Shown in pieces: positions 1-64,000 of a stretch of 64,000 bases of DNA. The notes beneath the pieces are model-generated. The model was not told where the DNA came from, made no database searches, and worked only from the letters and a program-made list of their open reading frames with translations. The stretch comes from Alphaproteobacteria bacterium. GTDB lineage: Bacteria > Pseudomonadota > Alphaproteobacteria > UBA7985 > JAUIBT01. The translations under genes and the position numbers were made by a program. The stretch's first letter is position 1; the number at the start of each line of letters is the position of its first letter. The stretch spans positions 1 through 64,000 of the forward strand of contig JAUIBT010000017.1 of assembly GCA_030428255.1 (NCBI GenBank), given 5' to 3'.

Positions 1-2
1 GG

Positions 3-245
3 CGCTTGGATTGCAAGGTGGCCTCACACTTGGCGCTGAAGGCCTTGGCGCGTATGGCCGATGCCTTCATGCTGATCTCAGATGCCGCTTGCCAAGCACA
101 GATTGACCGGCTGGCGGCGACCAGCGGTATCGAGGCTTCACCGTCCGGCGGCGCGGGCTTTGCGGGCCTAGCCCTGTTAGCAGAGGCAGGGCAAGTCCCC
201 AACAACGCACGCGCGCTCATCATTGTCAGCGAGGGGCCAGCCTGA
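3..245 (+). CDS. C-terminal part of a PLP-dependent lyase, diaminopropionate ammonia-lyase-like (5' end outside window)
   Basis: The frame is open to the window edge (codon at 3-5 is Arg), so only about the last 80 residues are present. The segment has the look of the C-terminal lobe of fold-type II PLP enzymes: an 'ADAFMLISDAACQAQIDRLA' helix region, then a Gly-rich 'SGGAGFAGLALLAEAG' stretch and the closing strand 'ARALIIVSEGPA'. Diaminopropionate ammonia-lyase ends in a very similar way, with a Gly-rich substrate/PLP-side loop and a terminal '(L/I)VI.(T/S)EG' strand. The PLP lysine would lie upstream and cannot be checked. Other beta-family PLP enzymes such as threonine dehydratase-like lyases are possible. 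Confidence 0.55.
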   Translation, partial: RLDCKVASHLALKALARMADAFMLISDAACQAQIDRLAATSGIEASPSGGAGFAGLALLAEAGQVPNNARALIIVSEGPA

Positions 246-647
246 GCGGCGGCTAACCGAAGTCGACTCGCCAGTGCGTGGGTGATCTGCGCGCTGGTCG
301 AACGAGCCAATGCGTGGTGCGTTACGGGATCATCCAATTAGCTGAGGTGAACGCTCAGCCAACCAACCTCAAGCTGCGAGCACAGGTCTTTGCGTTGGCC
401 GACGGCCTATGCAAACACTGCGCAGGCCATTGAAACTGTTAATTTAATTCGCGTGATCAGCAACAATATCTACTCGCTCTCTGCTGATTTGCGTATGTTA
501 TAGCCCTAATTGACCTGTACCGATAAGGCCATTGTCTTTGCGGTGCGTACAGGCAGTGCGTCGCTTGAAGCAGCTCGGCAATCGCCAGCATGCGGCCTTC
601 CCAGATGCTGCCCTGGCACATCCTTTCACGCTGGGTTGGACCTCACA
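246..647. other. Intergenic stretch, no gene seen
   Basis: About 400 bases between the lyase and the porin remnant. I see no open frame with a family resemblance. The part around 435-510 is richer in A/T and probably holds the porin promoter, but no clear -35/-10 pair stands out. Confidence 0.5.
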
Positions 648-1766
648 ATGAGAGCTCACAAGACGACCGCGATACACCTAACCACCGCGCTGCTGATTGC
701 GATCAGCGCGCCCTTCGCCTGGTCTCAGGATCTGACCGTTGGTGGCTTCATGCGGTTTGACGCCTACTATGGCGTTGCCTATGACGAACACACCGCGACC
801 TCCACGCCGGATGAGGTCACGTCCTTGGATTTTGCGGCAGTTGGCCGCTTAGATTTCGACTACAGCCAGGCGACCAAATCTGGGCTGGAATACGGCGCAC
901 ACTTTGAGTTGGACCTCTACCAATCTGACGGCGAGCGCGGCAGCTACTTCACCGAATGGGAGGGCCTGACCCCCTATGATGACATCGCGTCGGGTGATGG
1001 CTTGGAATTCAACGACGGCTAAGTCTTTATCAATACTTCGCTCGGTGCTTTCAAGTTAGGCGACACCGGCCCGGCAGGCAAAGCGCGCAACCAGCTCAAC
1101 GTGCCAATCTTGAGCCAAGGTGCCTTTGCCATCGACGGTTTCTCGCGGGTGAATAACGACCCTGGGTGGTTCTATCCCAGCGATTTTTGGGTCGAAAATG
1201 TAACCCTCTACTATGCCAACAGCTTTGCAGGGATCGACTTCGATGCCTCGATCGACGATGGGGGCCTCTGGGTGCTGGGCGTAGGCTACCAAGGCCAGGT
1301 TGGCGACTTGGGGATCGAACTTGGCTTGACCGGCTCTACCGACGACTACCTTTGGTTTGATAACTTCCGACTGGCGGGCTCGCTGCAGGCCAACATCGGC
1401 AGCCTTACCGCCGGCGTCAGCTATGCCTCACTTGACACGCCGTCCGTGGTTACCGATGAGTATGTTGCAGCGGGCCTCAGCTACGACTTTGGCGCCCTAG
1501 AGCTCGGAGCGGGCGTGGAAACGCGAATCGTCAATATCGAATTTTTGAAGGTCTTGGATCCTTTGTTCGGACCCATTTCAGAGATCTTCGAGACCAACGT
1601 CTTTGTTGGCGCAGACTACGAACTTGCTGATGGGCTGCATATTGGCGCCGGTCTGGGCAATCTTGACGGCGACAACCTGCTCAATTGGACCGATCCGGTT
1701 TTTGGCTTCTGGCCGCGCTGGCCGCGAACCGTGAATGCCACTGCCTCGCTGCGGGTCGAGTTTTAA
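648..1766 (+). pseudogene. Outer-membrane porin interrupted by an in-frame TAA
   Basis: Reading from ATG 648 gives a classic porin precursor: a signal peptide (Arg/Lys start, hydrophobic core, cleavage after about 'APFAWSQ'), then amphipathic beta-strands such as 'LTVGGFMRFDAYYGVAY'. At 1020-1022 the frame hits TAA directly after 'GLEFNDG'. The same frame continues without shift from 1023 ('VFINTSLGAFKLGDTG') to 1766 and ends in 'ATASLRVEF', the C-terminal Phe expected for outer-membrane insertion. In porins of this type the position is usually Tyr ('DGYVFI'), so one base change from TAT or TAC explains the stop. Repaired length would be 372 residues, normal for alphaproteobacterial porins. 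It is either a recent nonsense mutation or a sequencing error. A separate translation of the second half from ATG 1101 would lack a signal peptide. Confidence 0.8.
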
Positions 1767-1869
1767 CCACGCACCGCCGCTGGTTCCGATCCGCAGCGCG
1801 CCCGTCCGTCACGACACCTCAGCAGGCCTACTTGTCGTCTGAGAGGACGCGCTGCGGCCTGCAGAGACT

Positions 1870-4800
1870 CTACCCCGCCAACAGAGCCGCGTTCCCCCCC
1901 GCAGCCGTGGTGTCCACGCAAAGGTGGCGCTCATGCGTGACGTGGCCCAGGTCGGGCAAACCGGTGATCAATGGCAAGATAGCCCCCTGTCGTCCGGCCA
2001 GAGCCTGCGCGTAGGCGCGGGCATCATCGCCCCACCAAATCGCGCCACTAAAGCCCTGAAGCTCCGCCAAGGCCTGCGGCGTTACCACACCCTTGGCCGC
2101 CACCGCCTGACCGCCCAGCTCCTCCACCGCCGCGACCTGCGCTGCCATGGCGACCTTGCCCGGCCCTAAGCAGAGCAGCGGCGGGCGCTGAACCAAGCTC
2201 AGGGTGTTGGCCTCGCCGGTCGGCCCTGGCATAGCCTCGCGCTGCAAAACCCGCTCCTGGCCTCGCACTGCATCCAGAGCGGCTTGCAGCGCTGCCAAGT
2301 CCGCCGCCACCTGATCTCGCGCAGCAAACCCCGTTGGGGCCGGGCGCGGAGCAGAAAAACGCTCCAAATACTGTGGGCCACCCGCTTTGGGCCCGGTGCC
2401 TGACAGGCCTTCGCCGCCAAAGGGTTGGCTGCCGACCACCGCGCCAATCTGGTTGCGGTTGACGTAGATATTTCCGGCGTGGATGGCGTCGGTCACTTCC
2501 TGAACACGCGTATCAATGCGAGTGTGCAAGCCAAAGGTCAGGCCATAGCCCTTGGCATTCACCCCCGCCATCACGCGCTCTAGATCGTCTGCTTTGAAGG
2601 TGGCGACATGCAGCACGGGGCCGAAGATCTCGCGCTCCAGCGCTTCGATGCCGGACACCTTGATCAAGGTCGGCGCAACAAAGCAACCCTGGTTCGGGGT
2701 GGTCAATTCATGCAGCACACGCCCCTCGCCGCGCGCGACCTCGATATGAGCCTGGATGCCCTGGCGCGCGCTTTCGTCGATCACCGGGCCAACGTCGCTC
2801 GACAACAGCCAGGGATCGCCCAGTCTCAGCTCATCCATGCCGCCCTTGATCATTTCGATCACACCGGCTGCCACATCCTCTTGCACATACAAGCAGCGCA
2901 GGGCCGAGCAGCGCTGCCCCGCCGACTGAAAGGACGAAGCCAGTATATCGCGCACCGCCTGCTCTGGCAGCGCGGTAGAGTCGACGATCATGGCGTTCAG
3001 GCCGCCGGTCTCGGCGATTAAGGGCGCTCCCGGGTCCATGTGCTGCGCCATAGAGCGGCGGATGATCAGCGCGGTGTCGGTCGAGCCCGTAAAGACCACG
3101 CCAGCCACGCGCGCATCGCGGGTCAGCGCCGCACCGACGGTGCTGCCCGTGCCCGGCAGCAGTTGCAGGGCCGCGGCAGGCACGCCAGCCTCGTGCAGCA
3201 AGCGCACGCCAAGGGCGGCGATCAGCGGGGTTTGCTCGGCCGGTTTGGCCAGCACCGCATTGCCGCAAGCCAGGGCCGCTGCAATTTGGCCGGTGAAGAT
3301 GGCCAGCGGGAAATTCCAGGGCGAGATGGCTGTAAAGATGCCGCGCGGCTCGGGATGGCTGACCTCGGCCTGTTGGGCGTAATAGCGCAAGAAGTCCACC
3401 GCCTCGCGCAACTCGCCCACGGCGTCGAGCTGGCTTTTGCCCGCTTCTTTGGCCAGGGTAGCGAAAATCAAACCATAGTTGGCTTCATAGAGATCAGCAG
3501 CGCGGCGCAGGGCCGCTGCCCGCTCGGCGACCGGCGCGCTCCAGGTCTGCGCTTGCTCAATCGCCAGCTCAACACAGGCCTGATTCGCCAGGGTCACTTG
3601 AGCCACCTCCTCACCCGTCGCCGGGTTGGTGACTGGCTTGCACTCCAGACCTTGCGGCAACTCGGCTGCTAGTAAGGGGCCTGCATCTGGAACTGGGACG
3701 GCGCGCGCGGCCTCAATCTCGTCCAGCGTCTCCTGGTCGCTCAAATCGAAGCCCAAAGCGTTGATGCGATCGCCGCCGAAAATCGCCGAGGGATGCAACA
3801 AGCCCTGCGGTGCGCGCGCACTTGCCAAGGCCTCAAAGGGATCTTGGGCAATAGCCTCAGGCGTAACCGCCTCATCGACGATCTGGTGAACGAAAGAGGA
3901 GTTGGCACCGTTTTCCAACAGGCGACGCACCAGGTAGGCCAGCAAGTCGCGGTGCGCGCCCACGGGTGCATAGATGCGACAACGGCCACCGGTTTGCTTG
4001 AGCACGATATCGTGCAGTCGCTCGCCCATGCCGTGCAGACGTTGAAATTCGTAGTCCTCACCGTCGGCCATTTCCAGAATAGCGGCCACGCTGTGCGCGT
4101 TGTGGGTCGCGAACTGCGGATAGATGCGATCGGCGTACCCCAGCAGGCGCTTGGCGTTGGCGATGTAGGAGACATCGGTCGCCGTTTTCGAGGTGAAGAG
4201 CGCAAAATCTTGCAAGCCTTCAACCTGGGCCAGCTTCATTTCTGTGTCCCAATAGGCGCCCTTGACCAAGCGCACCATGATGCGGCGGTCCAGCCGCTGC
4301 GCCAGGTTGTAGAGCCAGTCGATGGTCTGGCTGGCGCGCTTGCCATAAGCCTGCACCACCACGCCGAAGCCATCCCATCCAGCCAAATCTGGATCGGACA
4401 AGACCGCCTCGATCACCTGCAAAGACAGCACCAAGCGTGCCTGCTCTTCAGCGTCGATGTTGAAACCCATGCCAGCCGCCTTGGCTTGGCGCGCCAGGTC
4501 CAGCACCAGCGGCACCAGCTCGGCCATGACCCGCTCTTCATGCGCCACTTCATAGCGTGCGTGCAGCGCCGACAGCTTGATAGAGATGCCGGGATTGGCC
4601 TGAACCGAACCCTTGGTGCAGGCCTTGGCAATGCTAGCAATCGCGTCAGCGTAGGCGCGTGCATAGCGCGCGGCGTCCTCGGCAGTGCGCGCGGCTTCGC
4701 CCAGCATATCGTAGGAATAGGTATAGCCCTTCGCTTCCATGCCCGCCGCACGGTTCAAGGCCTTGCTGATGGTCTCACCCAGCACGAACTGGCGTCCCAT

Positions 4801-5292
4801 CTCCTTCATGGCCTGGCTGACGGCAATGCGAATCACCGGCTCGCCCAAACGCTTGACCGCGCCACGCAGAACCCGTGCCATACCGGGCTTTTCATCATCC
4901 AGGACACGTCCGGTCAGCATCAGCGCCCAAGTCGAGGCGTTGACCAGCGACGAGGACGCTTCGCCCAGGTGCTTGCCCCAATCTGACGGCGCAATTTTGT
5001 CTTCGATCAGAGCGTCAATCGTCTCAGCATCGGGCACCCGCAGCATGGCCTCTGCCAAACACATCAGCGCCACGCCCTCGCGGGTTGACAGGCCGTATTC
5101 CGACAAGAAGTGCTCCATCATGCTGGGCTGCGACTGGGAGCGGATGCGGCGCACCAGATCCGCAGCACGCTCTGACATGGCGTGACGCTGCGCTGGCGAG
5201 AGATCGGCCTCTTGCACCAAACGCGCCAACAGCTCGGCTTCGGGTGCAAACTTAGCAGCGCGGGTAAAGGGCTGGAGCGAAGCACGAACCAT
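1870..5292 (-). CDS. putA: Bifunctional proline dehydrogenase / glutamate semialdehyde dehydrogenase PutA
   Basis: PutA oxidises proline to glutamate: the FAD proline dehydrogenase barrel makes pyrroline-5-carboxylate and the NAD aldehyde dehydrogenase domain finishes the job. The 1140-residue protein has the PRODH domain at roughly residues 150-460 (motifs 'ISIKLSALHARYE', 'RIMVRLVKGAYWDTEMK', 'YAPVGAHRDLLAYLVRRLLE') and the P5CDH domain at about 510-970 ('TAISPWNFPLAIFTGQIAAA', 'VVFTGSTDTA', and the catalytic Cys in 'QSAGQRCSALRCLYV'). A further C-terminal extension of about 150 residues follows. There is no N-terminal ribbon-helix-helix, so the protein is not its own repressor; that fits the divergent putR. 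The start ATG at 5292 is preceded by AAGGA on the minus strand; a longer in-frame start at 5355 lies in the promoter region and is unlikely. Confidence 0.96.
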   Translation of the reverse strand: MVRASLQPFTRAAKFAPEAELLARLVQEADLSPAQRHAMSERAADLVRRIRSQSQPSMMEHFLSEYGLSTREGVALMCLAEAMLRVPDAETIDALIEDKIAPSDWGKHLGEASSSLVNASTWALMLTGRVLDDEKPGMARVLRGAVKRLGEPVIRIAVSQAMKEMGRQFVLGETISKALNRAAGMEAKGYTYSYDMLGEAARTAEDAARYARAYADAIASIAKACTKGSVQANPGISIKLSALHARYEVAHEERVMAELVPLVLDLARQAKAAGMGFNIDAEEQARLVLSLQVIEAVLSDPDLAGWDGFGVVVQAYGKRASQTIDWLYNLAQRLDRRIMVRLVKGAYWDTEMKLAQVEGLQDFALFTSKTATDVSYIANAKRLLGYADRIYPQFATHNAHSVAAILEMADGEDYEFQRLHGMGERLHDIVLKQTGGRCRIYAPVGAHRDLLAYLVRRLLENGANSSFVHQIVDEAVTPEAIAQDPFEALASARAPQGLLHPSAIFGGDRINALGFDLSDQETLDEIEAARAVPVPDAGPLLAAELPQGLECKPVTNPATGEEVAQVTLANQACVELAIEQAQTWSAPVAERAAALRRAADLYEANYGLIFATLAKEAGKSQLDAVGELREAVDFLRYYAQQAEVSHPEPRGIFTAISPWNFPLAIFTGQIAAALACGNAVLAKPAEQTPLIAALGVRLLHEAGVPAAALQLLPGTGSTVGAALTRDARVAGVVFTGSTDTALIIRRSMAQHMDPGAPLIAETGGLNAMIVDSTALPEQAVRDILASSFQSAGQRCSALRCLYVQEDVAAGVIEMIKGGMDELRLGDPWLLSSDVGPVIDESARQGIQAHIEVARGEGRVLHELTTPNQGCFVAPTLIKVSGIEALEREIFGPVLHVATFKADDLERVMAGVNAKGYGLTFGLHTRIDTRVQEVTDAIHAGNIYVNRNQIGAVVGSQPFGGEGLSGTGPKAGGPQYLERFSAPRPAPTGFAARDQVAADLAALQAALDAVRGQERVLQREAMPGPTGEANTLSLVQRPPLLCLGPGKVAMAAQVAAVEELGGQAVAAKGVVTPQALAELQGFSGAIWWGDDARAYAQALAGRQGAILPLITGLPDLGHVTHERHLCVDTTAAGGNAALLAG

Positions 5293-5350
5293 GGCGGTAT
5301 CCTTTTCAAACCTGGTGTGGCGGCTTGCCGAGTATAGTCGAAATGCGCTA

Positions 5351-5403
5351 GCCAATTCGGCTATAATAGTGCAAATTGGCAGGCAATTCGACCAAAGATT
5401 GCC
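5351..5403. promoter_or_regulatory. putA-putR intergenic operator-like inverted repeats
   Basis: Two inverted repeats sit side by side in the 123-bp divergent gap: GCCAATT (5351-5357) with AATTGGC (5374-5380), and GGCAAT (5382-5387) with ATTGCC (5398-5403). A TATAAT on the plus strand (5362-5367) lies inside the first one. Repeated AT-centred half sites in phase are typical for Lrp/AsnC-family binding, so autoregulation of putR and proline-dependent control of putA by PutR are inferred. Confidence 0.55.
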
Positions 5404-5415
5404 TGATTTATAGAT

Positions 5416-5880
5416 ATGCCCTTTGAGCTAGACGATACGGACCGCCGCATCTTGCGCGCCCTAGTGGCCAACGCCCGCTTGAGCATCTCAGAACTGGCGC
5501 GCCGCGTCAGTCTCTCCAAGACTCCGGTGGCCGCGCGCATCCGCCAAATGGAGGAAGCCGGGCTGATTACCGGCTATCGCGCCATGCTGTCGCCGATCAA
5601 ACTGGGCTTGGCGCACGTCACCTACGTCGAGGTCAAGTTGAACGACACGCGCGAGACCGCCTTGCGCGCCTTCAACACAGCGGTGCGCGCCGTGCCAGAG
5701 GTCGAGGAGTGCTATATGATCGCTGGCGGCTTTGACTACTTGCTCAAGATCCGCTCGCACGACATTTTCGACTATCGCCGCATTATGGGCGAGGTCATCT
5801 CGGCCCTGCCCCATGTCAACGCCACCTCCTCTTACGTGGCCATGGAGGCGGTGGTGGAAAAGGCACCGATTAGCCCCTAA
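5416..5880 (+). CDS. putR: Lrp/AsnC-family regulator of proline use, PutR
   Basis: A 154-residue protein with the two-part Lrp/AsnC build. Residues about 5-65 are the AsnC-type winged HTH ('LDDTDRRILRALVANARLSI', then 'VSLSKTPVAARIRQMEEAGL'). Residues about 70-150 are the RAM effector domain with 'VEECYMIAGGFDYLLKIR'. In alphaproteobacteria PutR is the Lrp-type activator transcribed divergently from putA and responding to proline; the arrangement here matches. It most likely binds the repeats in the shared intergenic region. Confidence 0.93.
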   Translation: MPFELDDTDRRILRALVANARLSISELARRVSLSKTPVAARIRQMEEAGLITGYRAMLSPIKLGLAHVTYVEVKLNDTRETALRAFNTAVRAVPEVEECYMIAGGFDYLLKIRSHDIFDYRRIMGEVISALPHVNATSSYVAMEAVVEKAPISP

Positions 5881-5967
5881 AGCCCGACGGCAAGGGCTTT
5901 CGCTGGCGATGCTTGACTGCTACCGTCTGCGCGTCTGTCTCGCTGCGCTGGAGCCCCGCTCGTCCCC

Positions 5968-6909
5968 ATGCCCCACACCTCGCAAACGCCCCGCCGCCTC
6001 GTGGTTATTGGCGGCAGCAATATGGACCTGAGCGGTCGCCCGACGGCGGCGCTGGTATTGGGCGAGTCTAACATCGGCCAGATCCAGGCCTCACCGGGAG
6101 GAGTGGCGCGCAACATTGCCGAGGCGCTGGCGCGCTTGGGTCACGCGGTGAGCCTGATTTCAGCGCTTGGCCAGGATGCCATGTCCGAGGCTTTGAGCCA
6201 CGAGACCAGCCAGGCCGGCGTGGATTTGTCGCCCTGCTTGCGCCTGCCCGGGCGTGCTTGCTCGACCTATTTGACCCTGCTCGATCATCATGGCGAGCTG
6301 CTGGCTGCCATCAACGATATGAGCGCGCTGGCTGCCCTGGACCCTGAGGCTCTGGAGGCGCGCGGGGCCGTGCTTGACGCCGCCGACGCTTGGGTGATCG
6401 ATGCCAATTTGGAGCCCGAGAGCCTAAACTATTTATTTCAGCGCGCCTCGACCACCCGCCCCATTTTCGCTGAACCCGTGTCCGCCATCAAGGCCTCGCG
6501 TCTGCGCGCCCATTTGGATCGACTCAGCCTGCTGAAGCCCAACCGCGCAGAGGCCGCAGCGCTGACCGACCTGCCCGCCGATGCCCCCGCACAGGATTTG
6601 GCCCACGCCTTGCACAACCAGGGCCTGCCGCGCCTGGTCTTGAGCCTTGGTCGCGACGGCCTCTATGCCAGCGCGATCGGCAGCGATCCGATTCTGCTGC
6701 CCGCCGCTGCGACCCAGGTACGATCCGTGACTGGCGCGGGCGATACCTTGATGGCGGGGCTGATCGACGCTTGGCTCGCAGGACGCACCTTGGCCGAGTC
6801 CTTGGCCTGGGCGCGCGCAGCCGCCCTGCTTTCCTTGCAATCCAATCGCGCGGTCAGCACAGAGCTGAGCCCTGCTGCTGTTTCTTCTCTCCTGAAAGGC
6901 TTTGCATGA
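5968..6909 (+). CDS. psuK: PfkB-family pseudouridine kinase
   Basis: A 313-residue ribokinase/PfkB-family sugar kinase. The N-terminal 'VVIGGSNMDLSGRP' and the glycine pair 'SPGGVARNIAEALARLG' form the substrate pocket, and 'SVTGAGDTLMAGLIDAWL' near residue 250 is the PfkB signature with the catalytic Asp. The substrate is inferred from the neighbour: the stop overlaps the start of psuG (ATGA at 6906-6909), so the two are translationally coupled. Together they phosphorylate pseudouridine and split it to uracil and ribose 5-phosphate. Unlike E. coli YeiI, no N-terminal HTH is present. Confidence 0.9.
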   Translation: MPHTSQTPRRLVVIGGSNMDLSGRPTAALVLGESNIGQIQASPGGVARNIAEALARLGHAVSLISALGQDAMSEALSHETSQAGVDLSPCLRLPGRACSTYLTLLDHHGELLAAINDMSALAALDPEALEARGAVLDAADAWVIDANLEPESLNYLFQRASTTRPIFAEPVSAIKASRLRAHLDRLSLLKPNRAEAAALTDLPADAPAQDLAHALHNQGLPRLVLSLGRDGLYASAIGSDPILLPAAATQVRSVTGAGDTLMAGLIDAWLAGRTLAESLAWARAAALLSLQSNRAVSTELSPAAVSSLLKGFA

Positions 6910-7841
6910 TCCATCCCATGATCGCCCTGCCCTCCCAATTGCGTGACGCCCTCGCCGATGGCGCTCCCCTGGTCGCGCTTGAGTCCACGATCATTTCGCA
7001 CGGCATGCCCTACCCACAAAACGTCGAAACCGCGCTATCGGTCGAAGCAACGGTGCGGGCCGCAGGCGCAATTCCGGCCACCATAGCGGTCATTCAAGGT
7101 CGCCCAACCGTCGGCTTGAGCGTCGATGAGATCGAGCACTTGGGCAAGCGCGGCCACAGCGTGACCAAGGTCAGCCGCCGCGACCTGCCGCGCTGCCTGT
7201 CGGCCGGGCTGGACGGTGCCACCACGGTCGCCTCGACCATGATCTTAGCGGCGCGTGCGGGCGTGTCGGTCTTTGCAACTGGCGGTATCGGCGGCGTGCA
7301 TCGCGGGGCCGAGACCAGCTTTGACGTCTCCGCCGACCTTGAGGAGCTGGCCCAGACCAACGTCGCGGTGGTCTGCGCGGGGGCCAAGGCCATTTTAGAC
7401 CTGCCCAAAACGCTGGAATACCTTGAGACCAAAGGCGTGCCCGTGCTGGGCTATCAGACCGACGAGCTGCCGGGGTTCTATTCCCGCAGCACCGGCCTGC
7501 CCGTGGACTGCCGCCTGGATAGCCCCCAAGCCATCGCAGACCTGATGCGCGCCAAGTGGGACTTCGATTTGGACGGCGGCTTGCTGATCACCAACCCCGT
7601 GCCCCAGGCTCACGCCATGCCCGCCGAGCGCATCGACCAGGCCATCGCCCAAGCCTTGCAGGAAATGACCCAGCAAGGCGTTGGCGGCAAGCAAGCCACC
7701 CCCTTCTTGTTGGCGCGTGTGGCCGAGCTGACCGGCGGCGACAGCCTTGCCACCAACATCAAGCTGGTAGAAAACAACGCCCGCCTGGCTGCGCAAATCG
7801 CCGTCGCCTTTAGCCAAGGCCGCTCGTACCCCGCGCCATAA
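6906..7841 (+). CDS. psuG: Pseudouridine-5'-phosphate glycosidase
   Basis: PsuG breaks the C-C glycosidic bond of pseudouridine 5'-phosphate to give uracil and ribose 5-phosphate. The 311-residue protein shows the family blocks: 'VALESTIISHGMPYPQN' near the start, 'ATIAVIQGRPTVGLS', 'SRRDLPRCLSAGLDGATTVA', 'VFATGGIGGVHRGAE' and 'GYQTDELPGFYSR'. The start is ATG 6906 in the ATGA overlap with psuK; an earlier in-frame start at 6771 lies inside psuK and is rejected. Acts in the cytosol in RNA-derived nucleoside salvage. Confidence 0.96.
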   Translation: MIHPMIALPSQLRDALADGAPLVALESTIISHGMPYPQNVETALSVEATVRAAGAIPATIAVIQGRPTVGLSVDEIEHLGKRGHSVTKVSRRDLPRCLSAGLDGATTVASTMILAARAGVSVFATGGIGGVHRGAETSFDVSADLEELAQTNVAVVCAGAKAILDLPKTLEYLETKGVPVLGYQTDELPGFYSRSTGLPVDCRLDSPQAIADLMRAKWDFDLDGGLLITNPVPQAHAMPAERIDQAIAQALQEMTQQGVGGKQATPFLLARVAELTGGDSLATNIKLVENNARLAAQIAVAFSQGRSYPAP

Positions 7842-7851
7842 GGAGCCGATT

Positions 7852-9141
7852 ATGCCCCAAAACGATACGCCTGAAGTCATAATAGCCGGTGGCGGGATCG
7901 CTGGCCTGGCTACCGCGCTGACGCTGCATCAGATCGGCGTGTCCTGCTTGGTACTGGAACAGGTCCGCGAGCCCAAGCCGCTGGGCGTGGGCATCAACCT
8001 GCAGCCCAACGCGGTGCGTGAACTCTATGATTTGGGCATCAGCGCCGACATGCTGGACGCCGTGGGTGTGCCTGCCAAAGAGTGGGCTCTGGTAGGCCTA
8101 AATGGCAACGACATCTATTCCGAGCCACGCGGCACGCTGGCGGGCTATCACTGGCCGCAGTATGCCGTGCATCGTGGCGACTTCCACATGCTGCTGTATC
8201 GCGAAGTCTTGGTACGTCTGGGTGAAGACGCCATCCGCACTGGCTGTCGGGTCCTTGGCTATGAAAACACCAACCAGAGCGTGGCGGTGATGGTGGAGGG
8301 CAGCAACGGCAGACGCGAGACCCTGAACGCGAACCTGCTGATCGGTGCAGATGGCATTCATTCGCAGATCCGCGCAGCCATGCACCCGGACCAACCGCCG
8401 ATCCATTGGGGCGGCGCGCTCATGTGGCGGGGCACCACCCGGGCCAAGCCAATCCGCACAGGCTCTTCGTTTGTTGGCCTTGGCACCCACCGCCAGCGCA
8501 TGGTGATTTACCCGATTTCTCCGATCGGCAAGGACGGGCTGGCAACCATCAACTGGATCGCCGAGGTAACGGTCGAGAATGCCAACGATCAAAGCGACAT
8601 GGCTTGGTTCGAACAGGTGGCAATCGACAGCTTCATCCAGCACTTTGACGGTTGGAGCTGGGATTGGTTGGATGTGCCAGGCCTGATCCGTGGGGCCACG
8701 GTGGCCTACCAAAACCCCATGATTGACCGCGACCCCATAGACACATGGGTCGATGGTCGCACCGTCCTGTTGGGCGATGCCGCGCACGCCATGTATCCCA
8801 CGGGCTCCAATGGGGCCAGCCAAGCGATTATCGACGCCCGTGTACTGGGGGCCAAACTGGTCGCTCATGGAGCGAGCGAAGCGGCCCTTGAGGCTTTCAA
8901 TGCCGAGCTTTGCGCGCCGGTATCTCAGTTAATTTTGCGCAATCGCGGGGCCGGTCCCTTCGGCTTGCTCAATTTGGTCGACGAACGTTGCGGCGGGCAG
9001 TTCGACGACATCGACGCCATCATCCCTGCCGAGGAGCGCAAAGCCTTCATGGCCAACTACCAATCTGCTGCGGGTTTCGCCCGCGACGCCCTAAATGCCG
9101 CCCCGCCGACCATTGCGGCCGGCGCAAGCTGCTTGCGATAG
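7852..9141 (+). CDS. FAD-dependent monooxygenase (salicylate hydroxylase / PhzS-like group A flavoprotein)
   Basis: 429 residues with the three group A flavin hydroxylase fingerprints: the Rossmann FAD motif 'VIIAGGGIAGLATALTLHQIG' region at about residues 9-28, the DG motif 'LLIGADGIHSQIRAAMH' near residue 165, and the GD motif 'RTVLLGDAAHAMYPTGSNGA' near residue 305. These enzymes hydroxylate aromatic or cyclic substrates with NAD(P)H and O2. The gene follows psuG by 10 bases with an AAGGAG ribosome site, so it may share the transcript. A role in breaking down the uracil product is possible but unproven; the substrate is unknown. Confidence 0.82.
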   Translation: MPQNDTPEVIIAGGGIAGLATALTLHQIGVSCLVLEQVREPKPLGVGINLQPNAVRELYDLGISADMLDAVGVPAKEWALVGLNGNDIYSEPRGTLAGYHWPQYAVHRGDFHMLLYREVLVRLGEDAIRTGCRVLGYENTNQSVAVMVEGSNGRRETLNANLLIGADGIHSQIRAAMHPDQPPIHWGGALMWRGTTRAKPIRTGSSFVGLGTHRQRMVIYPISPIGKDGLATINWIAEVTVENANDQSDMAWFEQVAIDSFIQHFDGWSWDWLDVPGLIRGATVAYQNPMIDRDPIDTWVDGRTVLLGDAAHAMYPTGSNGASQAIIDARVLGAKLVAHGASEAALEAFNAELCAPVSQLILRNRGAGPFGLLNLVDERCGGQFDDIDAIIPAEERKAFMANYQSAAGFARDALNAAPPTIAAGASCLR

Positions 9142-9148
9142 GCCCCCA

Positions 9149-9649
9149 ATGCCCCACGAAACCGCCCAAGAACTTATTGAAACCTTTCAACTCAGCGCGC
9201 ATCCCGAAGGCGGTCACTACCGCCAGACCTATCGCGCTCAGACCACGGTTGAGACACCGCGCGGCCCTCGCCCGGCCTCAACGGCGATCCTGTTCATGCT
9301 GCGCGCAGGCGAGCGCTCCCACTGGCACCGCATCGCCAGCGACGAGCTTTGGTACTTTCATCAAGGCGCGGCATTTGAGATTTGGGAGATTGACGAGGCC
9401 GGTCGGCTCCAGCGCCGGTTGCTCTCGGCGCAGTCGCCCCAGCATAGCGTTCCCGCAGGGCGCTGGTTTGCCTCGCGTCTGGTGGGCGAAGACGGCTTTG
9501 GCTTGGTGAGCTGCGGGGTTGCGCCCGGCTTTGACTTTGCAGACTTTGAGCTGGCCCCCTCAATCGAAGCGCTTGGCCTGGCGCCCCTCAGCGACCCGAG
9601 TTTGCAAGACGAGGTGCGCAAGTTCCTGGCGAGCAGCGCAGGCAAGTAG
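9149..9649 (+). CDS. Cupin-domain protein, DUF985 / YML079-like
   Basis: 166 residues matching the DUF985 cupin family: 'LIETFQLSAHPEGGHYRQTY' at the N terminus, then 'STAILFMLRAGERSHWHRI' with metal-type His residues, 'DELWYFHQGAAFEIWEI', and 'GVAPGFDFADFEL' near the end. ATG 9149 is chosen because the frame upstream overlaps the preceding gene and the family starts close to here. It lies 7 bases after the flavin monooxygenase and probably ends the same operon. The function of the family is unsettled (sugar-nucleotide-like small-molecule binding has been suggested). Confidence 0.83.
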   Translation: MPHETAQELIETFQLSAHPEGGHYRQTYRAQTTVETPRGPRPASTAILFMLRAGERSHWHRIASDELWYFHQGAAFEIWEIDEAGRLQRRLLSAQSPQHSVPAGRWFASRLVGEDGFGLVSCGVAPGFDFADFELAPSIEALGLAPLSDPSLQDEVRKFLASSAGK

Positions 9650-9679
9650 GCCAAAGTCGCGCCGCTCTCTAGCCGGGCC

Positions 9680-10876
9680 CTAACCCAGGTGGCGCGCCTT
9701 GGTGACGTCATAGCTTTCACCGTGGAGCTCTGCGTGCTTGGACTTGGCCTGCTCAACCCAACCATCGCGCTTGATACGCCCCTTAAAGCTCAGCATGGCC
9801 TCATCCAACCAAGCAAGCTGATCATCGCTCAAAGCCGCGATCTGCCAGAAATGGTAGATACCTTGCTCGTTCAGCGCCTGTTGCAGTTTGGGTCCAACGC
9901 CGGAAATTGCTTTCAAATCGTCGGGCTCTCCAAAGGGCCGCCCGGGCCTCAGCATGGCTGGGCGACCCGCAGCAGAGGCCGCGCTTACGGTTTCGCGCCC
10001 CAGATCGGCTTGCCCATCTTGCGCTGTGCCTTCGGGCCCATCTTGGGTCTCGTTCTGCTGGTTTGAAGGTGGATTGGGGACCAACAGACCGCGCAAACGA
10101 ATAATCTCAGCGTCCTTATCGCCATCCAGCGCACGGCGGCGCGCGCGACGCGCTTCAAGGTCGGCAATGGTTTCGCGCAGCCCCTGCATGTCATGGCGCG
10201 CTTGGTCGCGTTCTTGCTTCAACACTGTCATTCGACTCGCCAAGGCGTGTTCGTCACCTTCGCCCTGCAACTGCGCAGTCAGTGCTGCCATTTCCGTTTT
10301 CAGGCGGTTGACCTCCGCCTCCAAGGCGACCCGTTGATCCTCAGCAGCCGAACTACCGTGCGCGGCCTCCTCAGTGCGCGCTTCAGCCAACTCGGCACGG
10401 AGGCTTTCAAGGTCCGCCTCGGCCTCAAGTTTGGCTTGCTCTAGGGCTTCGATTTGCTCTGTTTGGCTCTCGTGCTCACGCACCTGGTGGCTGAGTTCAG
10501 CAATGCGGCCCCGCAGACGCGCGTTTTCTGCCTCAAGCGCCGCGCTCATATCGCCTTGAGCCAGCGCCTCTTCGGCCTCAGCGCCAAGTCGGCCCCGCGT
10601 CACTGCCAGCCCAGAGCCCGCCGTCAAACTGGCCTCAAGCTGCGACTTGAGCTTCAGGATTTCGCGATCTTTTTCATCGCAGCGCTGTTGCAAGGTGGCC
10701 GCACGATTGCGCTCGGCGCGCAGATCACTGGTGGCCTTGTGCCCGCCAACGCTGGTCTCGACCGCCCGACCGTCATCCGCCTTACGCTCGCACCCCCAGA
10801 TGAACCAAGCGACCAGCAGCCCAAGCCCCAGGGCAGCCAACAGCAAGGCGGACATTTCTGCGATCAGAAACAGCAT
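9680..10876 (-). CDS. Membrane-anchored coiled-coil protein with C-terminal helix-hairpin-helix domain
   Basis: 398 residues. One N-terminal membrane segment (about 8-28, 'LLLAALGLGLLVAWFIWG') is followed by a long charged coiled coil (about 50-260, rich in Glu, Ala, Leu, Arg, Gln). A Gln/Gly/Ala linker comes next, then a C-terminal helix-hairpin-helix unit of the type 'DLKAISGVGPKLQQALNEQG' with 'FHFWQIA'-like and 'LSFKGRIKRDGWVEQA' segments. This C-terminal module is common in alphaproteobacterial proteins of unknown role. The gene starts 5 bases after the OmpA-domain gene on the same strand, so the two are very probably co-transcribed and may act together at the envelope. No specific function can be named. 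Confidence 0.72.
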   Translation of the reverse strand: MLFLIAEMSALLLAALGLGLLVAWFIWGCERKADDGRAVETSVGGHKATSDLRAERNRAATLQQRCDEKDREILKLKSQLEASLTAGSGLAVTRGRLGAEAEEALAQGDMSAALEAENARLRGRIAELSHQVREHESQTEQIEALEQAKLEAEADLESLRAELAEARTEEAAHGSSAAEDQRVALEAEVNRLKTEMAALTAQLQGEGDEHALASRMTVLKQERDQARHDMQGLRETIADLEARRARRRALDGDKDAEIIRLRGLLVPNPPSNQQNETQDGPEGTAQDGQADLGRETVSAASAAGRPAMLRPGRPFGEPDDLKAISGVGPKLQQALNEQGIYHFWQIAALSDDQLAWLDEAMLSFKGRIKRDGWVEQAKSKHAELHGESYDVTKARHLG

Positions 10877-10881
10877 AGCGA

Positions 10882-13767
10882 TTAATCCTCAATCTTGAAG
10901 GCGATACGACGGTTTTCCTGCCGGCCTTCAGGCGTTTCATTGTCCGCCACGGGGCGGGATTCGCCCAGCCCCTCGGCGCGAATGCGCGCGGCATCAACCC
11001 CCTTGGAGACGAGGTAGGCGCGCACCGCCTCGGCCCGGCGCTCGCTGAGCCGCTGATTGGCCTCTGCGTCGCCTTGGGAGTCGGTATGACCTTCCACTCG
11101 CAAATGCCAGCCAGTGCCATCCAGGCAAATGCGCGCAAGCCGTGCCAAGCGCTGTAGGAAGGCTTCCGAAGACGCATCAATCTCAGCGCCGCCGGTGGGG
11201 AACTTGATCACCTCTTCGCTCAGCGCTTGGACAAAGCGTTGCTCGCACCCCCTGCTAGAGGGGGCAAAGCTGAAAATGGCATTGAGCGCTTGGCGTTGCG
11301 CCTGGCTCATTTGTCCCGGAGCAACGTGCTGGCCTTGGGCATCTACACCGGCAATCAGCCCACCGTCGCTGGTGTCATCCCCCAAGCCTGGCGCCGCTGT
11401 TTGCACATCCGGCGCTTGGCTGCGAATGAGAGGTTCAAAGCGGAAGGTCGGCTTGCTACCAACCACCTGCGCCATGGCCATTAAGGTGTCGGCGCGCGTC
11501 CGCTGGCTGTCTCCTTTGGCAAACAAGGTCAGCTCCACGCCCCGGTCTGTGGCATAAGCCTGGTAGGCTTGGATCTCGTGCAGACCCGCTGCGACCAGGG
11601 CCTCAAGCTGCTCGATCGCTGCCAGGTCGGCGTCAGCCGCCGCGTGGATTTCCAATTCGAAGTCTGCCGACGGGAACAGAGCACGCAACAGCGCTTGATT
11701 GGCGTCGTCGCGCAACTGGCCATCGATGGTCAGACCATCGGCAAGGCGGGTCAAACGCAGGCCCGAGCGCGGCTCGACCGCCGCCAGCACCGCCGCCCGC
11801 TCGGGGTCGGAGCCAAAGGCCCCTTCAAAGATCAACTCTTGCCCATCAGCACGGATTTCAACCCGTTGCATCTGCTCGATTTGCGCCCGTCGCATCCAAA
11901 GCTGAGCGATCACACCCGGCGGTGTCGGCGAGGCCTCATCGACTTCCAAGCCCGACAGGTCGGCGGTTGGAAACAAGGATGCCAGGTCGACGCCTTGTTC
12001 GGCGCTGGCCAGGCTGCCGCGCACCGTTATGGCGGCGTCTTGCTTGCTCAATTGTAGGGGGCTGGGCTCATCGGTCTCGGCTTGCTTGGCGTCCACGGTC
12101 AGGTCCAGCAACAGCGCGCGCTCGTCTTCGGTCAGCGCAATGCCGGCCAAGCGCAACATGGCCTCGTAGTCTTGCGGGCTCGCAGTTAGAGCTTGCTCGA
12201 TTTTGGGTGCGCGATAGTCAATCGCCGGGAAACTACGATCTAGAACCTCTGCGTTTGCGCCCGAGGCGCTGAAGCGAAACGTCGGCTCTGGGCCCAGGAC
12301 CGAGGGGTGGCGGAACAGGGCGGCCGCGACCTGGCTTTGTTCGTCGTTGCGCGGAAACAGGCTCAACTCAACGCCGCGATCCGTAGCAAAAGCGCTGTAG
12401 GCTTCGATCTTCGCGAGCTGTGGGGCGAGGGCTTGCAGATGGGATACGGCCCGCGCATTCGAGGAGGCCTCCGGCGTAGCGCGCACGCCGATTTGGGCCT
12501 GATCGAAGGCCTCGCTTTCGAACAGCGCGCGCAGCAGGGCCAATTCTTCCTCGTCGCGCACCTGGCCGTTGACTGTGACCCGGCCTTGATAAACCTTCAC
12601 CGAAATACCGTCGGTGGGCTGCACCGCCTGCAAAATCCGCGCGTATTCGTCCTGGTTGGTATAGCGCCCGGCGAAGGTCGGAACGCCCGAGCGCTGGCTG
12701 ATGGTCAGCCGCCCGACGCCCGAAAGCAAGGCTCGACGCTGAGCAACCTGTACGACGTAACCCGGGCGCGTCTGGGTTTGCCCCGTAAGGACGACCGGGG
12801 TCAGGTCTGCGGCGGGCAGCAGGTCCGCCAGTTCACGGCGCTGGGACACGTTGCCAAGCGATCCTGACAGGACAAAGCTCTTGCCCGCCCGAATAATGCG
12901 CAGCGGGCTGGTGGTGGCGGGCTGGCCAATAATGGCCTCTTTGTCCGCAGCGCTCAGCTCAAAACCCGCTTCAGAGAACTTGCGCAGCATGCGCTCGCCG
13001 GTTGCGTTCAACACCACGGCCCCGACTTTGGCTTGCTCGGGCAGCTCTTCTGTAAAGCTGCGCAGGAAGCTTTGTTGATCATCCAAGCTTTTGGCCTGGC
13101 CGATCACCGACACAACAGCATCGCGCACAACAAAGCTCGCGGAAATGAAGGCGTCTTGGCGCTCGCGTGCCATGCGCTCGACACCGAAAAACAGCGCCAG
13201 CGCGGGGTCGTCCGGCGACAGATCGCGGTTGATTGGCATGTAACCCACCCGCGTCATGCCCGATGGCGCGAGCAAGAACTCATACGCGTAGGGTGTGTCT
13301 TGATCGTCGTCATCAGCGCCGTCAGCGCCCGATGAACGATTGGCTTGGTTCACAAGATCGCTCACAAGATCGCTCGGGCTGCCGCCCTCGGCTGAGCCGG
13401 TCTGATTTTCGGTTTGGGCGCTGGAGCGTTTGCCCGGCACGAAAGGCAGTTCCAGGGCCGCGAAGGCCTCCTCGCTAATCTGCATGATTTGCGGCTGGCG
13501 CGCGCCCGGCACTTGCAACAACAAGGGCACAAATGGCCGCAAAATAGCGGGATCAGCGGGCGTAAACAGTCTGACGTGCCGCCCGCGAACCTCCAGCTTG
13601 CTGGTCACTGGAGCTTTGCCGCTCAACACAGTGTAACTTTGTTCAAATATCCGGGTCTCTATGCCCCTGCCCCAGCGGTAAAGGCCAGCGACGAGCACGG
13701 CCAAAAGTATGACAGCCAGCGCAATTTTTGCCCACTTCCAAAACAGATGATCGCGACTAGGCAGCAT
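10882..13767 (-). CDS. Large OmpA-domain envelope protein with duplicated BON-like region
   Basis: 961 residues. There is one membrane segment at about 13-30 and a long periplasmic part, ending in an OmpA peptidoglycan-binding domain (about 850-961: '[20 protein letters not shown]', then '[14 protein letters not shown]', '[11 protein letters not shown]'). Residues about 287-500 and 568-777 are an internal repeat. '[20 protein letters not shown]' matches '[20 protein letters not shown]' 282 residues later, and '[16 protein letters not shown]' matches '[16 protein letters not shown]' 278 residues later. The repeats consist of alternating beta strands and short helices, as in BON or secretin-like modules. 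The protein should bridge inner membrane and peptidoglycan. Start ATG 13767 gives the charged N terminus before the membrane helix. Confidence 0.82.
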
Positions 13768-13975
13768 GGCCGAGCGCTCCAGGACTTTGAAGCCGAGGCG
13801 CGGTGGGGTGTAAACGCGATGTCACGATTAGGAAGGGTGGGCGATGAGCGCAGGTCACAGGGCAAAGAAATCCACGAGGCAGCAGGTCAAATTGACAGAC
13901 AACAATCCTAGCTGTTTTGCGCGCTGGGACAAGGGTATTGGTACGGCTTTCTTGCCAGCCCATCGTGGCAACGCT

Positions 13976-15796
13976 TCAGATCTGGCCGCCAAAACGCAGC
14001 GGGTTCAGAAGAGCGCGCAAACGGCGGGGTAGGACATGCATCTGGCCGAGCAAGTCGGCACGCAATTCATGGCTCAGAAGTGGGGCCAAGCTGAGGCCGC
14101 GCGAGCCCAAGCCCGCAAATATCCAGCCCGCGCCTTTGCCTGCGGGCAGGCGGCCCAGCACGGGGTTGCGATCGCGCGTCACGCTGCGCAAGGCTGCGCG
14201 CTCAAAGCGCCAATCTAAGGCTTCCAGGCCGGGCTCGATCTCGGCCAGGCGCTGGCGCAAGATCTGGGTCTCTGCGGGATCTTCCAGCGCCCAAGCCCGC
14301 GTCTGCCACAGCGCCTCGCGCTGCTGCCAGTCCAGATCAAAGCGTTGAAACGAGCTGCCCGCGATCCAGCGCTGCCCATCATCCAAAAGGTAGCCCGACT
14401 TGGAGACAAAACGCGGTAAGCGCTCATCCGAAATGCGGGCGACCAGTTGGCCCTTGTTGGCCCCCAACGCTGCCCCCATGCTCAGGTCTTGCTCCGCGCT
14501 CAAGGCCAAGCGGGATAGGGCGCCAGTGGTCAGGACTTGCGCTTCACCAGGCGCAGCTTCAAAAGCCGCTGGGCACCAACGCTGGCTGGTGCGGATGGCC
14601 ACATCGGCCAGCCAGGCGCGAACCTGCTCTGGCGGGCAAACCGCGCCACTGGTAGCGAACCAAAGCTGACCTGGTCCGGCAGCCTCCATCCAGTCGGGCG
14701 GCAACAGTCCGCTGGCCAGCCACTTTTCCATTTTCGCCGCCGTCGCCGCATCGCGCGCGACCTTCAGCATGCCGCGCGGGGCCATAAACGCTCCGTCGCG
14801 ATCATAAGCCAGCGCGGCGTGGATGAAAGCCAAGCGTTGAAGCTCGATTTCCGGGGCCAATGCATGGGACAGGCGCGGCTCGACCAGACCCGCAGGATTG
14901 CCCGAGGCATGGCGCGCGGGCGCATCTTCAGCCTCGATCACCGCCACCCCCTTGTGCCCGGCCTGCTGTAGACAGCGCGCTGCGGCGGCTCCCGCAAGAC
15001 CCGCGCCGACCAGGGTAATACGCTCAGGCCAGGGCCGCTGGCCCTGCCCCGCTCGGCCCGCAAGGACCGCCCGGAGACAATGGCGTTTGCCCTCAAAACC
15101 TGGGCGGATCTGCCAATCGGCTCCAATCCCCGCCAAGCCATCCTTGACCAACCGAGCCGCGCTGAAGGTTGCCAAGCGCGCGCCAGGTGCCGACAGACGC
15201 CCAACCTGCGTAAAGACCTGCGCCGACCAAAGATCGGTGTTTCGCGAGGGCGTAAAGCCGTCCATGTACCAGGCGTCGGCCTGAAAGTCAGCTTCTGGCA
15301 AGACTTGCTCCGCTTGCCCGTAAAGCAGCAACAAACGCACCAAGCCGCCTTCCAGCGTCACCAGGTGATAGCCGGGGCAAACGGGGGGCAAGACCAGCGA
15401 TAGCGCGCTGATTTCTTGTGCTAATTCGTCTGTCCAAGGAGCCCAAGCGGCTTGACACTGCGCCAGGGTCAGCGGACGGCCCTCAAGCGACACATAGTCT
15501 AGACGTGGTACGCTTTGCCCCTGATCACGGCGCGTGCGCCAGGCATGCAAGGTCGCCAAGAAATTCAGACCCGTGCCAAAGCCGGTCTCCGCAATGCACA
15601 GCGGATTTGCGCCCGCTTCAAGGCGCATGGCCAACAAGTCGTCCAGGCCCACACCCTGCAAGAAGACATGGCGCGCCTCGGCCAGTCCAGCGCTTGGATT
15701 GAAATAATCGTCGTCATAGTCCAGGCTACGCGGTGCGCGGCCAGGCTCCTGCGCCAGCCGGGCGGCTTGGATGCTATAGAGGGGCGCTTGTCTCAC
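13976..15796 (-). CDS. mnmC: Bifunctional tRNA mnm5s2U methyltransferase / FAD oxidoreductase MnmC
   Basis: MnmC completes mnm5s2U at the wobble position of some tRNAs. The C-terminal FAD domain demodifies cmnm5 to nm5 and the N-terminal SAM domain methylates it. The N-terminal half has 'SLDYDDDYFNPSAGLAEA', 'CIAETGFGTGLNFLATLHAW' (SAM motif I) and 'WYMDGFTPSRNTDLW'. The second half starts with 'ITLVGAGLAGAAAARCLQQA' and contains 'ARHASGNPAGLVEPRL'. GTG 15796 is the best start: it gives 606 residues, 20 bases after the iclR stop. Starts further upstream (to 16039) would encode an antisense-like extension within iclR. The start is not certain because no strong ribosome site is visible. Confidence 0.9.
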   Translation of the reverse strand: MRQAPLYSIQAARLAQEPGRAPRSLDYDDDYFNPSAGLAEARHVFLQGVGLDDLLAMRLEAGANPLCIAETGFGTGLNFLATLHAWRTRRDQGQSVPRLDYVSLEGRPLTLAQCQAAWAPWTDELAQEISALSLVLPPVCPGYHLVTLEGGLVRLLLLYGQAEQVLPEADFQADAWYMDGFTPSRNTDLWSAQVFTQVGRLSAPGARLATFSAARLVKDGLAGIGADWQIRPGFEGKRHCLRAVLAGRAGQGQRPWPERITLVGAGLAGAAAARCLQQAGHKGVAVIEAEDAPARHASGNPAGLVEPRLSHALAPEIELQRLAFIHAALAYDRDGAFMAPRGMLKVARDAATAAKMEKWLASGLLPPDWMEAAGPGQLWFATSGAVCPPEQVRAWLADVAIRTSQRWCPAAFEAAPGEAQVLTTGALSRLALSAEQDLSMGAALGANKGQLVARISDERLPRFVSKSGYLLDDGQRWIAGSSFQRFDLDWQQREALWQTRAWALEDPAETQILRQRLAEIEPGLEALDWRFERAALRSVTRDRNPVLGRLPAGKGAGWIFAGLGSRGLSLAPLLSHELRADLLGQMHVLPRRLRALLNPLRFGGQI

Positions 15797-15815
15797 GCTG
15801 GCAAGGCTCGCGGCG

Positions 15816-16676
15816 CTAAACCGTGGGGCCGATCTGGCTGGGCCACAGCCCGCCATAATCGCGAGTGACCGCCCGCGCGGCATCCAAGACGCAGCCCCCC
15901 ATGGTGTCCAGATCGCCGTCAGCCATACGCGCCAAGGGGCCCGAAATCGAAATGGCCGCGATCGCGGCGCCATTTTCATCAAACACCGGCGATGCAATAC
16001 AGCGCAGACCAAGCGCGTGCTCTTCATCGTCCAGGGCATAGCCGCGCACCAACACTTGCGCCAAGTGCTGTTGCAGGCTGGCTCTTTCAGTCAGGGTGTG
16101 GGGGGTCATGGGCATATAATGCAGGCGGCTTAAGATCTGCTCCTTTGACTTGGTCGGCAGGCAGGCGATAATGGCTTTGCCCGCCGCCGTGCAGTGCAGC
16201 GGTACCCGTTGACCTGGCGTTGACATGGCACGCATCATCTGGCGTGAGGCCACTTGAGCCAGATAGACAATGTTTGCCCCGTCCAATATGGAAAGGTTGG
16301 CGGTCTCACCGCTGGTCTCCATTAAGGCGGTCATGCGCGCCTTGGCGACCCGCACCAAATCCCGATCCTGCAAAAAGGCATAGCCAACGCTGAAGGCTTG
16401 CACCCCAATCGACCAGTGCATCAGCTCGCGGTCAAAGCGCACAAACCCTTCTTGCTGCAAGGTGGACAGCAACCGGTGGGTGGTCGAGGCGGGCATAGCC
16501 GTGGTGGCAGACACCTCCTTGAGGCTCATACCAGCCGGATTATCCGCCAGTAAACGCATTAAGCGCAAAGCCTTGACCAAGGACTGGACCTGGCCGGTTT
16601 GCGAGGAGGCGGACTTCTTTGGCTTGGCGTCAACGGCGGGCGCTTGGCCTGCCTTCTGGGGCTCAATCGTGGTCAT
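15816..16676 (-). CDS. IclR-family transcriptional regulator
   Basis: 286 residues. An Ala/Lys-rich N-terminal tail (1-27) precedes the IclR winged HTH (about 28-90: 'ALRLMRLLADNPAGMSLKEV', 'MPASTTHRLLSTLQQEGFVR'). The effector domain (about 105-275) includes 'GQRVPLHCTAAGKAIIACLP' and 'GLRCIASPVFDENGAAIAAI'. IclR proteins usually control nearby catabolic operons, but here the downstream neighbour is the tRNA enzyme gene mnmC, so the target is not obvious. A palindrome about 75 bp upstream of the start may be its own operator. Confidence 0.9.
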   Translation of the reverse strand: MTTIEPQKAGQAPAVDAKPKKSASSQTGQVQSLVKALRLMRLLADNPAGMSLKEVSATTAMPASTTHRLLSTLQQEGFVRFDRELMHWSIGVQAFSVGYAFLQDRDLVRVAKARMTALMETSGETANLSILDGANIVYLAQVASRQMMRAMSTPGQRVPLHCTAAGKAIIACLPTKSKEQILSRLHYMPMTPHTLTERASLQQHLAQVLVRGYALDDEEHALGLRCIASPVFDENGAAIAAISISGPLARMADGDLDTMGGCVLDAARAVTRDYGGLWPSQIGPTV

Positions 16677-16751
16677 AGCAAGTCGTTTGGTCTTCTGGTC
16701 ACTCGGCGCAACGTCGCTTTGGGCAGCGATCAGTGCAGCGCGCCGTATTCT

Positions 16752-16778
16752 ATATCTTGAGTTATCATCTCAGGATAT
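16752..16778. promoter_or_regulatory. Near-perfect palindrome upstream of the IclR gene
   Basis: ATATCTTGAG (16752-16761) and CTCAGGATAT (16769-16778) are inverted with one mismatch around a 7-base centre. The position, about 75 bp from the iclR start and in otherwise noncoding sequence, suggests an operator, most simply for autoregulation. Confidence 0.45.
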
Positions 16779-16868
16779 GACCGCGGCACAGCAAAGGCAA
16801 GCCGCATTATGCAGCGACTTCCACGAAGCAGAATAAGGCGTCATTGGTCCTCGCGCGCCCTGCCCCGA

Positions 16869-17852
16869 CTAGGCACGCGGGTGCGCCGCTCGGTAGGAGG
16901 CCAGCAGGGTTGCCGCATCGACCTGTGTATAGCGCTGAGTCGTGGAGAGCTTGGCGTGCCCTAGCAACTCTTGGATCGAGCGCAAATCGCCGCCAGCTTG
17001 CAGCAAATGGCTGGCGAAGGAGTGACGCAGCGCGTGCGGCGTCGCCGCACTATCCCAGCCCAGCAGCGCGCGCAACTGCTCCATACTGCGTTGGATTTGG
17101 CGCGCATTCAAAGGCCCACCCTTGAGGCCCCGAAACAGCGGTTGATCGGCGGGCAGCGCCCAAGGGCAGAGGGTCCGATAGCGCTGCACCAGCTCGCGCA
17201 CCTCGGCCAATAGGGGCAGTGAGCGCTGTTTGCCGCCCTTACCCAATACGGTCAGAAAGTCACCGCCGCTTTGGAAGTGGCCCGGCGTCAGCCCCAAGAC
17301 TTCAGAGATGCGCAGCCCGCAACCGTAGGCCAGGGCCAGCGCCGCGCGATCACGTGCCGCAATCCAAGGCTCAACCTGCACCACATCAAGTTGGTCGAGA
17401 GCGCTCAACAGATCACCCGCTGGCAAAGCCCGAGGCAGACTTTGCGGCTCCTTGGCGTTGCGAAGCGCCAAGGCGGGCGGACTCGCCATCACCTCCTGCT
17501 GGATCAAGAAGCGCAAAAAGCTGCGGATCGAGGCCAGCGCTCGGTTGGCGGAGCGCGCGCTCAGCCCTTGGGTCTTGCGATGGGCCAGAAAGCTGCGCAA
17601 GCTGCGCTGGTCCAGGGCCTCAAGCATCGCCAAGGTCACCGGCGCGCCCTCAAAGCCCTGCAAGTGCTGAATGAAGCTGCAGGTGTCGCGTTGATAGGCC
17701 AGCAAGCTGTGCTGCGAGAAGCCGCGCTCATAGCGCAAATGCGCCTGCCAGCGCGCCAGCCAATCGGCGGTGTCAGGCAAAAATCCGTCGAGCGCAAAGC
17801 TCGCGTCTAAGCGCTCTTGAGCGCGTCCAGGTCTTGGCGGGGTAGCAGCCAT
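16869..17852 (-). CDS. xerC: Tyrosine recombinase XerC
   Basis: 327 residues with the SAM-like N-terminal core-binding domain (about 28-115) and the C-terminal tyrosine recombinase domain. Catalytic residues are visible: Arg in 'YGCGLRISEVLGL', Lys near 'VLGKGGKQRSLPL', 'HALRHSFASHLLQAGG' (His-x-x-Arg), and 'LLGHAKLSTTQRYTQV' (His and nucleophile Tyr). It resolves chromosome dimers at dif with XerD. The start ATG 17852 overlaps the end of the DUF484 gene by 46 bases; the DUF484-xerC order is conserved in many proteobacteria (yigA-xerC in E. coli). Confidence 0.93.
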   Translation of the reverse strand: MAATPPRPGRAQERLDASFALDGFLPDTADWLARWQAHLRYERGFSQHSLLAYQRDTCSFIQHLQGFEGAPVTLAMLEALDQRSLRSFLAHRKTQGLSARSANRALASIRSFLRFLIQQEVMASPPALALRNAKEPQSLPRALPAGDLLSALDQLDVVQVEPWIAARDRAALALAYGCGLRISEVLGLTPGHFQSGGDFLTVLGKGGKQRSLPLLAEVRELVQRYRTLCPWALPADQPLFRGLKGGPLNARQIQRSMEQLRALLGWDSAATPHALRHSFASHLLQAGGDLRSIQELLGHAKLSTTQRYTQVDAATLLASYRAAHPRA

Positions 17853-18550
17853 GTGCTCAGCACCCTTTCAACAAAGTGGCCCAGGAAGGTGACGATGCGC
17901 GCACCTTGCGACTGATCGAAGGCTCCAGCAGCGCTTGAGCCGAAGCCCAGAATACCGTCAACGCCGTGTTCAGCCAGGTGCAACCGCACCAAGCAGGAGG
18001 AGGCGACATGATCGGCCTGCTTGCCAAACACCAGCGCGTCATAGGTCGCGGTCTCGTTCAGCATCACGGCCTCATCGCCCATCACCCGCTGAACCGACCC
18101 CTGGGTCAAGCGGTAGAGCCCCGGCCCTTTGAGATAGCCGATCTGTGCGCGTTCGCACTCCAGCGCCAGTACACATGTATCCACGCCCATCACGTCAGCC
18201 AGCTCACTGCCAATCGCCGCCAGGACCTCTTCTAGCGACTGGGCGTCCAACAGGCGCATGACGGCCCGCTCGGCCTTGCCCAAGATCAAGGTGTTCAGAC
18301 GACCACTTTGCAGATACTCGCGGTTTTGCTCTTGCAGGTCGCGCAGTTGTGCGCGCAATCGCTGCAGCTGGAACTGGCTTAAGTCCACCACGGTCTGCGG
18401 TCCGGCTGCTGAGCCGGTCAACACTTGATGCTGCCAAGCGGCGGGTGTCGTGGCAAGAAAGTTCGGATTATCTTGCAAATACTTCAGGACTTGCGCCTTG
18501 CTGAGTTCGGAAGCGAGCTGAGGGGCTGAATCTGAGCGTTGGTCCGTCAC
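17807..18550 (-). CDS. DUF484 family protein (GAF-like)
   Basis: 247 residues. The opening 'SKAQVLKYLQDNPNFLATTP' is the hallmark of DUF484, followed by a coiled segment with 'LRDLQEQNREYLQSGRLNTL' and a GAF-like domain in the second half. Function is unknown. It directly precedes and overlaps xerC, an arrangement widespread in proteobacteria. Confidence 0.9.
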   Translation of the reverse strand: MTDQRSDSAPQLASELSKAQVLKYLQDNPNFLATTPAAWQHQVLTGSAAGPQTVVDLSQFQLQRLRAQLRDLQEQNREYLQSGRLNTLILGKAERAVMRLLDAQSLEEVLAAIGSELADVMGVDTCVLALECERAQIGYLKGPGLYRLTQGSVQRVMGDEAVMLNETATYDALVFGKQADHVASSCLVRLHLAEHGVDGILGFGSSAAGAFDQSQGARIVTFLGHFVERVLSTWLLPRQDLDALKSA

Positions 18551-18642
18551 GGATATAACCTTAGGTAGAAATTCTTATTAAAATTATGCCCGCCGAGAGC
18601 CGCGAACTGCCGAAATATGGCCGCGACCCTGGCGGGTTGAGA

Positions 18643-19299
18643 TTACAAAATAGATTGGCCGGTGCCTGCCCAGTCCTTCAAAAAGGCCTCAAGCCCTTTG
18701 TCGGTGAAGGGGTGTTTGAACATGTCCCAAACGATTTTCGGCGGCACCGTCACAACATCCGCGCCCAGCATGGCCGCGCGCTCAACGTGGCGCACTGTGC
18801 GCACGGAGGCGACCAGAACTTGGGTTTGCAGATCGGGGAATGAGGAATAGATCTCTAAGATCTCGTCGATCAAGTCCATGCCATCTTTGCCAACATCGTC
18901 CAGGCGCCCCACGAAGGGCGAGATATAGGTCGCGCCAGCCTTGGCGGCCAACAGGGCTTGGGCCGGGCTGAAGCACAGGGTTACGTTGACCATGTGGCCC
19001 TCTTCGCTCAGCACGCGACAGGTCTTCAGGCCATCGACAGTCAGCGGCACCTTCACCGCGACATTTGAGGCCAGGGCCGCCAACTTGCGTCCTTCGGCCA
19101 GCATGGTTTCGTGATCGGTGGCGGCCACCTCGGCGCTGACCGGGCCTTCGACCATCTCACAGATTTCAGCGATGACATCCAGGATGTTGCGGCCAGACTT
19201 GGCGATCAAACTGGGGTTGGTGGTGACGCCATCAACAAAGCCAGCCTCAACGAGGGCTCGGATGTCTTGCGTGTCTGCGGTATCAATAAAAAACTGCAT
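18643..19299 (-). CDS. tal: Transaldolase (short, 218-residue type)
   Basis: Short-form transaldolase / fructose-6-phosphate aldolase family. '[20 protein letters not shown]' and '[16 protein letters not shown]' are the classic N-terminal blocks. The Schiff-base Lys lies in '[15 protein letters not shown]', and '[19 protein letters not shown]' follows. Its length and sequence match the bacterial class called Tal/TalC rather than the longer E. coli TalB type. It works in the non-oxidative pentose phosphate pathway, and 218 residues is full length. Confidence 0.93.
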
Positions 19300-19353
19300 A
19301 TTGGCTCTTCTTCAGACGGCGCGCGCGGCGCCCGAGGGGGTTACAATCGAGGA

Positions 19354-21492
19354 TCAATAAAGGGCATCGGTGGTCGCCGATCTGGTGCCCGTTGTCGTGT
19401 TGCTGCCCGCTCCGAAGGGCAAGGGCAAAGGCTTAGCGGCCTGTTTGCTCCCGCCACTGGCTGGCGCTTTGGCTGCGGCCTTGGGCTGTTGGGCTGAGGG
19501 CGCACGCAAAATGGCGATCCGCTGCGGCTTGATCGCCGGTATGGGTGCGCGTAGGCCCTCAGGCAGTCGGTCAAAGACATAGCCGTCGGTCATTAGGGGG
19601 GCAGCCTGCGGGGTCGGCTCATCGCTCAACAAGCGCGCGGCGGTAGCGCTGGCCGCTTGGGCTTTGGCCTCGTCCAAGCTGCGGCCCTCTGCGCGCAGGT
19701 TTGCGTCCTTATCCAAACTTGCCACTTGCGGCAAGTTGGTCAGTGCCTGGGGCGCGTCCAAGCTCAAACCTGCGCCGGAAAAGCGTGGGAAGTCGGCGGC
19801 CGCCAAGCGGGCCAACTTGGCCTCGCCCACTGCATCCAGGTAGTTCGCCAGGGCCGAGTGGGTGGTACAAACGACTTCTGGCTGGTCACAGACCCGCTTG
19901 GCAAAGCGCTTGACCGCGCGCCAATAGGCCCCTTTGTTCCACAGGGCAAAGTGCAAGGACACCAGCATGGGGGCTCTGCCCGATTGATAGCGCTGATCCA
20001 TTTCAGCCAGCAGCAGCGAGAGCATTTGTTCTTCGTGGTCGGCGGACTTGGCACTGTTGGGCTGGCCATTGGTCTGCTTGAGATAAAAATCATAGTCCTG
20101 GGCTAGAACGCGGCGTCCGCCGTCTAGGGTCAGCATAGGCAGGCCGAGCTGCCACACGCCTTGCTCGCGTTTTGGCCACTGCGCACTGGTCTGCTTGCCA
20201 GAGGCATTGTAGCGCAAAGTGCTGAGGTTTTGCAGGGCTGCATCCAACGAGCCAGACCCGCTTTGCTCGCGCGCCCGGAAGCCGGACAGCAGCCGGTCGG
20301 CGGTGGCCTGCCAGCCTTCGGGCTCGCTGAGGCCATTGTCGCGATAGGCCCCGCGCACCAGCGCTTGGGTTTGGCTCAACTCCTGCTGCCATTGCTCGAT
20401 GCTCCAGCCCTGACCGCGGTGATAGCCGACGCCCTGCACCGCCACATCGTGACCTTGGGCCAAGGCATCTTGAATGCGCTCTAGGCGTCCAGCCAGCTCC
20501 TGGCGGTCCTTTGCAAAGCCAAGCCAGGCACGCCCGCTCTCGCCGGTCGGCGCGGTGTAACTGTTGGCGCGCGCGGCCAAAACCAGCGAGGAGGCGGAAA
20601 TGAAGTAGGTCACTTGGGCCGTGCTTTCACGGGCCAGATCTTGCGAGGTGTCCCAGAAGACGTTTCGCGAGGCGGCCTCGAAGGACAGCAAAACAAATTG
20701 CGGCGGGCGATAGCCGGGTGTCTCGATGCTCGTGAGCCAAGTTTCGGGCTGCTGCGGGTCGAAATTCATGACCAGGGCAGCATCGTCGTCCAACAGATCA
20801 TCATCAGGCAGCGCGGGTGCGCGCGCCAAAGACGGACCGGCGGCAGACGGGGCCTCAAGATCGGTATCAGAAAAGCTGGCATCGGCCAAACTGGCGACTT
20901 GCGGCAAGGGCAAGCTGGGCGCGTCTGCCTGCGGCTTCACCGGTGTCAGCGTCGGCAGGCTGGGCAAGCTGAGGCCCAAGCTGGGCGTGTCTTCACCGCT
21001 CCCGCTGCGCGCAAGGTCCGTGCTGGCGGCTAGGTTCGGCCCAAGGCCTTTGGGAACAAGGGGTTGCAAGGGCTGCATGCTTGGCAGCGCCAAAGGCTCA
21101 AGCTTTAGGGGTGCAGGCAGGCCGTTGGACCGAGCGGGCAAGGGCGCTGGTGCTCTGGGCTCTATGGGTTGTGCAACCGGCGCCTGGCCTCCCAAGGGAG
21201 CTGAAGGGATCAACGTGCGCAACTCATCGACATCTTGCGGCTGTAGCAACGCCAGCGCTGGCTCTTCACTTGATCCGGACGCGGGCTTAGTGCCAAACTC
21301 ACTGCCGCGTTGCCCTGGGGTCACGGTCGGCGCGCTCGCAAGCCCCGCCTCCAAGGGCGCGGGCCAAGCCGGTGCTTCAACACTGCGCGCGCCTGCGGCG
21401 GTGCCGGAAGTGGCGCGGCTCAAGACAGCCCCAAGCATCAAGCCCGGAAGGATGGCGGCCAAAGTGAACAGCAAGAAGTACGAGGAGCGCAT
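19354..21492 (-). CDS. Secreted NodB-fold polysaccharide deacetylase-like protein, catalytic motifs degenerate
   Basis: 712 residues from ATG 21492, which puts a membrane/signal segment ('YFLLFTLAAILPGLMLGAVL') right at the start; earlier in-frame starts reach into priA and are rejected. Residues about 30-240 are a low-complexity Pro/Ala/Leu-rich linker. The NodB-like domain covers about 245-570 ('PPQFVLLSFEAASRNVF' through 'PMLVSLHFALWNKGAYWRAV'), and another disordered tail follows. In active relatives the first motif reads roughly 'SFDG' and the second 'GHEI.SH..GH'. Here they read 'SFEAAS' and 'GHDVAVQGVGYHRG', so the metal-binding Asp and first His are missing. I infer a non-catalytic glycan-binding or structural role in the periplasm. 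Confidence 0.72.
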   Translation of the reverse strand: MRSSYFLLFTLAAILPGLMLGAVLSRATSGTAAGARSVEAPAWPAPLEAGLASAPTVTPGQRGSEFGTKPASGSSEEPALALLQPQDVDELRTLIPSAPLGGQAPVAQPIEPRAPAPLPARSNGLPAPLKLEPLALPSMQPLQPLVPKGLGPNLAASTDLARSGSGEDTPSLGLSLPSLPTLTPVKPQADAPSLPLPQVASLADASFSDTDLEAPSAAGPSLARAPALPDDDLLDDDAALVMNFDPQQPETWLTSIETPGYRPPQFVLLSFEAASRNVFWDTSQDLARESTAQVTYFISASSLVLAARANSYTAPTGESGRAWLGFAKDRQELAGRLERIQDALAQGHDVAVQGVGYHRGQGWSIEQWQQELSQTQALVRGAYRDNGLSEPEGWQATADRLLSGFRAREQSGSGSLDAALQNLSTLRYNASGKQTSAQWPKREQGVWQLGLPMLTLDGGRRVLAQDYDFYLKQTNGQPNSAKSADHEEQMLSLLLAEMDQRYQSGRAPMLVSLHFALWNKGAYWRAVKRFAKRVCDQPEVVCTTHSALANYLDAVGEAKLARLAAADFPRFSGAGLSLDAPQALTNLPQVASLDKDANLRAEGRSLDEAKAQAASATAARLLSDEPTPQAAPLMTDGYVFDRLPEGLRAPIPAIKPQRIAILRAPSAQQPKAAAKAPASGGSKQAAKPLPLPFGAGSNTTTGTRSATTDALY

Positions 21493-21678
21493 ATCTCTCA
21501 CGTTGAACGGCGGGGTGTCGCGCGGTAGGAGGCACCGCAAGGCACAAACCTTGAAATACAAAAATGGCCTGAAAATGGGCGGCCAAGCGAACATAGATCT
21601 AAAAAATTCAATCTTAGATTGTGATACCTCGAACTGGGCCTCAGCGCAAGGGCCAAGCTGCACATTTGGGGCATTTTT

Positions 21679-23931
21679 GTGAAACCAAGCCATCCCCTTG
21701 CCTGTTGCGCGCCCGCAGATCTAGCCAGCACGTCGCGTCTTTTCCCGGACCAAGACCAGCCGCCGCAACGCTGGGCCCAGGTCGCACTGGCCATGCCGAT
21801 GGACGAGACCTTCACCTATCGCGTACCAACGGATATGGCGTTGGATTGCGGCGATTTCGTGCAAGTTCCCTTTGGCCCGCACAGCCGCATTGGCGTGGTT
21901 TGGGCGATTGAGCCCGCGCGCGAAGCGGCCCCAAACTACCGGCTAAGGGACATCGCCGAGCGCTATGATTGCCCCGGCATGAGCGACGCGCTGCGCAGCT
22001 TGGTGAGCTGGACCAGCGCCTATTACCTGGCCAACATGGGCGTGGTTCTGCGCATGTGTCTGCACCAGCCGGGGATCGAGACCCCCTTGCCGCGCATCAG
22101 CCATTATAGCCAAGCGCCAGGTGCGAGCCAGGCTCCCCGGCTCTCCGCTCAGCGCAAGGCGCTGTTGGCGGCCTTTGCAGACACAGACCTAACCCGCAAC
22201 GCAGCCCTTGAGCTGAGCGGCGTTTCTGCGGCGGTCTTCAAGTCCGCCCTGGACGCAGGCTTGTTGGTCGAACGCGGCAGTCAAGAACAACGCCCCGTCG
22301 CCGAGCCCAACGCGCAGTTTGCGCCGCCCGAATTCCGCGAAGACCAGCTTCAAGCGCTCAACGCGCTGCATCAGGCCACACAGCAAGGCTTTCAAGTCAG
22401 CGTGCTGGACGGCGTCACGGGCTCGGGTAAAACGCTGGTCTATTTCGATCTCATCGCCCGCGCTATCGATGCTGGTCAATCGGTGTTGGTGCTGCTGCCC
22501 GAGATCGCCTTGTCGGCCCAATGGCTGGAACAATTCAAACAGCGCTTTGGCGTTGCGCCCGCGCTTTGGCACTCCAGCTTGACCACCACCCAACGCCGCC
22601 AGACCTGGCGCGCCGTAGCCGAGGGCAAAGTGCGGGTTTTGGTGGGCGCACGATCGGCGCTGTTTTTGCCCTTCCCGTCGCTGGGCCTGATCGTGGTCGA
22701 TGAAGAGCACGAGGCAGCCTTTAAGCAAGACGAAGGCACCCGCTATCACGCCCGCGATGTTGCGGTCATGCGCGCCAAGCTGGAGGACTGCCCGGTGCTG
22801 CTCTGCTCGGCCACGCCCTCGCTGGAGACTCTGGTCAACGCCAAGCGCGGGCGCTACCGCCATGTTGTGCTGGACCGCCGCCACAGCGAGGCGCGGCCTC
22901 TGACAATCTCGGCCATCGACCTCAGAGTAAACAAGCCCGAGAAGGGTCAATGGCTGGCCGAACCGCTGCGCACCGCGCTGCGCGAGACGCTGGAGGCGGG
23001 CGAGCAATCCTTGCTGTTCTTGAACCGACGAGGCTTTGCACCCCTGACGCTCTGCCAAGCCTGCGGCCATCGCATCACCTGCGATTTTTGCTCGTCCTGG
23101 CTGGTGCTGCACCGGTTCCGCCAGATGCTGAGCTGCCACCACTGCGGGCTGTCCAAGCCCCTGCCCCCCCAGTGCCCTGAGTGCGCGGCGGAAGACACGC
23201 TGGTGCCCTGCGGTCCCGGCGTTGAACGCGTTGGCGAGGAGGTCGCAGCTCTGTTCCCTCAGGCGCGGCTAGAGATCGTCTCCAGCGATTTGCTGATGAC
23301 CAGCCAAAGCGTTGAGGACTTCATCACCCGCATGACCCAAGGCGAGATCGATATTTTGATCGGTACGCAGATGGTGGCCAAGGGCTATAACTTCCCCAAC
23401 TTGACGACGGTGGGCATTGTTGACGCCGACTTGGGCCTGAACGGCGGCGATCCGCGCGCCTCAGAGCGCAGCTTCCAGCTCATCTATCAGGTGGCCGGGC
23501 GTGCTGGGCGGTTTGAAAAGCCAGGCCGCGTGCTGTTGCAATCTTATGATCCCGAACACCCGGTGCTGTCCGCGCTGGTGGCCGCTGACCGCGACGCTTT
23601 TTATGCCGCCGAAATCGAGCAGCGCGAACTGGCCAAGCTGCCGCCCTTTGGTCGCCTGGCCATTGTGATCTTGAGCGACCCCGACGAACGCCAACTGCAA
23701 GACCTGTGTCGCGGGCTAGCCGAACGCTTTCCCGCCAGCCAGGGGGTTCAGCTTTTGGGCCCAGCGCCCGCCCCGATTGCGCAGGTTCGCGGCCGCTTTC
23801 GCTACCGCTTTGTGCTGAAATCGGGCTTGGAGCAGCGCCTGCAAGACCTGCTGAGCCGCTGGCTCGGGCCGGTGAAGCTGCCCAATTCAACCCGGCTGGG
23901 CGTGGATATCGACCCTATCTCATTTGTCTAA
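21679..23931 (+). CDS. priA: Primosomal protein N' (replication restart helicase PriA)
   Basis: 750 residues. The N-terminal 3'-DNA-binding domain contains 'DETFTYRVPTDMALDCGDFV'. The helicase core has Walker A 'GVTGSGKTLVYFDLI', the DEEH box 'VVDEEHEAAFKQDEGTRYHA' and the C-terminal block 'NLTTVGIVDADLGLNGGDPR' with 'YQVAGRAGRFEKPG'. Between them is the zinc-binding region with eight Cys ('CQACGHRITCDFC', 'CHHCGLSKPLPPQCPEC'). PriA reloads the replisome at stalled forks. It is divergent from the NodB-like gene with 186 bp between. Confidence 0.96.
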   Translation: MKPSHPLACCAPADLASTSRLFPDQDQPPQRWAQVALAMPMDETFTYRVPTDMALDCGDFVQVPFGPHSRIGVVWAIEPAREAAPNYRLRDIAERYDCPGMSDALRSLVSWTSAYYLANMGVVLRMCLHQPGIETPLPRISHYSQAPGASQAPRLSAQRKALLAAFADTDLTRNAALELSGVSAAVFKSALDAGLLVERGSQEQRPVAEPNAQFAPPEFREDQLQALNALHQATQQGFQVSVLDGVTGSGKTLVYFDLIARAIDAGQSVLVLLPEIALSAQWLEQFKQRFGVAPALWHSSLTTTQRRQTWRAVAEGKVRVLVGARSALFLPFPSLGLIVVDEEHEAAFKQDEGTRYHARDVAVMRAKLEDCPVLLCSATPSLETLVNAKRGRYRHVVLDRRHSEARPLTISAIDLRVNKPEKGQWLAEPLRTALRETLEAGEQSLLFLNRRGFAPLTLCQACGHRITCDFCSSWLVLHRFRQMLSCHHCGLSKPLPPQCPECAAEDTLVPCGPGVERVGEEVAALFPQARLEIVSSDLLMTSQSVEDFITRMTQGEIDILIGTQMVAKGYNFPNLTTVGIVDADLGLNGGDPRASERSFQLIYQVAGRAGRFEKPGRVLLQSYDPEHPVLSALVAADRDAFYAAEIEQRELAKLPPFGRLAIVILSDPDERQLQDLCRGLAERFPASQGVQLLGPAPAPIAQVRGRFRYRFVLKSGLEQRLQDLLSRWLGPVKLPNSTRLGVDIDPISFV

Positions 23932-24083
23932 CAGACTGTCGCGAGGGCGCATGCGCTGCAGCGCGCAGGCTCGACCGGCTCGCAGCTAAAAAACAGGGCG
24001 ATAATTTCCCGCTTTCTGGCAAATTACAAACCAAATTCGCAGCTCTCGGTAAGGCTCTAACTATCTTGGACCGAATTTTCGGA

Positions 24084-24122
24084 TTTGCGAAAATTTTTGC
24101 TGCGATTTTTGTTTGCGAAAAT
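24084..24122. repeat. Direct repeat TTTGCGAAAAT x2 before rhodanese-metZ
   Basis: The 11-mer TTTGCGAAAAT occurs at 24084-24094 and again at 24112-24122, 28 bp apart, in an AT-rich stretch about 70-110 bp before the rhodanese start. Spacing close to an integral number of helix turns fits a regulator site or a direct-repeat operator. No known methionine-regulator consensus is claimed. Confidence 0.4.
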
Positions 24123-24192
24123 CGTCTGGCTCGGTTCTATCTTGCCCGCAGTTCCGATTCGTTTCCCCCGTTACCTTGCCACAGAGGCCCGC

Positions 24193-24606
24193 ATGTCCAG
24201 CCTGCCCTACAGAGCCGATGTCTCCCCACGCCAAGCCTTTGATGCCATGCAGGCCAATATGAACGCCGTCATGATTGATGTGCGCACAGGTCCGGAATGG
24301 ATCTTCGTCGGTCAGCCCAAGATCGCGCGCCTGGCCAATGTGAGCTGGCAAAGCTTCCCGACGATGATGGTCAATCCTGACTTCGAGGCGCAGGTGCGCC
24401 AAGCCGGGATTACAGAAGAGCACGAGATCTATTTGCTGTGCCGCTCAGGCGTGCGATCGGCCGCAGCGGCCGCCGCTTTGACGCAAGCAGGCTTTGCCGT
24501 TTGCTATAACGTGGCCGGTGGATTTGAAGGCGATCTGGATCAAAGCAACCAGCGCGGCCGCTACAACGGATGGAAAGCAGAGGGACTCCCGTGGCAACAA
24601 AAGTAA
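24193..24606 (+). CDS. Rhodanese-domain protein next to metZ
   Basis: 137 residues from ATG 24193; a longer frame from 24085 would start inside the AT-rich promoter stretch. The single rhodanese domain shows 'AVMIDVRTGPEWIFVGQP' and the active-site loop 'YLLCRSGVRSAAAAAAL' with the persulfide-forming Cys, followed by 'AGFAVCYNVAGGFEGDLD'. Rhodanese-like genes in front of metZ recur in alphaproteobacteria. A role in handing sulfur to, or balancing sulfide for, homocysteine synthesis is inferred. Its 3' end overlaps metZ. Confidence 0.88.
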   Translation: MSSLPYRADVSPRQAFDAMQANMNAVMIDVRTGPEWIFVGQPKIARLANVSWQSFPTMMVNPDFEAQVRQAGITEEHEIYLLCRSGVRSAAAAAALTQAGFAVCYNVAGGFEGDLDQSNQRGRYNGWKAEGLPWQQK

Positions 24607-25787
24607 ATCCTAACTGGCACCCAGATACGCTTGCTGTACGCGCTGGCCACCAGCGTTCGCCTTGGGGCGAGACCTCGGAGGCGCTCTATCTGACCTCGGG
24701 CTTTTGCTATCCCGATGCTGAGACCGCCGAAGCCCGCTTTAAGGGCGAAAACGAAGGCTTCGTCTACTCGCGCTATGGCAACCCGACGATCGAAACCTTC
24801 CACCAACGCATGATCGCGCTGGAGCCGGGTGCCGAGGCTTGCACGGCCACCGCCAGCGGCATGTCGGCGGTGTTTGGCGCGCTGGCCTCCTACCTCAATT
24901 CAGGTGATCACGTGGTGGCCAGCAAGGCCTTGTTTGGCTCGTGTTGGCAGATCTTGGCCAACATTCTGCCGCGTTGGGGGATCGAATCGACCCTGGTTGA
25001 TGGCGGCGATCTGACCGCTTGGGAAGCCGCCTTCCGCCCCAACACGCGCGCGGTTTTCCTAGAAACGCCCTCCAACCCCCTGCTGACGCTGGTGGATATC
25101 GAGGCCGTCGCCAAGCTGGCCCACGCCAACCGCCAAGATTGCCTAGTGGTGGTGGATAACGTCTTCGCCACGCCGCTTGCCCAGCACCCCCTGAGCCTCG
25201 GCGCAGACGTGACGGTCTATTCGGCCACCAAGCACATCGACGGCCAGGGCCGCGTTTTGGGCGGCGCGATTTTGGGCTCCGAGCACCACCGCGAAGAGGT
25301 CTTGCTGCCCTTCATGCGCCACACCGGCCCCTCCTTATCGGCCTTCAACGCCTGGCTGCTGGTCAAGGGCTTGGAGACCCTGTCGCTGCGCGTTGAGCGT
25401 TCGACAGCCTCAGCCCTGCACTTGGCGCAAGTCCTGGAGCAACACCCCAAGATCAAACGGGTGGCCTATCCCTGGCTGCCCAGCCACCCACAGCACGACT
25501 TGGCCAGAAAGCAGATGGCCCACGGCTCGACGTTGGTCGCCTTTGAGCTGGACGGCGGGCAGAAGGAGGCCTTCGACTTCATGCGCCGGCTAGAGCTGAT
25601 CGACGTGTCCAACAATCTGGGCGATTCCAAGTCCTTGATCACCCACCCTGGCACCACCACCCACCGGGCCATGGACGAAGACATGCGCAACGAGCTGGGC
25701 ATCAACGAGCGCCTGGTGCGCTTGTCGGTTGGCCTGGAGAACGCCAGCGATCTGGAGACCGATCTGCTGGCTGCGCTCGACGGCTAG
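24591..25787 (+). CDS. metZ: O-succinylhomoserine sulfhydrylase
   Basis: A Cys/Met metabolism PLP enzyme (gamma family) that makes homocysteine directly from O-succinylhomoserine and sulfide. Visible motifs are 'FVYSRYGNPTIETFHQRM', 'TASGMSAVFGALASYL', 'VVDNVFATPLAQHP', the PLP Lys in 'VYSATKHIDGQGRVLGG', and 'SLITHPGTTTHRAMDED'. I favour GTG 24591 (398 residues) because AGAGGGA lies 5 bases before it. An ATG at 24570 in the same frame is the alternative. Either start overlaps the rhodanese gene, so translation is probably coupled. Confidence 0.92.
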   Translation: MATKVNPNWHPDTLAVRAGHQRSPWGETSEALYLTSGFCYPDAETAEARFKGENEGFVYSRYGNPTIETFHQRMIALEPGAEACTATASGMSAVFGALASYLNSGDHVVASKALFGSCWQILANILPRWGIESTLVDGGDLTAWEAAFRPNTRAVFLETPSNPLLTLVDIEAVAKLAHANRQDCLVVVDNVFATPLAQHPLSLGADVTVYSATKHIDGQGRVLGGAILGSEHHREEVLLPFMRHTGPSLSAFNAWLLVKGLETLSLRVERSTASALHLAQVLEQHPKIKRVAYPWLPSHPQHDLARKQMAHGSTLVAFELDGGQKEAFDFMRRLELIDVSNNLGDSKSLITHPGTTTHRAMDEDMRNELGINERLVRLSVGLENASDLETDLLAALDG

Positions 25788-25833
25788 AGGTGGCTCCACG
25801 GCTAGAACCGGCTCGCCGATTCGGGGTGCCCCC

Positions 25834-26331
25834 CTAGGCCAGCTCCTCCAGCAGCTCGGCCAGGCGTTGCATGGTTGAGGCGACGCCTGCCTCGACGCCC
25901 ATGTCGATCACCTTTTGCAGGTCTTCGGCGGAGTCATATTGCACCTGGCAAACCACCAGCGTGCCGCCTTCGACATCGCGAAACCGCAGGTCCTGGCGCG
26001 AGATGGGCATGTCATCCAGCATATTGCCCTCAGGGTCCGAAAAGCCGTCAAAGCCCGTGTAGCCGTCAATCGGCGCGATGGCCAGGTAATCCAGGCGTGA
26101 CCAATACTCCTGACCCTCGGGGGTCACCATGGCAAAGTGCCAATGCCCGCCAGGGCGAAATTCCATGGTCTTGGTTTTGGCCGTCAGCGGGCTGGGCGCG
26201 TACCAGCGATCCAGCAACTCCGGCTTGGAATAGCAATCCCAGACCAAGGCCCGCGGAGCAGCAAAGCCGCGCGAGACGGTCATACTTGCCTGATCGGGAT
26301 CGGTTTGAAATTTGAAGGGTTGAAGGCTCAT
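25834..26331 (-). CDS. SRPBCC / AHSA1-type protein
   Basis: 165 residues of the Bet v1-like START/AHSA1 family: 'ASMTVSRGFAAPRALVWDCY', 'LLDRWYAPSPLTAKTKTMEF', 'GGHWHFAMVTPEG' and a closing helix 'GVASTMQRLAELLEELA'. Such proteins bind hydrophobic small molecules. The start overlaps the stop of the preceding ArsR-family gene by 4 bases (ATGA), so the two form one operon. ArsR-AHSA1 pairs are frequent in bacteria and their ligands are mostly unknown. Confidence 0.88.
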   Translation of the reverse strand: MSLQPFKFQTDPDQASMTVSRGFAAPRALVWDCYSKPELLDRWYAPSPLTAKTKTMEFRPGGHWHFAMVTPEGQEYWSRLDYLAIAPIDGYTGFDGFSDPEGNMLDDMPISRQDLRFRDVEGGTLVVCQVQYDSAEDLQKVIDMGVEAGVASTMQRLAELLEELA

Positions 26332-26669
26332 GTCGGCTCTCCTGCTTGCAATTCGGTGAGAAGGGAATCCAATTGGTCAAAACGGCTCTGCCACGCCAAG
26401 CGCTGATCGGCGAACCAAGCCTCGCAGGCCGCCAAGCGCTCCGCATTCAGGCGGCAGTGGCGCACGCGGCCGCTTTTGCGGGTCACAACCAAGCCCGCTT
26501 GCTCCAGCACAGCAACGTGCTTCATAAAGCTGGGCAGGGCCATGGCGTGCGGTTTGGCCAAATGACTGACCGTGGCCTCGCCCCGAGCGAGTTGCTGCAC
26601 CACCGCACGGCGCGTGGGGTCCGCCAAGGCATGAAAGACGGGATCGAGCTGTCCGCGATAGTTATCCAT
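26328..26669 (-). CDS. ArsR-family transcriptional regulator
   Basis: 113 residues with the ArsR winged HTH over about 5-85: 'VFHALADPTRRAVVQQLARG', 'MALPSFMKHVAVLEQAGLV', 'SGRVRHCRLNAERL'. There is no Cys pair of the metal-sensing kind, which suits the subgroup that works with AHSA1-domain partners. Direct repeats just upstream of the start are likely its own operator. Confidence 0.9.
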   Translation of the reverse strand: MDNYRGQLDPVFHALADPTRRAVVQQLARGEATVSHLAKPHAMALPSFMKHVAVLEQAGLVVTRKSGRVRHCRLNAERLAACEAWFADQRLAWQSRFDQLDSLLTELQAGEPT

Positions 26670-26672
26670 GAG

Positions 26673-26717
26673 GCTAACTGTATAGCGGAAAAATACTTAG
26701 GTCAATAGCTAACTATA
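26673..26717. promoter_or_regulatory. Repeat GCTAACTGTAT / GCTAACTATA upstream of the ArsR gene
   Basis: GCTAACTGTAT near 26673 and GCTAACTATA near 26708 are spaced 35 bp apart directly upstream of the ArsR start, in the 113-bp gap shared with mobB. They are good candidates for repressor half-sites. Confidence 0.4.
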
Positions 26718-26782
26718 GGGACAAACACCCAGGCGATTGCCCACCACTTGCACCCTGCCCTTGCTTCTGCCAGCTTAGCGCC

Positions 26783-27355
26783 ATGAGTCATGACTTCCCT
26801 GTTTCATCCCGCCTTCTCTATGCCCCGGACGCGCCGCCGGTCCTGGGCATTTCGGGCTTTAGTGGCGCGGGCAAGACCGAGCTTGTCACCAAGCTGCTGC
26901 CCGAACTGCGCGCGCGCGGCCTGCGGGTCTCGACGCTCAAGCACGCACACCACAGTTTTGATGTGGACCAGCCCGGTAAGGACTCCTATCGCCACCGCCA
27001 GGCGGGGGCCGAGCAGGTGCTGGTTGCCTCGGCCCAGCGCTGGGTCTTGATGAACGAACTGCGCGGTGCCCCTGAACCCGATCTCAGCGCCCTGCTGGCC
27101 AAGATGGAGCCGGTTGATTTGGTACTGGTCGAAGGCTTCAAGCGCGAGCCTTTCGCCAAGATCGAGGTTTGGCGCGCAGCAGCGGGTACGCCCTGCTTGT
27201 GGCGGGATCCTGATTTCTCTGCGCATATCATTGCTGTGGCCTCGCCAGACCCGCGCCCGGCGGACTGCCCCTTACCCTGGCTGGCGCTGGACGACCAGGC
27301 TGAGCTAGCCGACTTCATCCTAACGCAGATGCAGGCCGATCATGGTGCAACTTAG
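26783..27355 (+). CDS. mobB: Molybdopterin-guanine dinucleotide biosynthesis protein MobB
   Basis: 190-residue P-loop GTPase that supports MGD cofactor assembly. Walker A is 'ISGFSGAGKTELVTKLLP' at about residues 22-36. The substrate-side block 'VSTLKHAHHSFDVDQPGKDS' and 'DLVLVEGFKREPFAKIEVW' are diagnostic for MobB. The gene opens a molybdenum-cofactor operon and its 3' end overlaps moeA by 14 bases. Confidence 0.95.
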   Translation: MSHDFPVSSRLLYAPDAPPVLGISGFSGAGKTELVTKLLPELRARGLRVSTLKHAHHSFDVDQPGKDSYRHRQAGAEQVLVASAQRWVLMNELRGAPEPDLSALLAKMEPVDLVLVEGFKREPFAKIEVWRAAAGTPCLWRDPDFSAHIIAVASPDPRPADCPLPWLALDDQAELADFILTQMQADHGAT

Positions 27356-28607
27356 CGACGACTGCTTTGCCTTTGGTGGCCGCCTTCTATCGCTCGATGA
27401 GGCGCAAGCCCAACTTGCTGAGCTGGTCGAGACCCTTGGCTTGAACCATGCGCAAGGGAGTGAGACGCTGCCTGTCGTTCAAGCAAGCGGCCGCAGCCTG
27501 GTCGAGCCCTTGCCTGCTGCGATGAATGTGCCGCCCTTTGCCAACTCGGCGGTGGACGGCTACGCGGTGGCTTGGTCTGACTTGAGCGGCAAAGCTGGCC
27601 AAGCAAAAGTCGTCGGGCGGGCGGCAGCGGGCCATCCCTTCACCGGACATCGAGCCGCTGGCCAAGCCGTGCATATTTTTACCGGCGCGCCCCTGCCAGA
27701 GTGCTGCGATACGGTCTTTATGCAAGAAGATGTGGAGCGCAGAGGCGATGTCGTGAGCCTGCCAGCGGGCCTAAAACGCGGGGCCAACACCCGCCAGGCG
27801 GGCGAGGATGTGGCGCAGGGCGAGACCGCTATTGCCGCTGGGCGTGCGCTCAGTCCAGCCGATATCGGCTTGGCCGCCAGCCTGGGCCTAACGCACCTGG
27901 ATGTGCTTCAGCGTCCCTCAGCCCTGCTGTTTTCCTCAGGCGACGAGGTCAGCGCACCCGGCGCGCGCCTTGCGCCTGGTCAGCTCTACGACGCCAACAC
28001 CAGCCTGCTAAGCGCCACCTTGGCACAGCAAGGCTGGCAGGTCGAAAGCGGTGGCATCCTGCCCGATGATCCCGGCGACCTGAACCAGGCCCTCAGCCAG
28101 GCAACAAACCAGCACCGCATCATCATCACCAGCGGCGGGGTCTCGACCGGCGAGGAAGACCACATGCGCAGGGTGATGGAGGAGCTTGGTACGCTGGCCC
28201 TTTGGCGCATCGCGATCAAGCCCGGCCGACCCGTCGCCCTGGGGCGCATTGGTCAAACGCTGGTGGTGGGGCTGCCCGGCAATCCGGTGGCGGCTTATGT
28301 CGGCTTTTTGGCCGTGCTGCGCCCCTTGTTCCACCTGCTGCAAGGCCGCCAGCCCCCGCCTCTGCCCCGTATCGCCGCCTGCGCCACCTTCAGCTATAAA
28401 AAGAAGACGGGCCGCCGCGAGTTTGTGCGCGCACGCTGTTGCCTGAATGGCGAGGCCCTGCCTCGGGTTGATAAATTTCACAAAGAGGGCGCTGGCATGC
28501 TGTCCGGCCTGGCCTGGGCCAATGGGCTGGTTATATTGGGCGAAGACGTCACACAAGTTCAGCCGGGCGACACCTTGGCTTTTACCCCCTTTGATCTCAT
28601 TCGCTAG
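27342..28607 (+). CDS. moeA: Molybdopterin molybdenumtransferase
   Basis: MoeA inserts molybdate into adenylylated molybdopterin. The 421-residue protein contains 'VPPFANSAVDGYAVAWSDL', 'RAAAGHPFTGHRAAGQAVHI', 'IFTGAPLPECCDTVFMQEDV', 'ITSGGVSTGEEDHMRRVMEE' and 'VVGLPGNPVAAYVGFLAVLR', all in the expected order. It overlaps mobB and is followed 12 bases later by moaD. Confidence 0.96.
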   Translation: MVQLSDDCFAFGGRLLSLDEAQAQLAELVETLGLNHAQGSETLPVVQASGRSLVEPLPAAMNVPPFANSAVDGYAVAWSDLSGKAGQAKVVGRAAAGHPFTGHRAAGQAVHIFTGAPLPECCDTVFMQEDVERRGDVVSLPAGLKRGANTRQAGEDVAQGETAIAAGRALSPADIGLAASLGLTHLDVLQRPSALLFSSGDEVSAPGARLAPGQLYDANTSLLSATLAQQGWQVESGGILPDDPGDLNQALSQATNQHRIIITSGGVSTGEEDHMRRVMEELGTLALWRIAIKPGRPVALGRIGQTLVVGLPGNPVAAYVGFLAVLRPLFHLLQGRQPPPLPRIAACATFSYKKKTGRREFVRARCCLNGEALPRVDKFHKEGAGMLSGLAWANGLVILGEDVTQVQPGDTLAFTPFDLIR

Positions 28608-28619
28608 AGGCATGCTGAC

Positions 28620-28868
28620 ATGATCACTTTGCTCTATTTTGCCTGGGTTCGCAGCGATATTGGCGTGGCGCAAGAGGCGCTGGAGACCAAGGCGGAGACG
28701 GTCGGCGAGCTGCTTGCTGAGCTGCAAGCGCGGTCGGATCAGCACGCCCACGCCTTGGCCGAACCCGCGCGGCTGCGCTTTGCCGTCAATCAGACCTTTG
28801 TTGAGCTCGGCAGTCCAGTGCGCGATGGCGATGAAGTGGCGATCTTCCCGCCCATGACCGGAGGCTGA
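28620..28868 (+). CDS. moaD: Molybdopterin synthase small subunit MoaD
   Basis: 82-residue ubiquitin-like sulfur carrier. The C-terminal 'VAIFPPMTGG' carries the Gly-Gly that is adenylylated and thiocarboxylated to donate sulfur to precursor Z. It sits between moeA and moaE, its partner subunit. Confidence 0.95.
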   Translation: MITLLYFAWVRSDIGVAQEALETKAETVGELLAELQARSDQHAHALAEPARLRFAVNQTFVELGSPVRDGDEVAIFPPMTGG

Positions 28869-28872
28869 GCCC

Positions 28873-29364
28873 GTGATCCGTGTACAAGCTGAAGATTTTG
28901 ATCTGGGCGCAGAACTGGCGGCCCTGCGTGAGGGACGGCGCGACATCGGCGCTCTGGCAAGCTTCGTCGGGCTGGTGCGTGAGATGGCCCCAGAAGGCAC
29001 GCAAGCAAGCGCACCGGACAGCTCTCACAACGGCTCTGGCGAGCAATCCATGACGCTGGAGCACTATCCAGGCATGACCGAAAAGATGCTGGCCGAGATC
29101 GAAGCTGAGGCCCAAGCCCGCTGGCCCCTGCAAGCCAGCTTGATCATTCATCGCTATGGCCGTCTGTTGCCGGGCGAGCAAATCGTGCTGGTGGCCTGCG
29201 CTTCGCCGCACCGCCATGCGGCCTTTGAGGCCTGCCAGTTTTTGATGGACTGGCTCAAGACCAAAGCGCCATTCTGGAAGCTGGAAGAGGTGGACGGCAA
29301 AGGCAACTGGGTCGACGCCCGCGAGAGCGACGAGGCCGCCGCGCGCCGCTGGCAAGGCGGTTAA
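28873..29364 (+). CDS. moaE: Molybdopterin synthase catalytic subunit MoaE
   Basis: 163 residues from GTG 28873, 4 bases after moaD. Family blocks are 'GALASFVGLVREMAPEG', 'MTLEHYPGMTEKMLAEI', 'IIHRYGRLLPGEQIVLVACA', 'HRHAAFEACQFLMDWLK' and the catalytic Lys region 'TKAPFWKLEEVDGKGNW'. With MoaD it forms the heterotetramer that makes molybdopterin. moaA and moaC are not in this window. Confidence 0.95.
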   Translation: MIRVQAEDFDLGAELAALREGRRDIGALASFVGLVREMAPEGTQASAPDSSHNGSGEQSMTLEHYPGMTEKMLAEIEAEAQARWPLQASLIIHRYGRLLPGEQIVLVACASPHRHAAFEACQFLMDWLKTKAPFWKLEEVDGKGNWVDARESDEAAARRWQGG

Positions 29365-29368
29365 CCCA

Positions 29369-29935
29369 TTAATCCAGCGCGTAGGGCGCGAACTGCGGAT
29401 CAATGGCAGTGCCCGCCAAGTGGTTGACCGAGTTCGAATAGGTCTTGCAAGCCATCGCCATGACAATTCCCAACACTTGTGTTTCGCCGTAACCGGCGGC
29501 AAGAAAGCGATCCACGGCCTGCTTGCCCGGATTACCGCGCGCGCTCACCATGGCCTGCGTAAAGCTCGCCACCGCGTTGAGTTTGGCATCCGGCAACACC
29601 TCGCCAGCGCGCAAGGCCGCCAGGCAGTCGGCGGGTACGCCAGACTTCTTGTCAGCAATCATGGAGTGCGCTGCCATGCAGTACCGGCAGCCGTTGAGGC
29701 GACTGATGGTGAGGAAGACCGTTTCCTGCTCTGCGGGCGTGAAGCCAGCCGTGCTGCGAAAGGCATCATAACTCGCCAAGTAGCCTTCAAGAACGCCCGG
29801 CAAATTGGCCATGTAGGTGTACATATTGGGCACAAAGCCCAAGCGTGCCTGGGTTGCGGCCAGCAACTCGTGAACTCGGCCGGTGGCCGTTTCAACGGTC
29901 GTTGGCACCATGGTCATTAGTGGTTCTCGGGACAC
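29369..29935 (-). CDS. AhpD-like / carboxymuconolactone decarboxylase family protein
   Basis: 188 residues. The AhpD signature is 'GCRYCMAAHSMIADK' (Cys-x-x-Cys and His), in an alpha-helical CMD-like domain. It is probably a peroxidase or thiol-disulfide protein. GTG 29935 is chosen: AGGAG at 29942-29946 on the minus strand lies 6 bases upstream. An ATG at 29917 is possible, and a TTG at 29971 lies inside a tandem repeat array and is unlikely. It converges on moaE with only 4 bases between stops. Confidence 0.85.
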   Translation of the reverse strand: MSREPLMTMVPTTVETATGRVHELLAATQARLGFVPNMYTYMANLPGVLEGYLASYDAFRSTAGFTPAEQETVFLTISRLNGCRYCMAAHSMIADKKSGVPADCLAALRAGEVLPDAKLNAVASFTQAMVSARGNPGKQAVDRFLAAGYGETQVLGIVMAMACKTYSNSVNHLAGTAIDPQFAPYALD

Positions 29936-29965
29936 GGGAAACTCCTGTTTCTTTGCTGCTCTTTC

Positions 29966-30035
29966 AGCCAACCCTAGGCAGCCAACCCTAGGCAGCCAAC
30001 CCTAGGCAGCCAACCCTAGGCAGCCCACCCTAGCG
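29966..30035. repeat. 14-bp tandem repeat, four perfect copies plus one degenerate
   Basis: The unit AGCCAACCCTAGGC is repeated head to tail at 29966-29979, 29980-29993, 29994-30007 and 30008-30021, followed by the altered AGCCCACCCTAGCG. Each unit holds the palindrome CCTAGG. The array lies just upstream of the AhpD-like gene start and may vary in copy number by slippage. Confidence 0.85.
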
Positions 30036-30123
30036 AACCTGGTCAGCGCCCACTACCGCCAACAGCTCGCGGCGGTTCAAGAACCAGTGACGAGACCGCA
30101 CCGGGATTGAGGGTGTGGTGAAT

Positions 30124-30157
30124 TAAAAACCCCCCAGCCAGAATTTGGCCAGGGGGC
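30124..30157 (-). terminator. Rho-independent terminator of the BMP transporter operon
   Basis: Read on the minus strand, a C-rich arm (CCCCCTGGCCA) pairs with TGGCTGGGGG across a short AATTC loop and is followed by TTTTT. It lies about 35 bases after the stop of the substrate-binding protein gene. Confidence 0.85.
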
Positions 30158-30192
30158 GGGTCTTGACGTTGGAGCGCTGGCCCCAGGCCACC

Positions 30193-31299
30193 TTACTGCG
30201 GAATGTTACCGGTCACGCCTTCAACATAGAAGTTCATGGTTACCAGGGTCAGATCGCTCAGGTGTGCTGCGCCATCGGCACAATCCTTGACCAGCTCACC
30301 CGCTTGGTTGTTGATCGGGCAAGGCAGAGCATGGCGCTCGCCACTTGCCAGCGATGCTTCCAGAGCCTTGGCTTCAGCCATCAGGTCGTCGGGCATGTTG
30401 CCGTAAGAGGCCAACTGCACCATGCCTTGCTCGCCGCCCATGCCGTCTTTGGTCAGGCCCCACCAGGTGTCGCCAGAGCTCCAAGTGCCGTCAACAACAG
30501 CCTTCACGCGGTCAACATAGTAGGTATCCCAGTTGTCCACGATCGACACCAGGTGGGCGTTGGGACCAAAACGAGACATGTCAGACGCTTGACCAAAGGC
30601 CTTAACACCGCGCGCTTCAGCAACCTGCATGGCTGCCGGCGAGTCGGTGTGCTGAACAATGATGTCCGCGCCGTTGTCGATCAGGGTCTGCGCAGCCGCT
30701 GCTTCCTTGGCAGGATCAAACCAGCTAAAGGCCCAGATGATTTCTACTTCGGCATCGGGGTTGTGCTTCTTTAACTCTGTGGTGAAGGCGTTAATGCCAC
30801 GAATCACCTCAGGGATGGGGAAGGAGCCAATGTAGCCAATTTTGTTGGTCTTGGTCATCTTGGCAGCGATCAGGCCCTGAACCACGCGGCCTTCATAGAA
30901 GCGCGCAGAGAAGGTCGAGACATTGTCGGTCTCGCGCTTGAAGCCAGTCGCGTGCTCGAACTTCACGTTGGGGTAGTTGGCTGCGACCTGGTTTGTGGGG
31001 TCCATGTAGCCAAAAGAGGTGGTGAAGATGATGTCTTGACCCGCTTCGGCCATATCGGTGATGGCGTCAACCGCCGCAGCGCCTTCTTCCACGTTCTCTT
31101 TATAGGTTGTCACCACGCCGTCGCCCAGGGCTTCTTCAATCGCCAAGCGGCCTTGGTCGTGGCGGTAGGTCCAGCCCAAATCGCCGATGGGACCAACGTA
31201 GATAAAGCCAACTTTAACCGGCTCAGCTTGCGCGCTGAAAGCACCTGCGGTCAGCGCCGCTGCCACCAGACCGGTGGCAAAAGTCTTGCTAAGTTTCAT
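30193..31299 (-). CDS. BMP-family ABC transporter substrate-binding protein (nucleoside-type)
   Basis: 368 residues from ATG 31299 (a GAGGAAA ribosome site lies just before). The signal peptide is residues about 1-25, ending 'AGAFSAQA'. The mature BMP domain starts 'EPVKVGFIYVGPIGDLGWTY' and includes 'IIFTTSFGYMDPTNQVAANY' and 'DNGADIIVQHTDSPAAMQVA'. There is no lipobox Cys, so it is a soluble periplasmic binder. The BMP family binds purine and other nucleosides. It is the last gene of the four-gene transporter operon and has the terminator after it. Confidence 0.92.
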   Translation of the reverse strand: MKLSKTFATGLVAAALTAGAFSAQAEPVKVGFIYVGPIGDLGWTYRHDQGRLAIEEALGDGVVTTYKENVEEGAAAVDAITDMAEAGQDIIFTTSFGYMDPTNQVAANYPNVKFEHATGFKRETDNVSTFSARFYEGRVVQGLIAAKMTKTNKIGYIGSFPIPEVIRGINAFTTELKKHNPDAEVEIIWAFSWFDPAKEAAAAQTLIDNGADIIVQHTDSPAAMQVAEARGVKAFGQASDMSRFGPNAHLVSIVDNWDTYYVDRVKAVVDGTWSSGDTWWGLTKDGMGGEQGMVQLASYGNMPDDLMAEAKALEASLASGERHALPCPINNQAGELVKDCADGAAHLSDLTLVTMNFYVEGVTGNIPQ

Positions 31300-31366
31300 A
31301 GTTTCCTCGTTTTTGCTTTGGTTTGTTTTGGTTGGTTGACCGCCCAAACCTGACCGCCAGGCCAGA

Positions 31367-32380
31367 TCAGGACGAAGGTGAAAAGGGTTCGGCCAAGCTG
31401 CCGGGTTGGTTGGCGCGGATCATTGCCGAATTGCGAGAGATGATGACGAGCACCAAGACCGGCACTAAATAGGGCAAGCTGGGCAAGATGAATTGCACGC
31501 CCCAAGACGGCATCCAGCCCATCGTTTGTAACCGCAGTTCCAAGGAAAAGGCCAGTCCAAACAGCAGCGCACCCAACACCACGCGCAGGGGACGCCACGT
31601 GCTGAACAAGATCAGCGCCAGCGCCAGCCAGCCCGCACCGGCGGTCATGCCCTCGCGCCAAGTCGGAGCTTCAAGCTGCACCAACGAGATATAAGCGCCA
31701 GCAATCCCCGCCATGAAGCCACCAAACAGAATGGTGCCAACGCGGATCAAGCGCACAGGATAGCCGATGGCGTGCGCCGCGTGATGGTTCTCGCCCGCCG
31801 CGCGAACCAGCATACCCAAGCGCGTGCGGCTGAGGAAATAGAGGCTGGCGACCGCCGCCGCAAAAGACAGATAGGTCAAAAGGTCGGTGCCCAAAAGACG
31901 CCCAATAACCGGCAAGTCGACCCAAGCATCGGGCAGAATGTTCGCCACCGATTCAACGCGCATATCCTTTGCGTCAGGTCCAAAGCCGTTGGTCAGGGTC
32001 AGCCCCAAAATGGTCAGACCCAAGCCAGTAGCGACATGGTTGGCGTTGAAGACCTGGGTCATAAGAGCAAAGAGAGAGGCCAAGGCGGCCCCGGCAACGC
32101 CTGCCAGCAAGAAGGCCGCGATATAGCCAGGAATGGTCAAAGAGCCCTCAAATTGAAGGCAGGTCACGCCATCGAAGCCCATCAGTTTACAGCTTGCAGT
32201 ATCCAAGTAGGAGCCAGCGACGTAGCCCACCATGGCACCAACGATCATCATGCCCTCAACGCCCAGGTTCAAGACCCCGGATTTTTCGACGATCAGCACG
32301 CCAATCGCGGCGATCAGCAGAGGTGTGGCATAGTTCAGCACTGTTACCAGCAGCGCCAGCCAATAAGTCAGATCAACCAT
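31367..32380 (-). CDS. ABC transporter permease (BMP/nucleoside-type, second permease)
   Basis: 337 residues, a branched-chain-like (BPD_transp_2) permease with about eight to ten hydrophobic segments and the motif 'NLGVEGMMIVGAMVGYVAGS' near residue 35. It is the NupQ-like partner of the permease encoded just upstream, with an 8-base overlap. Both should form the membrane channel for the BMP-bound nucleoside. Confidence 0.9.
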   Translation of the reverse strand: MVDLTYWLALLVTVLNYATPLLIAAIGVLIVEKSGVLNLGVEGMMIVGAMVGYVAGSYLDTASCKLMGFDGVTCLQFEGSLTIPGYIAAFLLAGVAGAALASLFALMTQVFNANHVATGLGLTILGLTLTNGFGPDAKDMRVESVANILPDAWVDLPVIGRLLGTDLLTYLSFAAAVASLYFLSRTRLGMLVRAAGENHHAAHAIGYPVRLIRVGTILFGGFMAGIAGAYISLVQLEAPTWREGMTAGAGWLALALILFSTWRPLRVVLGALLFGLAFSLELRLQTMGWMPSWGVQFILPSLPYLVPVLVLVIISRNSAMIRANQPGSLAEPFSPSS

Positions 32381-33536
32381 GAGATGCGGCCTCCTTTTTC
32401 CAGATCAAGCGCCGTTGCGATAGCGCCGCTGTCGCCAAGGCGCAGAACAGCGCAATGGCCTCAATGAAGCCAGCCACACTGTCATCGGCGCGCAGCTCTG
32501 GCTGAGAGGCAACCCAGGAGGCGCCCGAATTGATGTAGGCAATGGCGAAGGCCGCGGCCAAGATCCCGACCGGGTGCAAGCGCCCCAAAAAGGCAATGAC
32601 AATCGCAGCAAAGCCCAGGTTCGACAAAAAGGCTCCGCCGACGGTCAAACTGAAGCTCTCAGCCATCAAGAATACCGCCCCGGTCAAGCCTGCAAGGCCG
32701 CCAGAAATCATAAAGGACAGCCAGATCGTCACCGCCGAGGAGAAGCCCGCAAAGCGCTCGGCCTTGGCCGAGGACTGCGCCACGCGCAGCCGGAAGCCGA
32801 TCAAGGTAAACAGCAAAATGGCAGCAACGACGAAGTAGGCCCCGCCCAAGACCAACAAGCCCGAGTGAATTTTCGTGCCAATCGAAGCCCCTGAACTGGC
32901 CGAAGTGCCAAAGACCAGCGGTCCAAAGCGCAACACACTCGGCAGCTTTTCCGACTGAGCTGGCGAATAAGGAATACAGCCGACCTGATTGCCCGCTGCA
33001 TCCAAAGCAGGCGCGCAGCCCTGCAAGGGGCTTTGCACCAGGTAGGTCAACAGATTGGTGGCGACATAGACCAACATGAGGCTGACCAGCAGCTCGTTGG
33101 TGTTCAGATGCGCGCGTAGGGCCGCAGGTATCGCCGCCCACACCATGCCGCCCAGGACACCGCCCAACAGCAAGAAGGGCATGACCGCGACCGTGACCGG
33201 TGCGCCCAGCACCAACCACGTCAGATAGGCCCCGATTGCTCCAGCCGCGAACTGGCCCTCAGCGCCGATGTTCCACACCCCGGCTTTGTAGCCGACCGAA
33301 AGCCCCAGGGCGATGACCGCCAGATAAAAGCCTTCCGACAGCGCCTTGCCCCACTGCACCGCGGGCGTGCCGCCTTGCATGGTGTAGGTCAACAGCTCCC
33401 ACAGCGTGCGCACAGGTTTGTCGGTCAAAAAGGCCAGCAATATTGCCGAGATCACCACGGTAGCCACCGTTGCCACCAGAACGGACAGCAAAGCGCCACT
33501 CCAGTGGCCACCCTTTGCGGGGAGTAAGCGGATCAT
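32373..33536 (-). CDS. ABC transporter permease (BMP/nucleoside-type, first permease)
   Basis: 387 residues with multiple membrane segments and the BPD_transp_2 signature 'WNIGAEGQFAAGAIGAYLTW' around residue 90. A hydrophilic insertion at about 165-215 has two Cys ('LQGCAPALDAAGNQVGCIPY') that could form a periplasmic disulfide. Upstream it overlaps the ATPase stop by 4 bases; downstream it overlaps the second permease. Confidence 0.9.
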   Translation of the reverse strand: MIRLLPAKGGHWSGALLSVLVATVATVVISAILLAFLTDKPVRTLWELLTYTMQGGTPAVQWGKALSEGFYLAVIALGLSVGYKAGVWNIGAEGQFAAGAIGAYLTWLVLGAPVTVAVMPFLLLGGVLGGMVWAAIPAALRAHLNTNELLVSLMLVYVATNLLTYLVQSPLQGCAPALDAAGNQVGCIPYSPAQSEKLPSVLRFGPLVFGTSASSGASIGTKIHSGLLVLGGAYFVVAAILLFTLIGFRLRVAQSSAKAERFAGFSSAVTIWLSFMISGGLAGLTGAVFLMAESFSLTVGGAFLSNLGFAAIVIAFLGRLHPVGILAAAFAIAYINSGASWVASQPELRADDSVAGFIEAIALFCALATAALSQRRLIWKKEAASHG

Positions 33537-35044
33537 GCCAAGGCCTCCTGGGTATCGTGGCTACCTGTCATAACCAGGCCAATGCTTTCGGGCGTCCAGT
33601 CGTCGCGCGGTCTTGCGGTGCTCAGTTCACCGTCATGCAGCACCGCGATGGAATCACTGATGTCGAACAGCTCGTCCAGATCTTGGCTGATCACCAACAA
33701 GGCCGCGCCTGTGGTCGCCAATTCGAGCATGGCGCGGCGGATGTGCTCGGCAGCCCCCATATCAACGCCCCAAGTGGGCTGGTTGACCACCAGCAAGCGC
33801 GGGGTCTTCAACAGCTCGCGGCCCATGACAAATTTCTGCAAATTGCCGCCTGACAGCGCGCCTGCGACCGCGCCCAAGCCGGGGTGGCGCACATCAAAAT
33901 CCTTGCTGATCTTAGCGGCTTCCTCGCGCAGTGTGCCCCAGGAAATCAGGCCGCGTTTTTGCAGGCGCTCTTCGTGCAGCCCGGTCAACAGCACATTCTC
34001 GACCAAACTCATCGAGACCACCGCCGCATGCCCCAGGCGCTCTTCTGGCACAAAGGCCGCGCGCAGGCTTCTGCGTTGGTTGGGCCCCAGCGGTCCCATG
34101 TCCTGGCTTTGGCCCTGCTCGTCATAAAGTTGCATGCCTTGCGACAGAACTTCACCGGACAGCACGGCGAATAAATCGTCTTGGCCGTTGCCCGCAACGC
34201 CCGCAACGCCAACAATTTCGCCAGCGCGCAAGGTCAGCTCGTCGATGCGGATACCTTCGGCTTCAAAGTTCTTGATGCTCAGCACAGGGGCGCCTTGGCT
34301 GCCATCGCCAGCGGCCTTGCGGGTCACGCCTTGCACGCGGTGGCCGATCATGCGCTCGGCCAGGCTTTGCGGCGTTTCTTCTCTTGGATCGCACTGACCG
34401 ACCATCTTACCGCCGCGCAAAATCGTCGCCGTCGAACAGAGGTCGCGCACCTCGTTGAGCTTGTGGGAGATGAAGATAATTCCGCGACCTTCTTCGGTCA
34501 TAGCGCGCAAAGAGTGGAACAGATCGTTGGCCTCTTGCGGGGTCAATACCGAGGTCGGCTCGTCCAAAACCAACAGCGCGGGATCGGCCATCATGGCGCG
34601 AACAATCTCGATGCGCTGCTTTTCGCCTGCTGACAGCGTGAAGACCCGGGCGCGTGGGTGAATCGACAGCTTATAGGTCGCTGCGGTCGCCAACACCTTT
34701 TGCTCAAATTCAGGCGAGGCGGTTTGGCCCGGCAGGCCCAGCGCGATGTTTTCCAGCACGCTCATGCCTTCAAACAGAGCGAAGTGCTGGTGCACCATCG
34801 CAATGCCCAGAGCCTTGGCGGCCTGCGGATTGTGGATGTGTTGCTCCTGCCCGCGCCAGAAAACCTGCCCTTCGTCGGGCTTGACCAAGCCGGTCAGCAC
34901 CTTCATCAGGGTGGATTTTCCCGCCCCGTTTTCACCTAGCAGGGCGTGAATTTCGCCCGGCATTACTTTCAGACTCACATCGTCGTTGGCCAACAAGGCC
35001 CCATAACGCTTGGTGATGTGAGCCAATTCCAGCAAAGCTGTCAT
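33533..35044 (-). CDS. ABC transporter ATPase with two nucleotide-binding domains (BMP/nucleoside-type)
   Basis: 503 residues with tandem ABC domains, as in sugar and nucleoside importers. Domain 1 has Walker A 'LLGENGAGKSTLMKVLTGL', signature 'LSAGEKQRIEIVRAMM' and Walker B 'ALLVLDEPTSVLTPQEA'. Domain 2 has signature 'ALSGGNLQKFVMGRELL' and a degenerate Walker B 'RLLVVNQPTWGVDMGAA' with Asn-Gln in place of Asp-Glu. Its P-loop ('VGVAGVAGNGQDDLFAVLSG') lacks the Lys, so only the first site should hydrolyse ATP. This asymmetry is known in this subfamily. It is the first gene of the operon. Confidence 0.93.
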   Translation of the reverse strand: MTALLELAHITKRYGALLANDDVSLKVMPGEIHALLGENGAGKSTLMKVLTGLVKPDEGQVFWRGQEQHIHNPQAAKALGIAMVHQHFALFEGMSVLENIALGLPGQTASPEFEQKVLATAATYKLSIHPRARVFTLSAGEKQRIEIVRAMMADPALLVLDEPTSVLTPQEANDLFHSLRAMTEEGRGIIFISHKLNEVRDLCSTATILRGGKMVGQCDPREETPQSLAERMIGHRVQGVTRKAAGDGSQGAPVLSIKNFEAEGIRIDELTLRAGEIVGVAGVAGNGQDDLFAVLSGEVLSQGMQLYDEQGQSQDMGPLGPNQRRSLRAAFVPEERLGHAAVVSMSLVENVLLTGLHEERLQKRGLISWGTLREEAAKISKDFDVRHPGLGAVAGALSGGNLQKFVMGRELLKTPRLLVVNQPTWGVDMGAAEHIRRAMLELATTGAALLVISQDLDELFDISDSIAVLHDGELSTARPRDDWTPESIGLVMTGSHDTQEALA

Positions 35045-35085
35045 GCCCTAGCCCTTATCGTTTTTCCATACCGTTAGCGGGCTTT

Positions 35086-35144
35086 GGTATCGGGAGCAAG
35101 GCTGGACTTGACAAATAGTCGCGCACATTCCGCCAGTTGGAATG
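35086..35144. promoter_or_regulatory. Candidate promoter for the BMP operon with palindrome CATTCC-N7-GGAATG
   Basis: On the minus strand TTGTCA (35109-35114) and GATACC (35086-35091) are separated by 17 bases, a plausible sigma70 promoter about 45 bp from the ATPase start. Just upstream is the inverted repeat CATTCC (35126-35131) / GGAATG (35139-35144). A TTGACA on the plus strand overlaps the same spot, so control of fghA is also possible. Confidence 0.4.
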
Positions 35145-35312
35145 CAATCATCTTTCAGCGCCGCCGGTCAGGAAGCATTTATATTGCCTCTTTGCTGGTC
35201 CCAGCGCCCGTTTTGCGCTGGTATTTGCTGGCCAAAGTGCTAGAGAGCCACCAGCCCATAGGCGGGCTTTGCCTCACCGCCTCGCGTTCAAAGAAAACCA
35301 TAGGATCCCTTC

Positions 35313-36149
35313 ATGAGCCTGACCCTTGTTGCTTCGAATCGTGCCTTCGGTGGAACCCAATTCGTCTACCGCCACGCCTCCAGCGCCACCAGCACGGACA
35401 TGCAGTTCGCAACCTACCTGCCGCCGCAGGCCGAGCATGGCCCCTGCCCCGCACTGATTTTCTTGTCCGGCCTCACCTGCAGCGAGGAGAACGCCACCGT
35501 CAAGGCGGGGTACCAGCGCGTTGCAGCAGAGCTGGGCATGATCGTAATCGCCCCCGACACCTCGCCGCGCGGGGAGGATGTGGCCAACGACGAGCGCTAT
35601 TTCTTAGGCCAAGCTGCCAGTTTCTATCTCGACGCAACCCAGAAACCCTGGGCGACACATTTCCAGATGGAGCGCTACATCACGCAGGATCTGTATGATT
35701 TGGTGCTGGAAAAACTGCCCGTGCAGGCGGACAAGATCGGGATCACCGGCCACTCTATGGGCGGGCATGGCGCACTGACACTGGCCATGCGCCATCCCGA
35801 GCTCTTCGCTTCCCTGTCGGCCTTTGCCCCCGTCGTGGCTCCCAGCCAGGTCGAATGGGGACAGGTGGCCTTCAGCGCCTATTTGGGCGACGATCAAGCC
35901 GCCTGGGCCGAGCACGACGCCTGCGCCTTGGTGCAAAGCCGTGGCTGGAAGGCAGACATGTTGATCGACCAAGGCGACGCCGATGCCTTTCTAGAGACCA
36001 ACTTGCGCACACCGCTGTTTGAAGCAGCGTGTCAGGCGGCAGGTCAGGCAGCAACGATCCGCTATCAGCCGGGCTACGATCACTCTTACTATTTTGTAGC
36101 CAGCTTTATTGAAGAGCACATGCGCTGGCACGCCGCGCGGCTAGGATAG
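35313..36149 (+). CDS. fghA: S-formylglutathione hydrolase
   Basis: 278 residues. Esterase D/FrmB family, which hydrolyses S-formylglutathione in glutathione-dependent formaldehyde detoxification. Motifs are 'LIFLSGLTCSEENATVKAG', the nucleophile elbow 'GITGHSMGGHGALTLAMRH' (Ser), the acid region 'DQGDADAFLE' and the catalytic His in 'PGYDHSYYFVASFIEEH'. The usual partner, class III alcohol dehydrogenase, is not adjacent. Confidence 0.94.
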   Translation: MSLTLVASNRAFGGTQFVYRHASSATSTDMQFATYLPPQAEHGPCPALIFLSGLTCSEENATVKAGYQRVAAELGMIVIAPDTSPRGEDVANDERYFLGQAASFYLDATQKPWATHFQMERYITQDLYDLVLEKLPVQADKIGITGHSMGGHGALTLAMRHPELFASLSAFAPVVAPSQVEWGQVAFSAYLGDDQAAWAEHDACALVQSRGWKADMLIDQGDADAFLETNLRTPLFEAACQAAGQAATIRYQPGYDHSYYFVASFIEEHMRWHAARLG

Positions 36150-36177
36150 GGCTGCCGCAAGGCTGTGCCCGCCAGCA

Positions 36178-36867
36178 TCAGGCATCTTTGGTCGCCACCA
36201 CGCGCACCACAGAGGCCAGACCACGATGACGCTCGCCTTCTTCCAACTCTATATCGACCTCCGCGCCCTCAAGCAGCCGTAGATCGGCGAAATCGACCTT
36301 CAGCTCCTCTAGACTATAGAGATAGTGCGCCATTTTCGGCCCGCCCGACGACTTGCCGAGCTGGTCAGGACGGAAGGCCTCAAGGATCAACAGTCCGCCC
36401 GGCTTCAGGGCCTTAGCAGCGGTCTGGTGGATCTGGCGACGCAGGCAATAGTCGCGTTCGGGCGTTGAGGAGAAGTGCGCGTAAATCAGCGCCACCACGT
36501 CATAAACCGGGCCGTCGGGCTGCCACTTGGAAACATCCATGACCTGAGCGTCAATCGCCACGCCCCGCTTGGCCGCCAGCTTGCGGGTGGTCTCCACCCC
36601 GACCGGAGAGATGTCCAAGCTCAAGGTCTCGAGCCCGCGCTCGGCCAAAAAAACGCCGTTGCGGCCGTAACCGTCCGCCAGTGCAACCGCTTTGCCAGGC
36701 GCCGGGAAGCGATCAGCAAAGGACGCCAGCCAGACGTTGGGGGCCTCGCCGTATTCGTATTCTTTGTTGGAATAGACATGATCCCAGTGCTGCTTGACTT
36801 GCGCAATGGGGTTGCTGCCGGAAGACGCAGCAGCGGGCGCGGCAGAGGTGCGCGGGTCTTGGCTCAT
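36178..36867 (-). CDS. Class I SAM-dependent methyltransferase (TehB/thiopurine-like)
   Basis: 229 residues. 'WDHVYSNKEYEYGEAPNVWL' near residue 28, SAM motif I 'GKAVALADGYGRNGVFLAER' near 58, and 'GLETLSLDISPVGVETTRKL' follow. 'KPGGLLILEAFRPDQLGKSS' is the post-motif III region. This pattern is common in the TehB/Tellurite-resistance-like methyltransferases. The substrate is unknown. The gene converges on fghA, with 28 bases between the stops. Confidence 0.85.
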   Translation of the reverse strand: MSQDPRTSAAPAAASSGSNPIAQVKQHWDHVYSNKEYEYGEAPNVWLASFADRFPAPGKAVALADGYGRNGVFLAERGLETLSLDISPVGVETTRKLAAKRGVAIDAQVMDVSKWQPDGPVYDVVALIYAHFSSTPERDYCLRRQIHQTAAKALKPGGLLILEAFRPDQLGKSSGGPKMAHYLYSLEELKVDFADLRLLEGAEVDIELEEGERHRGLASVVRVVATKDA

Positions 36868-37051
36868 AGGGTTTTCCTGACTCGAAGCTCAGTTGCATAG
36901 CGGTCTTGGTATTAGACCCGCTTTGCGCGCGCCAGCAAGAGCGGAGCGTCAGCAGCAGAGCGGCAAGACCGCGCGGAAGATCGCCGCGCAGTCTGCCAGG
37001 CCTTTAGGGCCGCCAATCCTGACTGCCTGCCGGACCTAAGAGATTGGGAGA

Positions 37052-38284
37052 TTAGGAGCCAAACCGTGCTTGCCACTCGGATTCAACGCGCTCCATCCAG
37101 GCGGGGTGCGGCTCGCCAACGGCGGGCCCCAAGTCCAGTTGTGCCGAGCTGGGCAGCGCCGCAAAGGCCGCTGCATCTGCGCCCGTCAAAGCCGTGACAT
37201 CCAGCACGGTTGCATCGCCCCAAACCGCCGGATCTTGCTTCCGTGCTTGCGCTTCGGGCGACATGAGGAAGTTGGCAGCCACCTGGGCCGCTTCGCTCGA
37301 ACCGCTGTTATAAGGTATCGCAACAAAGTGGGTGTTGGCGATGGTGCCGCCCTCCAGACCGGCCGCGCGCACGCTTTGCGGCAGTTGTTCGGCGATGATC
37401 AAGGCCGCAGCTTCGGTCGGCGTGAAAGAGACCATCGCGGCAAGCTCGCCATCATCCAGCAATTGACGCATGGCCGGGCCAGAGGCAGGGAAGCTTTGGC
37501 CCTTGCGCCACAAGGCTGGGTGCAGATCTTCCAGGTAGGCCCACAAGGGCGCGGACACGCGCGCAAACTCGGCATCGCCGGGCTCGCTCTTGAGCGACGG
37601 ATCGTTGCCGCTCAGCTCAATCAAGGCTTGCTTCAAGAAGGTCGAGCCCAAAAAATCCGGCGGCAGCGGATAGGAAAAGCGGCCCGGGTTGGCCTTGGCC
37701 CAATCCTTGAGCGCCATGAGGGTCTTGGGAAAGACTGCGATCTGCTCGCTGTCGTAGATGAAGTTGAACTGGGCCATTCCCCAAGGGGCTTCCATACCAT
37801 CAACCGGCACCGTGAAGTCCAGCCGGGTCGTCGGTTTGCCAGCGGTATCGACCTTCGCATAGGCGGGCAACGCCTCGCTGAAAGGCCCGAACAGCAGGCC
37901 ATTGCGCTTCATGGCCGCGAAGTTCTCGCCATTGATCCAAATCATGTCGATCGCGCCGCCCTGGTCCTTACCTGCCGTTTTCTCGGCCAGCACGGTCGAG
38001 ACCGCTGTCGCCGTGTCTGACAGCTTCACGTGCCGCAAGGTAATGCCATAGTCCTCGGCCAAGCGCTCGCCCACCCAAGCGATGTAGGCATTGATGCGCT
38101 CGTCCCCGCCCCAGGCATTGAAGGACAGCGATTGCCCGCGCGCGCTGTCTACAAGGGCCTGCCACTGGGCGGCGCTGTAGGGCTGATTGCTTTGTGCCTG
38201 GACGGGCGCACCTGCGAGGATGAAGGCAGTCGCTGCCAAGCTCAGGCGAAGGGCGGCGGCAAGGCCGCGGGTCAGGGCTCTCAT
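37052..38284 (-). CDS. Orphan ABC transporter substrate-binding protein, YnjB family
   Basis: 410 residues from ATG 38284. The signal peptide is about 1-31 ('AATAFILAGAPVQAQ'). The mature protein shows 'LSFNAWGGDERINAYIAWVG', 'AIDMIWINGENFAAMKRNGL', 'GMEAPWGMAQFNFIYDSEQI' and 'VSFTPTEAAALIIAEQLP', which fits the YnjB group of extracellular solute-binding proteins. The permease (ynjC) and ATPase (ynjD) genes expected in the operon are not adjacent: an MFS gene is divergent on one side and a methyltransferase lies downstream. The ligand is unknown. Confidence 0.82.
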   Translation of the reverse strand: MRALTRGLAAALRLSLAATAFILAGAPVQAQSNQPYSAAQWQALVDSARGQSLSFNAWGGDERINAYIAWVGERLAEDYGITLRHVKLSDTATAVSTVLAEKTAGKDQGGAIDMIWINGENFAAMKRNGLLFGPFSEALPAYAKVDTAGKPTTRLDFTVPVDGMEAPWGMAQFNFIYDSEQIAVFPKTLMALKDWAKANPGRFSYPLPPDFLGSTFLKQALIELSGNDPSLKSEPGDAEFARVSAPLWAYLEDLHPALWRKGQSFPASGPAMRQLLDDGELAAMVSFTPTEAAALIIAEQLPQSVRAAGLEGGTIANTHFVAIPYNSGSSEAAQVAANFLMSPEAQARKQDPAVWGDATVLDVTALTGADAAAFAALPSSAQLDLGPAVGEPHPAWMERVESEWQARFGS

Positions 38285-38502
38285 GGGGCATTTTTCTCGC
38301 GTCGTGATAGGGCTGGTGCGGCCTGGGGCCGACGGGCTACATATTCCACACTTGGCTAACCTTTGACTAGACTTGTCTGCCCCACATGACCGAGCTGTGA
38401 AGCGGCGTGTTGCTTTGGCAGTTTGCGGTTTCTTTGACCGTCGCGCTGGTGCTAGGCTAGGGCTTTGAGCCACCTCTTCCGCCCTTTGTCTTGGAGCCGA
38501 CC

Positions 38503-39711
38503 ATGCTGCGCCGCCTCTCCCCCAGTGCGCCCGATCGTGTCGCGGTCAGTGGCTTGTTTTTCCTCAACGGTTTTGTTGCCGGCTCTTGGTCACCCAAAAT
38601 CCCCGAATTTAGTCACCGTTTGGGCCTGGGCGAAGGCCTGTTGGGCTGGCTGCTGGTGGCCTTTGGCGTCGGTGCCATGTTGGCCATGCCCATCACCGGT
38701 TTCGGTATGGGGCGCTTAGGGTCGCGGCGCATGGCGCTGTGGCCTGCCGCTTTGGCGTGCTGGGTCTTGCTGGCTTTGACGTTGGTGCCCTCTGCGCTCA
38801 GCGCCGCCTTGGTTCTGCTGGCCAGCGGCGCGGTACTGGGCATGATGGACGTGGCGATGAACGCCAATGCGGTCGCGGTCGAACGGCGCTTGGCCCGTCC
38901 GATTCTGTCGTCCTGCCACGGCTTTTGGAGCCTGGGCACTATGATCGGAGCGCTGAGCGGCGCTTGGCTGCTGGTCCACGCGGGTCTGATTTGGCACGCG
39001 CTGATCGTCGCCGCCGTGACCAGCGTCATTGTGCTGAACGTCTGGCCATTTGTTCTTGTCGATCCCAAAGCCCAAGCCTCGCAGACCGACGGCGACCCTG
39101 CATCCCCGGCGCACGCCCCCGCACCGACAAAGCGCGGTTTGCGGAGCCTGGTGGCCTCGCCTCTGCCCTACCTCCTGGGCGTGGTCGCACTGTTTTCCAT
39201 GGTGCCGGAGGGGGCCATTTTCGAGTGGTCCAACTTTTATTTGCGCCAAACTTTCGCAGCCGAGCCTCAACAAGCGGCGCTGGGGTTCGTGGCCTTTGCC
39301 GCAGCCATGTCGGCGGTGCGATTCTTGGGCGATTATGTGCGTGACCGCTTAGGGGCAGTGCGAACGCTGCGCCTTTCGGCCGTTATGGCGCTTGGCGGCC
39401 TGGGACTTGCCAGCATGGCGCCGCAAGCCTGGCTGGCGATTTTGGGCTTTGGCTTGACCGGTATTGGGCTAGCCAACCTGGTGCCCTTGGCCTTTGCCGC
39501 GTCTGAAAACCTGCCCGGTTTGCCGCAGGGCTTGGGGCTGTCGATCGTCGGTTTTGCAGCCTATGGCGGGCTGTTGGCGGCCCCACCCCTGATCGGCATG
39601 ATCGGCGAGCAGTCTGGCTTTGCGCCGGTGTTTTTGGGCCTGACGGTGTTTATGGCACTGGTTCTGGCTCTCGGCGGGCTGGCGCGCTATGCGGACGCGC
39701 ACGACAGATAA
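38503..39711 (+). CDS. MFS transporter (fucose-permease-like)
   Basis: 402 residues with 12 predicted hydrophobic segments. 'SGLFFLNGFVAGSWSPKIPE' at the start and 'GFGMGRLGSRRMALWPAALA' (loop 2-3 with basic residues) are typical for the FucP/YbjJ-like branch of the major facilitator superfamily. ATG 38503 is preferred to the TTG at 38491. The substrate cannot be read from sequence. Confidence 0.88.
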   Translation: MLRRLSPSAPDRVAVSGLFFLNGFVAGSWSPKIPEFSHRLGLGEGLLGWLLVAFGVGAMLAMPITGFGMGRLGSRRMALWPAALACWVLLALTLVPSALSAALVLLASGAVLGMMDVAMNANAVAVERRLARPILSSCHGFWSLGTMIGALSGAWLLVHAGLIWHALIVAAVTSVIVLNVWPFVLVDPKAQASQTDGDPASPAHAPAPTKRGLRSLVASPLPYLLGVVALFSMVPEGAIFEWSNFYLRQTFAAEPQQAALGFVAFAAAMSAVRFLGDYVRDRLGAVRTLRLSAVMALGGLGLASMAPQAWLAILGFGLTGIGLANLVPLAFAASENLPGLPQGLGLSIVGFAAYGGLLAAPPLIGMIGEQSGFAPVFLGLTVFMALVLALGGLARYADAHDR

Positions 39712-39725
39712 AGGCCGCGCAATAA

Positions 39726-39764
39726 AAAAGGGAGCGGCTGGCGTAGGTGAGCGCTCCCTTCTGA
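39726..39764 (-). terminator. Terminator after the DUF1476 gene
   Basis: AAGGGAGCG and CGCTCCCTT form a hairpin in the 75-base gap; the minus-strand reading is followed by TTTTTTATT. It serves the minus-strand DUF1476 gene and, less well, the convergent MFS gene. Confidence 0.8.
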
Positions 39765-39786
39765 TCGTGGTCTTCGCGTCAAAACC

Positions 39787-40110
39787 CTAGGCGAGTGAGG
39801 CTTTGGCTTGCTGTTCGCACTCCAGCAATTTGGCTTCCAAGTCCTGGTGGCTATATTCCAAATTGGCGGCCTGCAAGTCGGCATCGACCTTGCGCAGCAC
39901 ATCTTCATAGCCTTCTTCAGCAAAATCCGCTTTGATGACTTCCGTCGCATAGGCTTCTGCGTCGGCCTCAGATTTGTTCATGACACTTGCCGCCCACAGG
40001 CCGAAGAGCTTGTTGCGGCGCGCCTCGACCTTAAACACCATGTCTTGGTCGTGGATGTACTTGGCTTCAAAGGCGTCGATGCGATCTTGTAGGACCTTGT
40101 CCGAGGTCAT
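39787..40110 (-). CDS. ATPase inhibitor subunit zeta (DUF1476)
   Basis: 107 residues. The opening 'LQDRIDAFEAKYIHDQDMVF' and 'RRNKLFGLWAASVMNKS' are the hallmark of the alphaproteobacterial zeta subunit, which inhibits F1-ATPase through its N-terminal helix. 'LRKVDADLQAANLEYSHQD' follows in the helical bundle. ATG 40110 matches the family start; the longer in-frame extension to 40266 is not credible. Confidence 0.95.
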   Translation of the reverse strand: MTSDKVLQDRIDAFEAKYIHDQDMVFKVEARRNKLFGLWAASVMNKSEADAEAYATEVIKADFAEEGYEDVLRKVDADLQAANLEYSHQDLEAKLLECEQQAKASLA

Positions 40111-40427
40111 ATCTCTTGTCTCCTGTCGAGGAATGGCTGTTAATCTTATGTGGCAAGAAAAACAGCCGCATGCAAGATGGCCAATGCGCCGCTGCGGGGA
40201 ATGCTGGATTTTGCCGGTGCTGGTGTTCGCTTTCGAACGCTGACAGAGCCGTTCCCGTGCTGGCACAAGCCGGACTGTGCAGCCTTGCGCACCAGTGCGA
40301 ACTTGGCTGGCCTATCGTGCGATCCCTTGACCACGCCAGGCGGCACGCCGGGTTGCCGGTGTTCACCGAACTTGGGTCGGCACAGCGCCCAAGCGCCAAG
40401 CCTGAGCTTAAGCACTGAAGTTTTGGC

Positions 40428-40505
40428 AAAAAAAAGGACGGCTCGTCGAGCCGTCCAAGTCTAGGGAGGAAACAGAAGATGAGAGAGCGATGTCGCTCAT
40501 CAACT
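40428..40505 (-). ncRNA. Candidate small RNA 3' portion: hairpin, CU-rich anti-SD loop, terminator
   Basis: Read on the minus strand, a short hairpin (GAGCG / CGCTC, 40485-40498) is followed by an unpaired TTTCCTCCCTAG (40461-40472). Then comes a perfect 9-bp stem GGACGGCTC / GAGCCGTCC (40436-40456) and eight T residues (40428-40435). CCUCCC in a single-stranded loop can pair with Shine-Dalgarno sequences, as in the CcsR-type sRNAs of Rhodobacter. No minus-strand gene upstream explains this terminator. The 5' end is unknown. On the plus strand GGGAGGA precedes a 38-codon frame (40479-40595), a competing explanation for the CU-rich motif but not for the terminator. Confidence 0.45.
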
Positions 40506-40628
40506 GAGATCAATGTAGGCCGCTTTGCCCCAACGCACAATCCCCGCACCCATGCGAATTCTGCAAGCCTGATGTGCCACCGACTCAACGACTGATGCAT
40601 ATGGGTCACAGGCAAGCGAAAAATTACA

Positions 40629-40642
40629 TTCGTTTGAACGAA
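40629..40642. promoter_or_regulatory. 14-bp perfect palindrome upstream of the M20 amidohydrolase
   Basis: TTCGTTTGAACGAA is a perfect inverted repeat about 100 bp before the start at 40742. It is a candidate operator for the amidohydrolase, or for the opposite-strand RNA. Confidence 0.45.
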
Positions 40643-40741
40643 TATCGACGTTCCTGAAGCCATTTGTTACAAAAAGGTATAGTAGCTTAGCGCATCGAAC
40701 GGCTGACCTCTCAGCCCGATATTGCCCAAGGAGGCCCAATC

Positions 40742-41911
40742 ATGCCCGTGCTCAACCGAACCGCTGACCTGCAACAAACGCTTGAGGCCTGGCGTCACGA
40801 TTTCCACCAACACCCCGAACTTGGCAACGAAGAGCACCGGACCGCTGGCCTGGTGGCCGAGCGTCTGGAAGCCATGGGAATCGAGGCGGTACGCGGTGTC
40901 GGAGGCACAGGAGTGGTTGGGATCATCAAAGGCAAGGGCCCAGATAGCGGCCAAGCCATCGGGCTGCGCGCGGATATGGACGCGCTGCCGATCACAGAGA
41001 ACAGCGGCCTGCCCTTTAGCTCTCAAAACCCGGGCGTCATGCACGCCTGTGGCCACGATGGGCATACCACTATGCTGCTGGGTGCGGCCCAGATCTTGGC
41101 CGAAACGCGCAATTTCTCTGGTCACGTCTACCTGATCTTTCAACCCGCCGAAGAAGGTGGCGGCGGCGCTGAGAAAATGGTGAAAGACAAGCTGTTCCAA
41201 CGCTTCCCCATGCAGGCGGTGTTTGGTCTGCACAACGAACCGGGTTTGGCAGTTGGCCGTATGTCCCTGTGCCAGGGGGCAGCTATGGCCTCAGCCGACA
41301 CCTTTACCATGACCATCAGTGGGCGCGGCGGCCACGCTGCTCTGCCGCACTTGGCCAATGATCCCGTGGTGATTGCTGCTCAGTTCATTGTCGCGGTGCA
41401 AGGACTGGTGAGCCGTGGTACCGATGCTCAGCAATCGGCGGTGATCTCGATCTGCCAGTTTGAAGCCGGGCATGCCGCCAACGTCATTCCCCACCAGGTC
41501 CAGCTTGGCGGCACCATCCGCACCTTGGATGCCTCCGTGCGCAAGCAAACCGTGGACGCCTTTACTCGCTTGGCCGAAGGCTTGGTGCAAGGCTATGGTG
41601 CCAGCGTCGAGATCAATTGGACCGACAGCTCCTGTCCTGTCACCTACAACGATCCCCGCCATCACGATGTCAGCGTGCGCGCGGCTGAGGCCGTGGTCGG
41701 TGCCGAACACCTGAACGACAAGGCCGCCCCTATGATGGCCTCGGAGGACTTCGCTGTCATGCTGGACGAGGTGCCCGGCAGCTACATCTTTATGGGCAAT
41801 GGCGACGGCGCAGGCGTCCACGAGCCCGAATATCAGTTTTGTGATGAAGCGATGCCAGTTGGCGTGTCCTATTTCGTCAAGCTGGTCGAAGAGGCCCTGC
41901 CCGCCACCTAA
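40742..41911 (+). CDS. M20 family amidohydrolase (hippurate hydrolase / IAA-amino acid hydrolase-like)
   Basis: 389 residues. M20D metal-dependent amidase: the metal residues are in 'GLRADMDALPITENSGLPFS', 'MHACGHDGHTTMLLGAAQIL' and 'IFQPAEEGGGGAEKMV'. The dimerisation domain contains 'GRGGHAALPHLANDPVVIAA', and the last metal His region is 'GNGDGAGVHEPEYQFCDEA'. It cleaves N-acyl or N-aroyl amino acids. AAGGAGG sits 8 bases before ATG 40742, a very strong ribosome site. No regulator or transporter is directly adjacent. Confidence 0.93.
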   Translation: MPVLNRTADLQQTLEAWRHDFHQHPELGNEEHRTAGLVAERLEAMGIEAVRGVGGTGVVGIIKGKGPDSGQAIGLRADMDALPITENSGLPFSSQNPGVMHACGHDGHTTMLLGAAQILAETRNFSGHVYLIFQPAEEGGGGAEKMVKDKLFQRFPMQAVFGLHNEPGLAVGRMSLCQGAAMASADTFTMTISGRGGHAALPHLANDPVVIAAQFIVAVQGLVSRGTDAQQSAVISICQFEAGHAANVIPHQVQLGGTIRTLDASVRKQTVDAFTRLAEGLVQGYGASVEINWTDSSCPVTYNDPRHHDVSVRAAEAVVGAEHLNDKAAPMMASEDFAVMLDEVPGSYIFMGNGDGAGVHEPEYQFCDEAMPVGVSYFVKLVEEALPAT

Positions 41912-42522
41912 GCCAAGGCGCAATTCAGCGTCGCACGACTCCCGAGTCCCCATTGTTGCACTCTAAGGTAGCTGCGAGCCAGTCACAGCAGCCAAAAGAT
42001 GTAGAAACTTGCGAGGCAATTTGAGGGGTTTTGGAGTCTTGCGAGGCAAGAAAAAAAATTAAAAAATTTTACCCTGCTGAAAACCCCGTTTGTCCCCAAA
42101 ATTCACAGGCAGCTAAGTGCTGAAAATCGCTCAATTTTGAGCCTGTCAAGGCCAGGTTTTCAACGTGCAATCGCGAAAACAGGGGGCCACTCTCTTAATT
42201 CTCGTATTGCTGCTTGCCAGCGACCACCCCCTATATGTAGACATCTGATCCGCACAAGGCCCTAGGTCTTGTGGTTAGGGGTATTTTCAGGTCTTTGCCA
42301 CCTTGGCAATTTCCTGGCATAATCTTGGGCCGTTCGCTGACCACGCCACGACCTTGGCGAGTCTGGAAGTTCAGGGCGCCTTCGTCCAACAGCGGACGGG
42401 CGATCTGTGTTTTTTGCGGCCCGAGCGCCCCCAGAAACCAAGCGGTGAGGGTCCCGATATTTCGGGCCAGAGCAACAAGAATTCGCCCCCAGTTCGCGGG
42501 GCCAGAACGAAGAGTTATGAGC
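41912..42522. other. Long nrdJ leader/intergenic region with direct repeats and hairpins
   Basis: About 610 bases with no plausible gene. It contains two CTTGCGAGGCAA repeats (42008-42019 and 42038-42049, 30 bp apart), an A/T run (about 42050-42075), the palindrome GCTCAATTTTGAGC near 42129-42142, an NrdR-box-like site and an inverted repeat CACAAG/CTTGTG (42253-42273). No complete cobalamin-riboswitch core was found. Confidence 0.55.
42229..42242. promoter_or_regulatory. Single NrdR-box-like site
   Basis: CCCTATATGTAGAC resembles the AT-centred NrdR box that controls ribonucleotide reductase genes, with one mismatch to the core as I remember it. Normally two boxes are spaced 15-16 bp apart. 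A second one is not clear here, so the call is weak. Confidence 0.3.
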
Positions 42523-45500
42523 ATGAAGTTTGAGCGCCGATTTGCCGCCCCGAACGAGACCAAAGGAGGCCAAGACGCCTATGAGGCCTTTACCTTTGCC
42601 TCTAAGGCATCGGAGATTCGCAATCCAAACGGCGCGCTTATCTTCCAAGCCAAAGACATTTCTGTGCCCAACAGTTGGAGCCAAGTCGCTGTTGACGTGT
42701 TGGCGCAAAAGTACTTCCGCAAGGCCGGTGTACCCGCAGCCCTAAAGCGCGTCGAAGAAGAAGGCGTTCCCTCCTGGCTGTGGCGCTCGGTGCCCGATGA
42801 GGCCGCTCTGGCACGTCTGCCCGCAGACAAGCGCTATGTTGGCGAAACCCAAGCGACCCAAGTCTTTGACCGCCTGGCAGGCGCTTGGACCTATTGGGGC
42901 TGGAAGGGTGGCTATTTCGATAGCGAAGACGACGCCCACACTTTCTATGACGAAATGCGTGTCATGCTTTGTGGCCAACGCGGTGCTCCCAACTCTCCGC
43001 AGTGGTTCAACACCGGCCTGCACTGGGCCTATGGCATCGACGGCCCCAGCCAAGGCCACTACTATGTAGACTATAAGACCGGCGAATTGACCCGCTCAGC
43101 CTCGGCTTACGAGCATCCTCAGCCTCACGCCTGTTTCATTCAGTCGGTCAGCGACGATCTGGTCAGCGACGGCGGTATCATGGATCTGTGGGTGCGTGAG
43201 GCGCGGCTGTTCAAGTACGGCTCTGGCACCGGCTCAAACTTCTCGTCTCTGCGCGGCCAGGGCGAACCCCTGTCAGGCGGTGGCAAGTCCTCAGGCCTGA
43301 TGAGCTTCTTGAAGATTGGCGACCGGGCTGCCGGCGCGATCAAGTCTGGCGGTACCACTCGCCGAGCGGCCAAAATGGTGACCCTGGACATCGATCATCC
43401 GGATATCGAAGACTACATCAACTGGAAGGTCATCGAGGAGCAGAAGGTCGCCGCGCTGGTCACTGGCTCAAAAATCCTCTCCAAGCACCTCAACGCCATC
43501 ATGGCCATCTGCGCTGAGGTCGATGGCTCGGACGTAGACCGCTTTAACCCCAAGAACAACCCCGAGCTGAAGCGCGCCATCAAGGCCGCGCGCAAGGATC
43601 AGGTGCCGGATAACGCCATCCAGCGCGTCATCGCCTTTGCCAAGCAAGGCTTCAAGAAGATCGAGTTCGCCACCTACGACACCGACTGGGACAGCGATGC
43701 TTATCTGACCGTTTCCGGCCAGAACTCCAACAACTCAGTGCGCGTGAGCGAAGACTTCCTGCGCGCGGTGGAAGACGACAGCGATTGGAATTTGATCCGC
43801 CGTACCGATGGCAAGACCGCACGCACCGTCAAGGCGCGCGACCTGTGGAGCCAGATTTCAGAGGCGGCTTGGACCTGTGCCGATCCTGGCATGCAGTACC
43901 ACACCACCATCAACGACTGGCACACCTGCCCGCAAGGGGGCGAAATCCGCGCCTCTAACCCTTGTTCGGAATACATGTTCTTGGATGATACGGCCTGTAA
44001 CCTGGCCTCCTTGAACCTCATGACCTTCCGCAACAAGGACGGCAGCTTCGACATTGACGGCTTCAGCCATGCCTGTCGCCTCTGGACCTTGGTGCTGGAA
44101 ATCTCAGTCACCATGGCACAATTCCCGTCAGAAGAGATCGCGCGCCTGTCTTACGAATACCGCACAACCGGCCTTGGCTATGCCAACCTGGGCGGCCTAT
44201 TGATGGCGCTGGGCGTTTCCTACGACAGTGACCAGGGCCGCGCCATCGCCGGTGCGATTACAGCGCTGATGACCGGCACCGCCTATGCCACCTCGGCTGA
44301 AATGGCCGGTGAGCTGGGCGCCTTCGTGCGCTATGAGGACAACGCCAAGGACATGCTGCGCGTTATGCGCAACCACCGCCGCGCCGCCCACGGCAGCGCC
44401 AAGGGCTATGAGGGTCTCAGCGTGCACCCCGTTCCCTTGGACCACAAGCAAATCAGCTTGGCGGGCTTGGGCGCGGCGGCCAAGAAATCTTGGGACAAGG
44501 TGATCGAGCTGGGCCAAGAGCACGGCTTCCGCAACGCCCAGACCACCGTGATTGCCCCCACCGGCACCATCGGCCTGGTCATGGACTGCGACACCACCGG
44601 CATCGAGCCTGACTTCGCCCTGGTCAAGTTCAAGAAACTGGCAGGCGGCGGCTATTTCAAAATCATCAACCGCACCGTGCCTCTGGCTCTCTCCAATCTA
44701 GGCTACAGCGCCGAGCAGATCCAAGACATCGAAAACTACGCGGTCGGTCACGGTACACTGAAGGGCTGCAACGCTCTGTCGCTGGAGGCCCTGAAGGCCA
44801 AGGGTTTCAGCCAAGCGGTGTTGGATAAGGTCAACGGCGCGCTGAAGTCGGCCTTTGACATCAAGTTCGTCTTCAACGTTTTCACGCTGGGCGAGGACTT
44901 CTGCCGCGATGCGCTCAAACTAACCCCTGAGCAAATGGGCGATATTAATTTCGACCTGCTGGCACATCTGGGCTTCTCGCGCGACGAGATCGAAGCCGCC
45001 AACACCTATGTCTGCGGTGCTATGAGCATGGAAGGAGCCCCGCACCTGAAGGACGAGCATCTACCCATCTTCGATTGCGCCAACAAGTGCGGCAAGCACG
45101 GCACCCGCTTCCTGTCCACCGAAGCCCACATTCGCATGATGGCCTCCGCCCAACCCTTCATCTCAGGCGCGATCTCAAAGACCATCAATATGCCCAACGA
45201 GGCCAGCGTTGATGACTGCGCCGACGCGTACATGCTGTCTTGGAAGCTGGGCATCAAGGCCAACGCTTTGTACCGCGATGGTTCCAAACTCAGTCAGCCG
45301 CTGCAGTCGTCTTTGATCGACGAGGAGGTGGAAGACGCCGATGATGTGGCAGAAGAACTGGCGGCAGCAGCCCCGGCTCAGCAGGCCGTCCAGGTCACTG
45401 AGCGCATCGTAGAGCGCATCATCGAAAAGCACGTCACCGAGCGTCGCAAGCTGCCTGATCGCCGCAAAGGCTACACTCAGAAAGCTGCCGTTGGTGGCCA

Positions 45501-46263
45501 CAAAGTCTACCTTCACACCGGCGAATATGAAGACGGCAGCCTGGGTGAGATCTTCATCGACATGCACAAAGAAGGCGCGGCCTTCCGCTCTTTGATGAAC
45601 AACTTTGCGATTGCGATTTCCCAGGGCCTGCAACACGGCGTGCCTTTGGAGAAGTACGTGGAGGCCTTCACCTTCACCCGCTTCGAGCCTCAGGGCTTGG
45701 TCGAGGGCAACCAGACCATCAAAATGGCCACCTCTGTGCTGGACTACATCTTCCGCGAGCTGGCGGTGTCCTACCTGGGTCGCAACGACCTGGCGCACGT
45801 CCAGCCCAACGACTTGGAAGTCAGCACGCTGGGCATGGGTGACAACCAGTCAGAGTTGGATCCCAGTGGCGGCGACGGCAGCAGCCAGGGCATCGGCAAC
45901 GAGCTGCGCAAAGTGGCCTCGTCGGGCTTCATGCGCAATCGCATCAATGTCATTGAGGGCGGCAGAGCCAAGGGCATGACCATGGAGTTGCGCCGCACTG
46001 GCACGGGCGATGACAGCCTCAGCGAGCCCGCGCCGCTAACCAGCGAAGATGTCATCGACGATTCCAATGTCGTTGATATTCAGACCTCTGAGCCGGTCTC
46101 TAGCGCCTCAGCCTCGGCCAAATCCAACATGCAGTTGATGATGGAAGCGCGGCAAAAGGGCTACGAGGGCGACTCCTGCCCCGAATGCGCCAACTTCACC
46201 TTGGTGCGCAATGGCACTTGCTTGAAATGCGACACCTGCGGCGCGACCACGGGCTGTAGCTAA
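42523..46263 (+). CDS. nrdJ: Vitamin B12-dependent ribonucleotide reductase (class II)
   Basis: 1246 residues. Reduces ribonucleotides to deoxyribonucleotides using adenosylcobalamin as radical source, so it works with or without oxygen. Motifs are '[20 protein letters not shown]', '[20 protein letters not shown]', '[20 protein letters not shown]', '[20 protein letters not shown]' (catalytic Cys/Glu region), '[20 protein letters not shown]' and a C-terminal '[18 protein letters not shown]' with redox/zinc Cys. ATG 42523 is preferred because GAAGAG lies 8 bases upstream. ATG 42517 is adjacent, and the frame from 42271 is leader sequence. A strong terminator follows. Confidence 0.95.
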
Positions 46264-46321
46264 AACCAGCCATTGGCTCTGCTGAGCCGGGGCTACGGCT
46301 CCGTGCTTGGCTGGCAACGAC

Positions 46322-46353
46322 AAAAGGGCGCTGCTTTCGGGCTGCGCCCTTTT
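46322..46353 (+). terminator. Rho-independent terminator of nrdJ
   Basis: AAAAGGGCGC (46322-46331) pairs with GCGCCCTTTT (46344-46353) around TGCTTTCGGGCT. It is a canonical hairpin about 60 bases after the nrdJ stop and works on both strands. Confidence 0.88.
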
Positions 46354-46399
46354 CCTTTGCGCCCGGTGTTTAGGAACGCAGGCCCCTTATGCTTACCAG

Positions 46400-46475
46400 C
46401 TCAGGCCGCCGCGGCCTCCCAGGCCTCTAGATCGGTGCGCAAGTCGTCAGGGATCTGCACCGACTTGCGACTGAC
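46400..46475. repeat. 76-bp direct repeat, left copy (thioesterase 3' end)
   Basis: These 76 bases are identical to 47853-47928, with a period of exactly 1453 bp. They correspond to the last 25 codons plus one upstream base of the thioesterase gene. Mismatches begin on both sides at the very next base. The left copy is detached from any complete gene. Confidence 0.95.
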
Positions 46476-46529
46476 ACGGAAGTGGCGCGGCTGCCCAACC
46501 AAACCATAGCCAGCAAGTTCAACGCACAC
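46401..46529 (-). pseudogene. 42-codon chimeric frame fused to the duplicated thioesterase tail
   Basis: From GTG 46529, five bases after AAGGAGG on the minus strand, a frame of 17 unrelated residues ('VCVELAGYGLVGQPRHF') runs into the duplicated tail 'VSRKSVQIPDDLRTDLEAW'. An overlapping ATG at 46533 gives only four codons. It may be the remnant of a gene cut at the repeat, or of a thioesterase paralogue. Function is unlikely. Confidence 0.4.
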
Positions 46530-46553
46530 TCATACCTCCTTTTACTTCGCGTT

Positions 46554-47237
46554 TTACGATTTACCATTTTTTGGCTCGAGCATTATTACTTGCTTACAGT
46601 ACGTTTGAATGCGATCAGGGAATTCACTTAAGTCCTTATTTTCGTATAACGGAGTATCGAAATACAACCTCTGGCACAAAGCAGCTTTGCTTTGACCAGA
46701 CTCAATCCTTGCGCGATTTGTTGCACCAACATCAAAACCACCCGTCATAGATACCAGCAATGTCGCTGTAGCAATAGGAAGTGCTATTCTTTGGTTGGGA
46801 GCAGCGCCACCAAAACGTGAATTCACCACACCTCCCCCCTCATCATGATTAGAACCAAAATTTGGGTCACAAACGTTTTCGGCTCCTTCCATCGCGTTGC
46901 TTTCTTGGGCCTTCTTGTTGAGTTTGTCGCCTTCCACGTCCATCGATGCCAGCGAATTGCTGCGTCCATTATTCAGTCTTGAAACTATCGGTAAGTTCAA
47001 TCCAAATGTGATCACTGATGCTCCGCCAAGTAACCCCAAAACAGCAGGGACGATTTCAGCGACAACCGGGGTGCGGCTCATCCCTCCTACATATCCAAGA
47101 CATCCGCCGATAATGGCCAAGCAAAGCAAGACCGGAAAATAGATGCTAAAAGCCTTTTTATCGACAATAAAGGCAAGCACCAACGCCACGCAAAATGAAA
47201 CTCCTGATATAGTTACTACTTGCGAAATCGCATACAT
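46554..47237 (-). CDS. Hypothetical membrane protein in the repeat-flanked AT-rich island
   Basis: 227 residues, not recognised. Three hydrophobic segments fill the first 85 residues ('VVTISGVSFCVALVLAFIV', 'FPVLLCLAIIGGCLGYVGGM', 'VPAVLGLLGGASVITFGLNL'). A polar middle rich in Asn, Ser and Glu follows, then another hydrophobic stretch near 150-165 ('ALPIATATLLVSMTGGFDVG') and a C-terminal domain with two Cys ('ALCQRLYFDTP', 'QTYCKQVIML'). Codon use is visibly A/T-richer than the neighbours, in line with transfer. It is downstream of, and probably co-transcribed with, the other island gene. Confidence 0.6.
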   Translation of the reverse strand: MYAISQVVTISGVSFCVALVLAFIVDKKAFSIYFPVLLCLAIIGGCLGYVGGMSRTPVVAEIVPAVLGLLGGASVITFGLNLPIVSRLNNGRSNSLASMDVEGDKLNKKAQESNAMEGAENVCDPNFGSNHDEGGGVVNSRFGGAAPNQRIALPIATATLLVSMTGGFDVGATNRARIESGQSKAALCQRLYFDTPLYENKDLSEFPDRIQTYCKQVIMLEPKNGKS

Positions 47238-47303
47238 TTTTCAACCCACTCAACAGTAACAAATTGTGAAATAATATATTCCCATTTCTTTGCAATTCCC
47301 CCC

Positions 47304-47750
47304 TTACTCAAAGTTTAATAAATTAGCACCTTCACCAATTTTTAATAATTTCTTCAGTTCAGGATTTATAAACAACCCTTCATTATTCAATAAATTTTTC
47401 AGCGCATGCAATTTAATATTCTCTTTTTCGTATTTTTTATACATATTTTCAAAATCTATTATATTTTCTTGATCAAAATAATTCCATTGATCGGGTTGAA
47501 CGGTATAAAAAATACCCCGATCGAATATTATTCCACCGCCACCTTTCGTCTTTATTACAAGTTGATTAAAATTCTGGCCGTCAATCTTACTTGCATCGAT
47601 CTCGAGATACCGCCCTCCTCCGCCCAAAATAGATCGCACGAACCCGCCAATGCAGAGACAACCTGGGTCGGGATCATGCGATATAGCTGGCCCAGTCGAA
47701 CTGCCAAGCACGATACAAGCAGCAGCCGACATCCTCATAACTCTAAACAT
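47304..47750 (-). CDS. Hypothetical secreted protein in the repeat-flanked AT-rich island
   Basis: 148 residues from ATG 47750, with GAGG 8 bases upstream on the minus strand. The N-terminal signal peptide ('RMSAAACIVLGSSTGPAISH') is followed by 'DPDPGCLCIGGFVRSILGGG' with a CLC pair. The middle is beta-rich ('YLEIDASKIDGQNFNQLVIK') and the C-terminal half is a Lys/Asn/Leu-rich helical part ('KYEKENIKLHALKNLLNNEG'). No family is recognised. Base composition is the most AT-rich of the window. Confidence 0.6.
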   Translation of the reverse strand: MFRVMRMSAAACIVLGSSTGPAISHDPDPGCLCIGGFVRSILGGGGRYLEIDASKIDGQNFNQLVIKTKGGGGIIFDRGIFYTVQPDQWNYFDQENIIDFENMYKKYEKENIKLHALKNLLNNEGLFINPELKKLLKIGEGANLLNFE

Positions 47751-47852
47751 GTTTAAAACCTCAGAAATCCATAAGCTTTGCACATTATACGATTTTTCTC
47801 ACATTTCAAACATCGATATTTTTAGCCCAATAAACACCAAACCTCCACGCGC

Positions 47853-47928
47853 CTCAGGCCGCCGCGGCCTCCCAGGCCTCTAGATCGGTGCGCAAGTCGT
47901 CAGGGATCTGCACCGACTTGCGACTGAC
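47853..47928. repeat. 76-bp direct repeat, right copy (within the intact thioesterase gene)
   Basis: Identical to 46400-46475. This copy is in frame with the complete thioesterase gene and supplies its C terminus 'VSRKSVQIPDDLRTDLEAW'. Gene-restoring copies at a 3' end are the normal result of integration by a site-specific recombinase. Confidence 0.95.
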
Positions 47929-48345
47929 CAGCGACATCAACACGTTGGTCACCTTGCAATCAAAGGCCTCAACGCCGTCGCGTTCACGGATCATGCGGTG
48001 ATAGAAGCCGATCGAGCGCGTACCGATCCGCTCAATGCGAGAGATCAAATGATAGGCGTCGCCCTCGTGCAGCTCAGCGCGATAGTTGCACTCCATATGC
48101 ACCGCCGCAAAAGACATGCGCCGGCCTGTGGTGATATCCGCATCGTCCATGCCGACTTGGCTCAAAAGGTCAAACACCCCCTCTGAGCAAGCGGCAACAT
48201 AGCGCGAGATATTCATGTGCCCCAGCTTGTCACAATCGTCTGCGCGAACCACGCTGCGAAAGGTCTGTCGTCTGGCCACTCGGTCCCCCAAAAGTCTAAT
48301 TGCTGCTTGAGGTCTCAGCAGGGCACGAAACGGGGCGAGCGTCAA
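47854..48345 (-). CDS. Hotdog-fold acyl-CoA thioesterase
   Basis: 163 residues of the 4HBT/YbgC-like thioesterase family: 'VVRADDCDKLGHMNISRYVA' carries the typical Asp/His/Asn region, followed by 'MECNYRAELHEGDAYHLISR' and 'GFYHRMIRERDGVEAFDCKV'. It hydrolyses acyl-CoA thioesters; the chain specificity is unknown. Its last 25 codons lie inside the right 76-bp repeat, so it was the target or source of the duplication. Confidence 0.87.
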   Translation of the reverse strand: MTLAPFRALLRPQAAIRLLGDRVARRQTFRSVVRADDCDKLGHMNISRYVAACSEGVFDLLSQVGMDDADITTGRRMSFAAVHMECNYRAELHEGDAYHLISRIERIGTRSIGFYHRMIRERDGVEAFDCKVTNVLMSLVSRKSVQIPDDLRTDLEAWEAAAA

Positions 48346-48417
48346 CCGTCTGCAGACCGATTGCAGTGGGGCTCAAGCTGTGCTGAGGTGATGGCTGGGA
48401 GCAGGGGAGACGCAACC

Positions 48418-49713
48418 ATGGACACAAGCCACAACCAACGCCTTGAGCAGATTTGCCAGGACGCCATGTGCAGCGCCTGCGGGTTGTGTGAGAGCCTGTT
48501 CGGACCCGAACGGGTGCAAATGGCTGTCACGCCTGAAGGCGACCTGCGCCCGGTGATCAAGCCGGGGGTGGCCCTGGAAGCCGAGGAGATGGATCGCTTG
48601 GAGCGGCTCTGCCCTGGTCAGCGCTTGGAGGCCCTGCCCGCCTCTTTCGCCTCGCAGGAAGGGCAAAACGACCTGATTTGGGGCCGCTATGAAGCCATGC
48701 AAATGGGCTGGGCCAGCGATCCCGAGGTGCGCCATCGGGGGGCCACTGGCGGGGTCTTGACCGCCCTGGCGCTCTATTTGCTGGAGTCCGGCGAGGTGGA
48801 TTTCATTTTGCACGCCAAGGCCAGCGGGCAGCAACCCAGCTTTGGCGAGCGCCAGGTGTCTCGCACGGCTGAGCAGATCATAGACGGTTCGGGCTCGCGC
48901 TACGCGCCCACCGCCATCCTGGTCGATGTGCTGGAGCTTTTGGAGCTAGACCGCCCCTTCGCGGTGGTGGGCAAGCCCTGCGATCTGGCGGCAATCAACA
49001 ATTTGGCGCGCGAAGATCCGCGTGTTGACCGCCTGGTGCGCGCCCGTCTAGCCCCCGTCTGCGGCGGCTATATGCCCCCCGAGGGCCAAGCGCGCTTTTT
49101 GCAACAAGACCTGGGGTTAGACCCCAAGCGGATTACCGCTATGCGCTACCGCGGGTATGGTTGCCCGGGGCCGACGCGGATCGAGCTTGACGATGGCGAG
49201 GTAATTGAAAAGACCTACAGCGATTTTTGGGGCCAGGACGAGAGCCAATGGGTGCTGCCCTTCCGGTGTAAGGTCTGTGCCGACGGCATTGGCGAAGCAG
49301 GGGATATTGCGGCTGCGGACACCTGGCCCGGCGGCTCGCCAGATCCGAACGACACCAGTTATGACCCCGGCAGCAATGCGCTGATCATCCGCAGCCAGCG
49401 CGGGCGGGCGCTGGTCCAGCGGGCCAGTGCGGCGGGCTATTTGAGCTTGGGCGAGAGCCTTGGGCCGCGCGATCTGGACGGATTCCAGCCCCACCAGCGC
49501 AACAAAAAACTGGCGGTGGGATCGCGCTATGCGGGCCTGGCGGCTGAGGGCAAACGCCACCCGGCGACCCAGGGCCTGCGCCTTGATGCGCTGAGCGAAG
49601 CGCTGGGGCCTGAAGAGCGTCAGCGCCAGAGCGAAGGCACACGCCAGCGGGTTGCCATCGGCATGGCCAGCGAGCCCCTGCCCCGCGCGGCGGCCTGGTT
49701 CAAACGGCCATAG
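48418..49713 (+). CDS. Coenzyme F420 hydrogenase/dehydrogenase beta-subunit (FrhB)-like iron-sulfur flavoprotein
   Basis: 431 residues from ATG 48418 with GGGGAGA just upstream. The N-terminal 'MCSACGLCESLFGPERVQMA' has a partial cluster-type Cys motif. Then come 'HRGATGGVLTALALYLLESG', 'VVGKPCDLAAINNLAREDPR', 'RLAPVCGGYMPPEGQARFLQ' and 'FRCKVCADGIGEAGDIAAAD', which are FrhB family blocks. Members use FAD and Fe-S clusters and occur in many bacteria that lack F420 hydrogenase. The physiological partner is not in the window. Confidence 0.85.
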   Translation: MDTSHNQRLEQICQDAMCSACGLCESLFGPERVQMAVTPEGDLRPVIKPGVALEAEEMDRLERLCPGQRLEALPASFASQEGQNDLIWGRYEAMQMGWASDPEVRHRGATGGVLTALALYLLESGEVDFILHAKASGQQPSFGERQVSRTAEQIIDGSGSRYAPTAILVDVLELLELDRPFAVVGKPCDLAAINNLAREDPRVDRLVRARLAPVCGGYMPPEGQARFLQQDLGLDPKRITAMRYRGYGCPGPTRIELDDGEVIEKTYSDFWGQDESQWVLPFRCKVCADGIGEAGDIAAADTWPGGSPDPNDTSYDPGSNALIIRSQRGRALVQRASAAGYLSLGESLGPRDLDGFQPHQRNKKLAVGSRYAGLAAEGKRHPATQGLRLDALSEALGPEERQRQSEGTRQRVAIGMASEPLPRAAAWFKRP

Positions 49714-49782
49714 CGCAAATGCGGAAACGAAAGGGCCGAGCGCCGATGACGCCCGGCTTTCAGATGACAGACCCGCTGTGAC

Positions 49783-51213
49783 CTACCAAAGCGTTGAAAT
49801 GTACTGAGTTTCCATGAACTCCAGCATGCCTTCGTGGCCACCTTCGCGGCCCAAGCCCGACTGCTTAACCCCGCCAAAGGGCGCAGCTGGATCAGAGACC
49901 AAACCACGGTTCAAGCCGACCATGCCCGACTCCAGGCGCTCGGCGACGCTGAGGCCGCGCTTCAGATCTTCGGTAAACAGGTAGGACACCAGGCCGTATT
50001 CGGTCGCATTGGCGCGCTCAATCACCTCGTCATCGCTCTTGAAGGTCTGCAAGGCCGCGACAGGACCAAAGATCTCGTCATGCACACAGTTGGCGGTCTG
50101 TGGGATGTTGGACAAAACCGTCGGCGGATAGAAGAAGCCGGGGCCATTGGGGCGCTGACCGCCCAACCGCAGCTCAGCGCCTTTGGCCAGCGCATCGTCG
50201 ACGAACTCAGCCACCTTGTCGCGGGTGTCGGCATTGACCAGCGGGCCCACGTCCACATCCGCATCCAATCCGTTGCCCACCTTCAGTGCCGCCATGCGCG
50301 CAACGAACTTCTGCGTAAAGGCCTCTGCGATGTCTTCGTGCAAGAAGATGCGGTTTGCAGCCGTGCAGGCCTCGCCGATGTTGCGCATCTTGGCCAGCAT
50401 GAGGCCGTCAGCGGCCGCGTCCAGATCGGCGTCCTCAAAGACGATAAAGGGCGCGTTGCCGCCCAGTTCCATCGCCGGAACCAGGATGTTTTCAGCCGCG
50501 CCTTTCAGCAAGATGCGACCGACAGGCGTCGAGCCGGTGAAGGAGATGACCCGCGCACGCGAGTCGCCCATCAAGGCCGAGACCATCTTGCCCGACTGGG
50601 TCGAGGGCAGCACGTTGACCACGCCCGCCGGTACGCCCGCTTCTTCCAAGATCGGCATCAGTGCCAGCATGGTCAGCGGAGTCTCAGAGGCGGGCTTGAT
50701 CACCACGGGACAGCCCGCAGCCAGCGCTGGGGCAATCTTGCGAGTGCCCATGGCCGCCGGATAGTTCCAGGGCGTCACCAAAATCGAAACGCCAGCGGGC
50801 TTGTGGTGCACCAATGTGCGGGCACCGGAAGCCGGAGCCATGCCCATGTGGCCCGGGACGCGCACCGCTTCTTCAGAGAACCAGCGGAAAAACTCAGCGG
50901 CATAGGTGGCCTCGCCCATGGCGTCCACCCGGCCCTTGCCGTTCTCCAGAGTGATCAGGCGGGCGATATCCTCAAGCTGACCGCCCATGATCTCAAAGGC
51001 TCTGCGCAAGATTTCGGCGCGCTCACGCGGTTTCTTCGCTGCCCAGGGCCCAAAGGCAGCATCGGCTGCGTCCATAGCGTCCTTGGCATCTTCCAGCGTG
51101 GCCGAGGCAACATTGGCCAGCACGCTCTCGTCCGCCGGGTTCAGAACGTCAAAGCGTTCGCCCGTACTGCCGGGACGCCATTGGCCATTGATATAAAGAT
51201 CCGTCTTGTACAT
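49783..51213 (-). CDS. gabD: NAD(P)-dependent succinate-semialdehyde dehydrogenase
   Basis: 476 residues, aldehyde dehydrogenase superfamily. 'YKTDLYINGQWRPGSTGERF' at the start, 'SILVTPWNYPAAMGTRKIAP', the catalytic Glu in 'VPAMELGGNAPFIVFEDADL' and the catalytic Cys in 'NIGEACTAANRIFLHEDIAE', where GabD has 'GQ.C..ANR'. The wording of these blocks is closest to GabD-type succinate-semialdehyde dehydrogenase, although glutarate-semialdehyde dehydrogenase is close. It is alone here, without gabT. Confidence 0.88.
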   Translation of the reverse strand: MYKTDLYINGQWRPGSTGERFDVLNPADESVLANVASATLEDAKDAMDAADAAFGPWAAKKPRERAEILRRAFEIMGGQLEDIARLITLENGKGRVDAMGEATYAAEFFRWFSEEAVRVPGHMGMAPASGARTLVHHKPAGVSILVTPWNYPAAMGTRKIAPALAAGCPVVIKPASETPLTMLALMPILEEAGVPAGVVNVLPSTQSGKMVSALMGDSRARVISFTGSTPVGRILLKGAAENILVPAMELGGNAPFIVFEDADLDAAADGLMLAKMRNIGEACTAANRIFLHEDIAEAFTQKFVARMAALKVGNGLDADVDVGPLVNADTRDKVAEFVDDALAKGAELRLGGQRPNGPGFFYPPTVLSNIPQTANCVHDEIFGPVAALQTFKSDDEVIERANATEYGLVSYLFTEDLKRGLSVAERLESGMVGLNRGLVSDPAAPFGGVKQSGLGREGGHEGMLEFMETQYISTLW

Positions 51214-51539
51214 GCCGCTGCCTTTCTAAGTGTTGCCAAGTCGCGTGAGCCCATGCCTTACGCGCCCCACCACAGCCTCCTGCCGTGTTTGCGAACATTA
51301 TGCTAGCTTTGGGCTTACTCTTCTGAGCGCAAAGGTCAAGTGCAGGCGCAGCAAAATTTGTGCAACTGCGAAGATGCGCGCAATTTTCGAGTGTTTTGAA
51401 CCGCTTGCGTCGCATGATTAACGTGTGAATAATTTATTTGATCGTCTGCAACGCAGGCAAAGGTCTAGCAATTCCACCCCTGTTGAAACCCTAGAAACGG
51501 CGGAAAAAGCCCGCCTTCTCCCCAACAGGACACCAAACC
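51214..51539. other. 326-bp intergenic region between gabD and the small secreted protein gene
   Basis: No gene seen. The part near 51340-51450 is AT-richer, with the repeated core GCGCAATTTT/GCAAAATTTG and a TTGAAC hexamer, and probably holds the promoter(s) for the divergent genes. No clear operator can be pointed out. Confidence 0.45.
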
Positions 51540-51947
51540 ATGCGCGCCCATCATGCCCTTGCCAGCCTCGCGCTGGCGATCCTTGCCTTGACCCTGATTG
51601 TCAGCAGTCCCGCCGTTGCTAAGTATCGTCCGCCTTATGACGGGGACATCATCGACTTGGCCCTGTGCCAAGCGACGGCTGATCCCGACAAGAACCCGCT
51701 AGACATCAATGTCATCGACGAAAAGGGGCAGTTGTGTTGCTCGAAAGAGCTGAACTACTGCATTGATTGTTCACGTTCAACCAACCGCTGCGAACTGCTT
51801 AAGTATCGTGTGTGGCCCGGTCGTGGTCAGCGCCCACAAGCGCCCGGCTATGACACCAACGCGCCGCTGAGCACGCCGCCTGCGGGCATGTCGCGGCCCA
51901 AGACCAAGCTGATCATCACCCTGCCGACCACTGTTTATGGCAACTAG
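51540..51947 (+). CDS. Hypothetical secreted protein with conserved-looking Cys cluster
   Basis: 135 residues, not recognised. A clear signal peptide (residues about 1-27, 'LALAILALTLIVSSPAVAK') is followed by a short domain with seven Cys: 'LALCQATADP', 'GQLCCSKELNYCIDCSRSTN', 'CELLKY'. The tail is Pro/Gly-rich and disordered. The Cys spacing suggests disulfides or metal binding in the periplasm. AGGA before ATG 51540 supports the start. Confidence 0.72.
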   Translation: MRAHHALASLALAILALTLIVSSPAVAKYRPPYDGDIIDLALCQATADPDKNPLDINVIDEKGQLCCSKELNYCIDCSRSTNRCELLKYRVWPGRGQRPQAPGYDTNAPLSTPPAGMSRPKTKLIITLPTTVYGN

Positions 51948-51981
51948 GCGTCGGCACCAGGGACGCCCGCAAAGATCCAAC

Positions 51982-52022
51982 AAAAAAAGGCTAGAGCGAT
52001 GCCCACCCTAGCCTTTTTTTTT
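51982..52022. terminator. Bidirectional terminator between the secreted protein gene and ndk
   Basis: AAAAAAAGGCTAG (51982-51994) and CTAGCC followed by nine T (52008-52022) form a hairpin with A/T flanks on both sides. It ends both the plus-strand hypothetical gene and the minus-strand ndk. Confidence 0.88.
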
Positions 52023-52042
52023 ATCTCGCGTCGCAGCCGCGA

Positions 52043-52465
52043 TTAGCCCGCGATGTCAGCCTCTGAGAAGAATTGAGCGATTTCGATCTTCGCATTCTCT
52101 TCAGAATCAGAGCCGTGCACAGAGTTTTCACCAATAGACTGAGCGTAGAGCTTGCGCACGGTGCCCTCTGCTGCTTCTGCGGGGTTGGTTGCGCCCATGA
52201 CTTCACGGTGCTTGGCAACGGCGTTCTCGCCTTCCAAAACCTGAACCACAACCGGACCAGAGGTCATGAAGTCAACCAGTTCGCCATAGAAAGGACGCTC
52301 AGCGTGAACCGCGTAGAAGCGCTTGGCTTGCTCGTCGGTCATACGGATGCGGCGTTGGCCAACGATGCGCAGGCCAGCATCTTCGAAAACGGCGTTGATC
52401 TTGCCGGTCAGGTTGCGGGCGGTGGCGTCGGGCTTGATGATAGAAAAAGTGCGCTGAATAGCCAT
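52043..52465 (-). CDS. ndk: Nucleoside diphosphate kinase
   Basis: 140 residues, full length. '[20 protein letters not shown]' start, '[20 protein letters not shown]' core, and the phosphorylated active-site His in '[20 protein letters not shown]'. ATG 52465 is the family start; the 25-residue upstream extension is not part of the protein. Confidence 0.97.
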
Positions 52466-52668
52466 GGTTTCATCCTCGTATCGGTTGGGCGGCCAGCGGC
52501 ATTGGCTGGCGGCCAAGAAAACTCGCGCGAGCGCTAGCATTAAGCGGGCAGAGGTTCAATGTCTTTATCTGCATGCCAGCCCTGCAAAGCCGCAGGTCCA
52601 GGCCAGCAGGCGCGTGAAAGGCATCTAAGAGAATTGAGCTATGCCGCAAGGCCTGCTAAAGCCTGGCC

Positions 52669-54606
52669 ATGCTACAGATTACCTCTATTGCCTACACAAT
52701 CTCAGGCCGGCCGATCTTCAAAGACGCTTCGGCCTCGGTCAACGCTGGCCACAAAGTGGGCTTGGTTGGCAGCAACGGCATTGGCAAATCGACCCTGTTT
52801 CGCCTGATCCTCAACCCCGAGCTGTTGGATGGCGGTGAGATCTTCGTTCCGCCGCGCTGGCGCATTGGCATGACCAGCCAAGAAGCCCCCGGCGGACCCG
52901 AGCGCCTGGTCGATGTCGTGCTCGCCGCCGATACCGAGCGCGCTACCCTGTTGGCCGAAGAAGACGCCTGCGAACAACCCGAGCGCCTGGCCGAGATTCA
53001 CGCGCGCTTGACCGATATTGACGCCCACTCCGCGCCAGCTCGCGCGGCTCAGATCCTGGCAGGGCTGGGCTTTGATGAAGAGGCGCAGCAGCGGCCTTGC
53101 TCCGACTATTCAGGCGGCTGGCGCATGCGCGTGGCGCTGGCGGCCTTGCTCTTCACCCAGCCCGACTTGCTGCTGCTGGACGAGCCGACCAACCACCTGG
53201 ACTTAGAAGCCTCCTTGTGGCTGGAGCAGTACATCCGCAAGTATCCAGGCACGGTGATGCTGATCTCGCACGATCGCGGCCTGCTCAATCGAACCGTGGG
53301 TGAAATCCTGCACGTCGAAAACCTGCGCCTCAATGCCTATCAGGGCAACTATGACCGCTTTGAACGGGTGCGGCGCGAGCGCATGTCCCTGCAAGCCAAG
53401 GCCCGTGAGCGCCAGTTGGCCGAACGCGAGCGCATTCAGTCCTTTATTACCCGCTTCCGTGCCAAGGCTTCAAAGGCCCGCCAGGCCCAGTCGCGGGTCA
53501 AGATGCTGGAGCGCATGGAGCCCATCGCCGCCGTCAACCAAGACAGCATCTCGACCTTTATTTTCCCCACGCCCGACGGCCTCAGCTCGCCGCTGTTGAC
53601 CATGGATGATGTGGCCATCGGCTATAACGACACGCCGGTGCTGAAGAAGCTCAATCTGCGGCTGGATTCCGACGACCGCATCGCGCTGTTGGGGGCCAAC
53701 GGCAACGGCAAATCTACGTTGATCAAGCTGCTGGCCTCAGAGCTGCGGGCTATGAGCGGCCTGGTGCAAAAATCCAAAAAGCTGAAGGTCGGCTATTTTG
53801 CCCAGCATCAAGGCGAGGCCTTGGATCTCAGCGTCAGCGCCTTGGAGCTGCTGAAGCGGCTCTGTCCGCGCGATGTTGAGGAGAAGCTGCGCAGCCACTT
53901 GGCGGGCTTTGGCTTCGATGCTGACCGTGTTGAGACCAAAATCGGCAAGCTGTCCGGCGGTGAAAAGGCGCGCCTGCTGTTCGCGATTATCTCACGCGAG
54001 GCACCGCACATCTTGCTGTTGGACGAGCCCACCAACCACCTGGATATCGACGGCCGCCAAGCGCTTGTGCAGGCCATCAATGCCTATGACGGCGCGGTGG
54101 TGATGGTCTCGCACGATCCGCACTTGATCGAAGCGACGGCCGACCGCTTGTGGCTGGTGCATGGCGGACGCGCGCAGCCCTTTGACGGCGACATGGAGGA
54201 CTATCGCAAGTTCTTGGTCACTCAGCGCCGCGAAGAACAACGCGCCAAAACGCCCCCAAGAGCCAAAACCGAGACAGACGAAAACGGCGACAAAGTCAGC
54301 CTCAGCGCCGCCGACCGCCAAGCCCAGCGCCGTGCCGCCGCAGACCAACGCAAAGCCCTGGCCCCCCTAAAGAAAGAGGTGGAACGCTGCGAAGCCAAGG
54401 TCGAGCGCCTGTCGGCACAGCGCTGCGACCTGGAAGCCAAGTTGCAAGATCCCGCGCTCTATGAGCAAGGCGACCAAGCCAAGGCCATCGCCTTACAAAA
54501 ACAGGTCGGTGAGCTGGGCGAAGCGCTGGGGCTGGCGGAACTGGCCTGGATGGAAGCGCTGGAAGTCTATGAAGGCGCCCAGGTCGCGGCCCAGGAAGCA
54601 GCGTGA
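52669..54606 (+). CDS. ABC-F family ATPase (Uup/YheS-like)
   Basis: 645 residues with two ABC domains and no membrane part. Walker A sites are 'GLVGSNGIGKSTLFRLILN' and 'ALLGANGNGKSTLIKLLASE', signatures are 'YSGGWRMRVALAALLF' and 'LSGGEKARLLFAIISRE', and Walker B sites are 'LLLLDEPTNHLDLEASLWLE' and 'LLLDEPTNHLDIDGRQALVQ'. The charged interdomain linker (about 215-290) and the C-terminal coiled coil fit the ABC-F class acting on the ribosome. Its stop overlaps the start of tmk (ATGA). Confidence 0.93.
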   Translation: MLQITSIAYTISGRPIFKDASASVNAGHKVGLVGSNGIGKSTLFRLILNPELLDGGEIFVPPRWRIGMTSQEAPGGPERLVDVVLAADTERATLLAEEDACEQPERLAEIHARLTDIDAHSAPARAAQILAGLGFDEEAQQRPCSDYSGGWRMRVALAALLFTQPDLLLLDEPTNHLDLEASLWLEQYIRKYPGTVMLISHDRGLLNRTVGEILHVENLRLNAYQGNYDRFERVRRERMSLQAKARERQLAERERIQSFITRFRAKASKARQAQSRVKMLERMEPIAAVNQDSISTFIFPTPDGLSSPLLTMDDVAIGYNDTPVLKKLNLRLDSDDRIALLGANGNGKSTLIKLLASELRAMSGLVQKSKKLKVGYFAQHQGEALDLSVSALELLKRLCPRDVEEKLRSHLAGFGFDADRVETKIGKLSGGEKARLLFAIISREAPHILLLDEPTNHLDIDGRQALVQAINAYDGAVVMVSHDPHLIEATADRLWLVHGGRAQPFDGDMEDYRKFLVTQRREEQRAKTPPRAKTETDENGDKVSLSAADRQAQRRAAADQRKALAPLKKEVERCEAKVERLSAQRCDLEAKLQDPALYEQGDQAKAIALQKQVGELGEALGLAELAWMEALEVYEGAQVAAQEAA

Positions 54607-55301
54607 TGAAATCGGATATGAACAGCCCCGCCGCTCCGTCTTGTGCAAAACTGATAGTCATTGAAGGCGGCGACGGCGCGGGCAAGCAAACCCAATCGCA
54701 AGCCCTGGTGGCGCACTTGCAGGCCGAGGGCCTCAGTGCCCAGCGCATCGCCTTTCCCTGCTATGAGGCCAACATCGCCGGCGGCATTATTTTGCGCATG
54801 CTACGGGGCGAATTTGGCAGCGCCGGCGCCCTGGCGCCTGAGATTCGCATGCTGATGTTTGCCGCCGACCGCTTTGAGACCCTGCCTGCTTTGCACCAGG
54901 CCATGGCGACCAACGATGCGGTGGTGATCGATCGCTACGTGGCCTCGAACGCGGTCTATCAGGGTGCCTTGCTGCCAGAGGCTGACTTTGAACCCTTCGC
55001 ACAACAGGTCTTTGACTTCGAGTTCAAATTGCTGCCACGGCCCGACCTGGCGATCTTCCTAAATGCTGCGCCAGAAGCCTCGCGCAGCATGGCCGAAGCA
55101 CGAGCTGAACTGGACGCCTTCGAGGCCAACAGCGACCTGCAAGCCGCCGTCGCTTTGCGCTATGCGCGGCTGATGGCTTTGGGCTTGGGCGGCCCCTGGG
55201 CAGAGGTGCAGGTCATGGCCGCGAGCGGCCAATATCGCGCGATTGAGGCCATCGCGGACGACGTGTGGCAGGCAGTGGCAAGCACCTGTGACCTGGCCTA
55301 G
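54603..55301 (+). CDS. tmk: Thymidylate kinase-like dTMP kinase
   Basis: 232 residues. The P-loop is 'IVIEGGDGAGKQTQSQALVA'. The residue after the P-loop Lys is Gln instead of the usual Ser/Thr, with Thr next. The dTMP site shows 'VVIDRYVASNAVYQGALLPE' (DRY motif) and the LID region is 'PEASRSMAEARAELDAFEAN'. Kinase activity is inferred. It overlaps the ABC-F gene by 4 bases. Another, canonical tmk elsewhere in the genome cannot be excluded. Confidence 0.82.
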   Translation: MMKSDMNSPAAPSCAKLIVIEGGDGAGKQTQSQALVAHLQAEGLSAQRIAFPCYEANIAGGIILRMLRGEFGSAGALAPEIRMLMFAADRFETLPALHQAMATNDAVVIDRYVASNAVYQGALLPEADFEPFAQQVFDFEFKLLPRPDLAIFLNAAPEASRSMAEARAELDAFEANSDLQAAVALRYARLMALGLGGPWAEVQVMAASGQYRAIEAIADDVWQAVASTCDLA

Positions 55302-55381
55302 TGCGCAGGCGCAGATGTCCGTGCGCTTGCGGTGACATTTCCCGCATTGACCCGCTGGCGTGCCTCGCTTACACCGCTGGC

Positions 55382-56002
55382 ATGCTAGTAGATTTTACCC
55401 CCGATCAGGTTGCTTGGGACAAAGCCGCAGACGGCTTGGTTCCCGCCATCATTCAAGACGCCGACACCGGCCAAGCGCTCATGCTGGGCTACATGTCGCG
55501 CGAGTCCTTGCAAGCCACCATCGACGGCGGTAAGGCGACCTTCTTCTCGCGCTCGAAGCAACGGCTTTGGACCAAAGGCGAGAGCAGTCACAACTATCTG
55601 CTGGTGCAAGAGATCCGCTTGGACTGCGACCATGACACTCTGCTGGTCAAAGCTCAGCCGCAGGGCCCAACCTGCCACACCGGCAATTATACCTGCTGGG
55701 GTGAGCAGCCCAGCGGACGCACGGCGTGGCTCAGCCAGTTGGAGGCCATCGTGCAGCAGCGCGCCAAGGCCTCGCCCGATGCCTCCTACACCGCCAGCTT
55801 GATGCAGCGCGGCACCAAGCGCATCGCGCAGAAGGTCGGTGAAGAAGGCGTCGAAGCGGCCCTAGCCGCCATGGCCAAAGACCGCGAAGAATTGACCAAC
55901 GAGTCCGCCGATCTCTTGTTCCATTTGACCGTACTGCTGTATGACGCCGGGCTGTGCCTGGACGATGTCGTGGCCTGCTTGCAGGCGCGCCATAAGGGCT
56001 AG
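55382..56002 (+). CDS. hisI: Fused phosphoribosyl-AMP cyclohydrolase / phosphoribosyl-ATP pyrophosphatase HisIE
   Basis: 206 residues. Residues about 1-110 are HisI ('GYMSRESLQATIDGGKATFF', 'SSHNYLLVQEIRLDCDHDTL', 'GPTCHTGNYTCWGEQ' with the zinc Cys). Residues about 115-206 are HisE ('LEAIVQQRAKASPDASYTA', 'QKVGEEGVEAALAAMAKDRE'). The fusion performs steps 2 and 3 of histidine synthesis. HisI and HisE are usually separate genes in alphaproteobacteria, which makes the fusion worth noting. ATG 55382 is the family-consistent start. Confidence 0.94.
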   Translation: MLVDFTPDQVAWDKAADGLVPAIIQDADTGQALMLGYMSRESLQATIDGGKATFFSRSKQRLWTKGESSHNYLLVQEIRLDCDHDTLLVKAQPQGPTCHTGNYTCWGEQPSGRTAWLSQLEAIVQQRAKASPDASYTASLMQRGTKRIAQKVGEEGVEAALAAMAKDREELTNESADLLFHLTVLLYDAGLCLDDVVACLQARHKG

Positions 56003-56148
56003 AAGCTGGGTCGGGCGAGAACAAAGCCTTGCCCTTAGGCTGTTACAAAACGGAAACAGAAGCGACATCAAGGCGTTACCTGAGCGCGCTAGCTTAAAGG
56101 TGGGGTGCAAGCCCTATCCTCCTGCTGGACGCTCAAAAGGAAACTCCT

Positions 56149-56715
56149 ATGTCTCAATCCACAGCCCAAACGGCACCCCTGGAAGTAAGCCGCGCCGCCG
56201 AGTACGGCTGGATCTCGATCACGCTGCACTGGCTGGGGGTCGCAGGTCTTTTAACGTCATTTATTACCGGCCTGATGATGGAGGATCTGCCCCGCGCGTT
56301 GGAGCGCGTGGCGCTTGATAACCACGTCTTTTGGGCCACCTTGATGGCTGTACCGATCTTGGCGCGCGTCGTGTGGCGGGCGCTGCGCGGCTTTGCCCCC
56401 GTGGGTCAGCAAGCCTTCGCGCTCACTTTAATCCAAAAGCTGGTCATGTGGGGGCTGCTGGCGAGCCTAGTCGCTGCTGTGGGTACGGGTTTGGCCAGCG
56501 TTTGGCTGACCGGCCAGACCATCGACCTTGGCTTTATGAGCCTGCCCTCACCCCTGTCGCCCAATCCCGGCTTAGGTGAACTGATGGAAGAGCTTCACGA
56601 GCTGGCCGTCTTTGCCTGGATTCCGCTGTTGCTGCTGCACGTGTTGGGCGCGCTCAAGCACCTGATCATCGACCGCGACGGGCGCTTCTTTGCGATCTTC
56701 CGTCCGGCGAAATAA
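56149..56715 (+). CDS. Cytochrome b561-family protein
   Basis: 188 residues with four membrane helices and heme-ligand-type His in 'GWISITLHWLGVAGLLTSFI', 'VALDNHVFWATLMAVPILAR', 'LMEELHELAVFAWIPLLLLH' and 'VLGALKHLIIDRDG'. It matches the prokaryotic cytochrome b561 (CybB-like) family of inner-membrane electron carriers. It stands alone; the donor and acceptor are not known. Confidence 0.9.
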   Translation: MSQSTAQTAPLEVSRAAEYGWISITLHWLGVAGLLTSFITGLMMEDLPRALERVALDNHVFWATLMAVPILARVVWRALRGFAPVGQQAFALTLIQKLVMWGLLASLVAAVGTGLASVWLTGQTIDLGFMSLPSPLSPNPGLGELMEELHELAVFAWIPLLLLHVLGALKHLIIDRDGRFFAIFRPAK

Positions 56716-56777
56716 GCCATTCGCCTATCCAGAAGACAAGCCCAGACATACAAGCCGAGACATACAAGGCAGACAAA

Positions 56778-56816
56778 CAAAAAGGGCGGAGCCTCATTGA
56801 AGGCCCCGCCCTTTTC
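56778..56816. terminator. Bidirectional terminator between cytochrome b561 and rplU
   Basis: AAAAAGGGCGGAGCC pairs with GGCCCCGCCCTTTT around TCATTGAA. It ends the convergent genes on both strands. Confidence 0.85.
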
Positions 56817-56834
56817 TGTTTCGTCCGCTCGAGC

Positions 56835-57134
56835 TTAGGCGCTGATTGCGGTAATCTTAACTGTGGTCACGTATTGACGGTGACCGTTCTTGCGGCGTGA
56901 GTTCTGACGACGACGCTTCTTGAACACGATGACCTTGCGGTCACGGCCTTGAGCGACGATCTCTGCGGTAACGCTTGCGCCGTCCACCAGGGGAGCGCCG
57001 ATCTTGTCGCCAGTGGCCAAAATCTGATCGAAGGTTACGGAAGCGCCAACGTCGCCTTCCAGCTTTTCAACCTGCAGCAGGTCGCCTTCGTTTACGCGGT
57101 ACTGCTTACCGCCGGTCTTGATAATTGCAAACAT
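56835..57134 (-). CDS. rplU: 50S ribosomal protein bL21
   Basis: 99 residues. '[20 protein letters not shown]' is the family start and '[20 protein letters not shown]' the RNA-binding tail. AGGAG precedes ATG 57134. The usual downstream partner rpmA (bL27) is absent: the next thing on the strand is a terminator and a convergent cytochrome gene. Confidence 0.97.
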
Positions 57135-57435
57135 ATGAGTCTCCTAACGCTTGCCACGTCTTGTTGAACAACCGTCAGCCTTCTTCGGACTTTGTGTTTC
57201 GCGCATGCGAAACCGGCCCATGCTGACTGGGAGCGTTCTGGTAGCCCAGCCAGGCGGCTGGGTCAATGGCAAACTCAGCTGTGGGCGATCGCGGTGCTGA
57301 CTCACGTTCGGCACCATTTTTAGAAACGGCTTCAAGCGCAAAAATCGAGGCGATTCGCGGCCAAAGGCCATTTGCTTGACCGGTCTGGTGAATAAACGGT
57401 GGAAAAGATTCGGGCGAGTTTGCCTCATTTGCCGC

Positions 57436-57488
57436 CGTTGCATATCTGCAACGCCGCATTTTTTTCTGATTCGTTGCATTTTCGCAAC
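57436..57488. promoter_or_regulatory. Pair of GTTGCA-type palindromes upstream of rplU
   Basis: CGTTGCA-TATC-TGCAACG (57436-57453, perfect) and GTTGC-ATTTTC-GCAAC (57473-57488) lie about 36 bp apart, roughly 300-350 bp upstream of the rplU start. Their similarity suggests binding of one regulator to two operators. Confidence 0.5.
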
Positions 57489-57699
57489 AGCTTGGCAGCT
57501 TTGCCACCCACAAAATATGGAAAAACAGTGATTTAGACCGATTTTGTGAATTCAACCTTAAGTATAACATTGACCGCACCCCTAGAGCTTGCTACTTACA
57601 GTCGTGTCGAAACGGCAATCCCCAGTGACCCTTTAGTCCCCTACTTCAGGTCTCACATGCCGCCTCTTCGATTCTTTGTTCATTTGAAATCCCCCACTC

Positions 57700-57729
57700 G
57701 GGTGCTGCTTTTGCAGCACCCTTTTTTTT
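57700..57729 (+). terminator. Strong terminator of an unassigned plus-strand transcript
   Basis: GGGTGCTGC (57700-57708), a TTTT loop, GCAGCACCC (57713-57721) and eight T. It lies about 110 bp before ridA, with no plus-strand gene before it. Either it ends a small RNA, or it attenuates transcription into ridA. Confidence 0.85.
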
Positions 57730-57836
57730 GCCTTGTGGCTCCAGACCCGGCTGCAAGCGGGTTCAAGTTATGCTTCCCCCTGGCCGCGGGCCTGGTTAGA
57801 CAGAAAGTCATAACCACAGCATCTAGGGAGTTAGGC

Positions 57837-58301
57837 ATGAGCCAAGTCGAAAACCGCCTCGCAGATATGGGCATCACCATCGGTGAGGCTGCCGCGCCCG
57901 CCGCCAAATACGTCCCCTATGTCATCAGTGGCAACCTGATCTATGTTTCAGGCCAGATCCCGATGGAAGGCGGCCAGCTGAAGTTTCAGGGCAAGGTCGG
58001 CGCGGACATGGACCGCGACACCGCCACCCAGGCCGCGCGCCTGTGCGCCATCAACATCATCGCCCAGCTTAAAGCCGCCGTCGGCGACCTGGATCGCATC
58101 ACGCGCATTGTCCGCTTGGGCGGCTTCGTCAACTCGACAGCGGATTTTGGCGACCAGCCCGAGGTGATCAACGGCGCCTCCAACCTCATGTTCGACGCCT
58201 TCGGTGAGACAGTAGGTGCCCATTCGCGCGCAGCCGTGTCTGCTGCGGCCTTGCCGCGTGGCGTTGCGGTTGAAATCGACGCCATCGCCGAGTTCGCCTA
58301 G
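57837..58301 (+). CDS. RidA-family protein
   Basis: 154 residues of the YjgF/YER057c/UK114 family. It resembles the subgroup 'VSGQIPMEGGQLKFQGKVG' with 'TQAARLCAINIIAQLKAAVG', and 'VGAHSRAAVSAAALPRGVAV' carries the conserved Arg that contacts the imine. RidA removes reactive enamine/imine intermediates. GGGAG before ATG 57837 supports the start. It is 12 bases before the glutamine synthetase-like gene, so an operon is likely. Confidence 0.93.
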   Translation: MSQVENRLADMGITIGEAAAPAAKYVPYVISGNLIYVSGQIPMEGGQLKFQGKVGADMDRDTATQAARLCAINIIAQLKAAVGDLDRITRIVRLGGFVNSTADFGDQPEVINGASNLMFDAFGETVGAHSRAAVSAAALPRGVAVEIDAIAEFA

Positions 58302-58313
58302 GCCGAGGCCGAC

Positions 58314-59684
58314 ATGGCATCCGCGCCCGCTTCGCCCCAACAGGTCTTGGACGACTTCCAGCAGCGCTATCCCGAGGCGCGGGTGCTGGACGCCATCTTG
58401 CCCGACATGAACCACGTCTACCGCGGCAAGCGCTTAGCGCTAATCGAGCTGCCCAAGGTGCTGGATCAGGGGCTTGCCATGCCGGGCCCGATCATCACCG
58501 TTGATCAACTGGGCTTTTCCAACGATCCCGGCGGACTGGGCGTGTCGGACGGCGATCCCGACCTGCCGCTCTATGCGGTGCCAGACAGCCTGGCACCGAT
58601 CCCTTGGCGCTCGACAGCCGCCGATGCACAAATCTTGCTGTCTTTTGTCGATCCCAGCGGCACGGGCGGCTACCCTCACGACCCGCGCTGGTTCTTGGTG
58701 CAAGCCATCCAGCGCCTGAAAGACATGGGCTACACGCCCGTCGTGGCCTTTGAGCTGGAATTCTACCTCATCAGTCCTGATCGCCCGGGCGGCGGCATCG
58801 CTCTGGGCGCGGTCGAGGAGAGCCAAGGCCCGGACGTCTACCGCATGAGCCTGCTGGACGCCTACGACCCCGCGCTGAGCGACATGCTGCTCGCTTGCCA
58901 AGCCCAAGGCATCCAGGCCGGGGCCGTGACCAAGGAGTTCGCGCCCGGCCAGTTTGAGATCAATCTGCACCACCAGGCCGACGCCCTGAAGGCCGCCGAT
59001 CACTGCGGCTTGTTCCGCCGCTTGGTCAAGGGCTGCGCACGCGACACGGGACTGCGCGCCACCTTTATGTCCAAGCCCTTTTTGGAGCAATCGGGCTCGG
59101 GCATGCATATTCATGTCTCACTGCTGGACCAAGACGGGCGCAATGTCTTTGACGACGGCAGCGAAGCGGGCTCCCCCCTGCTGCGCCAGGCCATCGCCGG
59201 GGCATTGACCACTCTGCCTGAGGCCATGGCCGCCTACGCCTGGACCCCACATGCCTACCGCCGCTTTCTGGCAAACGCCTTCGTGCCAGTGACCCCGACT
59301 TGGGGCTATGAGAATCGCGCGGCGGCCATTCGGGTGCCCTTTGCGGGCGGTCCGGCGCGCCGATTTGAGTTCCGTGTGCCGGGCGCTGAAGCCAACCCGC
59401 ATCTGGCCTTGGCCTGCCTGTTGGCCAGCATAGCGCACGGTCTAGAGAACCATATTGAAGCGCCTGTCGCGTCTGTCGGCAATGTTGGCGCGCTCAAGTC
59501 GCCCGCTCTGCCCTGGACCCTGAGCGCAGCCTTGGAGCGCATGGGCCAAGCCCGCATCTTGTCGGAGGCCTTTGGCGCGGCTTCCTGGGACTTGCTCCGC
59601 GAAGCCAAGGCGCTGGAGCTGGACAACTTCCAGGCCGCCATCACCGCCCGCGAATACGATTGGTACCTGCATCATGACGCCTAA
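58314..59684 (+). CDS. Glutamine synthetase-family protein (gamma-glutamylpolyamine synthetase-like)
   Basis: 456 residues, GS III/PuuA-type. 'YTPVVAFELEFYLISPDRPG' and 'VTKEFAPGQFEINLHHQADA' carry metal-binding Glu, 'QSGSGMHIHVSLLDQDGRNV' the His, and 'TPTWGYENRAAAIRVPFAGG' the nucleotide/glutamate site. This set is typical of enzymes that ligate glutamate to amines. The RidA gene in front fits amine catabolism, so gamma-glutamylation of a polyamine or other amine is inferred. It overlaps nth by 11 bases. Confidence 0.85.
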   Translation: MASAPASPQQVLDDFQQRYPEARVLDAILPDMNHVYRGKRLALIELPKVLDQGLAMPGPIITVDQLGFSNDPGGLGVSDGDPDLPLYAVPDSLAPIPWRSTAADAQILLSFVDPSGTGGYPHDPRWFLVQAIQRLKDMGYTPVVAFELEFYLISPDRPGGGIALGAVEESQGPDVYRMSLLDAYDPALSDMLLACQAQGIQAGAVTKEFAPGQFEINLHHQADALKAADHCGLFRRLVKGCARDTGLRATFMSKPFLEQSGSGMHIHVSLLDQDGRNVFDDGSEAGSPLLRQAIAGALTTLPEAMAAYAWTPHAYRRFLANAFVPVTPTWGYENRAAAIRVPFAGGPARRFEFRVPGAEANPHLALACLLASIAHGLENHIEAPVASVGNVGALKSPALPWTLSAALERMGQARILSEAFGAASWDLLREAKALELDNFQAAITAREYDWYLHHDA

Positions 59685-60384
59685 CGACGACAGCAGCCCC
59701 GCAACCCCGGCCTGGCAGCCCAAGCCGCGCCAACGCGTGATGACCGACGCTCAGGTCGAGGAGTTCTTTCGCGCCCTATCCGCCATCGAGCCTGAGCCCA
59801 AAGGCGAGCTGAACTTCACCAATCCCTATACCCTGCTGGTGGCGGTGGCCCTGTCGGCGCAAGCCACCGATATCGGCGTCAACAAAGCCACCGGCCCTTT
59901 GTTCGCGCGGGTTTCAACCCCGCAAAACATGCTGGATCTGGGCGAAACGGCACTGATCGAGCACATTAAATCCATCGGGCTCTATAAGACCAAGGCCAAG
60001 AACGTCATGGCCGCGGCGCAGATTTTGGTTGAGCGGTTCGATGGCCAGGTGCCGCATGAGCGCGCGGCGCTGGAGACCCTGCCAGGTGTCGGGCGCAAAA
60101 CCGCCAACGTGGTGCTGAATATGGCCTTTGGCCAGACCACCATCGCGGTTGATACCCACCTGTTTCGTGTCGCCAACCGCACGGGCATGGCGGCGGGCAA
60201 GACGCCGCTGGCAGTCGAACTCAAGCTGGAACAGCGGGTGCCCGCACACTATGGCCTGCACGCGCATCACTGGCTGATCTTGCACGGCCGCTACATCTGC
60301 AAGGCGCGCAGCCCCGAGTGCTGGCGCTGCCCGGTGGCGCATGTTTGCCTGTTCAAGGATAAGACCCAGCCAAAGGGCCGCTAA
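59674..60384 (+). CDS. nth: Endonuclease III
   Basis: 236 residues. DNA glycosylase/AP lyase for oxidised pyrimidines. The HhH motif with catalytic Lys is 'LETLPGVGRKTANVVLNMAF', the catalytic Asp is in 'IAVDTHLFRVANRTGMAAGK', and the C-terminal 4Fe-4S motif is 'CKARSPECWRCPVAHVC'. ATG 59674 follows the family start. Confidence 0.95.
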   Translation: MTPNDDSSPATPAWQPKPRQRVMTDAQVEEFFRALSAIEPEPKGELNFTNPYTLLVAVALSAQATDIGVNKATGPLFARVSTPQNMLDLGETALIEHIKSIGLYKTKAKNVMAAAQILVERFDGQVPHERAALETLPGVGRKTANVVLNMAFGQTTIAVDTHLFRVANRTGMAAGKTPLAVELKLEQRVPAHYGLHAHHWLILHGRYICKARSPECWRCPVAHVCLFKDKTQPKGR

Positions 60385-60414
60385 GTTGGGATACGGCAGC
60401 CCCGCCGCGCCGCG

Positions 60415-60798
60415 CTATTCTTCTTCGATTTCGTCAGCGGACCAACTAAGCGACACGAACCAGGCCTTGACGATCCGTTGTCCGAATACATCCACGTCTG
60501 CACGCCCGCCAACAGTCACATTGGACGGCCTAATGGCGGACAAGAACCGCTGCCATTTTGAGCGATCTACGCTGCTTTCGACCACGTCGCCGTCTTCAGT
60601 CTCATAACGCCCCTCAGCAACGATGATCAGGCTATCCAGCGGCACCACCCAGGGTGCGCGATTTCCGGTGCCTGGATGCACCCGCACGCAGCCAATTCGG
60701 GTTGGATGGAACGAGGTAATGTTGGCGTAACACTGGCGGGACTCGATCCAAACCTGATCCCCTACCTGCGGTCCACGATATCCTTGTAACTGCGGCAC
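60415..60798 (-). CDS. Hypothetical protein
   Basis: 127 residues, not recognised. GTG 60798 has AGAGGAG six bases before it on the minus strand, which strongly supports translation. The protein is beta-rich and Cys-poor, without signal or membrane segment ('GPQVGDQVWIESRQCYANIT', 'RAPWVVPLDSLIIVAEGRYE') and ends acidic ('SWSADEIEEE'). It converges on nth. Confidence 0.65.
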   Translation of the reverse strand: MPQLQGYRGPQVGDQVWIESRQCYANITSFHPTRIGCVRVHPGTGNRAPWVVPLDSLIIVAEGRYETEDGDVVESSVDRSKWQRFLSAIRPSNVTVGGRADVDVFGQRIVKAWFVSLSWSADEIEEE

Positions 60799-61027
60799 GA
60801 ATTGCTCCTCTTGGTATTTTGTGTATTGGTACCGTCGAATTTAGGGTGTGCAATTTTGAATTACAATAGCGCGCTTCGGCAGTCTTCGAAGCCACGCGCG
60901 ATCTGCGCAATCCGCCCGCCAACCCCCGCTTCATTATTGCGCAAACTGCTGGTTGCTCTGCCAGCAGAGCTGCTCTAGTCTGCGCCGCTTACCCGCCCTC
61001 CGCTAGCCAGTTAAGAACAGACCCATC

Positions 61028-63712
61028 ATGCCCTTGGATAAGTCCCTCGATTCCGCCACCATCGAAGCCAAGTTCCAAAAGATCTGGGAGGACAACAAGC
61101 TGTTTGCTTGTGACCCCAGCTCTGACAAGACGCCTTATACCATCATGATGCCGCCGCCGAACGTCACCGGCACCCTGCACATCGGCCACGGCCTGACCAT
61201 GACCTTGCAGGACATCTTGATCCGGTATCACCGTATGCGGGGCTTCGACGCCCTTTGGCAGCCCGGCACCGACCACGCCTCTATTGCTGTCTCCAATATC
61301 ATCGACCGCAAGCTGGATGCTGAAGGCACATCAAAAGATGAAGTGGGCCGCGAAGCCTACCTGGAACGCGCCTGGGAGTGGAAGGAGGAGTCGGGCTCAA
61401 CCATCACCGGCCAATTGCGTGCGCTGGGCTGTTCAACCGACTGGGAGCGCGAGCGCTTTACCATGGACGACGGCTTGTCCGACGCGGTGCTGGAGATCTT
61501 TGTGCGCATGTACAAGGACGGGCTGATCTATAAAGACAACCGCCTGGTCAATTGGGACGTGAAGCTTCAGACCTCGATTTCTGACCTGGAAGTCGAAGAA
61601 AAAGAGGTCAACGGCAAGCTGTGGTACTTCCGCTACCCTCTGCGCGACAGCGACGAGCATGTGGTGGTTGCCACCACGCGGCCTGAGACCATGCTGGGCG
61701 ATACCGGCGTTGCCGTCCACCCCGACGACGAACGCTATCAGCACCTGCACGGCAAGATCATTGCCCTACCGCTGACCGGCCGTGAAATTCCCCTGATGCC
61801 CGATCCCTACCCCGACCCGGAAAAAGGCACCGGCGCGGTGAAGATCACCCCTGCGCACGACTTCAACGACTACGAAGTGGGCAAGCGCCAGGGCTGGCAG
61901 GCCATCAACATCCTGGACAAGACCGGCTGTCTCAACGACAACGCGCCGGAAAAATATCGCGGCCTGGATCGCTTTGAGGCCCGCAAACTGGTCGTGGCCG
62001 ACATGGAGGCCCTGGGCCTGCTGGAGAAGATCGAGGACAACCTGCACATGGTTCCGCACGGCGATCGCTCCAAGTCGATCATCGAGCCCTTTATGACCGA
62101 ACAGTGGTACGTGGACGCCAAGACCCTGGCCGCGCCGGCCATCGAGGCGGTGGAACAGGGCTACACCACGGTTTTCCCGGCCAACGAAGAAAAGGTCTAT
62201 TTCCACTGGATGCGCAACATCGAGCCTTGGTGCATTTCGCGCCAGCTTTGGTGGGGCCACCAGATCCCGGCTTGGTACGGGCCCGATGACACCGTGTTTG
62301 TCGCCAAGACCGCCGAAGAGGCGCAGGCCGAGGCCGACGCGCACTATGGCCAGCCGACCGAGCTTCGCCAAGATCCCGACGTGCTGGACACCTGGTTCTC
62401 TTCTGGTCTTTGGCCGTTTTCGACCCTGGGCTGGCCCGAGCAAACGCCAGAGCTGGCGCGCTATTACCCCGGCGATGTACTGGTCACTGGCCGCGACATC
62501 ATCTTTTTCTGGGTGGCGCGCATGATGATGATGGGCATCTATCATGCCGATCCCGCTCTGCCGTTGGCACAGCGCGTGCCCTTCAAGAAGCTCTATGTCC
62601 ACACTCTGGTGCGCGACGAGCACGGGCAGAAGATGTCCAAATCGCTGGGCAACGTCATCAACCCGCTGGACATTATCCAACAGTATTCCTGTGATGCGCT
62701 GCGCTTCACCATGGCCTCACTGGCCGCGCCCGGCAAAGACATCAAGCTGGCCGAAAAGACCGTCGAGACTCACCGCAACTTTACCACCAAGCTGTGGAAC
62801 TCAACCCGCTTTGCTGAGATGAACCAAGCCAGCGCACCCGCTGACTTCGACCCGGCGAGCGTCAAGGCGTCGCTGAACCGCTGGATGGTGGAAAAGATGG
62901 CTGCCGCGACCCAAGGCGTGGCCGCTGGTATTGAGTCGTTCCGCTTCCACGATGCCGCCTCCGCGCTCTACCACTTCATCTATGACGAGTTCTGTGACTG
63001 GTATATCGAGCTGTCCAAGCCGATATTCTATGGCCAGGACGAAGCGCTGATTGCCGAGACCCGGGCCACTATGGCTTGGATCTTGAAGCAAATCGTCCAC
63101 CTGGCGCACCCCATGATGCCCTTTGTGACCGAGGAGCTGTGGGAGCAGTTCGTTGGCCCGGCCAACGGCGCGGACATTGCGGGCGGCACCGGACGGCTGG
63201 TGCGCGGCGCTTGGCCACAGATTGACGCGCCTGCCTCTGAGGCCAGCGCCGAAATCGACTGGCTGATCACCCTCATCACCAGCGTGCGCTCAGCGCGCGC
63301 AGAGCTGAACGTGCCCGCCGGTGCCCAAGTGCGCTTGCTGGTGGCTGACGCCAGCGCCGACACTCTGGCCCGCATTGAGCGGCAACGGCCCTTGCTGAGC
63401 CGCCTGGCGCGCATCGAAGCGCTGGAGCCTCTTGCAGGTGAAGCCCCCACGCTGGCCGCCAACGTGGTGGTGGGCGAAGCCACCTACTACATGCCACTAG
63501 AAGGCGTGATCGACATCGACGCCGAGCGCGCGCGCTTGGACAAAGACATCGCCAAAACCGACAAGCAAGCCGCCGGTTTGCGAGGCCGCCTGTCGAACGA
63601 GGCCTTCTTGGCCAAGGCCCCCGCCGACGTGGTGGCCAAAGGCAAGAGCGAACTGGCCGAGCTTGACGAACGCCTGGCGGGCCTGCGCTCAGCGCGCGCG
63701 CGGCTGGGCTAG
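61028..63712 (+). CDS. valS: Valyl-tRNA synthetase
   Basis: 894 residues, class I synthetase. HIGH motif in 'PNVTGTLHIGHGLTMTLQDI', editing (CP1) domain with 'VVVATTRPETMLGDTGVAVH', the KMSKS loop in 'DEHGQKMSKSLGNVINPLD', anticodon-binding domain, and the C-terminal coiled coil ('RARLDKDIAKTDKQAAGLRG'). Complete and normal in length. Confidence 0.97.
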   Translation: MPLDKSLDSATIEAKFQKIWEDNKLFACDPSSDKTPYTIMMPPPNVTGTLHIGHGLTMTLQDILIRYHRMRGFDALWQPGTDHASIAVSNIIDRKLDAEGTSKDEVGREAYLERAWEWKEESGSTITGQLRALGCSTDWERERFTMDDGLSDAVLEIFVRMYKDGLIYKDNRLVNWDVKLQTSISDLEVEEKEVNGKLWYFRYPLRDSDEHVVVATTRPETMLGDTGVAVHPDDERYQHLHGKIIALPLTGREIPLMPDPYPDPEKGTGAVKITPAHDFNDYEVGKRQGWQAINILDKTGCLNDNAPEKYRGLDRFEARKLVVADMEALGLLEKIEDNLHMVPHGDRSKSIIEPFMTEQWYVDAKTLAAPAIEAVEQGYTTVFPANEEKVYFHWMRNIEPWCISRQLWWGHQIPAWYGPDDTVFVAKTAEEAQAEADAHYGQPTELRQDPDVLDTWFSSGLWPFSTLGWPEQTPELARYYPGDVLVTGRDIIFFWVARMMMMGIYHADPALPLAQRVPFKKLYVHTLVRDEHGQKMSKSLGNVINPLDIIQQYSCDALRFTMASLAAPGKDIKLAEKTVETHRNFTTKLWNSTRFAEMNQASAPADFDPASVKASLNRWMVEKMAAATQGVAAGIESFRFHDAASALYHFIYDEFCDWYIELSKPIFYGQDEALIAETRATMAWILKQIVHLAHPMMPFVTEELWEQFVGPANGADIAGGTGRLVRGAWPQIDAPASEASAEIDWLITLITSVRSARAELNVPAGAQVRLLVADASADTLARIERQRPLLSRLARIEALEPLAGEAPTLAANVVVGEATYYMPLEGVIDIDAERARLDKDIAKTDKQAAGLRGRLSNEAFLAKAPADVVAKGKSELAELDERLAGLRSARARLG

Positions 63713-63736
63713 GCGCCAACAGGACGAGGCCAAGCC

Positions 63737-64000
63737 ATGCGCATTCCACCCCCGGTTTGGTCCCTGACAGGACTGGCGATCATGGTCGCCGCAGATCACT
63801 GGTGGCCCGCCAGCAGTTTGGCTTGGGCCTCGCCAAGCTTGCAGCACAGCGTCGGCGGTCTGCTGGTAGCGCTGGGGCTGGCCTTCGACGGCCTAGCGGC
63901 GCTGGAATTCTTGCGCCGCCGCACCAGCATCACGCCCTGGTCGATCCACACCACCTCGGCATTGGTGACGACGGGTCTCAACCGCCTCAGCCGCAATCCC
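63737..64000 (+). CDS. Isoprenylcysteine carboxylmethyltransferase-like membrane protein (3' end outside window)
   Basis: The first 88 codons. ATG 63737 begins a frame with hydrophobic segments ('VWSLTGLAIMVAADHWWP', 'GLLVALGLAFDGLAALEFL') and then 'SALVTTGLNRLSRNP'. In the Ste14/ICMT-like family the block 'LVT.G.YR..RNPMY' starts the SAM-binding region, so the call rests on that match. The reading frame is open at the window edge. Confidence 0.72.
   Translation, partial: MRIPPPVWSLTGLAIMVAADHWWPASSLAWASPSLQHSVGGLLVALGLAFDGLAALEFLRRRTSITPWSIHTTSALVTTGLNRLSRNP

Follow-up and report, generated by a model that had tools for sequence, protein, structure and literature searches.

Small RNAs of the αR8 family, which also goes by the names MmgR, SuhB and SisA and is described by Rfam family RF00519, occur in many alphaproteobacteria: of 289 alphaproteobacterial genomes, 170 have RF00519 matches, frequently more than one. 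The published signature of the family is the 10-mer UUUCCUCCCU, and single αR8 copies usually adjoin the gene of an N-formylglutamate amidohydrolase (FGase) (PMC12559287). Paralogues do not usually show this linkage, which is no defining property of the RNA. In Caulobacter, SisA works in an Hfq-dependent network, base-pairs with the leaders of transporter mRNAs, and pairs through the 10-mer with the leader of a TonB-receptor mRNA, as proven by compensatory mutations (PMC12559287). MmgR of Sinorhizobium is Hfq-dependent and limits polyhydroxybutyrate storage (reviewed in PMC7143759).

The window, as the whole 64,000-nucleotide stretch of DNA analyzed here is called, contains on its minus strand an element that reads AGUUGAUGAGCGACAUCGCUCUCUCAUCUUCUGUUUCCUCCCUAGACUUGGACGGCUCGACGAGCCGUCCUUUUUUUU from 40505 to 40428. 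The hairpin, CU-rich unpaired stretch, 9-bp hairpin, and run of eight U residues that an earlier note on this DNA described are all present there (Table 1). The best explanation of the element is a free-standing αR8 small RNA (sRNA), which would be transcribed leftward from approximately position 40505 to the terminator at 40428 and is inferred to repress target mRNAs in trans. We assign this reading a probability of about 0.93, and the feature is real and most likely functional. The predicted fold of 40505-40428 has a free energy of -27.5 kcal/mol and a z-score of -4.27, a stability unmatched by any shuffle. The z-score is -5.04 for 40507-40428, and those of the two congeners, G003 and G004, are each -4.1 or lower. 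The 10-mer at 40472-40463 is predicted to be unpaired with a probability of 0.95-1.0. Perfect stems of at least 9 bp followed by at least six T occur twice in the window, in the sRNA terminator and at 57700-57721 on the plus strand. The terminator at 40428 is an orphan, as the earlier note had stated, because the M20-family amidohydrolase gene is divergent and there is no minus-strand gene upstream.

Table 1. Positions of the predicted sRNA, its parts, and the surrounding features in the window.
Feature	Position	Strand	Remarks
ATPase inhibitor subunit zeta (DUF1476)	39787..40110	-	PF07345, E 7.9e-34; conserved downstream neighbour
Predicted αR8/MmgR-type sRNA	40428..40505	-	About 78 nt; matched by RF00519 and model R1; same place in G003 and G004
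Intrinsic terminator	40428..40456	-	Perfect 9-bp stem with 3-nt loop, GGACGGCUC-GAC-GAGCCGUCC (40456-40436), then U8 (40435-40428)
αR8 signature 10-mer UUUCCUCCCU	40463..40472	-	Predicted anti-Shine-Dalgarno pairing region
5' hairpin GAUGAG/CUCAUC	40478..40501	-	6 bp, GAUGAG 40501-40496 with CUCAUC 40483-40478; stem identical in three genomes, loop variable
38-codon frame, judged not a gene	40479..40595	+	Open in three genomes; variation resembles that of non-coding DNA
-10-like hexamer TACATT	40512..40517	-	7 nt before the RNA start; read from the sequence and alignment A1
-35-like hexamer TTGTGC	40535..40540	-	17-nt spacer, equal spacing in three genomes
M20-family amidohydrolase	40742..41911	+	PF01546, E 5.7e-48; conserved divergent neighbour; the amidohydrolase of the earlier note

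When the whole window was scanned with Rfam, a single family matched, RF00519 (suhB/MmgR, αR8), at 40421-40484 of the minus strand with a score of 42.5 bits and an E-value of 2.2e-5, 1.5 bits above the curated cut-off of 41 bits. In the alignment, GUUUCCUCCCUAGACUU is identical letter for letter and the terminator is in place, whereas the first hairpin of the model (GCCC/GGGC) is absent from the window RNA and its positions align as deletions. Because the score exceeds the cut-off by a small margin, an independent model, R1, was built from alignment A3, which contains 25 of the non-redundant αR8 copies from other alphaproteobacterial families, with the genus of the window left out. R1 assigns the window RNA 42.4 bits and an E-value of 8.6e-12 (filters off). 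Since the independent model finds the window RNA, and its second-best place in the window reaches only 15.1 bits, the sequence-based assignment to the αR8 family is secure. The sequence TTTCCTCCC is present in all 30 of the top 30 RF00519 matches from other alphaproteobacterial families. The score above the cut-off is accompanied by the other attributes of an αR8 RNA: a single-stranded UUUCCUCCCU, a weak upstream hairpin, and a downstream Rho-independent terminator. The αR8 match and the accessible 10-mer lend good support to the proposal of the earlier note that the minus strand encodes an sRNA with a CU-rich anti-Shine-Dalgarno sequence.

The window RNA has in common with αR8/MmgR RNAs (the Sinorhizobium MmgR is 77 nt long) its size, its orphan intergenic gene, and the succession of the 10-mer, two purines, and ACUU with the terminator right behind. 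The identical 10-mer below a weak hairpin is also a property of the αR8 siblings SisA-D of Caulobacter. However, the hairpin GAUGAG/CUCAUC of the window RNA is positioned 5 nt before the core, whereas the GCCC/GGGC hairpin of the family adjoins the core. Caulobacter has the four siblings and the sponge RNA CrfA, whereas a whole-genome RF00519 search found the window copy as the only one above the cut-off in its genome, in which a CrfA-like sponge is at most a candidate. The surroundings of the gene also differ from those of the family, as the window RNA lies beside the ATPase-zeta and M20 genes. An FGase neighbour of αR8 was confirmed at L021, L022, and G007. The three FGase genes of the window genome are located on contigs C23, C37, and C10, and none is on the window contig, C44; the neighbouring M20-type amidohydrolase is unrelated to FGase. 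The window copy therefore sits at a non-FGase locus. Judged by its sequence, it is an αR8 copy at a different place and with a 5' hairpin of different sequence. An Rfam scan of the locus of the best-scoring FGase, on C23, gave no RF00519 match. A canonical FGase-linked αR8 copy elsewhere in the window genome was considered and rejected: none lies at the C23 locus, and the whole-genome search returned the window copy only.

The conservation of the locus was assessed in a three-way alignment (A1) of the window genome and the genus members G003 and G004, both of which keep the RNA and the promoter-like boxes between the ATPase-inhibitor-zeta and M20 amidohydrolase genes. Invariant columns account for a fraction of 0.78 in the region of the 5' hairpin, 0.88 in that of the 10-mer and spacer, and 0.77 in the terminator. 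This fraction is 0.70 in the promoter block (40569-40506) and 0.51 in 40639-40570, and in the flanks it is 0.24 in the M20 leader and 0.15 downstream. The GAUGAG/CUCAUC stem is unchanged and the loop is different in each of the three genomes, and all three RNAs fold alike. The earlier note had suggested searching related genomes for the block and scoring its covariation: the block is kept in both congeners, and the αR8 terminator helix covaries strongly in A3, with double changes in five of eight pairs, 96% of cells paired, and a whole-structure covariation score of 0.334, compared with 0.116 for shuffled alignments. Within the genus, the terminator pairs vary on one side only.

The window RNA has its own promoter-like sequence, which is conserved in the genus. 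Both congeners have TATCTT at the -10-like position, and the -35-like hexamer is TTGTGC or TTGTAC across the genus. A scan with the sigma-70 consensus called no promoter here, the -10-like hexamer being below the threshold. A sigma-54 promoter was rejected: the upstream TGGCAC and TTGC are wrongly spaced and are absent from the congeners.

Two other classes of sRNA resemble the window RNA. The Rhodobacter sRNA SorY (RF02651), which limits malate uptake, has the same succession of a hairpin, a CCUCCCU-containing linker, GACUU, a terminator, and a U run; its model aligns with the window RNA over the full length, including the 5' hairpin, and both RNAs are seemingly directly transcribed and possess the CCUCCCU core. 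Nevertheless, the alignment reaches 31 bits, below the cut-off of 111 bits, it places several non-standard pairs in the SorY 5' stem, and RF00519 provides the better fit, which makes a SorY-type sRNA improbable here. The SorY and αR8 families may be relatives. The earlier note had likened the element to CcsR-type RNAs of Rhodobacter, which by its account expose a CU-rich anti-Shine-Dalgarno-type stretch, and such an unpaired stretch does lie between the two hairpins of the window RNA. However, the four homologous RNAs CcsR1-4 share a transcript with ccaF1, behind which they form an array, and are processed from its 3' UTR (PMC8307010). The window RNA is single at its locus, has no upstream minus-strand gene, and has a promoter-like block of its own. 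Moreover, no CcsR family scored even at an E-value of 1. It is thus very improbable that the element is a processed 3'-UTR RNA acting through a CU-rich loop, and the likeness to CcsR gives way to αR8.

It is possible to regard the element as a terminator only, which closes spurious antisense transcription or insulates the zeta gene, and the intrinsic terminator is indeed strong. However, the terminator is no better conserved than the 10-mer, the 5' hairpin stem, and the promoter-like block, and the αR8 models match the unit as a whole, so that this explanation has hardly any likelihood. The remaining alternative is that the conserved sequence is a plus-strand gene for a small protein of 38 codons and the minus-strand pattern is incidental. 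The frame, which the earlier note had pointed out as a possible one, exists: its ATG, stop codon, and reading frame are kept in all three genomes, and GGAGG is positioned 9 nt ahead of the ATG. Its standing as a gene did not hold, as the frame varies like non-coding DNA. In two comparisons among the three genomes, the differences at the first, second, and third codon positions number 12/8/12 and 13/9/13, without third-position bias, and synonymous codon changes are outnumbered by non-synonymous ones (4 versus 17 and 3 versus 20). Codon-like variation over 40479-40595, which the earlier note would have taken as evidence against the sRNA, was looked for and not seen. The apparent Shine-Dalgarno sequence of the frame, AGGGAGGAAA, is the complement of the 10-mer, and the ATG sits in the 5' hairpin stem of the RNA; both signals are thus within conserved RNA elements, and this overlap explains their conservation. 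The αR8 terminator and the 10-mer account for the conservation opposite the frame, and a small protein gene is most unlikely.

If the free-standing αR8 sRNA functions like SisA and MmgR, it would bind Hfq, which is encoded in the window genome, through its terminal U run, and UUUCCUCCCU would pair in trans with G/A-rich ribosome-binding sites. The pairing would lower the translation and stability of target mRNAs, the most likely of which encode nutrient-uptake proteins. By this analogy, the window RNA probably blocks the translation of nutrient-uptake genes. The 9-mer GGGAGGAAA occurs 12 times in the window genome, compared with ten occurrences of a control pattern, and the count alone is uninformative. 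In the window genome, candidate GGGAGGAAA sites immediately precede the starts of rpsH and of the genes for a LysE-type exporter, an ABC permease, and a binding protein of the OpuAC type; in the congeners, such sites immediately precede TRAP or ABC transport proteins. As raw counts, 7 of the 12 long frames that begin just behind GGGAGGAAA sites in the three genomes resemble uptake or export proteins (ABC, TRAP, and LysE). The only gene that keeps its site in two genomes (the window genome and G003) is rpsH. Because these are raw counts and GGGAGGAAA is itself a good Shine-Dalgarno sequence, the sites are hypotheses for αR8 targets.

A second GGGAGGAAAC is present in the window genome only in the ffh-dapF intergenic region, where it is kept in G003 and G004. 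The element around it (L063 ~1690-1880; G000:C48, between dapF and ffh), which has the same place in L088 and L094, carries UGUUUCCUCCCU (UGUUUCCUCCC in G003), which the predicted fold of G000 places in the loop of a hairpin. On the ffh-sense strand there is a bulged stem resembling a terminator, with a T6 tail, and the opposite strand is perfectly antisense to the αR8 core over 12 nt (over 11 nt in G003). Because the T6 tail, the terminator-like stem, and the looped UGUUUCCUCCCU are on the ffh-sense strand, a putative second anti-Shine-Dalgarno sibling RNA is tentatively favoured over a CrfA-like sponge. There is a small chance that the genus runs an anti-Shine-Dalgarno RNA circuit formed by αR8 and the ffh-dapF partner (UGUUUCCUCCC(U)). 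In such a circuit, the partner would serve either as a second sibling or, through its antisense strand, as a CrfA-like sponge, which would then exist outside Caulobacter too.

Several other small-RNA-like elements were observed. Directly upstream of ffh (L063 ~1890-2035), three genomes conserve a promoter-like TTGACC-17-TAGACA together with a long GC-rich stem that has T6 behind it; these may belong to a further small RNA or a leader. An unannotated sRNA-like element of approximately 125 nt at 57560-57731 on the plus strand of the window has a promoter-like TTGACC-17-TACTTA and ends in a terminator formed by a perfect 9-bp stem and U8; both congeners match it with 90-91% identity over 170 nt. 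It gave no Rfam match above the cut-off and no full-length match in 190 other alphaproteobacterial genomes, one 28-nt match being to its terminator. A genus-wide 3'-UTR-like element at L065 ~1430-1560 (G000:C10:123291) and L009/L010 ~1440-1572 contains small hairpins and a terminator as well as UUCAUUUGAUCCCCAAACUU. It has UUCAUUUGA..UCCCC in common with the element at 57679, and these are the sole two such loci per genome in the three genomes; the copies from the congeners have a weak likeness to RF00519 of 31 bits. Genome G002, which is of the same taxonomic order, contains three tandem αR8-like matches on the minus strand of L008 (668-743, 885-956, and 1155-1230), which R1 scores at 20-23 bits.

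The kind of RNA encoded in the window has already been described; what is new is an αR8 copy in an uncultured alphaproteobacterial genus with an altered hairpin and locus. The correction of the label from CcsR to αR8 places the RNA in a family with experimentally proven pairing, from which direct target predictions follow. The extension of the αR8 family to this genus, at a non-FGase locus and with a replaced 5' hairpin, suggests that selection keeps the 10-mer and the terminator rather than the sequence of the hairpin or the locus.
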